Shown here in pieces: positions 1 to 64,000 of a stretch of DNA of 64,000 nt (within the stretch, counting starts at the first letter, position 1; each line of letters starts with the position of its first letter). The notes under the pieces are model-generated. The model saw nothing but the letters and a program-made list of their open reading frames with translations, made no database searches and was not told where the DNA came from. The position numbers and the translations under genes are program-made. Where the stretch lies: contig NZ_PPCX01000010.1 in assembly GCF_002959775.1 (NCBI RefSeq), forward strand, positions 62,001-126,000, read 5' to 3'. The stretch comes from Veillonella rogosae JCM 15642 (GTDB taxonomy: Bacteria; Bacillota; Negativicutes; Veillonellales; Veillonellaceae).

Positions 1-150
1 AATATTTTGTTTTGCCAGCATTGTTGCATGTGCTTTACTACCTGCAATATCTTCGGCGTACATCCGCGCATCAAAAGCGATAGAGGATGTAAAATCCTCT
101 ACCGCTTTATCAGTGCCTTTTGTGAAACGCCCGCCCCACAATTTAGCCAT
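1..150 (-). CDS. argH: Argininosuccinate lyase, N-terminal 50 residues (runs off the window)
   Basis: The reading frame starts at the ATG at 150-148 and is open to the window edge, so only the first 50 codons are visible. The translated start reads [20 protein letters not shown], which matches the well-conserved ArgH beginning (KLWGGRF). ArgH cleaves argininosuccinate to arginine and fumarate, the last step of arginine synthesis in the cytoplasm. Its ATG overlaps the argG stop by one base (TAATG), so the two genes are almost certainly co-transcribed and translationally coupled. Only the C-terminal catalytic part is unseen. Identity is secure from the N-terminus plus the argG context. Confidence 0.93.
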
Positions 151-1361
151 TATTTACCTGCCTTTTCTTTCATCAATGCATTAATTTTGAGAGGTAAACC
201 GAACAAGTTGATGAAACCAGCCGCATCAGCTTGGTTGTATACATCATCTTCTTCGAATGTTACGAAATCTTCGCTGTACAAGGAGTATGGAGATGTAGCA
301 CCAGCAGAAATGATGTTGCCTTTGTACAATTTAAGTTTTACATCGCCAGTTACAGTTTTTTGAGTTTCATCAACGAACGCTTGCAAAGCATACATCAATG
401 GTGCAAACCACATGCCATCGTATACGAGTTCAGCATATTTGTTAGCAATAAGTTCTTTGTAGTGGTATGTAGCTCTGTCGAGGCAAAGGTATTCAAGTTC
501 TCTGTGAGCATACATGATGATGGATCCACCTGGGTTTTCATAAACGCCACGGGATTTCATGCCTACTAATCTATTTTCAACGATATCTACAACGCCTACG
601 CCATGGTGTGCACCGATTTCGTTGAGTTTTTCTAACAATTGTAAGGGAGTACCTTCTTGGCCATCTACCGCTACAGGTACGCCATCTTTGAAGGATACAG
701 TTACATAACCAGCTTCATCTGGAGCTTGCTCAGGAGTATGTGTTACCAAGTACACATCATCTTTAGGAGCATTTGCTGGGTTTTCAAGATCGCCGCCTTC
801 ATGGGACAAATGCCATACGTTTTGATCCATGGAGTACGGATGTTTTTTAGTAGCTACTACTGGAATGTCGTGCTTAGCAGCATACTCCATGCAGTCAGTT
901 CTAGATTTCAAATCCCACTCTCTCCAAGGAGCGATAATTTTCATATTAGGAGCCAATGCTTTGATGGCGAGTTCAAAACGAACTTGGTCATTACCTTTAC
1001 CTGTCGCACCGTGAGCAATAGCATCAGCACCTTCTTTTTCGGCAATATCTACGAGGATTTTACCAATCAAAGGTCTAGCGAAGGATGTACCTAATAAATA
1101 TTTACCTTCGTAAACGGCACCCGCTTTTACTGTAGGCCACACATAGTCTTTTACGAACTCTTCTTTAGCATCCACGATGTACGCTTTAGACGCACCAGAT
1201 TTGATCGCTTTTTTCTCAACTGCATCATAATCCTCAGGTTGGCCCAAGTCTACGCATACGGCGATAACTTCAGAACCATAATTTTCTTTTAACCAAGGAA
1301 TGATAACGGATGTGTCCAAACCGCCAGAATATGCGAGTACTACTTTATTTGCTTTACCCAT
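150..1361 (-). CDS. argG: Argininosuccinate synthase
   Basis: A 403-residue protein of normal family length that joins citrulline and aspartate using ATP to give argininosuccinate. The N-terminus carries the ATP-pyrophosphatase P-loop ([10 protein letters not shown], residues 10-19), and the family signatures [13 protein letters not shown] and the Tyr/Arg-rich C-terminal half are present. The ATG at 1361 has a Shine-Dalgarno GAGGTG five bases upstream. It is the first gene of an argGH operon, with argH overlapping its stop codon. A promoter with an overlapping ArgR-like site lies about 140 bases upstream, which suggests arginine repression. The assignment is secure. Confidence 0.97.
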
Positions 1362-1498
1362 GATAACACCTCATAAACTACTATCTATTTATACTCATAT
1401 AATCAATATTATATCAGATCATTGTGAAAGCACCGTGGTTGTATCTGCTACCAACGGTCACCTTCTCCTTCTGACAAAAAATAGTATACACCTGTATA

Positions 1499-1528
1499 AT
1501 TATAAATGCAAGTATTATTTTTATTCAA
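1499..1528 (-). promoter_or_regulatory. Candidate argGH promoter
   Basis: Read on the minus strand, TTGAAT (1528-1523) and TATAAT (1504-1499) are separated by 18 bases. Transcription would start near 1492 and leave a leader of about 130 nt before argG. A second TATAAT (1413-1408) lies closer to the gene but lacks a convincing -35 box. Confidence 0.5.
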
Positions 1529-1529
1529 T
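1511..1529 (-). promoter_or_regulatory. Candidate ArgR operator (ARG box)
   Basis: On the minus strand the bases ATTGAATAAAAATAATACT resemble the Bacillus-type ARG box (consensus CATGAATAAAAATKCAAK). The site overlaps the -35 box and spacer of the argG promoter, the position expected for arginine-dependent repression by ArgR. The 5' half matches well and the 3' half poorly. Confidence 0.4.
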
Positions 1530-1574
1530 ATAATAATATACTTCGGAACGTAACTATCTTTTCAAGGTATTATG

Positions 1575-2450
1575 TCATTCGTTTAAATACTCAACAATAG
1601 GTATATTATTTAATTTTTCTATATCAAGAGCTTTACGAGTTCGAATCATTTTATCTATCAATAAACTAAATATTTCTTGATCCATACGGTTGAAATCAGA
1701 AAAATTATTCAAAAACAGAATGTTGACAGTATGATTATCTAACAAATCTTTATCTTTTACTCTTTCTTTTTCTAATACATCTAATAAATAATTATCAAAT
1801 CCATCACTTTTAGGCACTTTAGAAAAGTTAGATATTAATAGCTTAGAGGTATACAATTTATATACTTGATTAGTTTCTAAATCAATTTTTCCAATAGTTC
1901 CAAAATCAACAAAATATAGTGCTTTGTTTTGAATACTAAACTCTCTATAATGACCTATTAACGCACCATTATCTAACTTAAGAATTTTATGTTGTAACGC
2001 GGAAAGATAAAATGGATACTTAACAACATAACAATCTGGAAATTTATCTTGCGATTTAATTTCATTATTCAAAATTTTAGACCATATATCCTGTTCACTA
2101 CTATCAAGCTGTTCAATTGATGAATACACCCGATTTAAAGTTAACTTTACATCAGTTGGTATCGTATTTTCATTAGTATATCTAACAATATTATTTTCAT
2201 ATGTTTGTTCATTATAAATACCATAACCATAAGAGGTGATATAAAAAATTTTATTTGCAATTTCATATATCCCATATACATCTCTGGCTATAACACCCTT
2301 TGATTTAGAGCTATTTAACACGTTTTCTTCAATATCATAATAAATCTCTGGAGTATTAAACCGGTTATCTGAAAAAAGATAGTTAACTATCAAAATAAAA
2401 AATACTAAACAAAGACTACTTATGACAAATAATATTTTTATGTATTTCAT
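1575..2450 (-). CDS. Membrane-anchored protein of unknown function, candidate CDI immunity protein
   Basis: I do not recognise a family. About 291 residues if it starts at the ATG at 2450, or 297 from the ATG at 2468. I prefer 2450 because it forms a TAATG overlap with the stop of the large exoprotein gene. One N-terminal hydrophobic segment (ILFVISSLCLVFFILIVNYL) anchors it; the rest is polar and rich in Asn, Tyr, Ile and Lys. The gene is visibly more AT-rich than the 5' part of the exoprotein gene, as is usual for exchanged toxin/immunity cassettes. A gene fused to the 3' end of a cdiA-like gene is the classical position of CdiI, so an immunity role is inferred from position only. Confidence 0.55.
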   Translation of the reverse strand: MKYIKILFVISSLCLVFFILIVNYLFSDNRFNTPEIYYDIEENVLNSSKSKGVIARDVYGIYEIANKIFYITSYGYGIYNEQTYENNIVRYTNENTIPTDVKLTLNRVYSSIEQLDSSEQDIWSKILNNEIKSQDKFPDCYVVKYPFYLSALQHKILKLDNGALIGHYREFSIQNKALYFVDFGTIGKIDLETNQVYKLYTSKLLISNFSKVPKSDGFDNYLLDVLEKERVKDKDLLDNHTVNILFLNNFSDFNRMDQEIFSLLIDKMIRTRKALDIEKLNNIPIVEYLNE

Positions 2451-5400
2451 TATCCATTTTTTACCCATACAATATAATTTACATTTTTTTCTTTTTTAGC
2501 ATCATATATAGTTATTAGTCTACCTCCTGAGTTTAATTGCTCGTTAATTATATCAACCAAACTATTCTTACTTGGAATCTCAGAACCATTTTTCTCTACT
2601 GCGCTCTTAATAAGAGCAATACTAGGAGCCTTTCTAATTATACGATCTCCAATAATTCGTATTTCATCTCTTTTCTCCATTTCTTCTAACCTAAGCATTT
2701 CAACCGGTACAGCCTCTAGCTTAAATTTAATCAACCATTCATAAGGTTTCAAATGTCCTAGTTCCATTCCCCGAGCCCCTATATTATTTAATATATCTGA
2801 AGGTGCTGTACCTTTATGATACTCATAATTTGAATTGTCAACTAATAATGAATTTGTGTAAATCTTCTTTCTTGAATCTATTTCAGCCTCTGAATTAAAC
2901 TCATGCCGTCCTGCACTTACAAACGGGAACAAATCTAATAATTTCTCACCAGTGGAACTTCTACTATATGAAATATTAGTTTTTATGTTGATAGTTTTAC
3001 CAGCCGTACCATTATTAACTGCAAATTCAATTGTATCTTTGATAGCTTTCTGCATTTCAATCCCCTGCATTATTACACTACCTAGTTGAGAGTTCGCAAC
3101 AAATTCATATTTACGAGGAGATAATAACTTAAATCCCTTATCTTTATAGTTTAATTGATTAGTATAATCTGAATTTAAATTCATCATTAAAAAGGCACCA
3201 TTTTCTTTAAAAGGATTAGTCTTATTCGCCGCCTCTGCCAACGACCTAAAAAACTCCGGTGATACATCACGAAAATCAACCCCAACTCCTACTGGACCTA
3301 ATTCTTTTACCAAATTCAAACTATCAGAAACTTCTTCATAACTCACATCAGAATTTACCCTGTAAGCACTGGCTTCAGCATCTTTTTCATATAAAAACGT
3401 CTCATTAGAACGCTCAACATGACTAACAGATACTTCATTCCATTTTGTTCCATAACTCGCTACAGCTGCACCTAAATTAGGGTCAGAATCTGTAGAGAAG
3501 TTTACTAAAGCACCCAATCCAGCACTTAACCACTGTGCTAAATCAGAATTATCTTTAGCTAACTTTCTTATTTCATCAATTAACATTTCATTAGTCATAG
3601 TGGCTTTAAAACCGCTACCTGGTGTATTACCAGCTATACGTGCAGCTAATTCGCCTATGATTCCATGTGCAATAGATTTAGCGGCTTTGCCATCCTTAGA
3701 TGTTGGTTGCCAGTTATGTAGTTGTTCAAATGCATTTTTAGAGAATAGACGTGCTAATTCTTGTCGTTCTTCAATTTTCTTTTTATCAAAAATTTTATCT
3801 AATTGATGTAATGTATTTTCGGTATTTGTATTAATGGTTTTAGTATCAATTTCTTTACCATCTACAGTTAGTATACCATCAGAGATAGCAGATTGAGTAG
3901 TTGAACTTGCCTTACCTTTAGATCCTACGCCTAAATTTGGAACTAGACCAATATTATTATAGATCTTATCATAGCCTTTTTTATCATTGGCCTTCATCTC
4001 TTCGAGTTTCTTTTTACTACCATAGTAGTTATAGCCGATACCATTGTTGCTATATGTATACTCAGCTTCGTTTTTGATGTCCTTCATCTCTAGAGATTTT
4101 GTAGTCAATTTATTCTTAGCTTTCGGAGCATCACTTTTAATTACAGCCCCCTCTAATGTAGTTTTATTACCTACATTAATATTGTAGCCTTCTTCTCCAG
4201 CATAAATACCTGCTTGTTCTGTTACGCTTTTCCATTTGCTATCTATTCGTCCTATACTAGCATTTATGCTACCAGTTGGATTTTTAAAGTTAGGTTTAGA
4301 GGACACAGAGAATCCCGCAGACTTACTATGTTCTTTAAAGTTATCTACATCTTGTAAGCTTTGAATATGTAAATCACGACCTGTATCTACTTCTACCTTT
4401 TTACCAGATACAGTGGAACCAATAATATTTGTATCTCGTTTTGCTTTAAGTTGTACTAATTCAGCTGCTTTAATCTTAGTAGGTACATAACTTTCTTGAT
4501 GGGTATCTCCATTTTGACGAGCCATATGACCACTCGCATTAATGTCGAGGAGCCCACCACCAGTTAAGCTAATACCTGCTCCAACACTCCACCCAGAGCT
4601 TTTATAAGTATTGTTAACATCTACAGTATTCTTACCGGCCTCAAGATTAATATCACTAGCGCTATCTAATACTAATTTTTTAGCCTCTACTGTTTCACCA
4701 GTTAAACTAATACCAGTTTTCTGAGCATCTCGAGCTTTGATTTGTACTTCACTATCGCTAACAAGAGTCCCGCCTTGATATGTGTTGGTATCTACTACTT
4801 GCCCTTGTTTTCTAGAAGTGCTACCGATACTTACAGATAAGTTAATAGCATCATCAATATTTTTAGCGCCTCGTTTAGCTTTGCCGTCTACTTTATCAAC
4901 TTTACCTGTTACGGCATCGCGTATTTTTTCTCCATGTAAAGCTGCATCTACTGCTTCATATCCATCTTGCAATTGTTTACGCGCTTCATTGAGTTCAAGT
5001 GCAGCTAACCGCTTGTCATCACGGCCACCAGCTTCTTTTATAGTACGCGTAGTATTTGTAAGTGTATTTGCTATTGCACCACCTAAAGATACGGTGAGAC
5101 CAGTTTTTTTGTAGCGTTCATCATATGTCATGTGGTTATGATCCACGTTACCATCTAATGTAACAGCAGAGCCATCTAACACAGCACCTTCTTTAGCAAC
5201 AATATCTGCGCTTGTAATGTGTACTGTATCATTAGCCTTAATATTTACAGTCCCTTTCGTACTAGCAATTGTATTTCTTACTGTAGATTCTTCATGGTTT
5301 GCTTCATCAATATTGTGTTTTTCTTTACCAATAGTGAAGCCTATACCTGCACCACCTAGTAAGCCAGATTTTTTATGCCGGTAAGCACTAGAGCCATCAG

Positions 5401-8400
5401 TAATAGCTTTATCTGCTCCCAATTCTACTTTACCACCAGCGGTAACAGATACGGCATTCTCGCCCATAATTTGAGCAGATTGACCTGTTACATCTTGAGC
5501 ACTAGTAATCATTACAGATTTACCACTTAATGTAGAACCTGTGACAGATGTACTTGTTACGTCATCAACAGCATTTGTACGTTCACGTTTGACTAAGCTT
5601 TTCTTTTTATCTAAGTATACATGATTAACTGTACTATTAGCCTTCGCTGTATTTAGTGCAACCGTATTACCAGATACGTGTACTTTGTCTGCCGCTAATA
5701 CTTGACTGCCTTCCAGTTGTACGGCATCAGAGGCTACAACGGAAACGTTCTTGCCTTCAATGCTACTACCAACAGATGATTGTGCTTTAACAAGATCATG
5801 AGACTCAGTCGTTTTAGAATGTCCACCACCAGATTTACCTTTATCAAAACGATGTTCTTCAAGCTCGTGGGTAGCATTCATTGCCTTCATTGTTACATTG
5901 CGACCTGCCGTCACCTTTGTATTCACATCCGAGGAGATAATACCTGCCTCCATAGATACATCTCGTCCTGCTACTACTGTTGTTTGACCAGCACCACCAA
6001 TACGGCCTTGATCTACACCCGTAATCGTTTCACGGCGGTTGTTGCTACTATTCCACTCAACCTTGCTATTACCGGCCTCATACTGCACGCCTTTATTGAT
6101 TACATCACGCCCTGCAATAACCTTTGTGGAACCAGTTGCATTAGTTTGTGTGATAGTGCCACCTACATTAACAACGTCTTTCTTAGCATATACAGAGACT
6201 GTATCGGTGCCCATAATAGTGCCTTGTGTATTACGAACTTCGTCATTTGCTGTAATAGTAGCCGTGTTACCTTTGATAAGACCATTATCATTGTGAATGG
6301 AATTACCAGTAACAGTCACATTCTTATCCGCTACAATACTACCACTATTATGCATCGTATCAACAGCAAGGTTAATTGATTGAGCTTGTAAATTAGCGCC
6401 ACCCTCTACTCGTTTTGTACCTGGTGCTAAATACAAAGTTGGTACTAGTACAGTCTCAGTTTTACCATTTGGTAATACAACAGATTTACTAACTAAGAGT
6501 ACTACATCCTCTTTAAGATTCTTTTGTTCAGACTCTGTTAATCCTCGACCTAATACAATAGATTGAGATTTTGTGACACTAATCCCTGCATCCATCAATT
6601 GGCGATATTGTTCTTCTGCGGAAAGACCAGATTGCAGTCTACTTTTACCGGTTTGACGCATAATCTCTTGCATAACGAGCTGTTGCTCATAATACCCATC
6701 ACCCAATCGTTTTTGTATATTCATAGGGTCTAATTTAAGGCGAGATAATACGTAATCAGAAGATAAGAAGTTGCGACGATTTGTAAAATTTGGATCCGTT
6801 TCAATTACATAGGAAGTATTAGGATTCGTCGATAACTGACTCATACTATTTAACAGAGATACATCTACTGTAGCATCACTTTTACTATTTTCTACATGAC
6901 CGCCATATACGGCAACAGGTACATCTTTAGGGTTCACCTTAGTATTCTTATACTTCGCTTCACGAATATTGGTAGTATCCCACCCTTTTTTATGATGACG
7001 ACTATAACTTGTGGCAGTGCCCTCTTCAGTAATATATTCATTACCTTTCGGGTTACTTTGTTCATAATGACCTACGGTACCCGTAATATCTCCAGCAGCA
7101 CTAATTTGGCTGGCCTCATTCACCATATGATCTACATCCACATGCAAATTACCACCAGAAATGATTCGGCCAGGGTTAGATGTATCTACTGTATCTACTT
7201 CACGAGTACGATCATATTCATATTTAGTCCAGCTATCATGGTGTGTACCATTTATGGAAAGTTGAAGGTTTTCAGATGAGTGTACTACGACTTTATCTTT
7301 TGGAATTTCATCATCATGTCCGTAAATTCGTTCCTCAGATAATTGATAACGCTTAATGCTACCAGATGGAGCCACTTCGTTTTTAACATGCTCTTTACCC
7401 TCTACAGCTACACGCTTAAGAGTAATACCGCCATTCTTATTGTCTACAGATTTCGCAAGCAAAGCGCCACCTTGACCAAACTCAATGGTAGATGCAGTAT
7501 TCACTACACTATCCATTTTACCGGATACTGTACCATTCTGATCCATCGTTTTACCAAGCTGTAATTTACCTTCTGCTTTGATGACACTACCATCTGTATT
7601 AACGATAGATTTTGTTGCTATAGACAAATCTTTTTGAGCAATCATAACAGGTGCGTCTTTAGTCGTAGCATTACCAGTTTGTATTACAGAATCAGTAGTA
7701 ATCTTAGCCGCATCCACATAGAACTTACCTTTATTCATTTGCTCCAGACTTTTGGTGCTAACATTCGCCTCTGTAGCAGCAATGGTGCCTGTATTTTGTA
7801 ATTTACCAGTACTATCTATGGTCAATTTATTTTGTGCAGATAATACGCCTTGGTTATTAACACCAAATCCGTCATTGGTACCAACTAAATACATACTATT
7901 TGCATACATGCCACCAATAGCCGCCACATCAAGGCCAACTTGACTAGACTCTCCAGTTTTACTTGTATTCGTAACTTTACCTGTAGAGTCAACAGCAATA
8001 GCATTCTTACCCGTTACAACTTGAGTATCTTGTGCCCAAACTTTACCATTAAGCTTTACAGCCTCAGCTAGCATGTCTGTACGTGCCGTTTTAGAAGCAT
8101 TAAGTCCCTTTTCACCTACGGCAATAACGCCTTGCTGAACATTATAGCCTGTAACACTACCGTTATTAATAATTGGATTACCCGTTGTAAGTGTAGCGCT
8201 ACTTGCATTAATAAATGTGCCATTATTAACTGAAATACCATTTGGGTTTGCAATGATAACATGTGCCTTATCTCCTGCTACCTCAAGAGCACCATTCATA
8301 GATGTAGAGCTTGTACCCGTTACTTCATTTAAAATCGTATTAGCTGTAGGACCTACTAAATTAGGGTTCCCCATAATATAGCCTGCGAGCTCTGTATTTA

Positions 8401-8659
8401 CAGGTCGATTCGCATTATTTAAAATAAGCCCCTTTTCGTCTACATTAAAAGCATTATATTGGTTATGTGATAACCCTTTATCATTAGGCGTATTAATATT
8501 AACGACAGTCATGCCATTACGAGCTTCTTCTATTTTGGGTCCTAATTTACCTTGATCTGGTACAACAGGATTAGCAAGGGCCATAGGAATCCATGGTGCA
8601 GAGTTAGTCACTAACAACGCAGCAAAGATAGCCATTGCCGTCTGCTTTCTTATATTCAT
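2450..8659 (-). CDS. CdiA/FhaB-like filamentous haemagglutinin exoprotein (TpsA) with variable C-terminal region
   Basis: A 2069-residue secreted protein. Residues 1-29 form a Sec signal (MNIRKQTAMAIFAALLVTNS, then MALANP). Residues 30 to about 280 form the haemagglutination-activity (TPS) domain with NPNL near 98 and the hallmark NPNG at 138-141, needed for recognition by the TpsB partner. A long beta-helical repeat region follows, rich in repeats of the type NTAGKIEAGKNVTV. The repeats end near residue 1740 (after GTKWNE), and the last 327 residues (about 2453-3433) look unrelated and are more AT-rich. This is the layout of contact-dependent inhibition CdiA proteins, in which the C-terminus is the toxin. 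No known toxin motif was recognised. The ATG at 8659 has a good AAAGGAG site. TpsB lies 66 bases upstream and a candidate immunity gene overlaps the stop. Confidence 0.85.
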   Translation of the reverse strand: MNIRKQTAMAIFAALLVTNSAPWIPMALANPVVPDQGKLGPKIEEARNGMTVVNINTPNDKGLSHNQYNAFNVDEKGLILNNANRPVNTELAGYIMGNPNLVGPTANTILNEVTGTSSTSMNGALEVAGDKAHVIIANPNGISVNNGTFINASSATLTTGNPIINNGSVTGYNVQQGVIAVGEKGLNASKTARTDMLAEAVKLNGKVWAQDTQVVTGKNAIAVDSTGKVTNTSKTGESSQVGLDVAAIGGMYANSMYLVGTNDGFGVNNQGVLSAQNKLTIDSTGKLQNTGTIAATEANVSTKSLEQMNKGKFYVDAAKITTDSVIQTGNATTKDAPVMIAQKDLSIATKSIVNTDGSVIKAEGKLQLGKTMDQNGTVSGKMDSVVNTASTIEFGQGGALLAKSVDNKNGGITLKRVAVEGKEHVKNEVAPSGSIKRYQLSEERIYGHDDEIPKDKVVVHSSENLQLSINGTHHDSWTKYEYDRTREVDTVDTSNPGRIISGGNLHVDVDHMVNEASQISAAGDITGTVGHYEQSNPKGNEYITEEGTATSYSRHHKKGWDTTNIREAKYKNTKVNPKDVPVAVYGGHVENSKSDATVDVSLLNSMSQLSTNPNTSYVIETDPNFTNRRNFLSSDYVLSRLKLDPMNIQKRLGDGYYEQQLVMQEIMRQTGKSRLQSGLSAEEQYRQLMDAGISVTKSQSIVLGRGLTESEQKNLKEDVVLLVSKSVVLPNGKTETVLVPTLYLAPGTKRVEGGANLQAQSINLAVDTMHNSGSIVADKNVTVTGNSIHNDNGLIKGNTATITANDEVRNTQGTIMGTDTVSVYAKKDVVNVGGTITQTNATGSTKVIAGRDVINKGVQYEAGNSKVEWNSSNNRRETITGVDQGRIGGAGQTTVVAGRDVSMEAGIISSDVNTKVTAGRNVTMKAMNATHELEEHRFDKGKSGGGHSKTTESHDLVKAQSSVGSSIEGKNVSVVASDAVQLEGSQVLAADKVHVSGNTVALNTAKANSTVNHVYLDKKKSLVKRERTNAVDDVTSTSVTGSTLSGKSVMITSAQDVTGQSAQIMGENAVSVTAGGKVELGADKAITDGSSAYRHKKSGLLGGAGIGFTIGKEKHNIDEANHEESTVRNTIASTKGTVNIKANDTVHITSADIVAKEGAVLDGSAVTLDGNVDHNHMTYDERYKKTGLTVSLGGAIANTLTNTTRTIKEAGGRDDKRLAALELNEARKQLQDGYEAVDAALHGEKIRDAVTGKVDKVDGKAKRGAKNIDDAINLSVSIGSTSRKQGQVVDTNTYQGGTLVSDSEVQIKARDAQKTGISLTGETVEAKKLVLDSASDINLEAGKNTVDVNNTYKSSGWSVGAGISLTGGGLLDINASGHMARQNGDTHQESYVPTKIKAAELVQLKAKRDTNIIGSTVSGKKVEVDTGRDLHIQSLQDVDNFKEHSKSAGFSVSSKPNFKNPTGSINASIGRIDSKWKSVTEQAGIYAGEEGYNINVGNKTTLEGAVIKSDAPKAKNKLTTKSLEMKDIKNEAEYTYSNNGIGYNYYGSKKKLEEMKANDKKGYDKIYNNIGLVPNLGVGSKGKASSTTQSAISDGILTVDGKEIDTKTINTNTENTLHQLDKIFDKKKIEERQELARLFSKNAFEQLHNWQPTSKDGKAAKSIAHGIIGELAARIAGNTPGSGFKATMTNEMLIDEIRKLAKDNSDLAQWLSAGLGALVNFSTDSDPNLGAAVASYGTKWNEVSVSHVERSNETFLYEKDAEASAYRVNSDVSYEEVSDSLNLVKELGPVGVGVDFRDVSPEFFRSLAEAANKTNPFKENGAFLMMNLNSDYTNQLNYKDKGFKLLSPRKYEFVANSQLGSVIMQGIEMQKAIKDTIEFAVNNGTAGKTINIKTNISYSRSSTGEKLLDLFPFVSAGRHEFNSEAEIDSRKKIYTNSLLVDNSNYEYHKGTAPSDILNNIGARGMELGHLKPYEWLIKFKLEAVPVEMLRLEEMEKRDEIRIIGDRIIRKAPSIALIKSAVEKNGSEIPSKNSLVDIINEQLNSGGRLITIYDAKKEKNVNYIVWVKNG

Positions 8660-8725
8660 ATTACTCTCCTTTTCTAGTACATACCATTCACCATTTAAGT
8701 GTATAGCTGCACTAGATTACAACAC

Positions 8726-10423
8726 TTAAAACTGATAGCTGCCTCTAAAGGCCCACACACGCGTATCTGTATCAAAACCTTCTGGTTTCTTAATTGGTGT
8801 TCCTAATGATACATCATAGTTTACATCGTCACCAACCATACCACGTACACCAACTACACCTCCAACTATGGTATTTCCTAATTGAGTTTCTGTAGATGGC
8901 CCCCATACATGTCCAATATCTATCCCTACATATGGAGTAATTTGTTGTTTTCTAAATGGTAAGGCCCACTCGTTTTGTACATAATAGCCAGAATCACCTC
9001 TTAAGGTTTCTTCTCCACTAAAGCCTCGTACAGAATAGCGACCACCAATACTAAATTGATCGGTACCGAATAGACGTTGATCTGTGAACTGACTTCTAAA
9101 ACGCATCGTATACGTACCTTGCTTATGGCCCATACGAACGCCAGTTTGAATTTGACCTTCTACGCCTGCCATTTTATATAGTGTAGTAGGATTATCTGAC
9201 AAGCCTTCCCAACTCCGTACTTGAGCACCCAATCCATTAATACCTTGTCGATAAAATAGATATACATCAGATACAGTATTGCCACTATATTGACGATGAG
9301 ATAAACCAACTTCAACAGCTGTCGTATGTTGCTCTTGTACACCAAGCTCTACATCATCTAAATAATTATGGCGTTCTTTATGAATAACTTTAGCCACAGC
9401 CGAAGTCTTAGAGCGACTTGTTCTATTTAATACTTGCTCTACTGCAAATTCTGTACCTTGCGTAGTACCAGAAGAGCGAAACGCATTTGGCATGAATACT
9501 AATTGATTATAGCTATACTTATATGTCGAAAGACGATATGTACGGTTCCCATCAGGAACGGAATAGCTAACCGAATATTGTTTTGATCCATGACCATCAT
9601 CATGATGACTGATATCTTGTGTAAAGCTAGTGGTTAGTACATCATTTAATCCTGCCAATTGACTGAAAGATAGATATACGGTCCCTTGATATGTTCCTGT
9701 TGATTTATTTCCAGAATTATCTAGCATCAAAGATCCATGTACAAATCCTTTTTGCTCAACTGTAAGCTTAACAATAGAATGTAACGGTTTCGTACCAGGC
9801 TCTATGGTCATTTTAATATCTTGACCAGGTACATTACGCATTTGATCAATCCCTTGCTCTAGTGCTTGACGTCGTAATACGTAACCAGGTCTCACAGGAA
9901 AAGCACTTCGCCAATTGGTACGTGTTTTAGGATTTGTAAGAACAATATCCTCTACATAGCCAGGCATAATCTCAAAAGTGAGTGTACCAGACTGTAAATC
10001 TTGATTTGGCACAACCACTTGACTCGTAATGTACCCATCAGATAACAGTTGCTCTTGTAATTCCTTTTGTAAAAACTGAATACCCTCTGTTCCAATGCGA
10101 TTATGATTATATACCTGTAATCGATTTTTGTATTTTTGAAGCACTGGTTCTGAGGAGGTTACTACAATATGCTCTATTGCAAATGATGTACTCTCCTTAG
10201 GTAATGACTTCATTGGTGCTTTATCTAAACCTATATAGGCAGATTCTGAACGCGACAAAGCGGCCCCAGTCATTGGTGCTTCTACACGTTGGCGTAATGA
10301 AGCATCGGCTCGGGCCGCTTCTTGTTGTATAAATGGGTTTGATACTTCTGCCGCAAAACTAGGCATCATACCGAATGTGGTTAGCAAGCCAACACAACCT
10401 GCTGCAATACATACAACTCTCAT
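8726..10423 (-). CDS. Two-partner secretion outer-membrane transporter (TpsB, ShlB/FhaC/HecB family)
   Basis: A 565-residue outer-membrane protein that exports the adjacent TpsA exoprotein. It has a signal peptide (MRVVCIAAGCVGLLTTFGMM then SFA-A), a POTRA region from about residue 75 to 215 (QFLQKELQEQLLSDGYITSQV; RPGYVLRRQALEQGIDQMRN), and a C-terminal 16-strand-type barrel with the family motif GQFSIGGRYSVRGF-like (DQFSIGGRYSVRGFSGEE) and a terminal aromatic residue (FRGSYQF). The ATG at 10423 is chosen over the upstream TTG at 10441 because the strong AGGAGAGG site sits seven bases before it. It is the first gene of the tpsB-tpsA-immunity operon. Its presence supports a diderm cell envelope. 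Confidence 0.93.
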   Translation of the reverse strand: MRVVCIAAGCVGLLTTFGMMPSFAAEVSNPFIQQEAARADASLRQRVEAPMTGAALSRSESAYIGLDKAPMKSLPKESTSFAIEHIVVTSSEPVLQKYKNRLQVYNHNRIGTEGIQFLQKELQEQLLSDGYITSQVVVPNQDLQSGTLTFEIMPGYVEDIVLTNPKTRTNWRSAFPVRPGYVLRRQALEQGIDQMRNVPGQDIKMTIEPGTKPLHSIVKLTVEQKGFVHGSLMLDNSGNKSTGTYQGTVYLSFSQLAGLNDVLTTSFTQDISHHDDGHGSKQYSVSYSVPDGNRTYRLSTYKYSYNQLVFMPNAFRSSGTTQGTEFAVEQVLNRTSRSKTSAVAKVIHKERHNYLDDVELGVQEQHTTAVEVGLSHRQYSGNTVSDVYLFYRQGINGLGAQVRSWEGLSDNPTTLYKMAGVEGQIQTGVRMGHKQGTYTMRFRSQFTDQRLFGTDQFSIGGRYSVRGFSGEETLRGDSGYYVQNEWALPFRKQQITPYVGIDIGHVWGPSTETQLGNTIVGGVVGVRGMVGDDVNYDVSLGTPIKKPEGFDTDTRVWAFRGSYQF

Positions 10424-10456
10424 TAATTCCTCTCCTTTCAATAAACTCTTAATAAA

Positions 10457-10485
10457 TTTTAACCTATGTTTAATATTTTTTTCAA
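10457..10485 (-). promoter_or_regulatory. Candidate promoter of the tpsB-tpsA operon
   Basis: On the minus strand TTGAAA (10485-10480), a 17-base spacer and TTAAAA (10462-10457) precede the tpsB start by about 30 bases, in a very AT-rich stretch. The boxes are near consensus but AT-rich sequence makes chance matches likely. Confidence 0.4.
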
Positions 10486-10556
10486 TACTTTTTTATTTAT
10501 TAATGATGAATTGTAAAATATATTGCGACAAATAAAAAGACTCATATTGGAGATCT

Positions 10557-11574
10557 CGTGTAAAATGTAAATAACCACAAATACATAACACGGAGGTCTC
10601 AAATATGAGCTAAATACATCTTACCATAGAAAAACGAAGTCAAATAAAAGTTTTACGAAAAGAAAGGTACTCTGTTCGTAAAATCGCTAGTTTAATCGGT
10701 GTCCACCATTCTACCGTAGCAAGAGAATTAAATCGTGTTGAAAACAAATATTCTTCGATTAAAGCCCATCAGGTAGCAAATAGTAAGTCTGATAACAAAG
10801 GAAGCCCAATAAAGTTAACACCCTAATTAGTTGATTTAATTGAATCCATATTACACCAAACTTGGCCTCCAGAAGAACTGGTTGGTGCTGAATTAGTTGA
10901 AATTCTAAGCTTTAAGATAATATAGTCTTGGATCCATTGTGGTTTTCTTACTGTAACGGAAACAGTACTTCGCCGGAAAGGGATAAAGCCTGGGACACAA
11001 GAAAAGCGTGACCGATTCTTTGTCAAAAGAACCATTAAAGAAAAACCTCGAGAATTTGAAAATTCTAAGTTTTTGGGTCATTGGGAACTAGATAAAATGT
11101 TTTTTCTTCAAGAGGACAAAGCAAAGGCTGTTTAGCTACATTTATTGAACGCAAAACTCAATTCTATATAGCAGTAAAAACCGAGGACGGAACTAAGGAT
11201 TCTATGTTTTTAGCTATTAGTTCGCTATACAATACATTAACAAACAAACTACTTAAAACCTTTACAGTGGGCTATAGTAAAGAATTTGCACGCTATGAAC
11301 AGGTTAAAGATGAGTTCGAAATACCAATGTATTTTGCCGAAGCCTATATAGCATGGCAACGAGGTATTAATGAAAATAGTAATGGTTTACTTCGAGAGTT
11401 TTTCCCTAGAAAAACCAATTTAGCTAAATTAACTCTAGATAAACTAACATAAGCACTAATGTTGATTAATAAACGATCCGGAAAGCGCCTTTGATTTAAA
11501 ACACCTTTTGACATGTTAAAATATAAGATAAAACAATTAATTTAATTTTGTTGCATTGCTTATTGCAATTCAAG
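10557..11574 (+). mobile_element. Degenerate IS30-family insertion sequence
   Basis: A roughly 1.0 kb relic lying between the two-partner locus and mtgA. Its single gene is a broken IS30-type transposase (next entry). Imperfect terminal inverted repeats can be proposed: the left end GTGTAAAATGTAAATAACC (from 10559) and the complement of the right end TTGCATTGCTTATTGCAATT (11551-11570) share an A/T-rich core of the same layout. Exact ends are uncertain. The element can no longer move by itself. Its position directly upstream of the toxin-delivery operon suggests that this locus is a site of past insertion. Confidence 0.75.
10605..11540 (+). pseudogene. IS30-family transposase, multiply disrupted
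   Basis: Translation by parts recovers the whole family layout: an N-terminal helix-turn-helix (IEKRSQIKVLRKERYSVRKI, then ASLIGVHHSTVARELNR), a middle part with PEELVGAE, and a C-terminal catalytic part with QRGINENSNGLLREFFPRKT and KRSGKRL-FKTPFDML. A stop codon follows the second codon of the presumed start (ATG AGC TAA at 10605). Further stops and frameshifts occur near 10825, 10921, 11132 and around 11170-11200, and the central DDE region is shortened. The longest surviving piece is 11204-11452. The HTH and the NENSNGLLREF signature make the family call secure. Confidence 0.85.
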
Positions 11575-11581
11575 TAATAAA

Positions 11582-11621
11582 AATATCTCTCAGTTAATTT
11601 TGTAATCAACTAAGAGATATT
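11582..11621 (-). terminator. Stem-loop downstream of mtgA
   Basis: AATATCTCT-c-AGTT pairs with AACT-a-AGAGATATT around a 12-base loop, with A/T-rich flanks. It lies about 80 bases past the mtgA stop and could end mtgA transcription; the stem is AT-rich and therefore weak. Confidence 0.4.
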
Positions 11622-11699
11622 CATAAAGCCATTTATTCAATTTATAGAAGATAACTGTATTCTAATCTGACTTCTAATTTTTCTTAAATAATTAAATAG

Positions 11700-12509
11700 C
11701 TACTCTTCCTCCATAAGATTTAAGTCTTGTTTATATGCATAATCAGCTTCGGCTTGTGTAATCATGCCTTGGTCTACCATTTGTTCTAAGACGAGTTTTT
11801 GTCTTGCCTTTGCCCCTTTATAGTTCGTATACGGATCCAAATAGGATGGTGCATTAGGTAATGCTGCGAGGAGTGCACTTTGGGCCAAGGTCAATCGACT
11901 CGGGCTCGTTCCAAAATAGCCATGGGATGCCTCATAGATCCCGTAGTAGCTATGACCATAATATACAGTATTCAAATACATCGTTAGGATTTCTTCTTTT
12001 GAGTAATAATGTTCCATTTCACTAGCGAGAATGGCCTCTTCCACTTTACGACTCATAATTCGTTTGGATGAAAGGAAGAGATTTTTCACGAGTTGTTGTG
12101 TAATGGTACTGCCACCTTCGACGGTTTCACCAGCGATAGCATTCGTATAAAATGCACGTATAATGCCGAGCACATCAATGGCGCCATGGTTATAATATCG
12201 CTTGTCCTCAATGGCAATAAGGGCATTTTTAGTATACTCAGGAATCACGTCACCCTTAACCCAGTGATCTTTTTTAATACGTTGATTCAGTGCTATTTCT
12301 ACCTTTTCCTTAAAGGTAAATAGGCGGATAATCCGGTCCGTACGACTGAGAGTATCTTCACTTTCCTCTATTCGTTTTTCAACAGTTGTATGAGCGTTAC
12401 TTTCACGATCTGAACCTTGATAACTATGGTATCCGTCGTATATAAACATAGCCAATATAATGACTACCACAAACACCAATAAGTTTCGAAGGTAATGAAA
12501 CACTTTCAT
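11700..12509 (-). CDS. mtgA: Monofunctional peptidoglycan glycosyltransferase (GT51)
   Basis: A 269-residue membrane protein that polymerises lipid II into glycan strands. Residues 8-24 form a single N-terminal membrane anchor (NLLVFVVVIILAMFIYDG), followed by the GT51 domain with the catalytic Glu in EDKRYYNHGAID (residue 101) and the second motif GGSTITQQLVKN (132-143). There is no transpeptidase domain after about residue 260, so it is a stand-alone enzyme and not a class A penicillin-binding protein. The start is the ATG at 12509, with AGGTG six bases upstream, rather than the GTG at 12518. It is flanked by an IS relic downstream and the divergent csoR-like gene upstream, and appears to be a single-gene unit. 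Confidence 0.92.
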   Translation of the reverse strand: MKVFHYLRNLLVFVVVIILAMFIYDGYHSYQGSDRESNAHTTVEKRIEESEDTLSRTDRIIRLFTFKEKVEIALNQRIKKDHWVKGDVIPEYTKNALIAIEDKRYYNHGAIDVLGIIRAFYTNAIAGETVEGGSTITQQLVKNLFLSSKRIMSRKVEEAILASEMEHYYSKEEILTMYLNTVYYGHSYYGIYEASHGYFGTSPSRLTLAQSALLAALPNAPSYLDPYTNYKGAKARQKLVLEQMVDQGMITQAEADYAYKQDLNLMEEE

Positions 12510-12869
12510 TGCTTTCACCTATTTCATAAAGGCCTGTAGCTAAACACATATAATATAGAGATAATAATGCAACAATAGATCTACAGCGCCTAATACATAT
12601 ACAAACACAATGTGTATTAAAAGTATTGTATCACATCAATCAAGAAGAAGATATGAATCATACTAGGTTTTAATGGATGCCCATCGTGCGAAATATATTT
12701 TATAATTTAGATGCTGTATTTAAAGGCCTACAAAAAAACGTTCAATCCAATCGTTAATCTATATATGTAGATTTAATGCATATTAGGTATACTTATTAAG
12801 TTGTATTACAGTCTTTAGATAGAGTATAATTAATGAGATGATAAAAAACATGCCCATTGGAGGAGTAAT
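12510..12869. other. Divergent intergenic region, mtgA / csoR-like
   Basis: About 360 bases without a gene. It holds the csoR-side promoter (12801-12830) and presumably the mtgA promoter. The stretch 12640-12780 shows no coding potential and no structure that I could support. Confidence 0.6.
12801..12830 (+). promoter_or_regulatory. Candidate promoter of the CsoR-family gene
   Basis: TTGTAT (12801-12806), an 18-base spacer and TATAAT (12825-12830) lie 40 bases before the start codon at 12870, which has GGAGGAG as its ribosome binding site. I see no obvious copper-type operator palindrome in it. Confidence 0.5.
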
Positions 12870-13148
12870 ATGAAACAGTGTATGGATTCAGAAAATCTGC
12901 ATCGCCGATTGCGTAAAATCTTAGGTCAAGTGCAAGCTATTGATCGAATGATTGAAGAAGACATTCCTTGCGAAGATGTGTTGAGCCAAATTAATGCAGC
13001 TAAGTCTGCACTACACAAGGTAGGACAAGTAGTTCTTGAAGGTCACATCAACCACTGCGTACGTGATGGTATCGAGCATGGCGACGTAGACAAAACTATT
13101 AGCGACTTTACAAAAGCTGTAGAACGTTTTGCTAATATGGGAAAATAG
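12870..13148 (+). CDS. Metal-sensing repressor of the CsoR/RcnR/FrmR family
   Basis: A 92-residue all-helical DNA-binding protein. The family core is plain (RRLRKILGQVQAIDRMIEED). The three ligand positions expected for a Cu(I) sensor are present: Cys34 (IPCEDVL), His59 and Cys63 (EGHINHC). The Cys-His-Cys pattern favours a CsoR-type copper (or related thiol) sensor over RcnR (nickel/cobalt) or FrmR (formaldehyde). Unusually, no copper exporter or chaperone gene is adjacent, so the target is not visible here. It is a single gene with its own promoter and a strong terminator directly after the stop. Confidence 0.88.
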   Translation: MKQCMDSENLHRRLRKILGQVQAIDRMIEEDIPCEDVLSQINAAKSALHKVGQVVLEGHINHCVRDGIEHGDVDKTISDFTKAVERFANMGK

Positions 13149-13179
13149 AGAAGAGGCTAAACCGCCTCTTCTTTTTTTT
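13149..13179 (+). terminator. Intrinsic terminator of the CsoR-family gene
   Basis: The stem AGAAGAGGC/GCCTCTTCT with loop TAAACC is followed by seven T residues, and starts at the stop codon. Confidence 0.9.
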
Positions 13180-13183
13180 GCAT

Positions 13184-13209
13184 AAAAAAGACTCTACCGT
13201 AGTAGAGTC
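13184..13209 (-). terminator. Intrinsic terminator of ptsH
   Basis: On the minus strand the stem GACTCTAC/GTAGAGTC with a four-base loop is followed by six T residues, 20 bases past the ptsH stop at 13230. It sits back to back with the terminator of the convergent csoR-like gene. Confidence 0.85.
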
Positions 13210-13229
13210 ATTTTTATTTCCCTCACAAA

Positions 13230-13490
13230 TTAGTCGTGATTAGTTGTTAAGAATTCGCTCAATGCAGCGAGTGCGTCATCTTCGTCAGCACCGTCAGCTG
13301 TTAAAGTAACGGATGTACCTTTTGTAGCGCCCAAAGTCAATACAGTTAAGATGGATTTAGCATCAGCTGTTTTGCCGTTAGCAGCGATTGTCACTTTGGA
13401 AGCGTATTTAGCCGCCAATTGTGTGAAAGCTGTAGCAGGACGAGCGTGTAAACCAGATTCGTTTGTAATTTCTACTGTTAATTCTTTCAT
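13230..13490 (-). CDS. ptsH: PTS phosphocarrier protein HPr
   Basis: An 86-residue cytoplasmic carrier that accepts phosphate from enzyme I and passes it to sugar-specific EIIA domains. The active-site His15 is in SGLHARPAT and the regulatory Ser46 is in AKSILTV, so it could be a substrate of HPr kinase; no such kinase gene is in this window. It lies 121 bases downstream of ptsI on the same strand, the reverse of the common ptsH-ptsI order, and is followed by a terminator. The fructose PTS genes 4.5 kb away are a likely phosphate acceptor. The identification is secure. Confidence 0.96.
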   Translation of the reverse strand: MKELTVEITNESGLHARPATAFTQLAAKYASKVTIAANGKTADAKSILTVLTLGATKGTSVTLTADGADEDDALAALSEFLTTNHD

Positions 13491-13611
13491 GGTAACCTCT
13501 TTCTATCTCGATAGGCAGAGCCTATCCCTTACGTTCTAATAGATATATTGTATCAATTATAAGCGCATCAATTCAAGTATATTACATATGATTATGATGA
13601 AGCTTTACCAA

Positions 13612-15339
13612 TTATAGTAAGCCTTTTTCTATTAATACGGATTTAGCATACCCTGTAATTTCTTCAGCCGTGTCCATAGTAAGCGCTTTATTGGCCACCT
13701 CTTCACATTCTGCTTTAGAAACAGAACGCAAGATATTTTTAATGAGTGGAATAGAAGATGCTGTCATGGAGAACTCGTCTAGGCCTAGACCTAAGAGAAT
13801 CATTGTAGCCACAGGATCACTAGCAAGCTCACCACACATGCCTGTGAATTTGCCTTGTTCATGGCTAGCATCGATAACATGTTTGATAAGACGTAACACG
13901 CCTGGATGCAATGGTTGATAGAGACTACCGATAGCTTCATTCATACGGTCTACAGCCAAAGTATATTGGCATAAATCGTTTGTACCGATACTGAAGAAGT
14001 CCACATATTTTGCTAAGATTGGAGAAATAACAGCCGCCGCTGGTACTTCGATCATGATACCAACCTTAATATCCTTATTGAACTCTTTGCCTTCTGCTGT
14101 AAGTTCTGCCTTACATTCATCAAGCATAACATTCGCTTGTTTTACTTCTTCTACAGAAGCAATCATAGGATACATGATGTGAATATCACCAAAGGCACTA
14201 GCGCGCAACAAGGCACGCAATTGCACTTTGAAGATATCTGGACGATTTAAGGAAATACGGATAGCACGATAGCCGAGGAATGGATTCAATTCGCTAGGCA
14301 AATCAAGGCATTTTAATTCCTTGTCGCCACCGATATCCATAGTACGGATGATAACAGGTTTGCCCTTCATATCTTGGGCAACCTTTTTATATTCTTCAAA
14401 TTGTACATCTTCTGCTGGCAATTCGTCGTTTTCCATATAAAGGAACTCTGTCCGGTACAAGCCGATACCTTGAGCGCCCATAGTAAGAGCATTTTTAGCA
14501 TCTTTTGCTTTACCAATATTGCCGAATAATTCTACATGATGGCCATCAGTCGTTGTAGCTTCTAAGTTCGCAGACTCGCGCAAGCGTTTTAATTCCTCTT
14601 GGAACGCCGCAGCTTGGTTTGTATATTCATCCCAATCCGCATCAGATGGATTCATTTCTACGATACCATCTGTGCCAAGAACCACTGCTTTATCGCCATC
14701 TACGAAGCTTTCAATGTCACCAACGCCCATAACAGCAGGGATTTCCAAGGTGCGAGCCATGATAGCCGCATGAGAAGTAGGACCACCGGCCGCTGTTACA
14801 ATGCCTTTTACAACATTTTTATCGAGGGAAGCCGTATCGGATGGTGCCAAATCTTGAGCCACCAAAATAACTTCGCCAGAAATGTGAGATAAACCACGAG
14901 GATTCATACCTAACATGTTGCGCATCAAACGATCACCGATGTCTTTAATATCCGCACCGCGTTCTCGCATATATGCATCTTCCATACCGAGGAAGATATT
15001 CGCAAAGGTTTCAATAGTTTGAGCTGTAGCCGCTACGACATTAGTATGGCTAGACTCAACGAGGGATTTAATACCATCAGACAAGGATGGGTCTTGTGCG
15101 ATTTGCATATGCGCCTCAAAAATGGCTGCCTCTTCTGGGCCCATTTCGTCTAACGCTTTTTGACGAATCGTATCTAATTGTTTTAGAGTAGCCGCCATAG
15201 CAGCTGCAAACTTGCCAATCTCCTCTTCTACCTTGTCGTCAGCCACGGTGTAATCAGGAATGACAATTTCCTCTTGAATATATCTATATACATTGCCTAC
15301 TGCAACGCCACGAGATCCAGAAATCCCTTGAATTCGCAT
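13612..15339 (-). CDS. ptsI: PTS enzyme I (phosphoenolpyruvate-protein phosphotransferase)
   Basis: A 575-residue cytoplasmic protein that transfers phosphate from PEP to HPr, the first step of the phosphotransferase system. The swivelling His domain carries the phosphorylated His190 in GGPTSHAAIMART. The C-terminal PEP-binding barrel has RTMDIGGDKELKCL, EFLYMENDELP and the signature IEVPAAAV, with the catalytic Cys in GMCGELASDP. Length and motif order are normal. It lies upstream of ptsH, with a 121-base spacer, and is divergent from dapF. The start ATG follows AGAGGAAC. Confidence 0.97.
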   Translation of the reverse strand: MRIQGISGSRGVAVGNVYRYIQEEIVIPDYTVADDKVEEEIGKFAAAMAATLKQLDTIRQKALDEMGPEEAAIFEAHMQIAQDPSLSDGIKSLVESSHTNVVAATAQTIETFANIFLGMEDAYMRERGADIKDIGDRLMRNMLGMNPRGLSHISGEVILVAQDLAPSDTASLDKNVVKGIVTAAGGPTSHAAIMARTLEIPAVMGVGDIESFVDGDKAVVLGTDGIVEMNPSDADWDEYTNQAAAFQEELKRLRESANLEATTTDGHHVELFGNIGKAKDAKNALTMGAQGIGLYRTEFLYMENDELPAEDVQFEEYKKVAQDMKGKPVIIRTMDIGGDKELKCLDLPSELNPFLGYRAIRISLNRPDIFKVQLRALLRASAFGDIHIMYPMIASVEEVKQANVMLDECKAELTAEGKEFNKDIKVGIMIEVPAAAVISPILAKYVDFFSIGTNDLCQYTLAVDRMNEAIGSLYQPLHPGVLRLIKHVIDASHEQGKFTGMCGELASDPVATMILLGLGLDEFSMTASSIPLIKNILRSVSKAECEEVANKALTMDTAEEITGYAKSVLIEKGLL

Positions 15340-15565
15340 ATGTGTTCCTCTTTCTATTACGATAAACTACATTACTCTTTATTTTATCATTTCTCCGTTA
15401 AACAATAAAGTAATTAGACAACATCTATCAGCCTTAAAGGGCATCCCACATGGGTTGTTTTTGACGTATCAATCAATTTAGCTCGACACTAAAAGAAGGT
15501 TAATTTTTCGTCTATTTCGCCATAATTTTATAAGATTTCTTCTCATAATCAAGTATCATTTATGA

Positions 15566-15571
15566 TATAAT
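15566..15571 (+). promoter_or_regulatory. -10 box of the dapF promoter
   Basis: A perfect TATAAT. Transcription would begin near 15578, giving a leader of about 70 nt that contains the hairpin described next. A good -35 box was not found at the expected distance. Confidence 0.45.
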
Positions 15572-15598
15572 ATAGAATATATAAACATATACATCTGG

Positions 15599-15626
15599 GA
15601 CTTTCACGGGCTTCATGGTGAAAGTC
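15599..15626 (+). repeat. Perfect inverted repeat in the dapF leader built from two GTGAAAG motifs
   Basis: GACTTTCAC (15599-15607) and GTGAAAGTC (15618-15626) form a perfect 9-bp stem around the 10-base loop GGGCTTCATG. It lies about 20 nt into the predicted transcript and 22 bases before the dapF start. No T-run follows, so it is not a standard terminator. Both arms are copies of a motif that recurs throughout the window (see findings). Confidence 0.8.
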
Positions 15627-15648
15627 TTACTTATTGATAGGAGACTTT

Positions 15649-16482
15649 ATGAAATTAACTAAAATGCATGGTCTCGGCAATGATTTTATCCTCTTTGCTG
15701 ACCCAAAAGGAACTGAGAAAGATTACACAGACCTCGCTATTCGCCTTTGCGATCGCCGCACAGGTATTGGCGCCGACGGTCTTGCCATTCTAGTTCCTTC
15801 TGAAACATGCGATGTACGCATGCGCATCATCAACTCCGATGGTAGTGAAGCAGAAATGTGCGGCAACGCCATTCGTTGCTTTGCCAAATACGCTTACGAA
15901 CACGGTGAAATTACGAAAGAGACTTTCACCATTGAAACATTAGCAGGTGTAATGAAACCTACCTTGACCATCGAAAATGGCATCGTAACACAAGTTACAG
16001 TAGACATGGGCAAACCATTCTTTAAATCTCAAGACATTCCTATGAATGTAGATATGGATAAGGTTATCGACGTAGACCTCGACGTAAACGGCGAAACCAT
16101 AACGGTCAGCTCCGTATTGCTCGGTGTGCCGCACACAGAGGTGTTCATCGACGATATTACAAAAGCACCTGTAACAACACAAGGGCCTATCCTTGAAAAA
16201 CACGATGCGTTCCCATCCAATACAAATGTTAACTACATCGAAGTAATAAACGACAAGCATATCAAGGTGCGCACTTGGGAACGTGGCGCAGGTGCTACAT
16301 TAGCATGTGGTACAGGCTCTTGCGCCTCTGCCGTTATGTCCTTCGAAAAAGGCTTAACAGGCCGCGAAGTAGATGTAGAGCTCTATTTAGGAACATTACA
16401 TATTTCATACTTGGAGGATGGCACGGTGCTCATGACTGGCCCTGCTGAGGAAGTCTTCGAAACAGAACTTCCTATCGAATAA
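15649..16482 (+). CDS. dapF: Diaminopimelate epimerase
   Basis: A 277-residue cytoplasmic, cofactor-free racemase that converts LL- to meso-diaminopimelate for lysine and peptidoglycan synthesis. The two half-sites are clear: Cys71 in SEAEMCGNAIRCFAKY, and the second catalytic Cys in LACGTGSCASAV; the start HGLGNDF is also conserved. The ATG at 15649 is preferred to the TTG at 15634 because TAGGAG stands seven bases before it. The antiporter gene begins one base after the stop, so the two are probably co-transcribed. A long hairpin precedes the ribosome binding site. Confidence 0.96.
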   Translation: MKLTKMHGLGNDFILFADPKGTEKDYTDLAIRLCDRRTGIGADGLAILVPSETCDVRMRIINSDGSEAEMCGNAIRCFAKYAYEHGEITKETFTIETLAGVMKPTLTIENGIVTQVTVDMGKPFFKSQDIPMNVDMDKVIDVDLDVNGETITVSSVLLGVPHTEVFIDDITKAPVTTQGPILEKHDAFPSNTNVNYIEVINDKHIKVRTWERGAGATLACGTGSCASAVMSFEKGLTGREVDVELYLGTLHISYLEDGTVLMTGPAEEVFETELPIE

Positions 16483-16483
16483 G

Positions 16484-17881
16484 ATGAAGTGGTTACAACT
16501 CATATTAAATGCGTTTCTAAAGTATCAACAAGGCCGTTCTCTAATGCCGAAAAATACGGAGTCGCTCATAGGTTTACTCATATCTATCCTCGTCATTATC
16601 ATCGCCGTAGCTAACGGTATTGCTATTGGTTACGCCTTGATAGTGGTATGGTGCATCATGGCCTATGTATTCTATCGCAAAGGATACCAACCAAAAGAAC
16701 TGCTAAACCTATCATGGACAGGTGCTAAAACCTCGATTGTGGTAATGCAAATATTCTTGCTTATCGGTTGGCTCATCGCTATGTGGCAAGCAGCAGGCAT
16801 CATCCCAATGATTATCGCCACCGGCATCGACTTGATTAATCCGTCCCTCTTTATTGCTTGTGCCTTCTTATTAACAGCGATTGTTAGCATGGTATTAGGT
16901 ACAGCTTTCGGTACTGTAGGCACCATGGGTATCGTGCTCATCACGATGGCAAGGGCTGGTAATATTCCAGAGGATATCGTAGCAGGCGCCATTATAGCAG
17001 GTGCGTACTTTGGCAATCGCAATGGTCCTTTATCATCTAGCGCCTCTCTCGTAGCGGCTTTAACACATACAAAGGTACCAACCAATATCCCTATTATGTT
17101 TAAGGATGGTCTGCTAGCACTTGTGATTTCCACAGTGCTTTATCTATTACTATCTCAGTGGTTCCCACTCAACTATACTAATAGCTTGCTGCCCGATACA
17201 ATCCACTTTGTATTCAACATCGATTGGATCTTATGGATTCCAGTGATTATCGTCATCGGTCTATTGCCTTTGAAAGTATCGATTCGATGGCCTATCGGCC
17301 TCAGCGCATTAGCCGCAGCCATTCTTGCTTATACTAATCAAGGGGCTACCCTTTCCGAATTGGGATGGTATACCTTAACAGGCTTTGAACTACCACATTA
17401 TAATCCGCTAGCAGATATCATTCACGGCGGTGGATTGCAAACGATGTTCATCCCTACATTATCCATCTTTATGGCTACTGCCATTTCTGGCATGCTCGAA
17501 GGGGTTGGCTTCTGGAATGATGTTAGACAACTATTAGAGCGAGCTAAAACACGGAGCGATGTATTTGCTGCCAATGTAGGTCTCGCACTCTTAACTGGCG
17601 CTGTAGGTTGTAGCCAAGCTATAGCGGTTGTGATGACACATTCTATTATGCGCATTACCTACGCTCAACGGGGTATTCAAGATGAAGATGTGATGCTCGA
17701 CTTTGAAAACAGCGGCATCGTCATTTCCGCCTTACTACCATGGAACATCGCCGCTTACGTACCTGTAGTTATGATGGGTACTAGCACAGCCGGCTATGTA
17801 CCATTCGCCTTCTTCCTATATCTCGTACCGCTCCTTTACTGGTTACGACTACGGAAGCAAGATCAACCAATCATACGCTAA
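16484..17881 (+). CDS. NhaC-type Na+/H+ antiporter
   Basis: A 465-residue inner-membrane protein with about 11-12 hydrophobic segments from residue 25 to the end. The family core is visible as GAYFGNRNGPLSSSASLVAA (compare GAYFGDKMSPLSDTT in NhaC), together with the SMVLGTAFGTVGTMG segment. It probably exchanges Na+ (or an organic ion) for protons, as NhaC proteins do; malate/lactate exchange is known for relatives, so the substrate is open. The start is uncertain: the ATG at 16484 lies just behind the dapF stop without a good ribosome site, and the ATG at 16544 is an alternative. A tandem repeat begins at its last codons. Confidence 0.8.
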   Translation: MKWLQLILNAFLKYQQGRSLMPKNTESLIGLLISILVIIIAVANGIAIGYALIVVWCIMAYVFYRKGYQPKELLNLSWTGAKTSIVVMQIFLLIGWLIAMWQAAGIIPMIIATGIDLINPSLFIACAFLLTAIVSMVLGTAFGTVGTMGIVLITMARAGNIPEDIVAGAIIAGAYFGNRNGPLSSSASLVAALTHTKVPTNIPIMFKDGLLALVISTVLYLLLSQWFPLNYTNSLLPDTIHFVFNIDWILWIPVIIVIGLLPLKVSIRWPIGLSALAAAILAYTNQGATLSELGWYTLTGFELPHYNPLADIIHGGGLQTMFIPTLSIFMATAISGMLEGVGFWNDVRQLLERAKTRSDVFAANVGLALLTGAVGCSQAIAVVMTHSIMRITYAQRGIQDEDVMLDFENSGIVISALLPWNIAAYVPVVMMGTSTAGYVPFAFFLYLVPLLYWLRLRKQDQPIIR

Positions 17882-17934
17882 TTACAAAATCAATCATACA
17901 CTAATTACAAAATCAACAAATCATAGGCTAATTA
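17868..17934 (+). repeat. Tandem direct repeat (23-bp unit, about 2.9 copies) across the antiporter stop codon
   Basis: Units 17868-17890 and 17891-17913 differ at one base (CAATCATACG/CAATCATACA, then CTAATTACAAAAT), and a third, diverged partial unit covers 17914-17934. The first unit contains the last codons and the TAA of the antiporter gene, so the array probably arose by duplication of its 3' end. It ends just before the fruK ribosome binding site. Confidence 0.85.
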
Positions 17935-17954
17935 ATCTTAAAAGGGGAATTTGT

Positions 17955-18869
17955 ATGATTTACACCATTACCTTTAACCCAGCCCTCGATTATATCGTGC
18001 GCCTAGATCACCTCAAGACGGGCACCATTAATCGTACAACTCAAGAATACGTTCTTGGTGGTGGCAAGGGTATCAACGTATCTATCGTGCTTAACAACTT
18101 GGGCATGGATACAACGGCACTCGGTTTCATCGCCGGCTTTACAGGTGAAGAAATCGTAACACAGCTCAATAGCTTCGGCGTAAAAGAAGATTTCATTCGA
18201 CTCCGCGAAGGATTAACCCGCATCAATGTTAAGGTGAAAGCCTCTGATGAGGAAACAGAGATCAACGGCCGTGGTCCAATTATCTCGGACGACGAATTAA
18301 AAGCCCTCTACAAACAGCTCGATGCATTGACAGATAAGGATACACTAATCCTTGCAGGCAGTATTCCTTCTAGCTTACCTAGCGATATGTACGAGCTCAT
18401 TATGGAGCGCTTGCAACATAAAAATATTCGCATCGTCGTAGATGCTACAAAGGATTTACTTACACGAGTATTGCCATATAAACCGTTCTTGATTAAACCT
18501 AACAATCATGAGCTTAGCGAAATCTTTGGTCGCCCCCTTTCTACAAAGGAGGACCTCGTAGAAGCTGCCAAAGCATTGCAAGAGAAAGGCGCACAGCATG
18601 TGCTTATCTCTATGGCTGGTGATGGAGCTATCTTGGTCGCAGCTGATGGCACTGTATATACGAGCCCTGCCCCTAAGGGGACGCTCGTAAATTCTGTAGG
18701 CGCTGGCGATTCCATGGTAGCAGGCTTTATTACAGGCTTTGAAAAGACAGGGGATCTACAAGAGGCTCTATACTGGGGTATCTCCAGTGGCTCTGCCTCC
18801 GCTTACTCTGAAAATCTCGCTACACTGACAGAAGTAGAAGCATTACTTTCACAAGTACAAGTTAACTAG
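17955..18869 (+). CDS. fruK: 1-phosphofructokinase
   Basis: A 304-residue PfkB-family sugar kinase that phosphorylates fructose 1-phosphate to fructose 1,6-bisphosphate. It begins MIYTITFNPALDYIV, typical for the LacC/FruK group, has GGGKGINVS near residue 36 and the catalytic GAGDSMVAGF close to the C-terminus. The frame is open further upstream, but the ATG at 17955 follows AAAAGGGGAA and matches the family start. It is followed after 33 bases by fruA, forming a fruKA operon for fructose uptake and entry into glycolysis. No FruR/DeoR-type regulator gene is next to it in this window. Confidence 0.95.
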   Translation: MIYTITFNPALDYIVRLDHLKTGTINRTTQEYVLGGGKGINVSIVLNNLGMDTTALGFIAGFTGEEIVTQLNSFGVKEDFIRLREGLTRINVKVKASDEETEINGRGPIISDDELKALYKQLDALTDKDTLILAGSIPSSLPSDMYELIMERLQHKNIRIVVDATKDLLTRVLPYKPFLIKPNNHELSEIFGRPLSTKEDLVEAAKALQEKGAQHVLISMAGDGAILVAADGTVYTSPAPKGTLVNSVGAGDSMVAGFITGFEKTGDLQEALYWGISSGSASAYSENLATLTEVEALLSQVQVN

Positions 18870-18902
18870 TTTTACATTTTATTTGCATCAAGGAGTACAC
18901 AT

Positions 18903-20885
18903 ATGCAAATCACTGATTTATTAAAACCTCAATCCGTCCTGCTAAATGCGGACCCTGTTACAAAGGCTGACGCTATTTATACCTTAGGGGAGTTAATGGA
19001 AAAAGGTGGCAACCTCATCGACAAAGGTGAGTACTTAGCAGCCGTTTTTGCTCGCGAAGAATCTGGTTCTACCGGCCTTGGTGACGGCATCGCTACACCA
19101 CATGCCAAATCCGCAGGCGTAAAAGAAGCAGGCCTAGCAGCTATGGTTGTGCCTCACGGCGTAGACTTCGAAGCACTCGACGGTCAACCATCTCGTTTAT
19201 TCTTCATGATCGCAGCTCCAGAAGGCGCAGCTGACACTCATGTAGAGGTATTGAGTCAATTAGCTATGATGGTTATCGACCCTGATTTCAAAGAAGCCCT
19301 CATCGCTGCTCCTACTGTAGAACGTTTCTTGGAACTCATAACAGCTAAAGAGCAAGGTAACTTTGACCCATCCGTTGAAGGATATATCAAACAGCCAGAA
19401 TCTCAAGAGACTCCAAGTGTTACCGATGCTATCGAAGCTAAAGCTACGGAAGCTATCGAAAAAGTGGCCCCTAAGATTTCTGTAGATAACCCGCACTACG
19501 ATGTATTGGCTGTAACTGGTTGCCCTACTGGTATTGCTCATACCTACATGGCTGCTGAATCTTTAGAACGAAAAGCGAAAGAAATGGGCATTTCCTTAAA
19601 GGTTGAGAAAAATGGTGCTTCTGGTGTTAAAGATGCTCTTACAGCAGAAGAAATCGCTCATGCTAAATGCATCATCGTCGCTTCTGACCGTCAAGTAGAA
19701 ATGGCGCGCTTTAACGGCAAACCTATGATTCAAACGAAGGTTGCGAACGGTATCAATAAAGCAGAAGAGCTTTTAACAGAAGCCATGGCTGGCACAGCAG
19801 CTGTATACCAAGCATCTGCAGCAGACCGTGAAGCTGCTGAAATCGCTGCTAGCGCATCTGACAGCGTAGGTCGTCAAATCTACAAACACTTGATGAATGG
19901 TGTATCTCACATGTTGCCATTCGTTATTGGTGGCGGTATCTTGATTGCCCTTGCATTCCTATTCGATATATTCGATCCTGCGAATCCTAAAAACTTCGGT
20001 TCTGGTACACCTTTATCTGCGTTCTTAATGCAAATCGGTGGTGCATCCTTTGGCTTCATGTTGCCAGTATTAGCTGGTTACATTGCTATGAGTATTGCTG
20101 ACCGCCCAGGTCTTGTAGCTGGTTTCGTTGGTGGCTTATTGGCTAACCAAGGTGGCTCTGGTTTCCTTGGCGCATTAATCGCCGGCTTTGCAGCAGGTTA
20201 TTTAGTATTATTAGTTAAAAAATTAGTATCTGGTTTACCTCAAGCGTTAGAAGGTACAAAACCAGTTCTCTTCTATCCTGTACTTGGTGTATTGTTCATA
20301 GGTCTTGCCATTACCTTCGTAATCAACCCTCCTGTATCTGCACTTAACCACTGGTTAATGGACTCCTTGCAATCTATGGGTACTACTAGCCGCGTATTGT
20401 TAGGTCTCATCTTTGGTGCTATGATGTCCGTTGATATGGGTGGTCCTGTAAACAAAGCCGCTTACGTTATCGGCACTGGCGCCCTAGCTACTGGTGAATA
20501 TGGTATCATGGCCGCTGTAATGGCAGGCGGTATGGTTCCTCCGTTGGCTATCGCTCTTTGTACTACATTCTTCCCTAGCCGCTTCACAGAAGCAGAACGC
20601 AAATCTGGTATCACAAACTATATTATGGGTCTTTCCTTCATCACAGAAGGTGCTATCCCATTTGCAGCGGCTGATCCAGTTCGCGTATTGCCAGCTTGCA
20701 TCATCGGTGCTGGTACAGCTGGTGCGTTGTCCATGTTCTTCGAATGTACACTACGCGCTCCTCACGGCGGTATCTTCGTAGTACCAACAATCGGTAACCC
20801 ACTCCTATACCTTGCATCCATCGCAATCGGTTCCGTTGTGGCTTGCTTCATCTTGGCACTTGTAAAACCAAGCTTGAAAAAATAA
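18903..20885 (+). CDS. fruA: PTS fructose-specific enzyme IIABC
   Basis: A 660-residue fused permease that imports fructose as fructose 1-phosphate. Domains in order: EIIA (residues 1-150, phosphorylated His67 in GIATPHAKS), EIIB (about 195-295, Cys207 in VTGCPTGIAHTY) and membrane EIIC (about 310-655, with GMMSVDMGGPVNK-like AMMSVDMGGPVNKAAY and ITEGAIPFAAADP). All phosphorylation residues are present. The ATG follows AAGGAG. With FruK upstream and PtsI/HPr at 13-15 kb, a complete fructose phosphorylation route is encoded here. A strong terminator lies 68 bases past the stop. Confidence 0.96.
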   Translation: MQITDLLKPQSVLLNADPVTKADAIYTLGELMEKGGNLIDKGEYLAAVFAREESGSTGLGDGIATPHAKSAGVKEAGLAAMVVPHGVDFEALDGQPSRLFFMIAAPEGAADTHVEVLSQLAMMVIDPDFKEALIAAPTVERFLELITAKEQGNFDPSVEGYIKQPESQETPSVTDAIEAKATEAIEKVAPKISVDNPHYDVLAVTGCPTGIAHTYMAAESLERKAKEMGISLKVEKNGASGVKDALTAEEIAHAKCIIVASDRQVEMARFNGKPMIQTKVANGINKAEELLTEAMAGTAAVYQASAADREAAEIAASASDSVGRQIYKHLMNGVSHMLPFVIGGGILIALAFLFDIFDPANPKNFGSGTPLSAFLMQIGGASFGFMLPVLAGYIAMSIADRPGLVAGFVGGLLANQGGSGFLGALIAGFAAGYLVLLVKKLVSGLPQALEGTKPVLFYPVLGVLFIGLAITFVINPPVSALNHWLMDSLQSMGTTSRVLLGLIFGAMMSVDMGGPVNKAAYVIGTGALATGEYGIMAAVMAGGMVPPLAIALCTTFFPSRFTEAERKSGITNYIMGLSFITEGAIPFAAADPVRVLPACIIGAGTAGALSMFFECTLRAPHGGIFVVPTIGNPLLYLASIAIGSVVACFILALVKPSLKK

Positions 20886-20953
20886 TTGTGAAAGCTAGTA
20901 TAATACTAGTACATACGACAAAAACATACATATGCTAAATAAGTACATATAGC

Positions 20954-20987
20954 AAAAGGACTAGAACACTAACGTTCTAGTCCTTTT
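20954..20987. terminator. Bidirectional terminator between fruA and the secreted-protein pair
   Basis: AAAAGGACTAGAAC pairs perfectly with GTTCTAGTCCTTTT around the loop ACTAAC. The A-run and T-run on either side let it serve both the fruA transcript and the convergent minus-strand operon. Confidence 0.9.
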
Positions 20988-20997
20988 CTTATATAAA

Positions 20998-21576
20998 CTA
21001 TCGACTTACATCATCATAAAATATGCCAAATACTTTCTTAAAAACTCGGTTTGCAACGTGATAGCTTTCAAAATCAAAGTCTGTAGGTGTTAAAAATGTA
21101 ACATGCTCATATCCTTTATAACCTGGTTGTGTAGGTTTACTTTCCCCATTAAGAGTATAATCCTGTTGCGCCTTAACAGTCCCTACAATACCAGATTCAT
21201 CCATTTTAAGATTCCATATATCATTTAAGCTAAAATCAGGAAATCGTTGTGTAAACTCCGGCATTCTTGCTACTAAATTAGCAAAGGAATACGTTAGATT
21301 ATAGTCATACCGAATTGTGTATTCCCGAATCAAATCAGAAGACGGTAATACAACGTATATTTTAGTCTCTATACTTTTTGTACGTGCATCGGTAGATATA
21401 TCTCGAAGTGTGCTCAACTCAATATATTTACCATCTCCACCACCTGTGTCACCTTTAGAAATGATATGTTCAAAACGACTGGTATCTTGTAGTTCAGCAT
21501 TAGAAATAGCTTTTACAGAATTAAAAGAAATACACAAAACACATAGTAGTGCCATAAAAAATAAAAAACGTTTCAT
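20998..21576 (-). CDS. Secreted protein of unknown function (paralogue A)
   Basis: About 192 residues with a Sec signal peptide (MKRFLFFMALLCVLCISFNS, cleavage after VKA). I do not recognise a family. It resembles the upstream neighbour along its whole length: both mature proteins begin AIS-(N/I)-(A)EL, both have a YxYNxxYSxxxL segment, a DDSGI/DESGI motif and a C-terminal helix ending in DD(V/I), so the two arose by tandem duplication. The ATG at 21576 has GAGGTG upstream; an ATG at 21588 overlaps the previous stop as ATGA and is a real alternative. Two conserved residues, the Asp-Ser-Gly, may be structural. It probably acts outside the cytoplasmic membrane. Confidence 0.75.
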   Translation of the reverse strand: MKRFLFFMALLCVLCISFNSVKAISNAELQDTSRFEHIISKGDTGGGDGKYIELSTLRDISTDARTKSIETKIYVVLPSSDLIREYTIRYDYNLTYSFANLVARMPEFTQRFPDFSLNDIWNLKMDESGIVGTVKAQQDYTLNGESKPTQPGYKGYEHVTFLTPTDFDFESYHVANRVFKKVFGIFYDDVSR

Positions 21577-21584
21577 AAGGCACC

Positions 21585-22169
21585 TCATTTCACCACAATA
21601 TCATCAAAATGCTGCTGATATGCAACGACAAACATGGCATCTGCTATAGCAAAGAGATCTTGATCGGAACGACTACGATCTAAAGGTCGTAATTGGTGCA
21701 CTAAAGGAACTGTACTACTAACCTCAGTACCATCCCCATTAAATCGCTTCACCTCTCGTAAGTCAATTTGTATACCAGAATCATCTTGTGCTGCCTTTAT
21801 AACCGCATACATAGATGGGGATGGCTGTGCTATTTGACTAGCGTGAATTAAAGAACCTAGTGAATAATTAGTATTATATGTGGCCGTTACTTCATATTCA
21901 GTAATAAACGTACCACGAGTATATGTATAAACAGTGTAAAAAGTACCTTTTAATTTATAATGTGGCGCTGCGTATTCTAGTGCTTCTACAGAGTAAGTGT
22001 TTAAATAGTTTATTAGCCTATCCTTTGGATAAGTACCTTGATAGGAATCGGTTTTTTGATATACATTTTTAAACTGTGGTGATCCATTTAATTCATTAAT
22101 CGATATAGCCTGTGTCTGTACGGTGAAAGCACTTAGCACCATACAGGCTAATAAGAATTTTCTAAACAT
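21585..22169 (-). CDS. Secreted protein of unknown function (paralogue B)
   Basis: A 194-residue protein with a signal peptide (MFRKFLLACMVLSAFTVQTQ then AIS). It is the first gene of a two-gene operon with its paralogue; the stop overlaps or nearly touches the next start. No domain was recognised. The mature part contains alternating beta-rich stretches (GTFYTVYTYTRGTFITEYEV) followed by a helical C-terminus (DQDLFAIADAMFVVAYQQHF). It is transcribed away from the tannase-like gene. A role at the cell surface or in the periplasm is inferred only from the signal peptide. Confidence 0.75.
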   Translation of the reverse strand: MFRKFLLACMVLSAFTVQTQAISINELNGSPQFKNVYQKTDSYQGTYPKDRLINYLNTYSVEALEYAAPHYKLKGTFYTVYTYTRGTFITEYEVTATYNTNYSLGSLIHASQIAQPSPSMYAVIKAAQDDSGIQIDLREVKRFNGDGTEVSSTVPLVHQLRPLDRSRSDQDLFAIADAMFVVAYQQHFDDIVVK

Positions 22170-22461
22170 ATTCTCTCCTTTATCAACAAAACTCAGCTAA
22201 ATTACCAAAAGCATATCATATTTTATGGAAAGATGTATACAGAAGAAAACGCCTCTTCTAATTATTAAAGACAAAGTTTAATATTCCATGTACTTTAAAA
22301 TTAATTATACTTTTCTAATTTCACCTTCTTTACATCCATCTATTATTCATCTATATTTTCACAAATTGTACAAATATATCGATTTATGTTAAACTATATA
22401 AATATAAATAAATTTTAAAATTATAAATTATTTTTTTCAATTCTAGTTCGGAGAGTAATTC
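22170..22461. other. Divergent intergenic region before the tannase-like gene
   Basis: About 290 very AT-rich bases. A weak promoter candidate for the plus strand is TTGTAC (22366-22371), 17 bases, TTAAAC (22389-22394). The start codon at 22462 follows CGGAGAG. No other structure was supported. Confidence 0.4.
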
Positions 22462-25400
22462 ATGAAATCATCTAGGAAATGTAAGGTCACTGCCGCATTT
22501 TTTGCAGCAGCAGCGTTGGGTGGTGTTGCCCACGCAGCCCCTACCCTCAACATGAATGATTTAGTAGGTTCGAACACTACCACTGAATCAACGACTCAAG
22601 CCACTACAAATGTAGGGACCCCAGTCGTACGACCTGTAGTAACCCAACCTACCCAACCAATTACACAAACAACTGTTGTCACTCAACAACAAGCACCCAT
22701 AAGACCTGCACAGGTACAACAAACTGTAACAACGCAAGCGCCTCCAATGGTAACACCTTTGATTCCTCGTGTACGTCCAGTACCAGTAACAGATACTGCA
22801 AAAGCTTTGTCTCAGCAGCATATGACGGTTTCTCAACCACAATACGTTGTTAATAAACAAACTAACACTGTTATGGAGCCAACATTGGCTATGCATAGCT
22901 TGATGAATGTACAACGGAAAACAGAACCTGTAACTGTACAAAAACAAGTAGATGGCAAACAACAAATTCAAACTACACAAGTACAACGTACGCCTGTAGT
23001 TGTGCAAGAACAATCTACTATGCCCTTAACAGTTGCTAATACAACAACTACTAAACCCGTGGTAGCTAAACAAAAATTGACTATCCGCGATATTCAACGT
23101 GCTGAACGTGAAAGAATCGCTCAATTAGAAGCAGAAGAAGCAGCTAAACAAAGTGGCGTAGTGCAAGTTGATCAACAAATGGTTGCTCAAAAGCAAGCCG
23201 AGGCTCAACGTCAAGCAGCAATTCTCGGTGAACAACAACGTCAAATGGCGTTGCAAGCTGAGCAACAACGTATCGCTGCCGAGCAAGCTGAGGCTCAACG
23301 CCAGGCGGCTCTAAGAGCGGAGCAAGAGCGTATTGCAGCTCAACAAGCAGAGCAACAACGTCTTGCCGCTGAGCAAGCTGAAGCGCAACGCCAAGCGGTA
23401 TTAAGAGCGGAGCAAGAACGTATTGCAGCTCAACAAGCAGAACAACAACGTATTGCTGCTGAACAAGCTGAAGCGCAGCGCCAAGCAGCTCTAAAAGTAG
23501 AACAAGAACGAATCGCGGCTGAGCAAGCTGAAGCGCAACGCCAAGCGGCCCTAAAAGCAGAACAAGAGCGTATCGCAGCTGAGCAAGCCGAAGCTCAACG
23601 CCAAGCAGCTCTAAAAGCAGAACAAGAACGTATTGCAGCTCAACAAGCAGAACAACAACGTATTGCGGCTGAGCAAGCTGAGGCACAACGCCAAGCGGCT
23701 TTAAAAGCGGAACGTGAACGTATCCTTGCTCAACAAGCTGAGGAGGAACGTTTAGCTGCTGAAGAAGCTGCGCGTCAACGTGCAGAAGCTGCCGCTAAAG
23801 CTGAGGCAGAACGCCAAGCGGCCCTAAAAGCAGAACAAGAGCGTATCGCTGCTCAACAGGCTGAACAACAACGTATCGCAGCTGAGCAAGCTGAAGCTCA
23901 ACGCCAAGCAGCCCTAAAAGCAGAACAAGAGCGTATCGCGGCTGAGCAAGCTAAAGCTGAACGTGAAGCTGCTATCAAAGCAGAACAAGAACGTATCGCA
24001 GCCCAACAAGCAGAAATTGCAAGACAAGCTGCGATCAAAGAAGAACAAGAACGTTTAGCTGCTGAGCAATTAGCAAAAGAAGAAGCGGAAGCTGCTGCTA
24101 AGGCTCAAGCTGAAGCTGAAGCAAAAGCTAAAGCCGAGGCTGAAGCTAAGGCTAAAGCACAAGCTGAGGCTGAAGCCGCTGCTAAAGCTCAAGCTGAGGC
24201 TGAAGAAAAAGCTAAAGTCGAAGCTAATGTTCAAGAAAGCAAATTGCCTCAATCCTATGTAGATGCTCGTAATGAGGCATCCACTAAAGGATCTGCTGTA
24301 GTAGAAGAGAAAGATATTCTTTCCCAACCAATGGAGCCACCATTGCAAGCCGATGCATCTTCAAAGATTAGCCTTGCCTTCGACGTGAAAAATTACGAAT
24401 CTATGTCTACAACAGTAGATAATAAGGAAATCAAATATCGCGCCTTCGAATATATCCCTTACGTGGCTAATCCTATCGATATCGATCAACAGTACATGAA
24501 CATTTATGTACCAGAAGAATACTTCAACAACGGTACTGTAAATGGTTACAATACACAAACAGCCCCTATCTTCATGCCAAATACGGTAGGTGGTTACATG
24601 CCAAGCCAAGCTATGACTCCAAAAGTAGAAAATGGCAAACCTAACAGTGTTGTATATGCATTAGCACGTGGTTACGTAGTAGCCTCCCCAGCTACACGTG
24701 GCCGTACAAACAAAGCCTCCGACGGCAACTTCATCGGCAAAGCACCAGCAGTAATCGTTGACTTACAAGCAGCTACGGCATACTTGCATGCAAACGATTC
24801 CACTATGCCAGGTAATGCAAATCGCATTATCACCAATGGTACAAGTGCTGGCGGTGCGGTATCCTTGTTACAAGGCGCTGCAGGCAACAGCTCCGACTTC
24901 CAACCATATTTACAAGCATTAGGTGCGGCTACAGCGGCAACGAATGTATATGCAGTTTCTGCGTACGCCCCTATCACTAACCTTGATGCGGCAGATATGG
25001 CTTATGAATGGAGCTATAATGGTGTTACCTCCTCCAACAAAGTATCCATGAGTCATGATGATATGGCTTACTCCAATTTGCTTAAGGAACACTTCCCTGA
25101 ATACGTAAATAACTTACAATTACATGACTCTGTAGGTCGTGTGTTGAAATTAGATAAGAATGGTAATGGTACTTTCAAAAACTATGTGAAAGAATTTATC
25201 GTTGCAGCCGCTAATAAGGCACAAGCTAAAGGTACTGATTTATCTAAACATACATATCTTGTACGTGATAATAAAACCGGTACTATCAAAGATATTAACT
25301 GGGAAGCTTATAACCAATTTGTAAGTCGCTCTAAAGCACCAGGTGCATTCGATTCCCGATCTAATGACTCTGGCGAGAACAACTTATTCGGTACAAGTAC

Positions 25401-25734
25401 AACAGATAATAATCACTTTACAATTACTGCAGCTTTACACGATACAACCTCTAATCCAGAGGCATATGTACAAAATGCTAAAGTCGTTACTATGATGAAC
25501 CCAATGAACTATCTCGGCTCTCCAGCAGCGACAAATGCTCAATTCTATCGCATCCGCTACGGTACAGCTGATAGCAATACATCTGTAGCAATTCCATTGA
25601 TCGTTGGTACCCGCGCTCAAAACCTTGGGTATAAAGTAGATATGGCTACACCATTTGATGTAAACCATTCTGGTGACTACGATCTAGATGAATTATTCAA
25701 CTGGATAGACAATATCGTTAAGAACGGTAGATAA
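22462..25734 (+). CDS. Secreted tannase-like alpha/beta-hydrolase with long coiled-coil repeat region
   Basis: A 1090-residue exported protein. Residues 1-26 are a signal peptide ending AHA-AP. Residues 30-210 are low-complexity and rich in Thr, Gln, Pro and Val. Residues about 214-590 are a highly repetitive alpha-helical region of 20- and 30-residue units of the type AEQERIAAEQAEAQRQAALK, resembling the TolA stalk. Residues about 620-1090 form an esterase domain of the bacterial tannase type: nucleophile Ser795 in GTSAGGA, Asp1037 in GTADSNTS and His1069 in NHSGDYDLDELF make a plausible triad. Tannases hydrolyse galloyl esters; the true substrate here is inferred. The helical stalk may span the periplasm or hold the enzyme at the surface. 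Single-gene unit with its own terminator. Confidence 0.82.
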   Translation: MKSSRKCKVTAAFFAAAALGGVAHAAPTLNMNDLVGSNTTTESTTQATTNVGTPVVRPVVTQPTQPITQTTVVTQQQAPIRPAQVQQTVTTQAPPMVTPLIPRVRPVPVTDTAKALSQQHMTVSQPQYVVNKQTNTVMEPTLAMHSLMNVQRKTEPVTVQKQVDGKQQIQTTQVQRTPVVVQEQSTMPLTVANTTTTKPVVAKQKLTIRDIQRAERERIAQLEAEEAAKQSGVVQVDQQMVAQKQAEAQRQAAILGEQQRQMALQAEQQRIAAEQAEAQRQAALRAEQERIAAQQAEQQRLAAEQAEAQRQAVLRAEQERIAAQQAEQQRIAAEQAEAQRQAALKVEQERIAAEQAEAQRQAALKAEQERIAAEQAEAQRQAALKAEQERIAAQQAEQQRIAAEQAEAQRQAALKAERERILAQQAEEERLAAEEAARQRAEAAAKAEAERQAALKAEQERIAAQQAEQQRIAAEQAEAQRQAALKAEQERIAAEQAKAEREAAIKAEQERIAAQQAEIARQAAIKEEQERLAAEQLAKEEAEAAAKAQAEAEAKAKAEAEAKAKAQAEAEAAAKAQAEAEEKAKVEANVQESKLPQSYVDARNEASTKGSAVVEEKDILSQPMEPPLQADASSKISLAFDVKNYESMSTTVDNKEIKYRAFEYIPYVANPIDIDQQYMNIYVPEEYFNNGTVNGYNTQTAPIFMPNTVGGYMPSQAMTPKVENGKPNSVVYALARGYVVASPATRGRTNKASDGNFIGKAPAVIVDLQAATAYLHANDSTMPGNANRIITNGTSAGGAVSLLQGAAGNSSDFQPYLQALGAATAATNVYAVSAYAPITNLDAADMAYEWSYNGVTSSNKVSMSHDDMAYSNLLKEHFPEYVNNLQLHDSVGRVLKLDKNGNGTFKNYVKEFIVAAANKAQAKGTDLSKHTYLVRDNKTGTIKDINWEAYNQFVSRSKAPGAFDSRSNDSGENNLFGTSTTDNNHFTITAALHDTTSNPEAYVQNAKVVTMMNPMNYLGSPAATNAQFYRIRYGTADSNTSVAIPLIVGTRAQNLGYKVDMATPFDVNHSGDYDLDELFNWIDNIVKNGR
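23104..24230 (+). repeat. In-frame coding repeats of the coiled-coil region
   Basis: Imperfect repeats of 60 and 90 bases encode units such as AEQERIAAEQAEAQRQAALK, in many near-identical copies at the DNA level; the last part (from about 24080) changes to short Ala-Glu-Ala-Lys units. Such arrays expand and contract by slippage or recombination, so copy number is likely to differ between strains. Confidence 0.9.
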
Positions 25735-25760
25735 TTACAATTAAATACATACCATAACAT

Positions 25761-25787
25761 AAAAGGAGCTACCTAATAGCTCCTTTT
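25761..25787 (+). terminator. Terminator of the tannase-like gene
   Basis: The stem AAAAGGAGCTA/TAGCTCCTTTT with loop CCTAA is followed by a T-rich run, 27 bases past the stop. Confidence 0.88.
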
Positions 25788-25842
25788 TCTTTATGTTAAA
25801 TTAAATATCCCTAACATAAACTTCCACTATGTTAAGCACGAA

Positions 25843-25867
25843 AAAGCCCCTCAAAACGAGGGGCTTT
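25843..25867 (-). terminator. Terminator of the cymR-cysK operon
   Basis: On the minus strand the stem AAAGCCCCTC/GAGGGGCTTT with a five-base loop is followed by T residues, about 47 bases past the cysK stop. Confidence 0.88.
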
Positions 25868-25913
25868 GCTATATTAGGAAAGCATATTCAATACTTTCAC
25901 CAATCATATTCTA

Positions 25914-26849
25914 TTACACTTCAGGGAATAAAGCTGTAGACAAGTAGCGTTCACCTGTATCAGGAAGAATTACTACGATGTTTTTACCTTTATTTTCAGG
26001 GCGTTTTGCCAACTCTTGAGCAGCCCAAAGAGCTGCACCAGAGGAAATACCTACCAATACGCCTTCTGTATGACCAAATGCTTGAGATGTAGCGAATGCA
26101 TCTTCGTTAGTTACTTGGATTACTTCATCATAAATGTTAGTATCCAAAGTATCAGGAATGAAGCCAGCGCCTAAGCCTTGGATTTTATGAGGGCCTGATT
26201 TGCCGTTAGACAATACTGGGGAATCAGTTGGTTCCACAGCCACAATTTTAACATCTGGGTTTTGTTCTTTTAAATAACGACCTGCACCTGTTAAAGTACC
26301 ACCTGTACCAACACCTGCTACATAGATATCTACTGCACCATCTGTATCTTGCCAGATTTCAGGACCTGTAGTTCTGTAGTGAATTGTAGGGTTAGCTTGG
26401 TTTACGAATTGACCGGCTTCGATGGCACCAGCAGTAGCTGTTACGATTTCTTTAGCCTTTGCAATAGCACCTTTCATACCAAGAGAGCCATCAGTCAATA
26501 CAAGTTGAGCACCATAGCCAAGCATCAATTTACGGCGTTCAACGGACATTGTTTCAGGCATTACAATAACTACTTTATAGCCAAGTGCTGCACCAACAGC
26601 AGATAAGCCAATACCTGTGTTACCAGATGTAGCTTCTACGATTGTACCACCTGGTTGTAATTCACCAGACTCAACAGCTGCTTGAATGATCGCTGCTGCG
26701 ATACGGTCTTTAACAGAGCCACCTGGATTGAAGTATTCTAATTTAGCGAAGATATTAGCATCTGCACCAAATTTAGCACCAAAACGAGTAGCCGCCAATA
26801 GCGGTGTTTTACCAATTAATTCAACAAAAGATTTTGCAATTTTAGACAT
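25914..26849 (-). CDS. cysK: Cysteine synthase (O-acetylserine sulfhydrylase)
   Basis: A 311-residue PLP enzyme that makes cysteine from O-acetylserine and sulfide. The PLP lysine is in NPGGSVKDRIA, the substrate loop is TSGNTGIG, and the phosphate-binding loop is GVGTGGTLTG; ISSGAAL is also conserved. The ATG at 26849 is preferred to the GTG at 26858 because AAGGAG lies eight bases before it. It lies 15 bases downstream of a CymR-like regulator in one operon. In Bacillus, CymR and CysK form a regulatory complex, so this enzyme may also act as a signalling partner; that is inference from gene order. Confidence 0.95.
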   Translation of the reverse strand: MSKIAKSFVELIGKTPLLAATRFGAKFGADANIFAKLEYFNPGGSVKDRIAAAIIQAAVESGELQPGGTIVEATSGNTGIGLSAVGAALGYKVVIVMPETMSVERRKLMLGYGAQLVLTDGSLGMKGAIAKAKEIVTATAGAIEAGQFVNQANPTIHYRTTGPEIWQDTDGAVDIYVAGVGTGGTLTGAGRYLKEQNPDVKIVAVEPTDSPVLSNGKSGPHKIQGLGAGFIPDTLDTNIYDEVIQVTNEDAFATSQAFGHTEGVLVGISSGAALWAAQELAKRPENKGKNIVVILPDTGERYLSTALFPEV

Positions 26850-26864
26850 AGTGGTCACTCCTTA

Positions 26865-27314
26865 TTAAATCGAACCATCCCAATTATCATATTTTGTATC
26901 AAGTTTAGCGTAAGTTCCATCAATTACATCTTGAAGAGTTACGTTTTCTAAATAATCATGAATATAGTTTTGTAATCCTGCCCAGAAACCAACAGTGCGT
27001 TCGTTGATTACCGTATCAGTACTCACCCCTTCATCAAGGGTGGAAATGATAGCCATAGATTCTTCTGTGGCAAGCAAAATTTCAATAATTGTGTACTCTT
27101 TAGGGCTTTTAGACAATCGATAGCCGCCGTATTTACCACGAATGCTATCCACTAGGTTTGCAGCACCCAAACGAGCTACGATACCTTCTAGGTATTTTTC
27201 AGAAATGCCTTGTCGTTCTGCCACAGATCGCAAAGATACTGGTTTATCTTGACCTTGCTCTGCTAAATCAATGAGAACCATCAATGCATAACGACCCTTT
27301 GTGGAAATCCTCAT
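26865..27314 (-). CDS. cymR: Rrf2-family repressor, CymR-like
   Basis: A 149-residue DNA-binding protein with the N-terminal winged helix of the Rrf2 family (MRISTKGRYALMVLIDLAEQ; SEKYLEGIVARLGAANLV; GKYGGYRLSK). The protein contains no cysteine at all, so it cannot bind the [2Fe-2S] cluster of IscR or NsrR. This, together with cysK directly downstream, points to CymR, the cysteine-metabolism repressor. The likely signal is O-acetylserine through CysK, by analogy with Bacillus. The ATG follows GAGAGG. The operator was not identified with confidence. Confidence 0.8.
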   Translation of the reverse strand: MRISTKGRYALMVLIDLAEQGQDKPVSLRSVAERQGISEKYLEGIVARLGAANLVDSIRGKYGGYRLSKSPKEYTIIEILLATEESMAIISTLDEGVSTDTVINERTVGFWAGLQNYIHDYLENVTLQDVIDGTYAKLDTKYDNWDGSI

Positions 27315-27490
27315 ATATGTTGCCTCTCTTTGTAAAAGTTAGTGCGCTAACACACCCCATGTTATAAAGCACTTGTTATATTATTTTTATAAAACCTTGT
27401 ATATCACTAGGAATTAATTTCATTATAGACCACTCATAACAAAAAAGCAAGAACTTATTTCCTACTTTTGCAAAGGGATATAAACAACAC

Positions 27491-27520
27491 AAAAGGACCA
27501 GCCCGAAGGCCAGTCCTTTT
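27491..27520 (-). terminator. Terminator of the ahpC transcript
   Basis: AAAAGGAC pairs with GTCCTTTT, with an inner GCC/GGC stem after a small internal loop. Symmetric A- and T-runs would allow termination on either strand; the minus strand is the one with a gene. Confidence 0.8.
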
Positions 27521-27680
27521 GCGTATAGTTTGTAGTTTGTTATATGAGGTTTACCATGATGAATTGGAGAGGGTTCATCTGGTATTGGGACTTACCGTAT
27601 CGTTAGGAAAACGATGCGCGCCCGTGTTCTTGTCATTTGAGGAGTTGTCTAGATTACTCTAGCACTTAAGTATAGGTTTC
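27491..27680 (-). ncRNA. Candidate structured 3' UTR or small RNA downstream of ahpC
   Basis: Between the ahpC stop (27685) and its terminator (27520-27491) lie about 165 non-coding bases with at least two hairpins: GATGAA/TTCATC (27559-27564 with 27575-27580, extended by CCA/TGG) and ATCGTT/AACGAT (27599-27604 with 27610-27615). The stretch has a locally higher GC content than its flanks. It could be an ahpC 3'-derived small RNA or an independent RNA gene. It does not match any RNA family that I recognise. Confidence 0.35.
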
Positions 27681-27684
27681 TAAA

Positions 27685-28248
27685 TTAGATTTTACCTACA
27701 AGATCAAGACCTGGTTTTAAAGTGTCTTTACCTGGTTTCCAACGTGCAGGGCACACTTGGTCGCCATGTTTAGCTACGAATTGAGCAGCTTGTACTTTAC
27801 GAACCAATTCTTCAGCGGAACGACCGATACCCATATCATGGATTTCAGCTGTACGTACGAAGCCTTCTGGGTCTACTACGAAAGTACCACGGTAAGCCAT
27901 AGCAGATTCTTCTTGGAATACATCGAAGAAATCAGCTAATTCATGTTTTTTGTCAGCTAACATGTAGTACTCGATTTTATTGATAGTTGGAGAAGCATCG
28001 GACCATGCTTTGTGAACGAATTCGGAGTCACAAGATACAGAGTAAACTTCGCAACCCAATTCTTTCAACTCAGCATAGGAATTTTGTACGTCTTCCAATT
28101 CAGTAGGACACACAAATGTGAAATCTGCTGGATAGAATACGAATACAGACCATTTACCCAACACGTCTGCAGTGCTTACTTTTACCAATTCAGGTTTTTT
28201 GAAAGCATCAAGTGTAAATTCAGGAAGTTGTTTACCAATAATAGACAT
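27685..28248 (-). CDS. ahpC: Alkyl hydroperoxide reductase subunit C (2-Cys peroxiredoxin)
   Basis: A 187-residue cytoplasmic peroxiredoxin that reduces hydrogen peroxide and organic peroxides. The peroxidatic Cys47 is in DFTFVCPTE and the resolving Cys166 is in GDQVCPARWKPG, giving a typical 2-Cys enzyme. The ATG at 28248 follows GGAGGACATAAC; the frame is open 19 codons further upstream but without a start signal. No ahpF reductase is adjacent, so reduction must come from thioredoxin or a distant gene. A PerR-like site lies in the leader, which fits peroxide induction. Confidence 0.96.
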   Translation of the reverse strand: MSIIGKQLPEFTLDAFKKPELVKVSTADVLGKWSVFVFYPADFTFVCPTELEDVQNSYAELKELGCEVYSVSCDSEFVHKAWSDASPTINKIEYYMLADKKHELADFFDVFQEESAMAYRGTFVVDPEGFVRTAEIHDMGIGRSAEELVRKVQAAQFVAKHGDQVCPARWKPGKDTLKPGLDLVGKI

Positions 28249-28276
28249 GTTATGTCCTCCTTGTGTGAGTATCAAA

Positions 28277-28291
28277 TTGTAATGATTATAT
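28277..28291 (-). promoter_or_regulatory. Candidate PerR box upstream of ahpC
   Basis: TTGTAATgATTATAT on the plus strand matches the PerR/Fur-type 7-1-7 consensus TTATAATnATTATAA at 12 of 14 defined positions. It lies 28 bases before the ahpC start and about 40 bases after the predicted transcription start, where a bound repressor could block elongation. PerR control of ahpC is established in Firmicutes. Confidence 0.5.
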
Positions 28292-28337
28292 TTGTATTGG
28301 TGCACTTAACACCATCGGTATATCTATCTTTGTCTAT

Positions 28338-28366
28338 ATAATAACAAATATCATTCAATATTGCAA
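28338..28366 (-). promoter_or_regulatory. Candidate ahpC promoter
   Basis: On the minus strand TTGCAA (28366-28361), a 17-base spacer and TATTAT (28343-28338). The leader would be about 83 nt and would contain the PerR-like site. Confidence 0.45.
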
Positions 28367-28419
28367 GTGTTATTTTTAAATTTATCGATATATTTTTTCA
28401 ATATTTTTCGATGTAAATA

Positions 28420-28464
28420 AAAAAAGAAGAAAGATGCTCATTTCTGAGCATCTTTCTTCTTTTT
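28420..28464 (-). terminator. Terminator of the pyrG region
   Basis: A very long stem (AAAAGAAGAAAGATGCTCA with its exact complement, loop TTTC) flanked by A- and T-runs. The stop codon of the small gene 28438-28653 falls in its loop. Confidence 0.9.
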
Positions 28465-28653
28465 ACGTACTACAATAGATTTACTACTTATAGTAGAATG
28501 ATCAAAAGCGATTAAACCCGCTATATTAGCAAGCCCTCTCCGTGCTATGTGACCAGTTGTAGATTGTTCTTTTCCCGATTTACCATATACAAACTGCTCT
28601 AGTTTGAGTGCAGCTAATATAAATATATCTATAATAGATAAAAGAGATCCCAT
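28438..28653 (-). CDS. Small hypothetical protein after pyrG
   Basis: A 71-residue frame starting nine bases after the pyrG stop, with AGAGTAGAG before the ATG. The N-terminus is hydrophobic (SLLSIIDIFILAALKLEQFV) and could be a membrane helix; the C-terminus is basic (VVRKKKKDAQK). The last codons and stop lie inside the terminator hairpin, which is unusual and means that part of the C-terminus is dictated by the hairpin. I do not recognise it. It may be a genuine small membrane protein or a chance frame. Confidence 0.42.
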   Translation of the reverse strand: MGSLLSIIDIFILAALKLEQFVYGKSGKEQSTTGHIARRGLANIAGLIAFDHSTISSKSIVVRKKKKDAQK

Positions 28654-28662
28654 GGCTCTACT

Positions 28663-30285
<1,623 letters not shown>

Positions 30286-30288
30286 CTA

Positions 30289-32022
30289 TTACATTTTTTC
30301 CGGAGCGGAAATACCTAAAATACCCAAGCCTTGACGAAGTACGAGGGCAATCGCTGTGATTAATCCTAGACGAGCTTGTTGCAACGCTGGATCTACGCCA
30401 ATGATACGACCTTGACGATAGAAGGAGTGGAACATGCTTGCCAAATCGTATAAGTAACGAGCAATACGATGTGGTGCACGATGTTCAGCAGATTGAACTA
30501 CCTCTTCTGGATATTCAGCTAATTTCTTAATTAATTCTAATTCCATTTCGCTTGTAAGCGTTGTGAAATCAGTTTCACTATAATCGCCAAATGCGATGCC
30601 AGCTTCACGCACTTGGTTGTAAATGCTGTGAATACGAGCATGAGCATATTGGATATAATACACTGGATTATCATTGCTACGAGATTTCGCCAAGTTAATA
30701 TCGAAATCAAGTTGGCTATCTAAGGAACGCATCAAGAAGAAATAACGAGATGCATCTACGCCTACTTCATCAATCAACTCATCCAATGTAACGCTATCGC
30801 CACTACGTTTAGATAATTTAACGAGTTCTCCATCACGGAACAATGCTACCATTTGTAATAACAATATAGTTAATTGGTCTGGATCATAACCAAAAGCGGC
30901 CATAGCAGCTTTTACACGGCATACATAACCATGATGGTCAGCGCCCCAAATATCAATCATTTCTTTGAATCCACGATCATATTTGCTGCGGTGATATGCA
31001 ATATCTGCCGCCAAGTATGTAGGAACGCCATTATCACGAATAACAACGCGGTCTTTATCGTCACCATAATCAGTGGATTTCAACCACAAAGCGCCGTTTT
31101 TTTCGTATACTTTGCCAAGAACCTTCAACGCCTCTATAGAGTGATGAATTTCCTCAGTTTCGTGAACAGTACGCTCAGAGAACCAATTATCAAAAGTAAC
31201 GCGGAAGTTTCTCAATGTCTCCTCTAGGCAAGCTAGTTTTTCTTTAAGACCTTCCTCTTTAAACAAGGCAATACGATCTGCTTCGTTCATAGCATTCAAT
31301 TTATCAAAGCCTTCGCGTTCAGCAATAGCTTTTGCAGTCTCGATAATATCAGGACCACGGTAACCATTTTCAGGGAACACAAGAGCCCCTTCTGGAATAT
31401 CGAATTCCGGCATGGAACCATCTTCGTTGCGCTTAGGTGGGAACACTAATGTCGCACCTTGCAACTCTTGGAAACGGTACTCAATGGAGATAGCCATATT
31501 ATCGATTTGGTTACCCGCATCATTGATATAGTACTCAGACTGTACATTGTAACCTGCTGCACGCAACAAGTTTACAAGTGCACTACCATACGCAGCACCA
31601 CGACCATGACCTACATGCAACGGGCCTGTTGGGTTCGCACTTACGTACTCTACTTGAATCGTATCACGTGCACGCAATGGTTGAACACCATACTGATCGC
31701 CAGCATGTAAAATGGCTTTCAACGTATCGTACACCATATCAGATTTCAAGAAAAAGTTGATGAAACCTGCACCAGCAACCTCAGCACGTTCGAGCCAATC
31801 AAAATTCATATGGCTAATCAAAGCCTCTGCAATAGCACGAGGGTTTTGACGGGCTACACGAGCGGATTGCATAGCGATATTTGTAGAAAAATCACCGAAT
31901 TCTTTTTGAGGTGGCACTTCGAGAACGATTTCTGGATATTCCCCAGCTGGTAAACCACCGCTGTTAATCGTATCTTGTAATGCCTGTTCAATCCCCGATT
32001 TCAGGATTTCCTTCATTTCCAT
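30289..32022 (-). CDS. argS: Arginyl-tRNA synthetase
   Basis: A 577-residue class I aminoacyl-tRNA synthetase. The HIGH-type motif is in ANPTGPLHVGHGRGA, the KMSKS-like site is VKLSKRSGDSVTL, and the C-terminal DALR anticodon-binding domain is present (HYAHARIHSIYNQ onwards). The start overlaps the end of the DUF1934 gene by 35 bases; the ATG at 32016 is an equally good alternative with GGAGG upstream. The order DUF1934-argS is the same as ywiB-argS in Bacillus, so it is an old linkage. Confidence 0.96.
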   Translation of the reverse strand: MEMKEILKSGIEQALQDTINSGGLPAGEYPEIVLEVPPQKEFGDFSTNIAMQSARVARQNPRAIAEALISHMNFDWLERAEVAGAGFINFFLKSDMVYDTLKAILHAGDQYGVQPLRARDTIQVEYVSANPTGPLHVGHGRGAAYGSALVNLLRAAGYNVQSEYYINDAGNQIDNMAISIEYRFQELQGATLVFPPKRNEDGSMPEFDIPEGALVFPENGYRGPDIIETAKAIAEREGFDKLNAMNEADRIALFKEEGLKEKLACLEETLRNFRVTFDNWFSERTVHETEEIHHSIEALKVLGKVYEKNGALWLKSTDYGDDKDRVVIRDNGVPTYLAADIAYHRSKYDRGFKEMIDIWGADHHGYVCRVKAAMAAFGYDPDQLTILLLQMVALFRDGELVKLSKRSGDSVTLDELIDEVGVDASRYFFLMRSLDSQLDFDINLAKSRSNDNPVYYIQYAHARIHSIYNQVREAGIAFGDYSETDFTTLTSEMELELIKKLAEYPEEVVQSAEHRAPHRIARYLYDLASMFHSFYRQGRIIGVDPALQQARLGLITAIALVLRQGLGILGISAPEKM

Positions 32023-32446
32023 GCTCTATATCCTCCCGCACGTCTATATCTAACTGATTATAAAATTGCCATTCACCTTCGACGGAAATGTCATATCCTA
32101 AATGAACATGACCTACGCCTTCGTGAAAGTCTACTGTTAATTCATGAGTGTTCACGGCCATGTGTAAATCACCATACGGTGTTTCATACACGGATTCGCG
32201 CTCTTCACCACGGACGTATTGATGACGCATATTCACAGCCCCTGTTCGGAGCAATACAATTGAGTCATCATGGATTTTAATGGTCGTCTTTACCCCATCT
32301 AAACCAGTCACACTGGATTCTTCGTAACGCACATACTGGGCATTGCCCTTTTCATGTGATGTACCTGGGGAAATCAATTCCACTACGGTATCCTTGCCGT
32401 CCATATCTCGTTGTACACTCTTTACGGACACTAGAACCCGCTTCAT
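31988..32446 (-). CDS. DUF1934 (YwiB-like) protein
   Basis: A 152-residue cytoplasmic protein of the DUF1934 family, predicted beta-barrel of calycin type (KRVLVSVKSVQRDMDGKDTV; LDGVKTTIKIHDDSIVLLRTG; HLGYDISVEGEW). Function is unknown in all bacteria; it is consistently found upstream of argS. The ATG at 32446 follows GGAGG by six bases, so the upstream TTG is not used. Its 3' end overlaps argS by 35 bases, implying translational coupling. Confidence 0.85.
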   Translation of the reverse strand: MKRVLVSVKSVQRDMDGKDTVVELISPGTSHEKGNAQYVRYEESSVTGLDGVKTTIKIHDDSIVLLRTGAVNMRHQYVRGEERESVYETPYGDLHMAVNTHELTVDFHEGVGHVHLGYDISVEGEWQFYNQLDIDVREDIEHGNEGNPEIGD

Positions 32447-32497
32447 TTTCAACCTCCATGGTAGTAATCAATCATCATATTATACCATAATTAAGGA

Positions 32498-32791
32498 CTA
32501 TTTTGCACCCTTAATGAGCCTCAACTTCTTAGTCTTTGTCATCTGTTTAATGGCATATTCCCTACGTTGAGCCTCATGTTTATGGTGAAAGCTTTCAGCA
32601 TACACCAAGGTCACAGGACGTCGCCCTCTCGTATACTTAGCACCGCCTGGAATAAGCCCATTATGAGCCTCTATACGGCGCTCAAGATCTGTAGTCCATC
32701 CACAGTACAAGGAATCATCAGAACAACGCACTAAATACACATAGTGTCGTTCTTCAGACTTATCCTCCTTATTTGCCATTTTTCGCATCAT
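32498..32791 (-). CDS. GIY-YIG domain protein (UPF0213/YhbQ-like)
   Basis: A protein of up to 97 residues with one GIY-YIG nuclease fold: YVYLVRCSDDSLYCGWT, followed by the conserved Arg in TDLERRIEAHN and the Lys-Tyr-Thr-rich segment GGAKYTRGRRPV. The family is widespread and its physiological role is unsettled. The start is unclear: the ATG at 32791 and the ATG at 32779 both lie inside the 3' end of the cyclophilin gene and neither has a good ribosome site. It overlaps the upstream gene by up to 23 bases and is probably expressed by coupling. Confidence 0.85.
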   Translation of the reverse strand: MMRKMANKEDKSEERHYVYLVRCSDDSLYCGWTTDLERRIEAHNGLIPGGAKYTRGRRPVTLVYAESFHHKHEAQRREYAIKQMTKTKKLRLIKGAK

Positions 32792-33410
32792 CAGTAATTG
32801 GTTCCAATGTAATGGTATTAATGATTACTGGTTCTACAGGCTTATCGTTGCGGCCAGTTTTTACTTTGCCGATTTTTTCAACTACATCCATACCTTGTAC
32901 TACAGTGCCAAAGATAGTGTGTTTATTATCTAGCCAATCTGTAGGACCTAAGGTAATGAAGAATTGGGAACCACCAGTGTTCGGACCACGGTTAGCCATG
33001 GCAAGAACGCCCATTTTGTTGAAATGCAAGTCATTAGAGAATTCATCAGGAATTGTATAGCCTGGACCGCCAGCACCTGTGCCATCTGGATCCCCGCCTT
33101 GAATCATAAATCCTTCGATAACGCGGTGGAATGTAACACCGTTATAGAAGCCTTTTTTTACTAGATAATCAAAATTCTTAACCGTAATCGGTGCTTTAGA
33201 ACCTAATAAACGAACTTTGAATTGACCATAATTTGTATCAAAAATAGCGTATTCATCAGCAATTGGCGCGTTAGAGAAGTTAGGCATAGCTACCGTTTCT
33301 GCTTTCACAGTATTCCCTTGTGGTTGTTCCCCACTTTTTGTACCACATGCCGCTGTACCAAGCATTGTAATCCCTAACAGTGCGCATAAAGCCAAGCGTT
33401 TCCAGTTCAT
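32769..33410 (-). CDS. Cyclophilin-type peptidyl-prolyl isomerase lipoprotein
   Basis: A 213-residue exported lipoprotein. The signal is MNWKRLALCALLGITMLGTA with lipobox TAAC, then a linker to about residue 50. The cyclophilin domain shows GVTFHRVIEGFMIQGGDP, GSQFFITLG and DNKHTIFGTVVQGM, all catalytic motifs intact. It would speed proline isomerisation in exported proteins outside the cytoplasmic membrane. The adjacent GIY-YIG gene overlaps its stop. The upstream gene group ends with a terminator at 33465-33497. Confidence 0.93.
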   Translation of the reverse strand: MNWKRLALCALLGITMLGTAACGTKSGEQPQGNTVKAETVAMPNFSNAPIADEYAIFDTNYGQFKVRLLGSKAPITVKNFDYLVKKGFYNGVTFHRVIEGFMIQGGDPDGTGAGGPGYTIPDEFSNDLHFNKMGVLAMANRGPNTGGSQFFITLGPTDWLDNKHTIFGTVVQGMDVVEKIGKVKTGRNDKPVEPVIINTITLEPITDDAKNGK

Positions 33411-33464
33411 AGTTCCCCCAAAAGATATATCATCTATACTAACATGTATGTAAAATTCACATAG

Positions 33465-33497
33465 AAAAGCCGCTCAACCCGTGAGCGGCTCTTTTTT
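33465..33497 (-). terminator. Terminator between the lipoprotein gene and the cyclophilin gene
   Basis: The stem AGCCGCTCA/TGAGCGGCT with loop ACCCG is flanked by A- and T-runs. It lies 163 bases past the stop at 33660 and 55 bases before the cyclophilin start. Confidence 0.82.
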
Positions 33498-33659
33498 AGT
33501 ATATCATATTACACTCGTATTGAAAGCCAAAATATTCTAAAAAATCATTAAATTTTACTAGAATATTTTGACCTATACAATATCTCTACCATATAGATTA
33601 ATAACAAACTTAGTTAATAGGGCATTTCAATACATAGCGAAGCAACATACATTCAATAT

Positions 33660-34373
33660 TTATTTAATAAGATTTTTGCGGTCTTTACTACCTTTAGGTT
33701 TTACCTTTAACTTGATAGCCTTGCCAGTTTCATCATAAGTAGCTTCAATGATTTTGTCGCTTTCCAAGCCGCCGCCCTCAGAGTCAATTTGATTTACAAA
33801 GTAGAGGAATTTTTGACTTTTCGGCCCCCAACCCATACCGGCTTTTGTAATGAAACCTGTATAAGTATCTTTCAACTCAGGATTGGATTGACCTTCTTTT
33901 TTGAAGCTTTCAATAACAGTTGCCATCATATCTGGATTTAGATTGTCGATGGAGTAGAATGTTTGCGCAATATCGTTCTTGCCGGGACCAACTACGTCAA
34001 CAGGCGCGCCATCAGACCAAGTTTGCTTTTCAAAATCATATTGGTAACGTAACAACTCAGTGGTCCCTGGTTTTACTACGTCAATCTTAAAGGTCTTTTG
34101 ATCAAAAGTCATGTCCCCAGAGACTTGAATTGGGGCAGTTTTTAATTCGCCTCGTTCTTTCAACTTATTAATTGCAGTTTTCCAAGTATCTGCTTTAGAT
34201 ATTTTATCTGTAAGAGCTACATTATTGGAACGATCCTGTGCCAACGCCTCTTGCTGCGCCTTTTCAAATCTAGCTTGTTTATCCTCTTTAGACTCACCAC
34301 AGCCAGCTACAACGAATAAACTCATTGATAATACACCGGCCATCAAGCAACGAGCCCACAATTTCTTATTCAT
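33660..34373 (-). CDS. Lipoprotein of unknown function
   Basis: A 237-residue lipoprotein: signal MNKKLWARCLMAGVLSMSLF and lipobox VAGC followed by a charged linker (ESKEDKQARFEKAQQEALAQ). The mature part is predicted mixed alpha/beta and contains SGDMTFDQKTFKIDV and YQYDFEKQTW, reminiscent of small secreted binding modules, but no family was recognised. The ATG at 34373 follows AAGGAG; the upstream ATG at 34409 lacks one. It stands between other lipoprotein genes on the same strand, with its own terminator. Confidence 0.75.
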   Translation of the reverse strand: MNKKLWARCLMAGVLSMSLFVVAGCGESKEDKQARFEKAQQEALAQDRSNNVALTDKISKADTWKTAINKLKERGELKTAPIQVSGDMTFDQKTFKIDVVKPGTTELLRYQYDFEKQTWSDGAPVDVVGPGKNDIAQTFYSIDNLNPDMMATVIESFKKEGQSNPELKDTYTGFITKAGMGWGPKSQKFLYFVNQIDSEGGGLESDKIIEATYDETGKAIKLKVKPKGSKDRKNLIK

Positions 34374-34451
34374 AATTATCTCCTTAACACACAAAAAGAT
34401 TGTACTCATAACATATAAATAGATAATAAATAAACTACTTATTTAAACAGT

Positions 34452-35084
34452 TTATTCCCCTAAATACTCTTTATATAACTTAGGATACGCTTCCTTAAAT
34501 TCCTTTGGTCGATAAATTTTTCCGAATACCAATGCATCGGGATTCCCCTTCTCGTTAGGATCTCGTTCATTGACATAAACTACTTCTTCAAAAGGCTCAT
34601 CAAGACCATAACGGAATGGATATTTCCCTCGACGAGCGATATAGATATCAGAACGCGTCGTCATAGGACCTACATATACATCATTCCCAATAGATGTGGT
34701 TACTTCACCATGTTGAACATTACCAACCTTGCCTTCCCCATATTGAACATACCAAATAGCATATGTCGTTTCCGTGGGATTCAAAATGGACTTCATATCA
34801 TATTGAGAAACCGTAAAGGTTTTTGTTTCACCTTTCGGTGTAACCAATGTATGAGAGCCCTCTTTCAAGTCGATTTCCTTCACACTATGGGCATCCACAG
34901 TATAACTTGTGCCATCCAATGTGAAAGTAACACTAGCATCGGTAGGATTATCTACATAGGTAGTGCCTTTATAAATAATTTCATCTAACACGGATTTAAA
35001 AGCTTGATATCTACCGCAACCGGTAATAAGCAACAAAGACATTAATAACGTAAAAATGCCAAACAATTTCACGAACCGTTTCAT
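34452..35084 (-). CDS. Lipoprotein of unknown function
   Basis: A 210-residue lipoprotein with signal MKRFVKLFGIFTLLMSLLLI and lipobox TGC at residues 21-23. The mature N-terminal half contains a beta-sandwich-like segment (ASVTFTLDGTSYTVDAHSVK; EIDLKEGSHTLVTPKG) of the kind that carries a Gly-Thr-X-Tyr hairpin; the C-terminal half has many aromatic and charged residues (RRGKYPFRYGLDEPFEEVV). No family was recognised. The ATG follows GAGGAG. It belongs to the run of lipoprotein genes at 32.8-37.7 kb. Confidence 0.75.
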   Translation of the reverse strand: MKRFVKLFGIFTLLMSLLLITGCGRYQAFKSVLDEIIYKGTTYVDNPTDASVTFTLDGTSYTVDAHSVKEIDLKEGSHTLVTPKGETKTFTVSQYDMKSILNPTETTYAIWYVQYGEGKVGNVQHGEVTTSIGNDVYVGPMTTRSDIYIARRGKYPFRYGLDEPFEEVVYVNERDPNEKGNPDALVFGKIYRPKEFKEAYPKLYKEYLGE

Positions 35085-35176
35085 TGGCTCTCCTCATATA
35101 CAAATTAGTTTTTACTTTACAAATCATAATTATGGAGAAGTATGTACTGCCATTAAGCCGTATACTTCATACTATA

Positions 35177-35209
35177 AAGAGAGTCTCTCGTAAAACGAGA
35201 GGCTCTCTT
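35177..35209 (-). terminator. Terminator of the first DUF3829 gene
   Basis: AAGAGAG-t-CTCTCG pairs with CGAGAG-g-CTCTCTT around the loop TAAAA, 13 bases past the stop at 35222. Confidence 0.85.
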
Positions 35210-35221
35210 ATAAAAGCGATA

Positions 35222-36157
35222 TTATTTTTTCTTTTCGTCGAAGGAATCTGGTTTAATGCGGTTGTACACATCAATGTAGTGGTTAAAGCTTTGAACCATA
35301 CGATTTAGATTGCGATCTTGATATTTATCGTTAGGATCAGCCATAACTTGACGAATAGCACCAACAGTATCATTGAAGTTACGAACTAAAGATTCTTTAT
35401 AGGAGTCTTTTGTGTCTATACCATTAAGCAACGCTTGAATTTCGCCAATTTCTTTTTCTACACCAGCTTTATCAGGATTGCTTTGTGTCGCTTCTACTTT
35501 ATCAACTAAATCTGTTAAACGAAGAGTCGCTTCCATTGCTGCAGCATAGTTTTTGTAGCCATCTTTTTTCATTTTTTCAAGATTCTTTTTAGTTTGCTCT
35601 TTATTTGCTGCTTTTACTGCATCGCCTAATTTACCATAAGCAGCATTAAATTTTTCTACAGCTGCTACGTATTTAGCTGCTAGCTCATTACCCTTAGCCT
35701 TGCCATCGTTTAAATATGCCTTGGAGTCACTATAAGACGCAAGTTCTTTAGAAATTGGCACTAATTCATCTAATGCAGCTAATACATTATCGCGCTCGGT
35801 ATCAACTTCTTTGTATGTATTGCCTATTTCTTTACTTTTCTTCAAACCATTTTGTAGGCTATCATATTTAGGTTGTGTGTTAATAGCATGCTCATCGAAA
35901 CCAGCTTTCAATTTAGCAAGATTTTCAGCATGTTGTTGGCCCCAAGTTGTGTTGTTACCGTTAAACTTATTTGTAGCATCAATAATTTCATTAAAAGCTT
36001 TAGATACTTTTTCATCAGACTTAGTATCTGTAGCAGAAGATACTGCAGAAGATACAGTGTCAGCTGCCTTTTCACTACCGCAACCAGAAACGAATAAACC
36101 TGCTGTTAAAGCACCTACACACAATAAGGTGGAAATTAACTTACGTTTAGAGCTCAT
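35222..36157 (-). CDS. DUF3829 (YiiG-like) lipoprotein, paralogue 1
   Basis: A 311-residue lipoprotein with lipobox SGC after LLCVGALTAGLFV. The mature part is all-helical and matches the DUF3829 pattern: NEIIDATNKFN, YKEVDTERDNVLAALDELVP, DSKAYLNDGKAKGNELAAKY and a C-terminal NRMVQSFNHYIDVYNRIKPD. It resembles the gene at 36835-37740 over its full length. Function is unknown; the family is found mainly in diderm bacteria. The ATG at 36157 follows AGGAG. The two paralogues are separated by a small plus-strand membrane-protein gene, so they are not a simple tandem pair. Confidence 0.85.
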   Translation of the reverse strand: MSSKRKLISTLLCVGALTAGLFVSGCGSEKAADTVSSAVSSATDTKSDEKVSKAFNEIIDATNKFNGNNTTWGQQHAENLAKLKAGFDEHAINTQPKYDSLQNGLKKSKEIGNTYKEVDTERDNVLAALDELVPISKELASYSDSKAYLNDGKAKGNELAAKYVAAVEKFNAAYGKLGDAVKAANKEQTKKNLEKMKKDGYKNYAAAMEATLRLTDLVDKVEATQSNPDKAGVEKEIGEIQALLNGIDTKDSYKESLVRNFNDTVGAIRQVMADPNDKYQDRNLNRMVQSFNHYIDVYNRIKPDSFDEKKK

Positions 36158-36458
36158 AATCATTCTCCTATACAAACATAACAGTATAATTATCTTTTAT
36201 TATACCAACTTATAAAACGATTTCCCATGAATTAAGGGTGAATTTCATTATGCCTCCATGCAAAAAATGCAAATAAACATATTTTTAATATGATAATATT
36301 CCAATTTTGCAAATTATAGCCAATATACTTGACTGCAACTCTCAAAACAATGTATATAATTCGTTATGTACTTATTTTTATGCGGCCATATATGAGAGAG
36401 AATACTTTATTACTGATAATCATTATGCTGCTATAGTTATTGTTAAAGGAGAGAAACT
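36158..36458. other. Divergent intergenic region
   Basis: About 300 AT-rich bases between a DUF3829 gene and the small membrane-protein gene. A plus-strand promoter candidate is TTGACT (36329-36334) with TATATA (36353-36358, 18-base spacer) or TATAAT (36355-36360, 20-base spacer). Nothing else was supported. Confidence 0.4.
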
Positions 36459-36764
36459 ATGGACGATATTTTATCACTCTTGACCTTTATTTTCTTCTAC
36501 ACCATTTTTAGTTGTATTTTTACGTTCTTCTTAATCTTAATGGTTCGTGCCATTATGCGTCGTTCTCTACGTCGTGAACAAACTACAGAAAAGGTACTAC
36601 GTAATACATTTAATGCAGTAAAAACAATGTATTTTGTTATTTTCCTACTCTTTAGTGGCATTCCTGGCGCTATTATGTACTGGTTGAAATTCCGTACGCC
36701 TATGATGGAAGAAGTTCGCCAAAACATGATCCAACGCGGTTACGATGTAAGCGATTTAAAATAG
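36459..36764 (+). CDS. Small membrane protein of unknown function
   Basis: A 101-residue protein with two predicted membrane helices, residues 5-32 (LSLLTFIFFYTIFSCIFTFF) and about 58-75 (YFVIFLLFSGIPGAIMYWL), joined by a basic cytoplasmic loop (RRSLRREQTTEKVLR). The ATG follows AAGGAGAG. No family was recognised. It is the only plus-strand gene in the lipoprotein region, with its own promoter candidate and terminator, so it is a single-gene unit inserted between two paralogous DUF3829 genes. Confidence 0.72.
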   Translation: MDDILSLLTFIFFYTIFSCIFTFFLILMVRAIMRRSLRREQTTEKVLRNTFNAVKTMYFVIFLLFSGIPGAIMYWLKFRTPMMEEVRQNMIQRGYDVSDLK

Positions 36765-36776
36765 AATTAACAAAAA

Positions 36777-36808
36777 AACAGAGCTCCCAAAGGAACTCTG
36801 TTTTTTTA
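36777..36808. terminator. Bidirectional terminator
   Basis: AACAGAG pairs with CTCTGTT, with an inner CC/GG pair, flanked by seven A and seven T residues. It lies between the convergent genes ending at 36764 and 36835 and can serve both. Confidence 0.85.
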
Positions 36809-36834
36809 CCCTTACGCACTCGTTAGCTATTTGA

Positions 36835-37740
36835 TTATTTAGCGTCGAATTGGTCTGGAGTTGTGCTGTTATATGTATCAATATAACCATTGAAACCTTC
36901 AATCATGTTGTTAAGGTTGTTGTCGCTTGGATCAGCTAGCACTTGACGTACTTCACCAACAACGGAGTTATAACGATCAGCAAGCACTTGACCACGGTCG
37001 TTGTTTATGCTCTTAAGCAATGCTTCGATTTCGGAAAGCTCTTTTTCAACAGCTGCTTTATCAGCATTTTGAGGAGCTTTTTCCAATTTATCCACAAGCT
37101 CAGTTAAGCGAAGCGTAGATTCCATTGCTGCTGCATAACCTTTTTTACCGTCTTTTTTCAATTTTTCGATTTGTTTTTTGCTTTGTTCCGCATTAACTTT
37201 ATTTAGAGTTTCGTTGAACTTCGCATAAGCAGCATCGAATTTTTCTACTGCTGCTACGTATTTAGCAGCAAGTTCTTTACCTTTAGCGCCCCCATCGTTC
37301 ATGTAAGCTTTAGAGTCATCATAAGCAGTCAAATCTTTATATACCGGCACTAATTCATTAAGAATGTTCAATACATTGTCGCGCTCTGCATCAACTTCTT
37401 TAAATGTAGAACCTTCTTTTTTAGCTTTTTCTAAATCTGCTTGTAGTCTGTCAAAGTGAGGTTGGTTAGTAATAGCACCTTCTGCGAAGCCACCTTTTAA
37501 TTTAGCCAAACCTTCTGCTTGGAATTGAGCAAATGAAACATTGTCACTGTTGAAGCGGTTAGTTGCATCGATAAGTGTATTAAGCTTTGCAGCAGCTTTT
37601 TCATCGCCACCATCAACTACGGAGGATACTACAGAACCAATGCCGCCCGCTTTATCGCTACCGCAACCAGATACAAATAAGCCTGCAGTCAAAGCGGCTA
37701 CACAAAGTACAGTGGAAAATAATCTACGTTTGTTGTTCAT
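36835..37740 (-). CDS. DUF3829 (YiiG-like) lipoprotein, paralogue 2
   Basis: A 301-residue lipoprotein with lipobox SGC after LCVAALTAGLFV. The mature all-helical part shares DATNRFNSDN, FKEVDAERDNVLNILNELVP, DDSKAYMNDGGAKGKELAAK and YAAAMESTLRLTELVDKLEK with paralogue 1, at an identity that looks above 50 percent. The ATG follows AGGAGAG. It is likely to be a single-gene unit. The shared signal and body show a duplication, followed by divergence mainly in the linkers. Confidence 0.86.
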   Translation of the reverse strand: MNNKRRLFSTVLCVAALTAGLFVSGCGSDKAGGIGSVVSSVVDGGDEKAAAKLNTLIDATNRFNSDNVSFAQFQAEGLAKLKGGFAEGAITNQPHFDRLQADLEKAKKEGSTFKEVDAERDNVLNILNELVPVYKDLTAYDDSKAYMNDGGAKGKELAAKYVAAVEKFDAAYAKFNETLNKVNAEQSKKQIEKLKKDGKKGYAAAMESTLRLTELVDKLEKAPQNADKAAVEKELSEIEALLKSINNDRGQVLADRYNSVVGEVRQVLADPSDNNLNNMIEGFNGYIDTYNSTTPDQFDAK

Positions 37741-37877
37741 GACTTCTCTCTCCTATTTACACACGAGTATAGAACTAAATGCATTATACTAATTATGCTA
37801 CACTAATTTCGTAGCTACAGCTACTTTAATTAAACATTTATGTAAATCTCACTTTAATTAAGGGAATTAACTATACA

Positions 37878-38654
37878 TCAGTCAATCCACTTAAAATGTT
37901 TACACGCATTATAAATGCCGTCCTTATCACAGTCTGTAGTAATATAGTCCGCTTTTGCTTTTAATTCAGGGCGCGCATTCCCCATGGCAATATTCAGCCA
38001 TTCAGGTCTAAACATGGATAAATCATTATAACCATCGCCAAATACAACAGCTTGATTTGGTTTCATCCCAAAGTGCTCAAGCATATTGCGAATACCTAAG
38101 GCCTTTTCCATTGGTTCATACAAAACACAGCCGTCGCCATAGCGAATCAGCTTGTGTGTCATATGTTCAATATCTTTCTCCTCTTCTTCCCCTTCTTTAA
38201 AGAATACATAAATCTTATAAAACTCCTCAACACTATGAAAGTCAAAATCAGGATCTACGTTGGTTTTAAATACATCCCAATTTGGATTCCACTCCAAGAT
38301 TTCCTTGTACGGTGTAATGCGGCCTAATTTATTGCGGTCCGTAACAGCCCAAGGAATATTATGAGACTCTAAGTACTCTAAATATTTAATACATGCATCG
38401 CGATCCATACCAATCATGGACACTAATTCATTATTGACGGTAATACTATGACCACCATCCGCTACAAAATCGGTAAGTCCTGCTTGTTCCGCAAAGCGTT
38501 TAGCATCTACTTGGATACGTCCCGTCGCTAAGGCTACGCGATGACCACGTCGCTTTAATTCATCCAAGCAGTATTGAGCACTGTCAGGAATTTTACCTTC
38601 AGGCCATACAGCTAGGGTGTTATCAATATCGAAAAAGAAAAACTTCTGCTCCAC
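37878..38654 (-). CDS. HAD-superfamily sugar-phosphate-type phosphatase (Cof/YbiV-like)
   Basis: A 258-residue cytoplasmic phosphatase of the Cof subfamily. Motif I is FFFDIDNTLAVW (nucleophile and acid Asp), motif II is ALATGR, and motif IV is FGDGYNDLSMF; a C2-type cap lies between residues about 80 and 185. The start is a GTG with a strong AGGAGGG ribosome site. It is followed by DUF1653 genes upstream in the same transcript direction (eight bases apart). The substrate cannot be read from the sequence. Confidence 0.9.
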   Translation of the reverse strand: MEQKFFFFDIDNTLAVWPEGKIPDSAQYCLDELKRRGHRVALATGRIQVDAKRFAEQAGLTDFVADGGHSITVNNELVSMIGMDRDACIKYLEYLESHNIPWAVTDRNKLGRITPYKEILEWNPNWDVFKTNVDPDFDFHSVEEFYKIYVFFKEGEEEEKDIEHMTHKLIRYGDGCVLYEPMEKALGIRNMLEHFGMKPNQAVVFGDGYNDLSMFRPEWLNIAMGNARPELKAKADYITTDCDKDGIYNACKHFKWID

Positions 38655-38662
38655 AGGCCCTC

Positions 38663-38899
38663 CTAGTCACGTCCACTCGTCAACTTAAATCGCTCTTTTT
38701 GCTCTACGTCAGGATATTTTTCCCGATCCACATCGCTAATAAACATCTCTAATGGACGTATGTACATATCGCGATCATCATAGAGCTTTTGATATACTAC
38801 AAATTTCTCACCCGTTTCCGAATGAGTTGCTACGTCTAATACGTAATAATACATACCCTTAAAATGGCGATACAAACCACCTTTTACAATATCACTCAT
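38663..38899 (-). CDS. DUF1653 protein
   Basis: A 78-residue protein of the DUF1653 family: GLYRHFKGMYYYVLDVATHS, VVYQKLYDDRDMYIRPLEMF and a C-terminal PRF-like segment (KERFKLTSG). The family is small, beta-rich and of unknown function. The ATG at 38899 follows AAAGAGG, so the upstream TTG at 38905 is not used. It lies eight bases upstream of the HAD phosphatase gene and forms an operon with it. Confidence 0.85.
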   Translation of the reverse strand: MSDIVKGGLYRHFKGMYYYVLDVATHSETGEKFVVYQKLYDDRDMYIRPLEMFISDVDREKYPDVEQKERFKLTSGRD

Positions 38900-39122
38900 G
38901 AACAACCTCTTTATATCAATCTAAAATAGTAGTTAATTTTACTAGACTTAATGTATCTATATATCCATTATCAACACATCATTACCTAACAATATGGATA
39001 AAATATATCCCCAAATTAATCATAAAACAATGAGTTACAAACTTAAAGGGATATTAAAAACGTAAAATACTCTTACTATTATTATATAACTATTAAAGGG
39101 TAAATTCACGATAATCTAGCAA

Positions 39123-40199
39123 TTAACATTCTATAGTTTCCATATAACGAATGGCCTCTGCCAACATGTCAGTAGTAATCTCGTACGGCGATACCACTAC
39201 ATCGCGAACAGATACGGCTTTCTCCACGATTTGTGGTATATAGGATTCATCGAGTCCCATTTGTGAAAGCTTCGTAGGCCAACCGATTTCACGATATATA
39301 GGCAACCAGCGGTTTAACTCGTCTAATTGTTTATCTACAATAAAGAGAATTAACAAACCATAAGCCACCATTTCACCGTGTAAATGATGCTTTTCTGTTT
39401 CTTCATTCGTAGCACAGCCATAGCAAATAGCATGTGCAATGATACTGTTATAATCGCCAGGCATACAGCCAGACACGATACCCGTCGTAAAGATTACGGT
39501 CATAACCATCAAATCAAAGGCTTCGCTACGATGTTTGTGCTCATTATCCTTATAGGCCTGTAAACCATGTTCCAAAATCGGTTCACTACACATGGAGGAT
39601 AAAACAAGACCTAATTGTGTATTGTACACTTGCTCACGATTACGTGCAGACATCAATGTTTCATAATGCTTGGCGATAGTGTCCCCCATGCCAGCCCATA
39701 AGTAACGGCTCGGTGCCTCTACTAAAATATCTGCATCAATAAAGCAATGTACGGGCGGATGATTTACAAAGGCAATGCCATCAAAATTATGATCTGCCGT
39801 ATATACGGCGGCTGCTTCAGATGTAGCCGCACAAGTAGATGCAATGGTAGGAATGGTAAAGAATGGTTTATCGTCTAGCTCTACAGCTACTACTTTCACC
39901 GTATCGATAGCCTTACCACCACCGACAGCAAAGAGAAAGTCTGCATCTTTCACAGAATCCATAGCAGCAATTTCCTTGCCTCGCGCGAAGGTACATTCAC
40001 CACCAAATGGAATAACATCTAATACGTTAATCCCCGCCTTATCTAGTACAGGCTGAATATGAGGCATAGCCTTAGATAGTGCTGTCTCACCACCTATGAT
40101 GGCTACTGTATGGCCGTATAATTTTGTAAATTGTGGAATGGCGTCAAATACATCGTGACCGCCAAAACTATAACTTGGTAAACAATGAGTGTTACGCAT
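39123..40199 (-). CDS. Iron-containing dehydrogenase, glycerol dehydrogenase-like
   Basis: A 358-residue NAD-dependent enzyme of the GldA branch of the iron/zinc alcohol dehydrogenase family. The nucleotide site is AVGGGKAIDTVK, the substrate region is TIPTIASTCAATSEAAAVY, and the metal ligands are visible as GMGD, SIIAHAICYG and HHLHGEMVAYG. The C-terminus is rich in residues of the family type. It could oxidise glycerol or a related polyol, or act on a keto-aldehyde; the substrate is open. Single-gene unit; the ATG follows AAGGAG. Confidence 0.85.
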   Translation of the reverse strand: MRNTHCLPSYSFGGHDVFDAIPQFTKLYGHTVAIIGGETALSKAMPHIQPVLDKAGINVLDVIPFGGECTFARGKEIAAMDSVKDADFLFAVGGGKAIDTVKVVAVELDDKPFFTIPTIASTCAATSEAAAVYTADHNFDGIAFVNHPPVHCFIDADILVEAPSRYLWAGMGDTIAKHYETLMSARNREQVYNTQLGLVLSSMCSEPILEHGLQAYKDNEHKHRSEAFDLMVMTVIFTTGIVSGCMPGDYNSIIAHAICYGCATNEETEKHHLHGEMVAYGLLILFIVDKQLDELNRWLPIYREIGWPTKLSQMGLDESYIPQIVEKAVSVRDVVVSPYEITTDMLAEAIRYMETIEC

Positions 40200-40281
40200 A
40201 AAAATCTCCTTTATATACTATATATGTATTATAGAAACTCCTACCTATAAAAGCAATTTCATATGACAACTTTTATGCCGC

Positions 40282-40327
40282 AAAAAAGGTTCTATACTTT
40301 CAAAAAAGATGAAAGCATAGAACCTTT
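40282..40327 (-). terminator. Terminator of brnQ
   Basis: A long imperfect stem: AAAGGTTCTAT-a-CTTTC pairs with GAAAG-c-ATAGAACCTTT, loop of nine bases, with six A residues on the plus strand giving the T-run of the minus-strand transcript. Confidence 0.85.
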
Positions 40328-40334
40328 AATGTTA

Positions 40335-41666
40335 TTATTTATTTTCGGACACAAGACCTTTATGGATAAGACCTACAACGAAGCCTAATACCGCAAAGCT
40401 CACCCAGCCCATGCCAGCAGCCTGGAATGGAATGTATTGAGTAAAGAGCTGTTCCAATGTAGCAGGTGCAATACCTGCCGTTTCAAGACCAGTCATAAGA
40501 GCAGAAATCATTGTGAAAGCCATTGTCCATGCGTATACGCAACGACGACCACCGAACACATTGTGAAAAAGTGCCAACAAGATGATTACAATCGTTAACG
40601 GATACAAGAGCATCAACACTGGAATCGCTGCACTGATGATTGTTTTCAAACCGAACATGCTAAGACCAAATGCTGCTACGGAGAAGATTACTACATATAA
40701 TTTATAGCTAATCTTCGGTGTCAACTTGTGGAAGTACGTACCGCAAGAAGTGATAAGACCGATACTCGTAGACAAGCAAGCTAGAAGAACGATGATAGCC
40801 AAGATGATTTGACCGAAATCACCGAACAAGTAGTTAGCACTTACGGACAACACAGGAGCACCTGTATCAAACAAACCAAAGCGTTCAACACTAGTAGCAC
40901 CAATGTTAGCGATAAATACATAAACAATACCAAGAAGAGCTACTGCAATAGCGCCTACTTCCATTACGGTTTTTGTAATAACCGCACGAGATGTAGCACC
41001 GCTAAGACGAACAAAGTCAATTACAAGAATAGCAAATACTACGGAAGCCAACGCATCCATCGTATTATAACCGTCCAAGAAACCTTGCAACACAGCTGTA
41101 GGTGCATCACCATAAGTAGGTTGTGGCACTGCATAGCCGCCTAGCGGAGTTATAAAGGATTTGATAATTAACAACAGAATTACAAGTAGTAATGCTGGTG
41201 TCAAAATATTACCGATACGATTAACAAGCTTTTGTGGGCTAATGGATAACCACAAAGAAACACCAAAGAATAATGCCAAGAAAATTGGTTCCATATTCAT
41301 GCTTAAACCTTCTGTGAAAGGTTTAATTGCAATTTCATATGCTACAGTACCAGTACGTGGCGTCGCAAACATTGGACCAATACTCAAGTAAAGAGAAATT
41401 GTGTACAACAAGCCATAAATCGGATGAACACGGCTTGCAAGTTCTTCAACGTCTTTACAGGAGGAATAACCCATCGCTGCAACACCTAAAAGTGGAAGGC
41501 CTACACCTGTTAATACGAAGCCGAGCAAAGCCCAACCTACATTACTACCAGCTTGTTGACCTAAGGCCGCTGGGAAGATCAAATTCCCTGCCCCAAAGAA
41601 TAGGGCGAATAACATCATGCCTATGGCCAAATAGGCACGGGTCGACAAATTGTCGTTACCATTCAT
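40335..41666 (-). CDS. brnQ: Branched-chain amino acid:cation symporter
   Basis: A 443-residue membrane protein with about 12 hydrophobic segments, of the BrnQ/LIV-II family: AYLAIGMMLFALFFGAGNLI, FPAALGQQAG and GNILTPALLLVILLLIIKSF are typical. It imports leucine, isoleucine and valine with Na+ or H+. The ATG follows AAGGGGG. It is a single-gene unit with its own promoter and terminator. Confidence 0.93.
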   Translation of the reverse strand: MNGNDNLSTRAYLAIGMMLFALFFGAGNLIFPAALGQQAGSNVGWALLGFVLTGVGLPLLGVAAMGYSSCKDVEELASRVHPIYGLLYTISLYLSIGPMFATPRTGTVAYEIAIKPFTEGLSMNMEPIFLALFFGVSLWLSISPQKLVNRIGNILTPALLLVILLLIIKSFITPLGGYAVPQPTYGDAPTAVLQGFLDGYNTMDALASVVFAILVIDFVRLSGATSRAVITKTVMEVGAIAVALLGIVYVFIANIGATSVERFGLFDTGAPVLSVSANYLFGDFGQIILAIIVLLACLSTSIGLITSCGTYFHKLTPKISYKLYVVIFSVAAFGLSMFGLKTIISAAIPVLMLLYPLTIVIILLALFHNVFGGRRCVYAWTMAFTMISALMTGLETAGIAPATLEQLFTQYIPFQAAGMGWVSFAVLGFVVGLIHKGLVSENK

Positions 41667-41706
41667 AAATGTAACCCCCTTTAGGTTATATAAAAATAAT
41701 ATTACT

Positions 41707-41736
41707 ATTATAATCCAAAGGGGTTTAGGTATGCAA
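41707..41736 (-). promoter_or_regulatory. Candidate brnQ promoter
   Basis: On the minus strand TTGCAT (41736-41731), an 18-base spacer and TATAAT (41712-41707), followed by a leader of about 30 nt. The spacer contains CCCCTTTGG, which is almost repeated at the ribosome binding site as an inverted copy (41676-41685). Confidence 0.5.
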
Positions 41737-41797
41737 GAAAAATATTCTTACTATTCTATATCGGTATAGTGTCATTCCCATAAGTAAAGAGACTTAA

Positions 41798-43801
41798 CTA
41801 GGAAAGTTTTCTTATATCAACTTGTACATCATAAAAAGTACTGCCCCAACCTTGATCTGTAGGGCGATCTGCCATAAGTGCATTGATAGCGACTTCAGTG
41901 TCACTAGATTGTGATTGCCACCATACACCAAGAGTGACTAATGTGCCCTGTTGCACCTCATCATCATAATACGCTTTTATTTTTACGCTGCCACGGTTAT
42001 TATAAATTTCTACTTCATCACCATTAGCAATGTCATATAATTTTGCATCTTCAGGATGGATACGAAGCTTCATCAATTCTGGGTCATCAAAGTCTAACTC
42101 GCAAAAGCTTGAATCCAAAATGCGAATATCGTTACCATTGATAAGCCAGAACGGCGCATTATCACCATATGGCAACATATATCGAATGAGGGGCTCTACA
42201 TCGTGAGGATTATAAAGCTCAATTTTGCCAGATGGTGTTTTAAAGTCCATCTTATAATTTTCAGGCACAACCATCTCTACAGGTTCACCACTAAGAATCG
42301 TATCTTGGTCTTCTTTAGATATACGATTAGAGGTGCGCACAATTTGGTCTATCAGTTCTCGTTCGCTAAGATTAAAGAACTCATCTACCAATCCCATTCG
42401 CTTCGCTAATTCTGCAATGACTTGCCAATTGGAGCGAGATTCACCGATGGGATCAATCAATTTATAGCCCGTGCCAATCGTATAGTGACCATAAGAATTG
42501 TAAATATCATCATGCTCTACAGATGTTGTGGCAGGCAAAATAATATCAGCATACTTACAAGTATCCGTAAAGAAACGCTCATGTACCACAGTGAATAAGT
42601 CATCTCGCATTAAGCCTCTACGGACAACATTCTGGTCAGGCGCTGTGATAGCAGGATTTGAAGAGAAGATATATAAACTATGAACTTTAGTTCCTTCAGG
42701 ATTTGTAAGCATTTCACCAAGTTTAATCATGGGCATCAATCGTGTAGCTGGCGCATGGACATGAGCCTGTTGCATCACATCTTTACCGACGAATTTACTA
42801 CCACTAGCACTTGATAAGAGACCGCCACCAAGGTGCTGCCACGCTCCCACAACAGCCGGCAAAGCATTAATAGTACGACAAGTCATAGCGCCATTGCCGT
42901 AGCGAGACAACCCGCTACCAAGACGAATAAATGGAGCCTTAGCTTTAGCATAAGCATGAGCAAACTCAGTCATGCGCTTTACAGAAACACCACATATTTC
43001 AGACGCTTTCTCTGGGGTGAAGTCAATTAACGTTTGTTCTACCAGCTGATCATACCCTTGTACATGTTGATTAATAAATTCTAAATCTGCTAAGCCATCA
43101 CGATGAATGATATGAAGCATACCTAATGCTAGTGCTCCATCACTACCAGGTTTCACAATAAGCTGTTCATGAGCCTGACTAAAGGTATATGTTTTATGGG
43201 TATCAATAATCCAAACTTGAGCCCCATTCTTTTTAGCAATATTTACATCATGTAAGATATGAACGTCTGTAGCTGTTGCATTTATGCCCCATAACACAAT
43301 TAAATCACTATGCTGTGCCTCTTGCGGTTTAACAGCCAACGTATCACCATAAACAGAGCGAAAACCCGCTTGTTTCGCAGGCGAGCAAATGCCTCTATCT
43401 TGATCGGTAGCACCTATACGACGAAAGAAATAATCTGCTGCGGGGCTTTGAATAACCCCCATTGTTCCGGCGTAGGAATAACGTAAAATACTTTCACTAC
43501 CATAAGTATCTATAGTGTGCTTGAAATTATTTACTATTGTATCTAGCGCCTCATCCCAGCTAATACGTACATATTGGTCTTCACCAACACCTTTTTTACC
43601 AATGCGCTTCATAGGGTATTCTAAACGCAATGGGGAATGGATAACCTTTTCGTAGTGCACCATTTTAGGACATAATGTGCCACGGGTAAAAGCATGATCC
43701 TTATTACCGCGCACAGACACTACCTTATTATTTTCAACACTTACAATTAGCCCACATGCGTCTGGGCAATCATAGGGACAAACAGACTTATATTCTTTCA
43801 A
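41798..43801 (-). CDS. Molybdopterin-dependent oxidoreductase (DMSO-reductase family)
   Basis: A protein of about 667 residues. The N-terminus binds a 4Fe-4S cluster through Cys-X3-Cys-X3-Cys (VCPYDCPDACG) plus the later Cys in RGTLCPKM; the molybdopterin domains follow, with the residue expected to bind Mo near RGICSPAKQAG, and a C-terminal MopB domain (LVTLGVWWQSQSSD). There is no twin-arginine signal, so it acts in the cytoplasm. No partner subunit is adjacent, and substrate and electron partner are unknown. I prefer the TTG at 43801, which has GAGGTG nine bases upstream; the GTG at 43810 overlaps that site. Confidence 0.85.
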   Translation of the reverse strand: MKEYKSVCPYDCPDACGLIVSVENNKVVSVRGNKDHAFTRGTLCPKMVHYEKVIHSPLRLEYPMKRIGKKGVGEDQYVRISWDEALDTIVNNFKHTIDTYGSESILRYSYAGTMGVIQSPAADYFFRRIGATDQDRGICSPAKQAGFRSVYGDTLAVKPQEAQHSDLIVLWGINATATDVHILHDVNIAKKNGAQVWIIDTHKTYTFSQAHEQLIVKPGSDGALALGMLHIIHRDGLADLEFINQHVQGYDQLVEQTLIDFTPEKASEICGVSVKRMTEFAHAYAKAKAPFIRLGSGLSRYGNGAMTCRTINALPAVVGAWQHLGGGLLSSASGSKFVGKDVMQQAHVHAPATRLMPMIKLGEMLTNPEGTKVHSLYIFSSNPAITAPDQNVVRRGLMRDDLFTVVHERFFTDTCKYADIILPATTSVEHDDIYNSYGHYTIGTGYKLIDPIGESRSNWQVIAELAKRMGLVDEFFNLSERELIDQIVRTSNRISKEDQDTILSGEPVEMVVPENYKMDFKTPSGKIELYNPHDVEPLIRYMLPYGDNAPFWLINGNDIRILDSSFCELDFDDPELMKLRIHPEDAKLYDIANGDEVEIYNNRGSVKIKAYYDDEVQQGTLVTLGVWWQSQSSDTEVAINALMADRPTDQGWGSTFYDVQVDIRKLS

Positions 43802-44196
43802 GATAAGCACCTCGCTTATAAATCATATAAACTATAGGATAAACTATAGGATGTATATTTATATTATATTACAGTATGACTTGTATATGTGTAACCTTTT
43901 GCACACCTTTTAATTTTAAAAAAAAAGATGAAAGCGAAGGATTTTCTGTATATCAATACATTCAGTTATCACATTCAATTTATGACCTCATCAATTATTT
44001 TGATATATAGACCTTAACATTTCAAGTTTTATCGATATCTATCCATTATCATTCTTTCTAGAAAGCTGAACAGTTATACTAATAAGGCCTATAAAAATAC
44101 TATTAATCTATAAAAAAATCATGCAACAATGACTAAAAGTCATAACCATGTAGTTTAAGGTATAATCGGCTTTTTCACTTATACACTATAGAATAT

Positions 44197-44210
44197 GTGA
44201 TTAAAATCAC
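44197..44210 (+). promoter_or_regulatory. Candidate CRP/FNR-family operator
   Basis: GTGATT-aa-AATCAC is a perfect 6-2-6 palindrome; the extended TGTGATTAAAATCACC fits both the CRP consensus (TGTGA-N6-TCACA) and the FNR layout (TGAT-N4-ATCA). Its centre is about 88 bases before the predicted start of transcription, a distance used by activators of this family. Confidence 0.5.
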
Positions 44211-44255
44211 CCGTACGTATGCGTATTTAGTAATGTCATTCAGAGTGCAAAACTA

Positions 44256-44284
44256 TTCAATCTCACTAACTTCTGTGCTATACT
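44256..44284 (+). promoter_or_regulatory. Candidate promoter of the lactate/malate dehydrogenase gene
   Basis: TTCAAT (44256-44261), a 17-base spacer and TATACT (44279-44284). The weak -35 box would fit a promoter that needs an activator. Confidence 0.45.
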
Positions 44285-44398
44285 GACAGTGTCATTTGAG
44301 AGGATATAGAACTACCCTTAGAGTCATATTAATTTCATGATTCTTTTAGAATGTAGTTGCTATATCAGGTACATATTTTCTGAAAAGAGGTTTTAACG

Positions 44399-45538
44399 AT
44401 GGCAGACGCAAAAAACACTGTGTTATTCCCTTATGAAACACTAAAAAAATTGAGCATGGACGCTTTCCAAAAATTCGGTTTCTCCGAAAAAGAAGCTGAC
44501 ATCATCCAAGACGTACTTTTGACTTCCGACTTGTTCGGTATTCAAAGCCATGGTATGCAACGTATGGTTCGTTACCACAAAGGTATCACTAATGGCTTGA
44601 TCAAAATCGACGCAAAACCTGAAATCGTAAAAGAAACTCCAATCTCCGCAGTTATCGACGGTCATGATGGCATGGGCCAAATCTTGGGCCACATGGCTAT
44701 GGAAATGGCTATCGAAAAAGCTAAAAAATCCGGTGTTGGTATCGTATCCGTACGTAACTCCAACCACTATGGTATCGCTGGTTACTATGCTAAAATGGCA
44801 TCCGACCAAGGCTTAATCGGTTTCTCTTGTACAAACTCCGAAGCAATCATGGTTCCTACATACGCTCGTCAAGCTATGCTTGGTTCCAACCCTATCGCTT
44901 GGACTGTACCAGCAGATCCTGTTGACTTCTTCTTCGATTGCTCCACTACAGTAGTAACTCGTGGTAAACTTGAAATGTACAACAAAATGGGCAAAGCTAC
45001 TCCAGATGGCTGGGCTGTTAATAAAGACGGCGTTCCTTCCACTGATGCAGCTGAAGTATTGGGCAACATCTCCCGTCATGAAGGCGGCGGTATCCTTCCT
45101 TTAGGTGGTGCTACAGAAGTTCTTGGCGGCCACAAAGGTTATGGTAACGGCATGATTGCTGAATTATTCTCCTCCATCTTGTCTCAAGGCGGTACTTCCA
45201 ACAAATGTATGGTTGGTGGTAAATCCAACATCTGCCACGGCTTCATGGCTATCAACCCTGAATTCTTCGGCGACCCAGCTGAAATCAAAAAACACTTCTC
45301 CCAATTCTTACAAGAATTACGTGAAGCTCCTAAAGCTGCTGGTCAAGACCGCATCTACACTCATGGTGAAAAAGAACATGAATCCGTTGAAAAAGTTAAA
45401 GCTGAAGGCATCCCTGTACTTAACGGTACAATGCTTGAAGTTCAAGATCTTTGCAACGAATTAGGCCTTGACTTCAAATCCTACTTCGGCGATTATGTAC
45501 CAGAAGCTCCTGCTACAATGTTCAAAGGTAACTACTAA
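44399..45538 (+). CDS. Malate/lactate dehydrogenase of the LDH2/MDH2 family
   Basis: A 379-residue NAD(P)-dependent oxidoreductase of the Ldh2/YlbC-type fold, unrelated to classical lactate dehydrogenase. Conserved elements include SDLFGIQSHGMQRMVRY, VRNSNHYGIAGYYA, TPDGWAVNKDG and GGHKGYGNGM. It oxidises malate or lactate to the keto acid. Placed before lactate permease, it probably starts lactate catabolism, the main energy source of Veillonella (known physiology; the link to this gene is inference). Its codons are strongly biased, consistent with high expression. Own promoter, CRP/FNR-type site and terminator. Confidence 0.88.
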   Translation: MADAKNTVLFPYETLKKLSMDAFQKFGFSEKEADIIQDVLLTSDLFGIQSHGMQRMVRYHKGITNGLIKIDAKPEIVKETPISAVIDGHDGMGQILGHMAMEMAIEKAKKSGVGIVSVRNSNHYGIAGYYAKMASDQGLIGFSCTNSEAIMVPTYARQAMLGSNPIAWTVPADPVDFFFDCSTTVVTRGKLEMYNKMGKATPDGWAVNKDGVPSTDAAEVLGNISRHEGGGILPLGGATEVLGGHKGYGNGMIAELFSSILSQGGTSNKCMVGGKSNICHGFMAINPEFFGDPAEIKKHFSQFLQELREAPKAAGQDRIYTHGEKEHESVEKVKAEGIPVLNGTMLEVQDLCNELGLDFKSYFGDYVPEAPATMFKGNY

Positions 45539-45586
45539 TACCTGAACTTAGTAATGGCCCTAACAAGGACTTGTAGTTAGTACAGA

Positions 45587-45615
45587 AGGGGACATAAACA
45601 CTGTTTATGTCCCCT
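45587..45615 (+). terminator. Terminator of the lactate/malate dehydrogenase gene
   Basis: AGGGGACATAAA pairs with TTTATGTCCCCT around a five-base loop and is followed by CTCTCTTATATTT, 48 bases past the stop. The downstream run is T-rich but interrupted, so read-through into lctP is possible. Confidence 0.75.
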
Positions 45616-45627
45616 CTCTTATATTTC

Positions 45628-45650
45628 TAACCTCATAACTTATGAGGTTA
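45628..45650 (+). repeat. Perfect 23-bp palindrome upstream of lctP
   Basis: TAACCTCATAA-c-TTATGAGGTTA is a perfect palindrome with a one-base centre. It lies after the dehydrogenase terminator and about 70 bases upstream of the -35 box of lctP. The shape suits an operator for a dimeric regulator (GntR or LysR type); a short hairpin is the alternative. Confidence 0.6.
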
Positions 45651-45717
45651 AAAATTTTTAAGTACTATATCAATTTTTGCGATAAGTATATCTGTTGTTT
45701 TATTGTAACTTTACATT

Positions 45718-45746
45718 TTAACTGAACTTTTACAACTTAATATAAT
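45718..45746 (+). promoter_or_regulatory. Candidate lctP promoter
   Basis: TTAACT (45718-45723), a 17-base spacer and a perfect TATAAT (45741-45746), with a leader of about 80 nt. Confidence 0.5.
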
Positions 45747-45833
45747 AGCGATTTACTCATCAATTTATTTGATTAAACTACATCGTCCTGTTGAGCATAT
45801 ATTTTTGTTTTTCTTGAAAGGATGATCTTAGAA

Positions 45834-47471
45834 ATGAGTGCTATCACCGTTCTATTAGCGCTATCTCCAATCATTTGGTTGATCGTAGCGTTATCCATCT
45901 TGAAATTACCAGCATGGCAAGCAACAAGTGTTGCTGCAATCGGTTCTTTCATCATCGCTATTACAGCATTCCAATCTGACCCATTTATTATGGTCACTGG
46001 TGCCCTTGAAGGTGCCGCTTTGGCAATCTGGCCAATCCTATTAGTTATTACAGCTGCTATCTTTGTTTATAACTTGGTAGTATACACGAAAGCAATGGAA
46101 ACTATTAAAACAATGCTTTCTTCTGTAACATCTGATACTCGCGTACTTGCATTGTTACTTGCATGGGGCTTTGGTGCCTTCATGGAAGGTATGGCTGGCT
46201 TTGGTACTGCCGTTGCAATTCCTGCAGCTATGATGGTTGCCGTAGGTTTCGACCCACTTAAATCTATCATTGCATGTCTCGTTGCAAACTCCGTACCAAC
46301 TACATTCGGCTCTATCGGTATCCCAACTACTACATTGGCATCCTTGACAAGCCTTGATCCAAGCCACTTGGGTACATTCATTTCCGTACAATTATTCTTG
46401 CTTAACCTTATCGCTCCATTCTTCGTTGTTATGATCATCGGTGGCGGTATTAAAGCGTTAAAAGGTGTATTCCTTGTTACATTACTTTCTGGTTTAGCAT
46501 TAGCTGTTCCTGAAATCATAATCAATGCTGTAATGGGTCCTGAATTATCCGTAATTTCTGCATCCATCGTAATCATGGCAGTTATCATTGGTTGTGCAAA
46601 AATCATGCCTCCTAATGATCCTGAATACGCAGTTAAACAAACTGGTGAAGCTCCAAAAGTTTCCGGTGGTGAAGGTCTTGTAGCGGCTATGCCATTCATC
46701 TTGATCTTCGTATTATTGTTATTAACTTCTAAATTGTTCCCTGCAATTAATGGTCCACTTGCGTCCATTAAAACATCTGTACCTATTTACCAAGGTCCTG
46801 GTGCAAAACCTTACACATTCGTATGGATTGCAACTCCTGGTATCATGATTTTCATCGCTGGTATTGTTGGTGGTTTCATCCAAAAAGCAAAAGCTGGTGA
46901 AATCTTCGGTACATTAGGCAACACAGTTAAAAACTTGAAGTTCACATACCTTACAATCATCACAGTTGTTATGACAGCTAAATTGATGACATACTCTGGC
47001 ATGACTGCAGACATTGCGAAAGCAATGGTTGCTGGTACAGGTTCCTTGTACCCACTATTCGCTCCTATCGTAGGTGCGTTGGGTGCCTTCTTAACTGGTT
47101 CCGGTACAAACTCCAACGTATTGTTTGGTCCACTTCAAATCGCAGCAGCTCAAGGCTTAGATCCTACAAACTGGGAAGACCTTGGCTTCTGGTTAGCAGC
47201 TGTTAACTCTGGTGCAGCTGGTATCGGTAAAATGTTGTCTCCACAATCCATCGCGATTTCTATTGGTGCCGTAGGTCCTGCTTTGAAAGCATACCTCGAA
47301 AACCACAAAGAAGTTAGTGCTGATGAAGCTCATAAATTAGAGCATGAAATCGAAGCAAGCGTTATTATGAACACTGCATTCAAATACTTCATCGTATTCA
47401 TCGTAATGCATGGTTGCATCTCCTTCTTCGGTCAACATTTCATCCACCAAATCCATGCTATCTTCTTCTAA
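45834..47471 (+). CDS. lctP: L-lactate permease
   Basis: A 545-residue inner-membrane protein with about 12-14 hydrophobic segments, of the LctP/LldP family, which imports lactate (and glycolate) with protons. Family features include AWGFGAFMEGMAGFGTAVAI, SVPTTFGSIGIPTTTLAS and LTGSGTNSNVLFGPLQIAAA. The ATG at 45834 is chosen because AAAGGA stands upstream at about 11 bases; the ATG at 45822 lies on that site. It follows the LDH2-type dehydrogenase in the same direction but with its own promoter. Codon use is strongly biased. Confidence 0.95.
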   Translation: MSAITVLLALSPIIWLIVALSILKLPAWQATSVAAIGSFIIAITAFQSDPFIMVTGALEGAALAIWPILLVITAAIFVYNLVVYTKAMETIKTMLSSVTSDTRVLALLLAWGFGAFMEGMAGFGTAVAIPAAMMVAVGFDPLKSIIACLVANSVPTTFGSIGIPTTTLASLTSLDPSHLGTFISVQLFLLNLIAPFFVVMIIGGGIKALKGVFLVTLLSGLALAVPEIIINAVMGPELSVISASIVIMAVIIGCAKIMPPNDPEYAVKQTGEAPKVSGGEGLVAAMPFILIFVLLLLTSKLFPAINGPLASIKTSVPIYQGPGAKPYTFVWIATPGIMIFIAGIVGGFIQKAKAGEIFGTLGNTVKNLKFTYLTIITVVMTAKLMTYSGMTADIAKAMVAGTGSLYPLFAPIVGALGAFLTGSGTNSNVLFGPLQIAAAQGLDPTNWEDLGFWLAAVNSGAAGIGKMLSPQSIAISIGAVGPALKAYLENHKEVSADEAHKLEHEIEASVIMNTAFKYFIVFIVMHGCISFFGQHFIHQIHAIFF

Positions 47472-47492
47472 GATATTGCTAATAAGGTAAAC

Positions 47493-47526
47493 AAAAAGAA
47501 CAGCTCAGAAATGAGCTGTTCTTTTT
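47493..47526 (+). terminator. Terminator of lctP
   Basis: A perfect 15-bp stem (AAAAAGAACAGCTCA with its complement, loop GAAA) ending in T residues. Its symmetry would also stop the convergent PepSY-gene transcript. Confidence 0.9.
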
Positions 47527-47546
47527 TATGATTTACTTTTAAAATC

Positions 47547-47831
47547 TTAGTAATGTTTACGTTCTACTTCCCATTTAGTGAAAGTACCAGTATCTGCATC
47601 GATTTCAAAGTCATATTCATAACCATTGTAATGAATTTCGCCTTCATACTCTAAACGACCATGATCATAGTCACGATTAAACTCAGTTACATTTGCAATA
47701 GTTGCACCTGGAACACGAGCCAATGCGCTTTGCACAGCCTCGTCAGAGCTAATAGCCTCTACAGATGTGAATGTTGCAGTACCAACAACAGCTACTACCG
47801 CCAATACTAAAGTTTTTACAAATTTGGTCAT
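47547..47831 (-). CDS. Secreted PepSY-domain protein
   Basis: A 94-residue exported protein: a signal peptide (FVKTLVLAVVAVVGTATFTS, cleavage near VEA) and one PepSY domain (SSDEAVQSALARVPGATIAN; YDFEIDADTGTFTKWEVER). PepSY domains are thought to bind or inhibit proteases or to sit in envelope-stress proteins; the function here is unknown. The ATG follows AGGAG. Single-gene unit, convergent with lctP. Confidence 0.85.
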   Translation of the reverse strand: MTKFVKTLVLAVVAVVGTATFTSVEAISSDEAVQSALARVPGATIANVTEFNRDYDHGRLEYEGEIHYNGYEYDFEIDADTGTFTKWEVERKHY

Positions 47832-48196
47832 ACTAAACTCCTATATACGATAAACTATATTGATATTTTTAGATTTAATCTATGACTTTATTTTAATCTA
47901 TAAAATCAGATGTATCAAACTCAAAGTTTTGATATCACATTCTATAGAGATTTGCCTGATTCTATGCAACTACGTTTTCATACACAAAAAAGTTTAATAT
48001 ATAATTTTATAATTCTTGTAAATCACTTTATTAGTTTATACTCTAATTATTAGAAAAAACTTTTACAAAAAAATCTATAGAATTTATATATCAATCGTGT
48101 TACAATACTTCTTGTTAAATAGAAAAAATTAAATGCAGTCTGCGAAGTGCGATTCGCAGACTTTTTTATTCTCTATTTTAAGTACAGGAGGTTTCT
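47832..48196. other. Intergenic region with attenuator-like hairpin
   Basis: About 365 AT-rich bases between divergent genes. Besides the hairpin at 48138-48167 it should hold promoters for both sides; none was clear enough to place. No coding potential was seen apart from short chance frames. Confidence 0.6.
48138..48167 (+). promoter_or_regulatory. Terminator-like hairpin in the leader of the efflux gene
   Basis: GTCTGCGAA pairs perfectly with TTCGCAGAC around loop GTGCGA and is followed directly by six T residues: an intrinsic terminator 30 bases before the start codon of a drug-efflux gene. It could be a conditional attenuator or the end of a short upstream RNA. Confidence 0.7.
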
Positions 48197-49384
48197 ATGA
48201 CACAAGAAAGTTCTACCAAGGTTTCCTTTATCATGGTAGTTTTTCTCGGTCTATTAACGGCAATCACACCGCTCGCAACAGACCTTTATTTGCCAGCATT
48301 ACCGATTATGCCTGGTGAACTCAACACAACAGCATCTAACATTCAAATGACCATTGGTGTTATGACATTTGGCGTTGCCTTAGGTCAATTATTTGGTGGC
48401 CCTATAAGTGACACAATGGGCCGTAAAATGCCACTTGTTGTAGGTAACTTACTATGCGTTATTTCTAGCATTATTTGCGCCTATGCACCTAGCATCGAAA
48501 TACTATTACTAGGTCGATTTCTACAAGGCTTAACCGGATCTGTAGGCGTAGTTATATCTAAAGCTATCGCTCGAGACTTTGCATCTGGTCAAGAACTGAC
48601 TAAACTATTTGCTTTGCTCATGATGGTCAATGGCCTCGCACCTGTAATTGCACCTTTAGTAGGCGGTCAACTGCTCTTATTTGCTACATGGCGTGTAATC
48701 TTTGTTATCTTAGCAGTATTCTCTGCTATTTTATTGGTAGGCTCTCTTCTTTTCCGTGAAAGCTTACCAAAGGAAAAACGCGTTGCTGGCGGCCTTGCTA
48801 CGGCTACAAAGAACTACTTTACACTGATTAAAGATAAACGTTTCCTAGGACAATCTTTAATTCAATTCTTTGCTTTCGGCGCTTTCTTTGCCTATATCTC
48901 AGGTTCATCCTTTGTATACCAAAATATTTTCCAACTTTCAGCTCAGGAATTTAGTTACCTCTTTGGTATCAATAGCTGCGGCATTATCTTGGCCAGTGCC
49001 ATTAGCGGACGAGTAAGTAATGTCGTAACATCTCGCCAAATCCTTACATTCAGTCTATGGCAACTTACTATCGGCTCTTTACTATTCTTAGTAGCCATGA
49101 TTTTCGAATGGTCTCTCATTCCTGTAACAACAATTTTATTCTTTACTGCATGTACAGTATCCCTATTCGGTTCCGCCTCCTTCTCAATGGCTATGACTAA
49201 ATACGGTAAAATGGCAGGCAGCGCCTCTGCCATACTAGGCTTTGCAAGCATGTTTGCGGCAGGCATCGTATCTCCACTCGTTGGTATTGGTGGAGAACAC
49301 ACGGGCATACCTATGGGGATTACAATGCTAGTATGTGCAGCGCTTTCTTTATTGTGCTTGTATGGTTTGGTAGAAAAAGAATAA
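48197..49384 (+). CDS. Bcr/CflA-family multidrug efflux MFS transporter
   Basis: A 395-residue major-facilitator protein with 12 predicted membrane segments. The family motifs are visible: TDLYLPALPIM in the first helix, the loop-2 motif GGPISDTMGRKMPLVVG, and LLGRFLQGLTGSVGVVISKA in helix 4. It exports drugs or small metabolites (bicyclomycin and chloramphenicol for the type members; the substrate here is unknown). The ATG follows a strong AGGAGG. A terminator-like hairpin precedes it, suggesting conditional expression. Single-gene unit. Confidence 0.9.
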   Translation: MTQESSTKVSFIMVVFLGLLTAITPLATDLYLPALPIMPGELNTTASNIQMTIGVMTFGVALGQLFGGPISDTMGRKMPLVVGNLLCVISSIICAYAPSIEILLLGRFLQGLTGSVGVVISKAIARDFASGQELTKLFALLMMVNGLAPVIAPLVGGQLLLFATWRVIFVILAVFSAILLVGSLLFRESLPKEKRVAGGLATATKNYFTLIKDKRFLGQSLIQFFAFGAFFAYISGSSFVYQNIFQLSAQEFSYLFGINSCGIILASAISGRVSNVVTSRQILTFSLWQLTIGSLLFLVAMIFEWSLIPVTTILFFTACTVSLFGSASFSMAMTKYGKMAGSASAILGFASMFAAGIVSPLVGIGGEHTGIPMGITMLVCAALSLLCLYGLVEKE

Positions 49385-49454
49385 TTTATTTAATACATGT
49401 ACTTGAGCCCCACAATGGGGCCCCGTTACAACAGAATAATTTTAGTTTAAAAAC

Positions 49455-49521
49455 AGCACCACCTTCTTCTTGCTCAGTACGTCACTACGTTCCGTAAAAT
49501 CGCTTCGAAAAAAGTGGTGCT
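49455..49521 (+). repeat. Hairpin element copy 1 with conserved 32-base loop core
   Basis: Stem AGCACCAC (49455-49462) / GTGGTGCT (49514-49521), with A-run before and T-run after. The loop carries the 32-base core at 49473-49504, which begins CTCAGTACGTCACTACG. The same core in reverse orientation is at 49963-49994. It lies about 70 bases past the efflux-gene stop and may act as its terminator. Confidence 0.85.
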
Positions 49522-49755
49522 ATTTTTATTAACATTTTTTATAAAGGTGTCCCATTACGACATAACAGCATCAACAAAATGTTTAATCATATGTATTCTA
49601 CATTCTAATATCAACTTAGCACTATTCTTTTATATCCACACCAATATACATAAGCACAATAATGAAAAGCGCCAGCTCAACTGATTGTATGGAAAAGAGA
49701 TGTGGCATAGCCACATCTCCTTACTTCTACCCACATCTGCACTAGTTATATTTTC

Positions 49756-49806
49756 AATGGGACGTCTTCAAAACGGATGTATATAGAAAAGAACACAGCC
49801 CTCTCT
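49756..49806 (+). repeat. 51-bp direct repeat, copy 1 (truncated element)
   Basis: Begins AATGGGACGTCTTCA and ends CAGCCCTCTCT, matching 49910-49960 in length and at all but about ten positions. Here the sequence after CTCTCT is not the hairpin loop, so this looks like a remnant of a second hairpin element. Confidence 0.8.
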
Positions 49807-49909
49807 CCTCTTTTTCCGTTAGATGTATTGCTAATTTTTTGTAAATAATGAGATAAATAACTCGATGGAGCTATTAGGTATATAATAGGTTGGATTATTT
49901 ACATTTTAT

Positions 49910-49960
49910 AATGGGACGTCTTCATAATGAGCGTACATAGAAAAGAATACAGCCCTCTCT
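49910..49960 (+). repeat. 51-bp direct repeat, copy 2
   Basis: Partner of 49756-49806. It ends in the left arm of the hairpin of copy 2, including AATACAGCCCTCTCT. Confidence 0.8.
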
Positions 49961-50012
49961 GCAGCGATTTTACGGAACGTAGTGACGTACTGAGCCAAGA
50001 GAGGGCTGTATT
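49946..50012 (-). repeat. Hairpin element copy 2 with the same loop core reversed
   Basis: A perfect 15-bp stem AATACAGCCCTCTCT (49946-49960) / AGAGAGGGCTGTATT (49998-50012) followed by more T residues. The loop core at 49963-49994 is the exact reverse complement of 49473-49504. The stems of the two copies are unrelated in sequence; only the loop is conserved. Confidence 0.85.
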
Positions 50013-50145
50013 TTTTCTATACTAGTAATATGCAGTTGTATTCGGGCCCCATTATAAAATGTAAGGGACCTTATCACTTATTTACAGTAGCTCCATCGAG
50101 TTACACAACTATTAGTTTAGGGAAAATTCGCAATACACTAACTAC

Positions 50146-53100
50146 TTACTCAAACATTGTCGATAGTAGTAGTTTCAACCGATTCGCTTGGTTTACTGCA
50201 CTGGAGCCAGGATCGTAGTCGATTGCTGCGATGCGCACTTCTGGATAGGCTGCAGATAGTGTTTTCACCATGCCTTTACCCGTTACGTGGTTTGGCAAGC
50301 AGCCGAATGGTTGCAAGCATACGATTTGTTTGGCTCCTTTTTCAATAAGGTCGATCATATCGCCTGTGAGGAACCAGCCTTCACCACATTGGTTACCAAG
50401 GCCGATAAATTGAGCTGCTTCTTTTGCTACTTCTGTCATACGTTGTAGAGGATCAAAGTTTTTAGACGCCGCTACGGCTTTAGCATATGGCAAGCGGTAG
50501 AGTTCAAGGGCTTCACGTGCTAGTGTACCGAAGAAACCAGATAACCATGTCCCATCAAGGTGTTTTGCACGGTATGTGCTGTCCATTGCACAGTACAAGA
50601 AGAAGTCTAATAAGCCAGATGTAACGACTTCGCCCCCTTCTTTTTCAATGAGTTCATTGATATGGTTGTTAGCACTTGGGTGGAATTTAACGTAAATTTC
50701 CCCTACGACGCCAACGCGAGGTTTTTGTACGTCTTTGTTAACTGGCAAGTTATCAAAGTCATGGATAATCTCTTTGATGTACTTATTGTACTGACGAAGG
50801 CTGGCAGATGTAATGTTTTCACGCAGCTTTTTAAGCCAGTAATCACATAATGCATCGGTAGAGCCAGGGTTCTTTTCGTATGGGCGTGTAGCCAATACGC
50901 ATTGCATAATAGCATCACCATATACCACGGCTTGGATCATGCGATGTAAGAAGCCTTTAGTCAACTTAAAGCCTGGTTGACGTTCCATATCACTCGCATT
51001 GAGGGATAGGATTGGCACTTGTTTCATACCTGCATCAATCAATGCTTTACGCAAGTAACCGATATAGTTCGTCGCACGACAGCCACCACCCGTTTGAGAG
51101 ATGATAACTGCTGTTTTTTCTACGTCATATTTACCAGACAGTAAGGCCGACATGAGCTGACCTACAACGATGATTGCTGGATAACATGCATCATTATTGA
51201 TGTATTTTAGGCCCACTTCAATATCATCGCGCGTAGGCGCTGGCAACATTTCAAAGTCATAACCTTCGTTTTTGAGGACTGGCTCTAAGAGGCTAAAATG
51301 TAATGGTGACATTTGTGGCACCAAGATTTTATAGGTCTTACGCATTTCCTCAGTGAACACCACACGATTGTAATCGTAAGTTGGTAATTCTTCTACCACC
51401 ACTTCTTCTGGTGCCTCTGGGTTATTATGACGACGCAAGCTACGTTCCATTACAGATTGCAAGGAACGCAGACGAATCGTTACAGCCCCAAGGTTTGTAC
51501 CTTCGTCAATTTTGAGTAAGGTATGGATCTTATGGTTTGCTGAAAGTATATCTTTTACTTGATCCGCTACGATAGAATCGAGACCGCAACCAAAGGAATT
51601 AAGCTCTACAATTTGGAAGCCTTCTGTTCTGCTTACGAATTCAGCAGCACGGTATAAACGACTATGGTAGGACCATTGGTCTACAACGCGCAAATGCTTG
51701 ATATCATTACCGAGAGGTGCTACACCATCTTCAGTAAGAACAGCCATCCCTAGAGATGTAATGAGCTCAGGAATACCGTGATTAATACCGGAGTCTAAAT
51801 GATATGGACGACCAGCTAAAACGATGGTTGGAATTTGTTCTGCTACGAGGCGAGAAACAGTTTTCTTCGTCGTTTCACGGTAAGAGGCTTTACAATTTTC
51901 TTGCTCTTCCCAAGCAAGGTCTACTGCCTTAGCAATATCTTTCTTCTTGAGATCCAAGAAGTCCAATGCTTTCACAAGGGCAGGAACAAGAGATTTTTTA
52001 TCAGCCAACGGCAAGAATGGCGCGTGGAATGGAGTATCCCCCAGAACCTCCTGCATGTTGTTTTTGATAAGTTCTGGATAGGAAATAACCATTGGACAAT
52101 GGTAGTTGTTGTCGCGGCTAAATTCCTTAGGACCATGTTGCACACAAGGGTACCAAATAAAGTCTACCTGTGCATTCGCCAAATCCCGAATATGACCATG
52201 CACAGCCTTTGCAGGATAACAAGCCGTATCGGATGGAATCGTATCAATAGCCTTATTGTATTGATCCTTTGTCGTATATTCTGAAAGGATAACTTCATAG
52301 CCCAAGGTGTTAAAGAATGTAAACCAGAATGGGAAATCCTCATACATGTTGAGGACGCGCGGAATACCAACACGCATTTTACCTTCAAACTCTGGAATAT
52401 TTTTCTTCAAATAATAGTCGAAGTAACGGCGCAATTTTACATCTACCAAGTTAGGAACTGCTTTGCGTTCCTCTTGAATCATACCGCCCGCACCGCGGTC
52501 ACAACGATTGCCCGTTACGTAAGTACGACCATCAGAGAAAGCATTGATGGTAAGCATACAGTTATTGGAGCAAAGTCCGCAATTGCGCATTGTCGTAGCA
52601 ACTTGTAAGGAATTAAGCCCTTCGCTATCTAACAATGTACTATTACCCTTTTGCAACTCTTCAGCTGTTTCAGCAGCAAGAAGAGCCATACCGTATGCGC
52701 CCATCAAGCCAGATACGTCAGGACGAATTACTTCTACGCCCATCAATTTTTCGAAGGCGCGCAAAACGGATTCATTGTAGAATGTACCGCCTTGTACAAC
52801 GATATGATCACCCAATTCTTTAGGATCTTTTACCTTAAGAACCTTGTAAAGGGCATTTTTAATTACAGAATAAGCAAGGCCTGCTGCAATATCTTGTACC
52901 GTAGCACCTTCTTTTTGGGCTTGCTTAACCTTAGAGTTCATGAATACGGTACAACGAGAGCCTAAGTCGATTGGCAAGGTTGCCAACAAACCTTCCTTCG
53001 CGAATTGGTCGATAGGAATACGCAAGCCAGATGCGAAGGTATCGATGAAAGAACCGCAACCAGAGGAGCAAGCTTCGTTCAATACAATATCTTCGATGTA

Positions 53101-54402
53101 GCCATCGCGAACCTTACAACATTTCATATCTTGACCACCGATATCCAAGATAAAGGATACATCAGGACAGAAGAAGCGGGCCGCACGATAGTGAGCCATC
53201 GTTTCTACTTCACCGATATCGATGCCAAGGGCGCGTTTAAGAAAGGCTTCGCCGTAGCCAGTTACACCAGAGTGTGCAATATATGCACCTTTAGGCAATA
53301 ATGTGTAAATTTGCTCGATAATTTCACGAGATTTTTCTAATGGTTTACCATGGTTAGGACCATAGTGAGAGAAGATAATTTCCTTATTGCTGTTGATGAG
53401 CACTACTTTTAAAGTAGTGGAACCAGCATCGATACCAAGGTAACAAGGACCTTGAGCATCCTCAATATTCGCCTTTGGCGTTACCGCCTTAGCATGACGA
53501 GCTCGGAATTCTTCTAATTCTTGTTCATTTTTAAATAGTGGATCTACACGGTCTGTAGCTTCCATAGGAATACCGATAAGAGCACCGATTTCCTTTGTCA
53601 ATTGACCAACCGTAATCTCACGGCATTCATCTTTCATCAATGCCGCCCCTAAAGCGATGAACAATTCACCATTCTCAGGGATGATGCGTTGAGATTCTTC
53701 CAGCTCTAATGTGTCACAGAAACATTGGCGCAATTCGGACAGGAATGTCAACGGACCGCCAAGGAATGCCACATTACCTTCGATTTTATGGCCGCATGCG
53801 AGGCCTGCAATCGTTTGGTTTACAATAGCTTGGAATACAGATTTAGCAATGTTTTCATGGGATGCCCCTTGATTTAACAAGGCTTGAACGTCAGTTTTTG
53901 CAAACACGCCACAACGTGCCGCAATTGGGTAAATTGTATCAGAATTCATAGCCAATTGGTTGAGACCAGATGCATCAGTTTGCAATAAGGTCGCCATTTG
54001 GTCTATGAAAGCACCTGTACCACCAGCACAGGAACCATTCATACGGTGTTCTGCAGTTTGACCTAAGTAAGTAACCTTCGCATCCTCACCACCAAGTTCG
54101 ATGATAACATCTGTTTCTGGATAGAGCGCTTTCACAGCTCGCGTTTCAGCAATAACCTCTTGTACGAATGGAATGCGCACCTTTTCGGCCATCGCCATAC
54201 CACCAGAACCAGTAATACATACGTGAACTAGATCATCTTCATGGCCTACTTGAGCCTCTTGAAGCAAGGTATATACTGTGTCCAAAATATTCGCATAATG
54301 GCGTACGTACTTCTTATACAAATAATTATCGTGTTCGTCCAATAGTACAACTTTAACCGTTGTAGACCCCACGTCAATACCCATGCGTAGCATGTGCTGC
54401 AT
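50146..54402 (-). CDS. Giant 2-hydroxyacyl-CoA dehydratase activator-type protein (BadF/BcrA ATPase + DUF2229 fusion)
   Basis: A 1418-residue cytoplasmic protein. Two ASKHA ATPase domains come first, each with a phosphate loop (GIDVGSTTVKVVLLD at the N-terminus; GIDAGSTTLKVVLI near residue 320) and a cluster-binding Cys motif (NGSCAGGTGAFID; EACSSGCGSFID). A Cys-rich segment (NCGLCSNNCMLTINAF, GNRCDRG) and a DUF2229 domain follow (RVGIPRVLNMYEDFPFWFTF), and the C-terminal third resembles the dehydratase subunit HgdB. Such proteins activate radical 2-hydroxyacyl-CoA dehydratases by ATP-driven electron transfer; long fused forms are common in anaerobes and their substrate is unknown. The ATG at 54402 follows AGAGAGG. 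Single gene. Confidence 0.85.
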   Translation of the reverse strand: MQHMLRMGIDVGSTTVKVVLLDEHDNYLYKKYVRHYANILDTVYTLLQEAQVGHEDDLVHVCITGSGGMAMAEKVRIPFVQEVIAETRAVKALYPETDVIIELGGEDAKVTYLGQTAEHRMNGSCAGGTGAFIDQMATLLQTDASGLNQLAMNSDTIYPIAARCGVFAKTDVQALLNQGASHENIAKSVFQAIVNQTIAGLACGHKIEGNVAFLGGPLTFLSELRQCFCDTLELEESQRIIPENGELFIALGAALMKDECREITVGQLTKEIGALIGIPMEATDRVDPLFKNEQELEEFRARHAKAVTPKANIEDAQGPCYLGIDAGSTTLKVVLINSNKEIIFSHYGPNHGKPLEKSREIIEQIYTLLPKGAYIAHSGVTGYGEAFLKRALGIDIGEVETMAHYRAARFFCPDVSFILDIGGQDMKCCKVRDGYIEDIVLNEACSSGCGSFIDTFASGLRIPIDQFAKEGLLATLPIDLGSRCTVFMNSKVKQAQKEGATVQDIAAGLAYSVIKNALYKVLKVKDPKELGDHIVVQGGTFYNESVLRAFEKLMGVEVIRPDVSGLMGAYGMALLAAETAEELQKGNSTLLDSEGLNSLQVATTMRNCGLCSNNCMLTINAFSDGRTYVTGNRCDRGAGGMIQEERKAVPNLVDVKLRRYFDYYLKKNIPEFEGKMRVGIPRVLNMYEDFPFWFTFFNTLGYEVILSEYTTKDQYNKAIDTIPSDTACYPAKAVHGHIRDLANAQVDFIWYPCVQHGPKEFSRDNNYHCPMVISYPELIKNNMQEVLGDTPFHAPFLPLADKKSLVPALVKALDFLDLKKKDIAKAVDLAWEEQENCKASYRETTKKTVSRLVAEQIPTIVLAGRPYHLDSGINHGIPELITSLGMAVLTEDGVAPLGNDIKHLRVVDQWSYHSRLYRAAEFVSRTEGFQIVELNSFGCGLDSIVADQVKDILSANHKIHTLLKIDEGTNLGAVTIRLRSLQSVMERSLRRHNNPEAPEEVVVEELPTYDYNRVVFTEEMRKTYKILVPQMSPLHFSLLEPVLKNEGYDFEMLPAPTRDDIEVGLKYINNDACYPAIIVVGQLMSALLSGKYDVEKTAVIISQTGGGCRATNYIGYLRKALIDAGMKQVPILSLNASDMERQPGFKLTKGFLHRMIQAVVYGDAIMQCVLATRPYEKNPGSTDALCDYWLKKLRENITSASLRQYNKYIKEIIHDFDNLPVNKDVQKPRVGVVGEIYVKFHPSANNHINELIEKEGGEVVTSGLLDFFLYCAMDSTYRAKHLDGTWLSGFFGTLAREALELYRLPYAKAVAASKNFDPLQRMTEVAKEAAQFIGLGNQCGEGWFLTGDMIDLIEKGAKQIVCLQPFGCLPNHVTGKGMVKTLSAAYPEVRIAAIDYDPGSSAVNQANRLKLLLSTMFE

Positions 54403-54838
54403 AAATACCTCTCTTTTTAACAACCGTATGACCGCCTAAGCGATCATACTCGTTTTTGTGAAAGTAGCACATCATAAAATACCAAATACGATGTACTAAA
54501 CATCTAACTTGTAAAACTAAAAATTAGATGAGGATATTATACTTTCACGAAAATATCTAAATTTTTAAATATCCTACCTATATTATACAACAAAAGCAGC
54601 TAAAATCTAAGTTTTCTTATATTCCAAAGAGTTATAAAGAATATAACTAATTTTGAATTGCAACGTCGTATTTCCTATAGGATATAAAGAATATTATAAC
54701 ACTTTAACATAAAAAAAGATGTATCTACCAGTACTTAAATAAACTGATAACAGTCATATAAAAATCAGAAAAGAGACTTCAATGAAATCATCGAAGTCTC
54801 TTTTCAAAACATTATATTAATATCGGTCTTATATGGAT
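54403..54838. other. Upstream region of the activator gene
   Basis: About 435 AT-rich bases. Two GTGAAAG motifs occur in opposite orientation (54458-54464 and 54542-54548). Two short palindrome-like sites share ATAAAGAATAT: GTTATAaagaaTATAAC at about 54629-54645 and ATATaaagaATAT at about 54681-54693; they could bind a regulator. The pduQ terminator is at 54769-54804. No gene was seen. Confidence 0.5.
54769..54804 (-). terminator. Terminator of the microcompartment operon
   Basis: AAAAGAGACTTC pairs with GAAGTCTCTTTT, with a further ATGA/TCAT pair inside the loop, 35 bases past the pduQ stop. The symmetric A- and T-runs support termination of the minus-strand operon. Confidence 0.88.
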
Positions 54839-55957
54839 TTACAGCACTTTTTTATACAAGCTAACTAGATCATCATGGTTAGCAGGATATGGATTGAATC
54901 TATAGCACATGTCTTCTAGAGCTCTATCTGCCATAAGGTCGACCTTTGATTCTGAAGTAGCTTTATCTACACCAAAGGCGGTAAGGTTCATTGGACAACT
55001 TAATGTATGCTGCAATGTAACGATAGCCTCTATAAGAGCAGCTAATTTATCCGCCTCTGTTGCATTATGACCTGCAAAGCCTAATTTAGCAGATAAATGA
55101 GCATACTTTTTAGCTACCGCCGGATTGTGGGAGCAGTTAAAGCCGATTACATAGGGTAAGAGCATACTATTAGCTAAACCATGAGGCACATGGAATTGTC
55201 CTCCCAATTGATGTGCCATAGCATGAACGATACCTAAACCAGCCCTATTAAAGGAAAGTCCTGCTAAGCAAGATGCTTCGTGCATTGACATGCGATCATG
55301 CTCTGTCGCTGTTGGCTTATGGCATTTTGGTAGGTACTCAAAGACAAGCTCAATCGCTTGTTGTGCCAATGCGTCAGTAAAGTTATTTGACGCCGTTGCC
55401 ACATAAGCTTCAAGCGCATGAACGAGTACATCCATCCCGCTAAAAGCAGTAACATTTGGAGGCGATGTTTTTACAAATAATGGCGTTAATAAAGCTTCAT
55501 CTGGTAATACCGCATCATCTACAAGAGGATATTTAATCTGTGTTTCGCTATCTGTAAGAACAGCAAAGGCTGTTACTTCAGAGCCTGTTCCACTTGTGGT
55601 AGGAACGGCGATGAAGGATTTGATATCCATATGCTTTAGCTTACGACCAAAATAGGCTATCCCTTTACTCATATCGATACAGGACCCTCCACCTATAGCG
55701 ATAATAACAGTTGGTTTAATACCTTCCATAAACTCAATGCCTTTTACTACGTGAGTTATGGGCGGATCAGGTACTACGTCTGTATAGATAGTTACCTTAT
55801 TTCTACTGTCCATTAGGCTCATCACATACGTAAGGTTTGGTGAGTCCTTCAAAAATGGATCGCATATGATGAGGATAGATTCGTTATTAAATTCTGTAAG
55901 ACGTTGTAATGAATCTTCCCCTGCATAAATTTTGGTTGGGAATGTCCATTGATTCAT
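54839..55957 (-). CDS. pduQ: Microcompartment alcohol dehydrogenase (PduQ/EutG type)
   Basis: A 372-residue iron-containing alcohol dehydrogenase that reduces the aldehyde to the alcohol and regenerates NAD+ inside the compartment. It has the nucleotide motif AIGGGSCIDMSKG, the family signature VPTTSGTGSEVTAFAV and the metal-binding histidines in AFSGMDVLVHALEAYV, GIVHAMAHQLGGQFHVPHG. It is the last gene of the operon, 11 bases after pduP, and a terminator follows. The ribosome site is GGTGGTGAG. PduQ and EutG differ mainly by context; the pdu neighbours favour PduQ. Confidence 0.9.
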   Translation of the reverse strand: MNQWTFPTKIYAGEDSLQRLTEFNNESILIICDPFLKDSPNLTYVMSLMDSRNKVTIYTDVVPDPPITHVVKGIEFMEGIKPTVIIAIGGGSCIDMSKGIAYFGRKLKHMDIKSFIAVPTTSGTGSEVTAFAVLTDSETQIKYPLVDDAVLPDEALLTPLFVKTSPPNVTAFSGMDVLVHALEAYVATASNNFTDALAQQAIELVFEYLPKCHKPTATEHDRMSMHEASCLAGLSFNRAGLGIVHAMAHQLGGQFHVPHGLANSMLLPYVIGFNCSHNPAVAKKYAHLSAKLGFAGHNATEADKLAALIEAIVTLQHTLSCPMNLTAFGVDKATSESKVDLMADRALEDMCYRFNPYPANHDDLVSLYKKVL

Positions 55958-55968
55958 ATGCTCACCAC

Positions 55969-57396
55969 CTATCGAATATTAAAGCCCGTTGTTAAGCAAC
56001 ATCTACGGCGACGAGCAAAGCATCGAGCAGATGTAGTAGATTCTCCTGTTGGTGTAGCAATAGTAAAGGTCGTTGTTCCTTCTCCACTAAAACCAAGGCC
56101 AGCATAAGATGGACCATTCTTAACAAAAATAGACGTTTTCATTTTACGTGCCATCTGATTGAGGCGTTCCATATTTAAGGAATGCATCGTTGCCGTATGA
56201 TGTAAACCAGCTTCTAACATCAAGCATACATTTAGACCTTCATCAAAGCTATCTACTGTTATAACAGGTAGAATAGGCATTAACATTTCAATTACTGCAA
56301 ATGGATGGTCTTTTGGAGTTCGCAAGATAATCAATCGTGGATCACCGTTATACGGAATGTGAGCCGCATCAAGGATAACACTGGCATTTTTACCTACAAA
56401 CTGTTTGTTTGGCGTCCCATTTGGCAAGACTGTTAAGTCCACCAACCGTTGAATATCTTGTTGATTATCAACGAGGACACATCCTACTTTCACCATTTCT
56501 TGAAAGAGTTGTGGCTCAATTTGACGCATGGCCACAACGCTCTTTTCAGCGATACAAAGGATGTTATTATCAAGGCTAGCACCGAGAACGATATCTTGGG
56601 CTGCCTTTTTAATATCGGCCGTTTCATCTACAAAAGCTGGCGGATTACCCGCACCAGCACCGATAACCTTTTTACCACTTTGAAGTGCTTGTTTTACTAC
56701 CCCAGGGCCACCAGTAACAACTAATAAGCTTACATCTGGATGTAACATCATCTCTTGGGCAGACTCAATAGATGGCTCGCGAAGTGTAACAATGAGGTTT
56801 TCAATGCCAATCGATTTAGCAATAACTTGATTGAGCTCACTAACAAGCTCCCGACTCAAATTCTTGGCGCCTGGATGAACGCTAAAGAATATAGCATTTC
56901 CGGCCGCCAGCATACCGATGGAATTACATATTAATGTTTCTGCTGGATTCGTACTTGGCGTTATAGCACCGATGACACCATAGGCTGATAATTCATATAA
57001 TGTCATACCATTATCACCAGTTTCACACTCTGTAACAAGGTCTTCTACACCTGGTGTTTTATCTAGTGTAAGGTTTAATTTTAGTACTTTATCCGCAACG
57101 CGGCCCATTCCTGTTTCTTCAACAGTTTTTTGAGCCAACTCTTGTACTCGTGGGCGCATAGCAGCACGAATATCTGCGATTACCTTCTCACGAGTTGCCA
57201 AGGTGCAATCTTCAAAACGCAATTGCGCTTCTTTTGCTGCTCGAATAGCCTCATCTACCGTATCAAACACACCGGGTTCTTGACCGCGAGATACTTGTTT
57301 AACCGATTGCGATGAGGCTGTTTCTTGCTTTTGCCCCTGTAATACATCTATAACCATGGAGCGGATCATTTCTTTCAACTGTGTATTGTTTTCCAT
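55969..57396 (-). CDS. pduP: CoA-acylating aldehyde dehydrogenase (PduP/EutE)
   Basis: A 475-residue enzyme that oxidises the toxic aldehyde (propionaldehyde or acetaldehyde) to acyl-CoA with NAD+. The catalytic Cys is in DNNILCIAEKSVVAM, the nucleotide loop in TGGPGVVKQAL, and the C-terminus has the family ending TPTGESTTSARCFARRRRCC. The first 18 residues (MENNTQLKEMIRSMVIDVL) form an amphipathic helix of the encapsulation-peptide type that targets cargo to the shell. The ATG at 57396 follows TGGAGG by six bases. Its C-terminus RCCLTTGFNIR is a little unusual compared with the RCVLVDAFRIV of other members. Confidence 0.93.
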   Translation of the reverse strand: MENNTQLKEMIRSMVIDVLQGQKQETASSQSVKQVSRGQEPGVFDTVDEAIRAAKEAQLRFEDCTLATREKVIADIRAAMRPRVQELAQKTVEETGMGRVADKVLKLNLTLDKTPGVEDLVTECETGDNGMTLYELSAYGVIGAITPSTNPAETLICNSIGMLAAGNAIFFSVHPGAKNLSRELVSELNQVIAKSIGIENLIVTLREPSIESAQEMMLHPDVSLLVVTGGPGVVKQALQSGKKVIGAGAGNPPAFVDETADIKKAAQDIVLGASLDNNILCIAEKSVVAMRQIEPQLFQEMVKVGCVLVDNQQDIQRLVDLTVLPNGTPNKQFVGKNASVILDAAHIPYNGDPRLIILRTPKDHPFAVIEMLMPILPVITVDSFDEGLNVCLMLEAGLHHTATMHSLNMERLNQMARKMKTSIFVKNGPSYAGLGFSGEGTTTFTIATPTGESTTSARCFARRRRCCLTTGFNIR

Positions 57397-57527
57397 CATG
57401 AACCTCCATATAGGTTGCATTGCTGATGCAATGTCCATGTCGACTTAAGGTGTACACAATCAGTGATACATTCATGATGTGACACAATAACTAGGTTTAA
57501 CTCTGGCACCAGCTAATTCCTATACAA

Positions 57528-57794
57528 TTATTTTTCAAAACTATCTACAATTCCCACAATAGCACAATCTACTGCGGTGCCTTTATCATTTTCGAAAATA
57601 TGCCGTGCCGATGAGCCTCGAGTTAAAAGCACATATTCACCAACACCGGCACATACTGTATCGACGGCGATTTCTATGCGCCCCGTCAACCCTTGTTCTC
57701 CATCGAGAATATCCACCATCATCAGCTTCATTCCCTTTAGAGATTCATGCTTTTGAGTAGATACGATACTACCCACTACTTTACCGACTTGCAT
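57528..57794 (-). CDS. pduN: BMC-P pentameric vertex protein (EutN/CcmL/PduN)
   Basis: An 88-residue shell protein that closes the vertices of the polyhedral compartment. It has the family layout: MQVGKVVGSIVSTQKHESLK, LMMVDILDG, AVDTVCAGVGEYVLLTRGSS and AIVGIVDSFE at the end. The ATG at 57794 is used; the upstream TTG at 57812 is rejected. The start overlaps the pduM stop by 14 bases. A 131-base spacer separates it from pduP. Confidence 0.93.
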   Translation of the reverse strand: MQVGKVVGSIVSTQKHESLKGMKLMMVDILDGEQGLTGRIEIAVDTVCAGVGEYVLLTRGSSARHIFENDKGTAVDCAIVGIVDSFEK

Positions 57795-58272
57795 ATTTCT
57801 CGTTCCCTTCAATTATTGTGATACCTAGGCGTTCAACCTCTTCACGAGCAGCCATGGTAAACCGTTGTCCCCTATATATGACGATAACAGACTGACTTTC
57901 ACAAGATCTTACAAAAGACGCCGTTATCCAGCCTTGTGAAAAAGCATATACAGGATGTCCAAATTTATCTAGAAATTTGATGGGCCAGTCAAGAATGACT
58001 GATGGATTCATCAACGAGGTTACAGGAACTGCTAGGCGTATTGTCACCTCGCAGTCATAGGCCAATGCACGGTGCAAACAGGCTACCCAAGGCACCAATG
58101 TATCGCTCATTAACTCTCGTATATGACCATAATCTATACCAGCGAAAGAAATGAGTTGGTTCTGCAACAATATATGCTCATCAAAGCTAGTATTTTCCAT
58201 GACCATAAAGGTTGCAGTGGATGTCATACGCTTTTCTAGGCGTTCTAGCACCAGTTTAACTAATGCATCCAT
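57781..58272 (-). CDS. pduM: Microcompartment protein PduM
   Basis: A 163-residue protein, exactly the usual length of PduM. The N-terminus is an amphipathic helix (MDALVKLVLERLEKRMTSTA) that matches the PduM beginning, and the C-terminal pattern (VYAFSQGWITASFVR; VIVIYRGQRFTMAAREEVER, then GITII) agrees with PduM. PduM is needed for correct compartment assembly in Salmonella; its molecular role is unknown. The ATG at 58272 begins one base past the stop of the preceding gene; the ATG at 58296 is less likely. The call rests on remembered family pattern and on position between pduL/eutJ and pduN. Confidence 0.78.
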   Translation of the reverse strand: MDALVKLVLERLEKRMTSTATFMVMENTSFDEHILLQNQLISFAGIDYGHIRELMSDTLVPWVACLHRALAYDCEVTIRLAVPVTSLMNPSVILDWPIKFLDKFGHPVYAFSQGWITASFVRSCESQSVIVIYRGQRFTMAAREEVERLGITIIEGNEKYASR

Positions 58273-58273
58273 A

Positions 58274-59110
58274 TTAAAGCTCACTTCCCATGGCAATCCC
58301 TAAGGGCGTTACAAATTCAGGATACAGTGGCTTATGAACAGGTAGCCCTATATATTGACTGAAAGTCTTTGTGAACTCCTCAAAATTAGAGGCACCGCCC
58401 ACAACTACTATAGGCGTTCCTTTTTCATAGCCGCCCTCATGTAACGCACGCTTAGAAATAGCTGCCATTTTTTCAACTACAGGCCGTATTGTTGCATATA
58501 CATCACGTTTATTCGCTTCATTCCGTTTATAAGCTTCCGCTTCAGGAATAGAGATGCCATAGGCCCCGCTAATAACGAGGTTCATATGGGTGCCGCCTGT
58601 TGGCTCATCCACGGTATATACAACTCGGCCATCCTTTAAAATACTTATGCCTGTAGTACCACCACCGACGTCAATAACAGCGCCATCAGTGATTCCTAGC
58701 ACGTTAGCAGCTGCTGTAGGTTCATCTAAGATACAAGTTACTTCAAAACCTGCACTTTCTAGTACATGACCGACTACATCTTTATTCTTGCCTATCGTCC
58801 CAGGTGGTACAGCTGCCGCGGCATATACAAGTTCTGTGCCCAAAGCTGCTTCTGCCTTGGCTTTTAAAGCACGCGTTATTGTAACAGCACCCACATAGTC
58901 AACAACTAGTCCATCTCGAATGGATTCATTATATTCAAAGGCACCATATATAGGTTTGCCTTTGTCGTTTACTACGGATAGGACAATAGATGATGTACCA
59001 AGGTCAATACCTACGCGCAAATTCTTTCGATTATGAGAGCTCACTTGTTTAGACTCTACAAGATCGGAGAACTCTTGTAAGGTATTATTTGCCTTTTTCA
59101 AACCTTTCAT
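58274..59110 (-). CDS. eutJ: EutJ-like ASKHA-family chaperone
   Basis: A 279-residue ATP-binding protein of the actin/Hsp70 fold. It has the phosphate-1 loop VGIDLGTSSIVLSVV, the second loop DVGGGTTGISIL and the adenosine motif VVVGGASNFEEF. EutJ is a putative chaperone found in ethanolamine-type clusters and in some propanediol-type ones; it may help reactivate or load a cobamide enzyme. The start is the second of two adjacent ATG codons (59110), five bases after AGGTG. It lies 13 bases after pduL. Its presence among pdu genes gives a hybrid gene set. Confidence 0.88.
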   Translation of the reverse strand: MKGLKKANNTLQEFSDLVESKQVSSHNRKNLRVGIDLGTSSIVLSVVNDKGKPIYGAFEYNESIRDGLVVDYVGAVTITRALKAKAEAALGTELVYAAAAVPPGTIGKNKDVVGHVLESAGFEVTCILDEPTAAANVLGITDGAVIDVGGGTTGISILKDGRVVYTVDEPTGGTHMNLVISGAYGISIPEAEAYKRNEANKRDVYATIRPVVEKMAAISKRALHEGGYEKGTPIVVVGGASNFEEFTKTFSQYIGLPVHKPLYPEFVTPLGIAMGSEL

Positions 59111-59123
59111 CATATCACCTACT

Positions 59124-59744
59124 TTACTGTACAATTCTCGCCATCACTGTACCTTGTACATTGGCAGCATTAGCCTCATCTGTATCAATATGAAGTTCTA
59201 GAACAAACCCTGGTACAGCTCGAACGATGACATCACTAAATACAGTAGTGCGCTCAGGTGTTTGCAATTCTACGCTTACACTATCGCCATCATTTACATG
59301 AAGCCGTTTTGCATCTTTAGGCGACATATGAATATGGCGCTTCGCAACAATGCAAATAGGTTTAGAAACTTCACCATTTTCGGTGCATAGAGTAATATCT
59401 ACGGCCGATTCCAAATGACCAGATAGCACAATAGGAGGTTTTAGACCTAATGCACGAGCATCAGTCAAAGATACCTCCACTTGTGACTGTTTTCTAAGAG
59501 GCCCCAAAACGCGCACATTTTGGATTGCCCCTTTCGGTCCCACTAAGGTAACAGTTTGTTCGGAAGCAAATTCTCCCGTTTGCTTTAAGTCACTTTTCTT
59601 AGTGATAGACTGATTAGGGAATAATATATTCCAGTCCTCCTGACATAGATGGACATGTTTATTGCTAACACCTACGGGAATGGACGATTCAAACATGGCT
59701 TCGATTACTTCTCGTACGATAGCACGAATCTGTTCCCGATCCAT
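59124..59744 (-). CDS. pduL: Phosphate propanoyltransferase (PduL)
   Basis: A 206-residue phosphotransacylase that converts acyl-CoA and phosphate to acyl-phosphate, recycling CoA inside the compartment. The zinc-binding histidines are in NKHVHLCQEDW and AKRHIHMSPKDAKRL, and the second in VLELHIDTDEAN. The N-terminus (MDREQIRAIVREVIEAMF) is a helix of encapsulation-peptide type, as in other compartment PduL proteins. It is six bases after pduJ. Propionyl-phosphate would then yield ATP by an acetate/propionate kinase not in the window. Confidence 0.94.
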   Translation of the reverse strand: MDREQIRAIVREVIEAMFESSIPVGVSNKHVHLCQEDWNILFPNQSITKKSDLKQTGEFASEQTVTLVGPKGAIQNVRVLGPLRKQSQVEVSLTDARALGLKPPIVLSGHLESAVDITLCTENGEVSKPICIVAKRHIHMSPKDAKRLHVNDGDSVSVELQTPERTTVFSDVIVRAVPGFVLELHIDTDEANAANVQGTVMARIVQ

Positions 59745-59750
59745 AAGCTA

Positions 59751-60026
59751 TTATCCTTTCTTAGGTAGGATTAATTCTACGTCGCTATGAGGGCGTGGAA
59801 TTACATGAGTAGATACTACTTCACCAACTTTTTGAGCTGCTGCACAACCTGCATCAACTGCTGCTTTTACAGCGCCAACATCACCGCGAACCATTACAGT
59901 TACAAGACCAGAACCGATTTTTTCAGTGCCTTCTAATGTAACGTTAGCTGCTTTTACCATTGCGTCAGCCGCTTCAATTGCGCCTACTAAACCTTTTGTT
60001 TCTACCATGCCTAATGCGTTATTCAT
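59751..60026 (-). CDS. pduJ: BMC-H hexameric shell protein (PduJ/EutM type)
   Basis: A 91-residue single-BMC-domain protein that tiles the shell facets. It shows [20 protein letters not shown], the pore loop KIGSGLVT and [14 protein letters not shown]. It is about four-fifths identical to the second BMC-H gene at 61792-62073; the pore loop KIGSG is the same in both, so they are probably interchangeable in mixed hexamers or functionally redundant. The ATG follows AAGGAG. Confidence 0.95.
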
Positions 60027-60070
60027 GATAATCTCCTTTATTTCTTCTTACTTTAAAACACTTTTTTAAC

Positions 60071-60616
60071 TTATTTCTTTTTAGCGCTTTTTTTTGGTGG
60101 TACTTTTTTCGTTACTACCTTCTTGGAATCCTTTGGATCAATAATGGTGGAAACGATTTCATTCAACACCTTTACAGCTTTTTCATCTAGAGAAGACTTC
60201 TTCTCTTCAGCACCTTCAGCTTTACTGTTTTCTTTTGAACCATCTTTAGCATCATCTTTAACTACTTTTGTAGATTCTTCTTTAACTACTGCTTTTACTG
60301 GTTCTATTTCAACAGATACCTTAGCCGACTGTTCCTTAAAGTCTTCATTGAAAGCTTCTACAAGACCTTCTGCTGGCCGAGGAATCACCTTATGAGCTAC
60401 ATATAGATTCATTCCCTTTGTTATAGCAATGCCTGTTTGAACGGCTGCATCTACAGCGGCTACATCGCCGGCAACTTTAACAGTCATCCACCCAGATCCT
60501 TTAGCCTTTTCAATGCCTACTAGCCTTACATTGGCAGCTTTAACCATTGCATCTGATGCGGTAATAGCTCCCAATAACCCAGCCACCTCAAGTAGTCCTA
60601 GTGACTCTTTCACCAT
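60071..60616 (-). CDS. BMC-H shell protein with long charged C-terminal tail (PduK-like)
   Basis: A 181-residue protein. Residues 1-88 are a BMC-H domain (GLLEVAGLLGAITASDAMVK, pore loop KAKGSGWMT, YVAHKVIPRP). Residues 89-181 form a tail that is rich in Lys, Glu and Ser and predicted to be disordered, with a helical stretch around KAVKVLNEIVSTIIDP and a basic end (KKVPPKKSAKKK). PduK and EutK have C-terminal extensions, but this one differs: no Cys cluster (PduK) and no helix-turn-helix (EutK) was seen. The tail may face the lumen or cytoplasm and bind cargo or nucleic acid; this is inference. The ATG follows GGGAGG. Confidence 0.85.
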   Translation of the reverse strand: MVKESLGLLEVAGLLGAITASDAMVKAANVRLVGIEKAKGSGWMTVKVAGDVAAVDAAVQTGIAITKGMNLYVAHKVIPRPAEGLVEAFNEDFKEQSAKVSVEIEPVKAVVKEESTKVVKDDAKDGSKENSKAEGAEEKKSSLDEKAVKVLNEIVSTIIDPKDSKKVVTKKVPPKKSAKKK

Positions 60617-60675
60617 GCCACCTCCCGTCTAATACTTGGATGATTCGCTCTTTGGATTCAAGCATTCCTATAATG

Positions 60676-60855
60676 CTAGTTACGTTGCATATCTACTAAC
60701 ATTTGACGAATCAAATCTTTTAACTCTGGCTCTTGATGCTCTGCTTTAAGTTCTTCTTTAGGTTGAACCTGAACAGGTTCCTCTTTGAGCATCCCCACTT
60801 CATCCATTATGTCCATAATGATAGCCCGTAACATTTGTTCATTTAGTTCTGCCAT
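60676..60855 (-). CDS. 59-residue peptide with two encapsulation-peptide-like helices
   Basis: A small gene inside the microcompartment operon, between the tailed BMC-H gene and pduB, too short for common gene finders. ATG at 60855-60853 with AGGAGG seven bases upstream, TAG at 60678-60676. Residues 3-20 (ELNEQMLRAIIMDIMDEV) and residues 43-57 (PELKDLIRQMLVDMQ) are amphipathic helices of the kind that direct enzymes such as PduP, PduL and PduD into the shell; they are joined by a linker of about 22 residues rich in Glu, Pro, Lys and Gln. The reading frame was checked codon by codon. It might bridge shell subunits or cargo. No known family was recognised. Confidence 0.8.
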   Translation of the reverse strand: MAELNEQMLRAIIMDIMDEVGMLKEEPVQVQPKEELKAEHQEPELKDLIRQMLVDMQRN

Positions 60856-60946
60856 TATGAATCCTCCTATTCACATTGTGAAAGTATCATCTATTTCATC
60901 ATAACGATTACAGTTATTTAAAGTTTACAATCCCATAATCAACACA

Positions 60947-61789
60947 TTAGATTATGTAGGACTCACCTGTATTTTTAGGCTCACTACCCATTGTGCCAAG
61001 CAATGTAATCCCTACTTCTCTAGCTACCTTAACGGCTTGTTTAACAGCCCCTGAATCACCACAAATTTGTAAAATTACTTCGTTAGACATAGCTGAGCTC
61101 GATGGTGATTGATAGCCTACCACATCTACATTAGCTGATTTAACAGCTGCATCGGCCATAACTACACCGATAGCAGCTGGTGCACCGACAATTAAGCCAA
61201 AAGCTTTACCTTCTGGAGTTCCAAAGGCCGTTACTAAGGCATCGCCTGCACGAGCTGTATATTGAATTTCCACATGACCTGCTTCATTCATATATACTTC
61301 GCCAAAGGTCCGTTCTAATTCACGTAATGCTACCTCTACAGAACGTCTTACATCGGATACGTCATCGCCTCCGAATATAATGAGGGAACCAGAGCCAGCG
61401 CCACCTTTCATGTCTCTAGCAAGTTCAATGCTTACAATCTCTGTATTTGTTGCTTTTACAGCTTCATCAGCGGCCATAATTTGCGGCCCTGCACCAGTAC
61501 GTGAGCCTAAGATACCGATAGATCGATATGACTTAGTGAGCTTCATAGCTTCCAATACTTGACTATCAACATTGGCAATTACTAGACCAATTGTATCGCC
61601 TGTTGTAGTGCTACCTACGTGTTCAGTAATCATAGAAGTTTGTAGTTGACTTACAGCAGGTGAACTTACAGGTGCTGAAGCACATGATGCATTACTAGTC
61701 GCGCCTGAAGTTTTGCTTAAATCAGCACTATCGATACGCATCAATACGCGCTTTAAAATCTCATCTACCATACTTTTAGTATCGGCCAT
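60947..61789 (-). CDS. pduB: BMC-T tandem-domain shell protein (PduB)
   Basis: A 280-residue trimeric shell protein with two BMC domains. After a 65-residue N-terminal extension (starting MADTKSMVDEILKRVLMRID), the PduB core follows: GDTIGLVIANVDSQVLEAMK, YRSIGILGSRTGAGPQIMAA, GGAGSGSLIIFGGDDVSDVR and FGLIVGAPAAIGVVMADAAV. PduB forms a pore-bearing trimer and its N-terminus links shell to cargo. The ATG begins two bases past the pduA stop. The N-terminal helix resembles an encapsulation peptide. Confidence 0.94.
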   Translation of the reverse strand: MADTKSMVDEILKRVLMRIDSADLSKTSGATSNASCASAPVSSPAVSQLQTSMITEHVGSTTTGDTIGLVIANVDSQVLEAMKLTKSYRSIGILGSRTGAGPQIMAADEAVKATNTEIVSIELARDMKGGAGSGSLIIFGGDDVSDVRRSVEVALRELERTFGEVYMNEAGHVEIQYTARAGDALVTAFGTPEGKAFGLIVGAPAAIGVVMADAAVKSANVDVVGYQSPSSSAMSNEVILQICGDSGAVKQAVKVAREVGITLLGTMGSEPKNTGESYII

Positions 61790-61791
61790 AA

Positions 61792-62073
61792 TTATTCACC
61801 CTTTGTTGGTAAAATACCTTCTACATCTTTATGTGGTCTTGGAATTACATGAGTAGAGATAACAACACCTACGCGTTCCGCAGCAGCTGCACCTGCATCT
61901 ACGGCAGCTTTTACAGCACCTACATCACCGCGAACCATAACAGTAACGAGACCAGAGCCAATTTTTTCATTGCCCACTAGTTCCACATTAGCTGCTTTAA
62001 GCATTGCATCAGCTGCTTCAATAGCGCCTACTAAGCCCTTAGTTTCCACCATACCTAATGCTTCTTGTGTCAT
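61792..62073 (-). CDS. pduA: BMC-H hexameric shell protein (PduA type)
   Basis: A 93-residue BMC-domain protein with [20 protein letters not shown], pore loop KIGSG and [16 protein letters not shown]. It is the second of two nearly identical BMC-H genes. The ATG at 62073 follows AAGGAGAG. The pair pduA-pduB is the usual start of a Pdu shell block, and pduB starts two bases after its stop. Confidence 0.95.
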
Positions 62074-62117
62074 CTGTTTTCTCTCCTTTTACAAAACATA
62101 GAATAAAGATTACAAAT

Positions 62118-63125
62118 TTATTTTTCTAATAGTTCCACCATAGTACCTATATTCATAAAGGCAAAGTGCGCTGTTTTAAGTAGTTGTACCATGAGTACAG
62201 CACCAGTACCTTCACCTAACGCCATTTGTCCATGGATTGGAACTTCATCAAGACGAATATTTGCATAAGCCAATGCTGCGGCCATCCCTACCTCGCGAGA
62301 ATAATGAGATGGAATACCATATAATGGAGCGTCTCCATTCATTTGAGTGGCACAAGCCATTGCCACCGCTGTAATATACCCATCGATAACGAATGGGATA
62401 TGTAAATCTGTACAAGCTACCATCGCACCTGTAATTGCGGCTATATCAAAACCACCAACGCGACTAATAACATCCTTTGGTGTATTGAGATGCCCTTTAT
62501 GATGCGCTAAGGCAGTCCGTACAAACTCACGTTTTTGATTCATATACGCTTCGTCATCGGGACCAGAGCCAGGTCCTACAGTTATCCGTGGGTCTAATTT
62601 TGTAAGCCCGCTTAACACGGCTGCCGATGTGGTAGTATTACCAACGCCCATTTCACCAAAGGAAAATAGATTAATTCCCGATTCCGCATAGTATATAACG
62701 CGGTTGTAACCAGCTTGGTATGCTAAATCAAATTCTTCGCCGCTCATAGCGGCACCATGTAAAATATTTTTTGTACCTTGACTAACTTTTCGATCTATCC
62801 CGATACCTTTAGGGCACGCAATACCAACGTCTACTACTTCATAAGGAATATGGTTAAAGATACAGTAATTGGCAACTGCGCTTTTACCGTCAATCATATT
62901 CTGAGATTGTTTACGAGTAATTTCGTAGTTATAACCGATCAGTCCGTCTACGGAGATTCCGTTATCTGCAGAAAAGATAATATGTTGTGCATGAATCTCA
63001 GGCCGAATTTCTTGCCAAGCAAGACACATCTTTTTGAAATATCGTTCCCATAGACCCAAGCTTTTTGGAATGATCGCCTTATTTAAAATAAATTGATTAA
63101 GTTGTTCTTCAAAACCTCTGTCCAT
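62118..63125 (-). CDS. cobT: Nicotinate-nucleotide:dimethylbenzimidazole phosphoribosyltransferase
   Basis: A 335-residue enzyme that activates the lower-ligand base of cobamides (alpha-ribazole phosphate synthesis). It shows HIIFSADNGISVDGLIGYN, FGEMGVGNTTTSAAVLSG, the substrate loop GGFDIAAITGAMV and the catalytic Glu in MALGEGTGAVLM. The start is the ATG at 63125, after GAAGG, rather than the TTG at 63143. Its position inside a microcompartment operon implies that the missing signature enzyme is cobamide-dependent (diol/glycerol dehydratase or ethanolamine lyase). CobT is not a usual member of pdu operons. Confidence 0.92.
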   Translation of the reverse strand: MDRGFEEQLNQFILNKAIIPKSLGLWERYFKKMCLAWQEIRPEIHAQHIIFSADNGISVDGLIGYNYEITRKQSQNMIDGKSAVANYCIFNHIPYEVVDVGIACPKGIGIDRKVSQGTKNILHGAAMSGEEFDLAYQAGYNRVIYYAESGINLFSFGEMGVGNTTTSAAVLSGLTKLDPRITVGPGSGPDDEAYMNQKREFVRTALAHHKGHLNTPKDVISRVGGFDIAAITGAMVACTDLHIPFVIDGYITAVAMACATQMNGDAPLYGIPSHYSREVGMAAALAYANIRLDEVPIHGQMALGEGTGAVLMVQLLKTAHFAFMNIGTMVELLEK

Positions 63126-63143
63126 GGAAAAACCTTCTTTCAA

Positions 63144-63584
63144 CTAACTGTATATGTAGTCACATAAACGATCTAGCGATTCTTGATCGTGAACGGATAT
63201 TTCAAAAATCTTAGTAGCTCCCGCTAGCTTGAGATTGCGACGAGGAGCCTCCACATCTTTTCCCGTATCAACTTTTGACACAACACCGATAACTTCTCGA
63301 TTTAAAGAGTTCCCAAAACTAGGTGGGAAAATTGTTGTTTCATCACCTGCAGGAATCATAAAAATCACTATATCCGCATCATAGGCATGCAAGATAATCC
63401 CTCGATAGTAATTAGGATTTTCCATGTATTCCCCAGGGGTATCAATAAAATTACCCACTCGAGTTATGGCTTGTGTTTTGTGATACGTTGCAGAGCCATG
63501 AGTAATCGTATCTGCCAATGTGGTCTTACCACATCCGCTGCGCCCTACGAGAAGGATGCGTTTTTCTTTCTTTTCGGTACTCAT
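63144..63584 (-). CDS. pduV: EutP/PduV-type small GTPase-like protein
   Basis: A 146-residue P-loop protein: RILLVGRSGCGKTTLADTIT (Walker A), IDTPGEYMENPNYYRG (G3) and VVSKVDTGKD (G4). In Salmonella, PduV attaches to the compartment and may affect its movement; EutP-type members act as acetate kinases. Either function is possible. The ATG follows AAGGG. It lies 13 bases from the pduU stop. Confidence 0.9.
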   Translation of the reverse strand: MSTEKKEKRILLVGRSGCGKTTLADTITHGSATYHKTQAITRVGNFIDTPGEYMENPNYYRGIILHAYDADIVIFMIPAGDETTIFPPSFGNSLNREVIGVVSKVDTGKDVEAPRRNLKLAGATKIFEISVHDQESLDRLCDYIYS

Positions 63585-63597
63585 AATTACCCTTTCA

Positions 63598-63960
63598 TTA
63601 GGATCTTGTTAAATCCGTTGGGAAGAATCCTAATATGCGTTGCAAGCCTTCAATAACGCTCTGCAATGCGGATTCAACAGCAGATACATCTCCCGTTATG
63701 AGAAGTGCTCCCGAAAATCTGTCGATGAAACCAATTTCAATATCACCAGACTTACTTGCTATATCGGCTGCAATAATGGTCCCTTCGCCAGGTGTGATTG
63801 TAAGAATTCCAATGGCATTGCGTCCTTTTTCTTCAAGCCCCATTTTTCTAAACAAATCAGGCTTAGGATTAGCAATAACATGCGCTATAGTAACCTGCTT
63901 TCCGGGTACAAATTCTTGGATGATGCGTTGTTTAGCATCAATTACCTCTTGAAAGGCCAT
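63598..63960 (-). CDS. pduU: Circularly permuted BMC-type shell protein (PduU/EutS)
   Basis: A 120-residue shell protein of the permuted BMC-H group: the N-terminal beta-barrel strand [20 protein letters not shown], then [20 protein letters not shown] and the closing [20 protein letters not shown]. PduU/EutS hexamers have a six-stranded barrel capping the pore. It is the first gene of the operon in this window, with GGAGGAG before the ATG. Its own upstream region continues beyond the window. Confidence 0.92.
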
Positions 63961-64000
63961 ATAATCTCCTCCTAATACAAAATGTATAGTTCATATAGTG

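Follow-up and report, generated by a model that had tools for sequence, protein, structure and literature searches.

We describe, in the propanediol-utilisation (pdu) operon of Veillonella rogosae, a 59-codon gene whose product is predicted to consist of two different helices of the encapsulation-peptide (EP) type joined by a linker. The gene lies at 60676..60855 (-), stop included, of the window, by which we mean the whole 64,000-nucleotide stretch that was analysed (C1:62001-126000 of the 2.19 Mb source genome, G000). Our reading, to which we give slightly less than an even chance and which draws on analogy with published EP biochemistry, is that a second pduD(-E) copy left this peptide behind as a relic, which has been retained as a bivalent EP without an enzyme and would cross-link the enzyme condensate seeding the microcompartment.

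The peptide, MAELNEQMLRAIIMDIMDEVGMLKEEPVQVQPKEELKAEHQEPELKDLIRQMLVDMQRN, starts with an ATG codon, and an AGGAGG motif stands 7 nt 5' of it. The ribosome-binding site, TAGGAGGA (60862..60869 (-)), can be aligned with that of pduD in Megasphaera-type loci. A leader of some 39 nt precedes the start codon (60856..60894 (-)); it is identical in three species, bears a palindrome, TTCACAATGTGAA, at 60870-60882 beside this site and is unique within the genome. The same frame, unchanged in start, stop and length, was present in two further Veillonella species (genomes G018 and G012, with one genome per species; loci L002 and L003), confirming that it is real and beyond chance. The original prediction of a complete 59-residue frame with an AGGAGG site was right, except that the strand is the minus one: on open-reading-frame reading, the plus strand contains stops throughout 60676-60855. 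The peptide matched no family among the Pfam and NCBIfam models, and a plasmid search gave no match.

The minus-strand operon was read across the window and its flank, with H taken from orthologous loci, and runs 5' to 3' as pduB' (short), C, D, E, G, H, O, F, U, V, a cobT-like gene, A, B (long), the peptide gene, K, J, L, eutJ, M, N, P and Q. The products of B, L, eutJ, M and P scored above the NCBIfam cut-offs, D and E matched the models of the medium and small dehydratase subunits and C that of the large one; G, H, O, F, U, V, A, J, K, N and Q were named by gene order and sequence reading. With its gene set from B to Q and its dehydratase matches, this is therefore a complete propanediol-utilisation locus, and the proposed location inside a microcompartment operon is genuine. 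The peptide gene follows by 91 bp the long form of pduB (60947..61789 (-), stop at 60947; NCBIfam PduB equivalog), which has an N-terminal signal helix, and stands 59 bp ahead of the gene of a PduK-type BMC shell protein with a long C-terminal tail (60071..60616 (-), start at 60616; Pfam BMC, 4.9e-23). Thus, the distance of 91 bases to pduB had been given correctly but not the direction, the peptide gene being downstream of pduB and not upstream. It is not a mis-called or truncated pduD, because an intact pduCDE, followed by pduG, sits 8.5 kb upstream, and the peptide frame has its own stop in all three species.

AlphaFold2, run on the three-species alignment, predicted helices at residues 2-21 and 45-58 and no structure at residues 22-44, with a mean pLDDT of 71.6 (about 76-83 in the helix blocks and 52-57 in the linker). 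These bounds are close to those of the two amphipathic segments, 3-20 and 43-57, first proposed from the sequence. The linker (60724..60792 (-)), expected to be flexible, is charged, variable between species and predicted to be disordered, with low pLDDT and no predicted secondary structure. Both segments had been said to be of EP flavour, and each scored above all 3000 shuffles against encapsulation-helix matrices. As in known EPs, they are amphipathic helices of 15-20 residues with a conserved hydrophobic/arginine pattern, as judged by sequence and AlphaFold2, and they occupy both protein termini next to a poorly conserved linker; by Pfam and NCBIfam, no cargo or structural domain is fused to them in the 59 residues. 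Since sequence and prediction both give two helices of EP type, each chain would carry more than one putative binding element, as in a multivalent scaffold. Neither helix is a repeat of the other (best BLOSUM sum, 12).

Helix 1 (residues 2-21, 60793..60852 (-)) was assigned to the PduD type by AlphaFold2, a PduD-EP matrix and identity to AEINEQVLRALIMEVLQEMG. Against the matrix of Negativicutes PduD signal helices it scored 37.3 bits, the top shuffle out of 3000 reaching 16.6, and it shares 12 of 20 residues with this segment of PduD from genus g4, which we take to be Megasphaera-type. At the DNA level, 46 of the first 66 nt of the peptide gene match the pduD start of locus L038 from the same family, and blastn aligned the start of the gene, including the ribosome site, with the Megasphaera-type pduD region (77% over 57 nt). 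When a profile search was run across the order, PduD N-termini and the three peptide genes were retrieved and no other matches. Moreover, a fold search gave, amid unrelated chance matches, a weak and consistent match of residues 2-19 to the diol dehydratase beta chain 1dio_B (E = 1.5). Relative to the PduD family (PF02288), the N-terminal signal helix is present and the Dehydratase_MU domain is unmatched, the genuine pduD being elsewhere in the operon. Protein and DNA sequence together show that helix 1 and the N-terminus of PduD, the medium subunit of the dehydratase, are homologous. The original prediction had named identity with the truncated N-terminus of a larger enzyme subunit as the outcome that would speak against it; given this homology, that outcome was therefore found in part, helix 1 coming from the medium subunit but the gene being no truncated pduD.

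Helix 2 (residues 45-58, 60682..60723 (-)) was assigned to the PduE/PduP/PduL type by AlphaFold2, matrices, BLOSUM comparison and codon invariance. Its matrix scores spanned 17.5-20.8 bits: about 19-21 bits against the PduE matrix, 18 against that of PduP and 17.5 against that of PduL, in each case above the 3000 shuffles. The best-matching segments were EMESMIRKILEDMQK of PduE, ALKELIRQIIQDVQT of PduL and QLKEMIRSMVIDVLQ of PduP, with BLOSUM sums of 41, 40 and 39, respectively; in a control, folded parts of the operon enzymes reached at most 18. DNA identity to the same three was 29, 28 and 25 of 42 nt. Neither protein nor DNA scores separate the three candidate ancestors, and PduE is favoured as the source because of the gene order, D then E. 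Compared with the PduE family (PF02287), the Dehydratase_SU domain is unmatched, and the resemblance to the PduE N-terminus is confined to helix 2. Lys46 of helix 2 occupies the position of Glu7 in the PduP EP, for which a Glu7-Arg11 bridge was reported; Veillonella PduP likewise has Lys there.

The peptide genes of the three species are 85-88% identical and keep start, stop and length without any indel over 180 nt. Ten residues vary, 7 of them among the 18 of residues 25-42 in the linker versus 3 among the 41 elsewhere (Fisher p = 0.006), and codons 45-58 of helix 2 show no nucleotide change at all. No difference between the three species is seen in the leader of about 39 nt or in the first 50 nt of the gene, while the remainder of the upstream spacer is unalignable, G000 differing from G018 and G012. 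Thus, in the related loci, both helices are near-invariant and the ribosome site is identical, as the original prediction called for. The dN/dS values it asked for were 0.22, 0.32 and 0.52 in the three pairs; a nonsynonymous deficit was significant in the two wider pairs (p = 0.005 and 0.047) but the closest one, G018-G012, showed no significant constraint on its own (p = 0.28). From three sequences, the case for selection on the peptide product is good, though not final.

Concerning distribution, pduC was present in 6 of 14 Veillonella species genomes, and the peptide gene in 3 of these 6; being missing from half of the pdu-positive genomes, it is dispensable. In the other three (G011, G013 and G020), pduB and pduK are only 70, 22 and 92 nt apart, with no gene in between. 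The G020 interval contains AATGGATGAAGTAGGCATG, matching helix 1 codons 16-22 at 18 of 19 positions; an ATGC microhomology marks its junction with ATGCAATGTAGCTAATG..., which corresponds to the last part of helix 2 and the stop codon. These remnants of both helices are a deletion scar and therefore point to loss. A tree of 12 operon genes groups G000 with G020 and G018 with G012, so that the species bearing the gene do not form a clade. The patchy presence is most simply read as repeated loss. Exchange through recombination is possible, and uneven dS suggests recombination. The synonymous divergence of the peptide gene is 0.1-0.3, and that of its neighbours is mostly higher. Beyond the three Veillonella genes, no small-frame relative was found in 61 genomes of the order, 380 of the class and 398 of the phylum (about 780 for class and phylum). 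Likewise, among 973 small frames in 50 stretches (47 Negativicutes diol-dehydratase loci), only the three Veillonella genes were retrieved, the runner-up scoring 15 bits and lacking a ribosome site, and a scan of genome contigs matched solely the locus of Veillonella sp. T11011-6, the contig of G018. The search of Negativicutes and microcompartment loci that had been proposed thus gave the gene in three Veillonella species and no other free peptide, and a widespread peptide family is ruled out by these scans.

How such a gene could have arisen is suggested by gene order. Related, Megasphaera-type loci run A-B-C-D-E-G-H-K-J, and in Veillonella B'-C-D-E-G-H comes early and A-B-peptide-K-J-L later; the peptide therefore occupies the slot that C-D-E-G-H would fill in a second copy. 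In the scenario we propose, the block from B to H would have been duplicated, giving a second pduC-D-E copy in the operon, and the downstream copy would then have been deleted down to the pduD start, with its ribosome site and PduD helix, and fused to another helix, of the PduE/P/L type. Such a duplication followed by deletion probably accounts for the position of the gene, its PduD-like ribosome site and the order of its helices; it leaves some steps unexplained, the linker having no recognised source.

As for function, the published behaviour of EPs is what led us to a cross-linker. EPs form hydrophobic helix bundles, preferably trimers, and those of PduD and PduP co-assemble in vitro (PMC12339742). 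A synthetic chain with two EPs condenses at 15.5 uM versus 33.1 uM for one EP, i.e., at about half the concentration, and partitioning is driven by total EP concentration and rises with more EPs in cells (PMC12339742). Grooves between PduA tiles are a further binding site of EPs (PMC11157265). Salmonella makes fewer microcompartments when the PduD signal sequence is deleted, and ssPduD carried on GFP without its enzyme partly restores their number, a role that ssPduP and ssPduL do not share (PMC12108088). From EP co-assembly and this effect of ssPduD, it follows that a free PduD helix with a second EP should enter the condensate before the shell and add cross-links. In the species that keep the gene, the peptide would be produced together with the other Pdu proteins and would join the condensate of EP-tagged enzymes ahead of shell closure. 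Its PduD-type helix may then pack with the EPs of PduCDE, and helix 2 with those of PduP, PduL or PduE or with the shell groove, so that one small chain would raise EP concentration and valency, cross-link different cargoes and favour nucleation of the core. The idea of a bridge or nucleation factor thus fits published EP biochemistry. The patchy distribution argues for a tuning role rather than an essential part. The more specific claim of a natural, dedicated and enzyme-free 'sticker-spacer-sticker' assembly factor of the metabolosome, made of two different EPs, born from a broken dehydratase gene and tuning core condensation before the shell, we regard as possible, though we lean against it. 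Several observations count against this reading: bundles of cargo-free EPs barely associate further in simulation (PMC12339742), and helix 2 could be of the type of the Salmonella PduE N-terminal helix, which is not a working signal and does not target cargo (PMC12108088). Also against it stand the sample of three sequences, the p value of the closest pair, the absence of the gene from three of the six pdu-positive genomes, and Lys46 in place of Glu7 of the PduP EP.

Three other explanations were weighed. The peptide might be a relic in decay: what is left of the beginning of a second dehydratase copy after its deletion, perhaps still translated and bringing no benefit. The absence of the gene from three of the six pdu-positive genomes, the scar in G020 with pieces of both helices and a gene order matching a deleted CDEGH block would all be expected from decay, and three sequences are few. 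However, 180 nt have stayed free of indels and stops despite the synonymous divergence, changes have gathered in the linker, and the leader with its ribosome site has remained identical next to a spacer that no longer aligns; we hold such decay to be unlikely, though a serious contender. The invariant leader, together with the first 50 nt of the gene, could instead mean that the conserved element is RNA or DNA (the palindrome, or translational coupling to pduK), the peptide being an incidental product, and a weak sigma-70-like match does overlap the leader. Promoter matches are, however, no more numerous than in shuffles, and the predicted RNA fold is not significant (z = -0.09), though it includes a small hairpin at the palindrome. 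Moreover, helix 2, distant from the leader, is also invariant, and both segments are EP-like, which makes this explanation very improbable.

By analogy with EP binding, the peptide could also act in the opposite direction to a cross-linker, as a competitor or size limiter which, having no cargo, would fill EP-binding grooves or cap EP bundles and so cut loading or core growth. The grooves between shell tiles in which EPs sit are in principle open to competition (PMC11157265), and the poor extension of bundles of cargo-free single EPs in simulation (PMC12339742) would agree with capping. One helix would suffice for such a role, however; two per chain favour bridging, and synthetic two-EP chains promote condensation rather than inhibit it (PMC12339742). 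We therefore consider competition improbable.

Compared with known systems, the helices are ordinary encapsulation peptides, and their free bivalent form is the unusual part. Helix 1 resembles the PduD EP in its 12 of 20 identical residues, N-terminal position and DNA-level ribosome-site context, but the Veillonella peptide has no dehydratase domain and ends after the second helix. Helix 2 shares the pattern L-K-x-L-I-R-x-M-L-x-D-M with the PduE, PduP and PduL helices, yet it is C-terminal and free of any enzyme. The synthetic serial EP2 constructs of Trettel et al. (2025, PMC12339742) likewise carry two EPs and linkers per chain, with intrinsic valency; these are identical PduP EPs engineered onto a fluorescent protein, whereas the Veillonella peptide is natural and cargo-free, with two different helices. 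The structural signal sequences of PduB and PduM (PMC12108088) are also EP-type helices serving assembly and not enzyme packing, but they are fused to shell or linker proteins, and their helix similarity to the peptide is weak. The carboxysome scaffolds CcmN, CcmM and CsoS2 may be compared as non-enzymatic multivalent assembly factors, by analogy and with no sequence relation claimed, since they are larger and of another architecture. The main text of the BMC catalogue paper makes no mention of Veillonella, hypothetical or small proteins. On free or multiple EPs on one chain, the open-access literature gave only a sentence on two separate bound peptides; in what was searched there, natural EPs are attached as tags to enzymes or structural proteins, and chains with several EPs are engineered only. 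The peptide would be a clear case of a targeting tag outliving its enzyme. Species with and without it offer a ready comparison for whether the valency and concentration of EPs, independently of the enzymes, set microcompartment number, size and loading, and its 59 residues could serve as a natural part for organelle engineering.

Some further features of the operon were noted. There are two pduB genes, a short one without signal helix before pduC (L012:5013-5768 (-)) and the long one with the helix after pduA (60947-61789 (-)); in Salmonella, both PduB forms are made from a single gene through alternative starts. The PduK-type protein ends in an amphipathic stretch, LDEKAVKVLNEIVSTIID, and a Lys-rich tail. 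Its gene is unusually divergent between G000 and G018 (dS 1.4, dN 0.22), as may result from an imported allele. The cobT-like gene within the operon (62118-63143 (-)) has a similar counterpart upstream of the operon (L012:10623-11660 (-)). Finally, pduQ is followed by a gene for an acyl-CoA dehydratase activase-like protein of 1425 residues (50146-54423 (-)).
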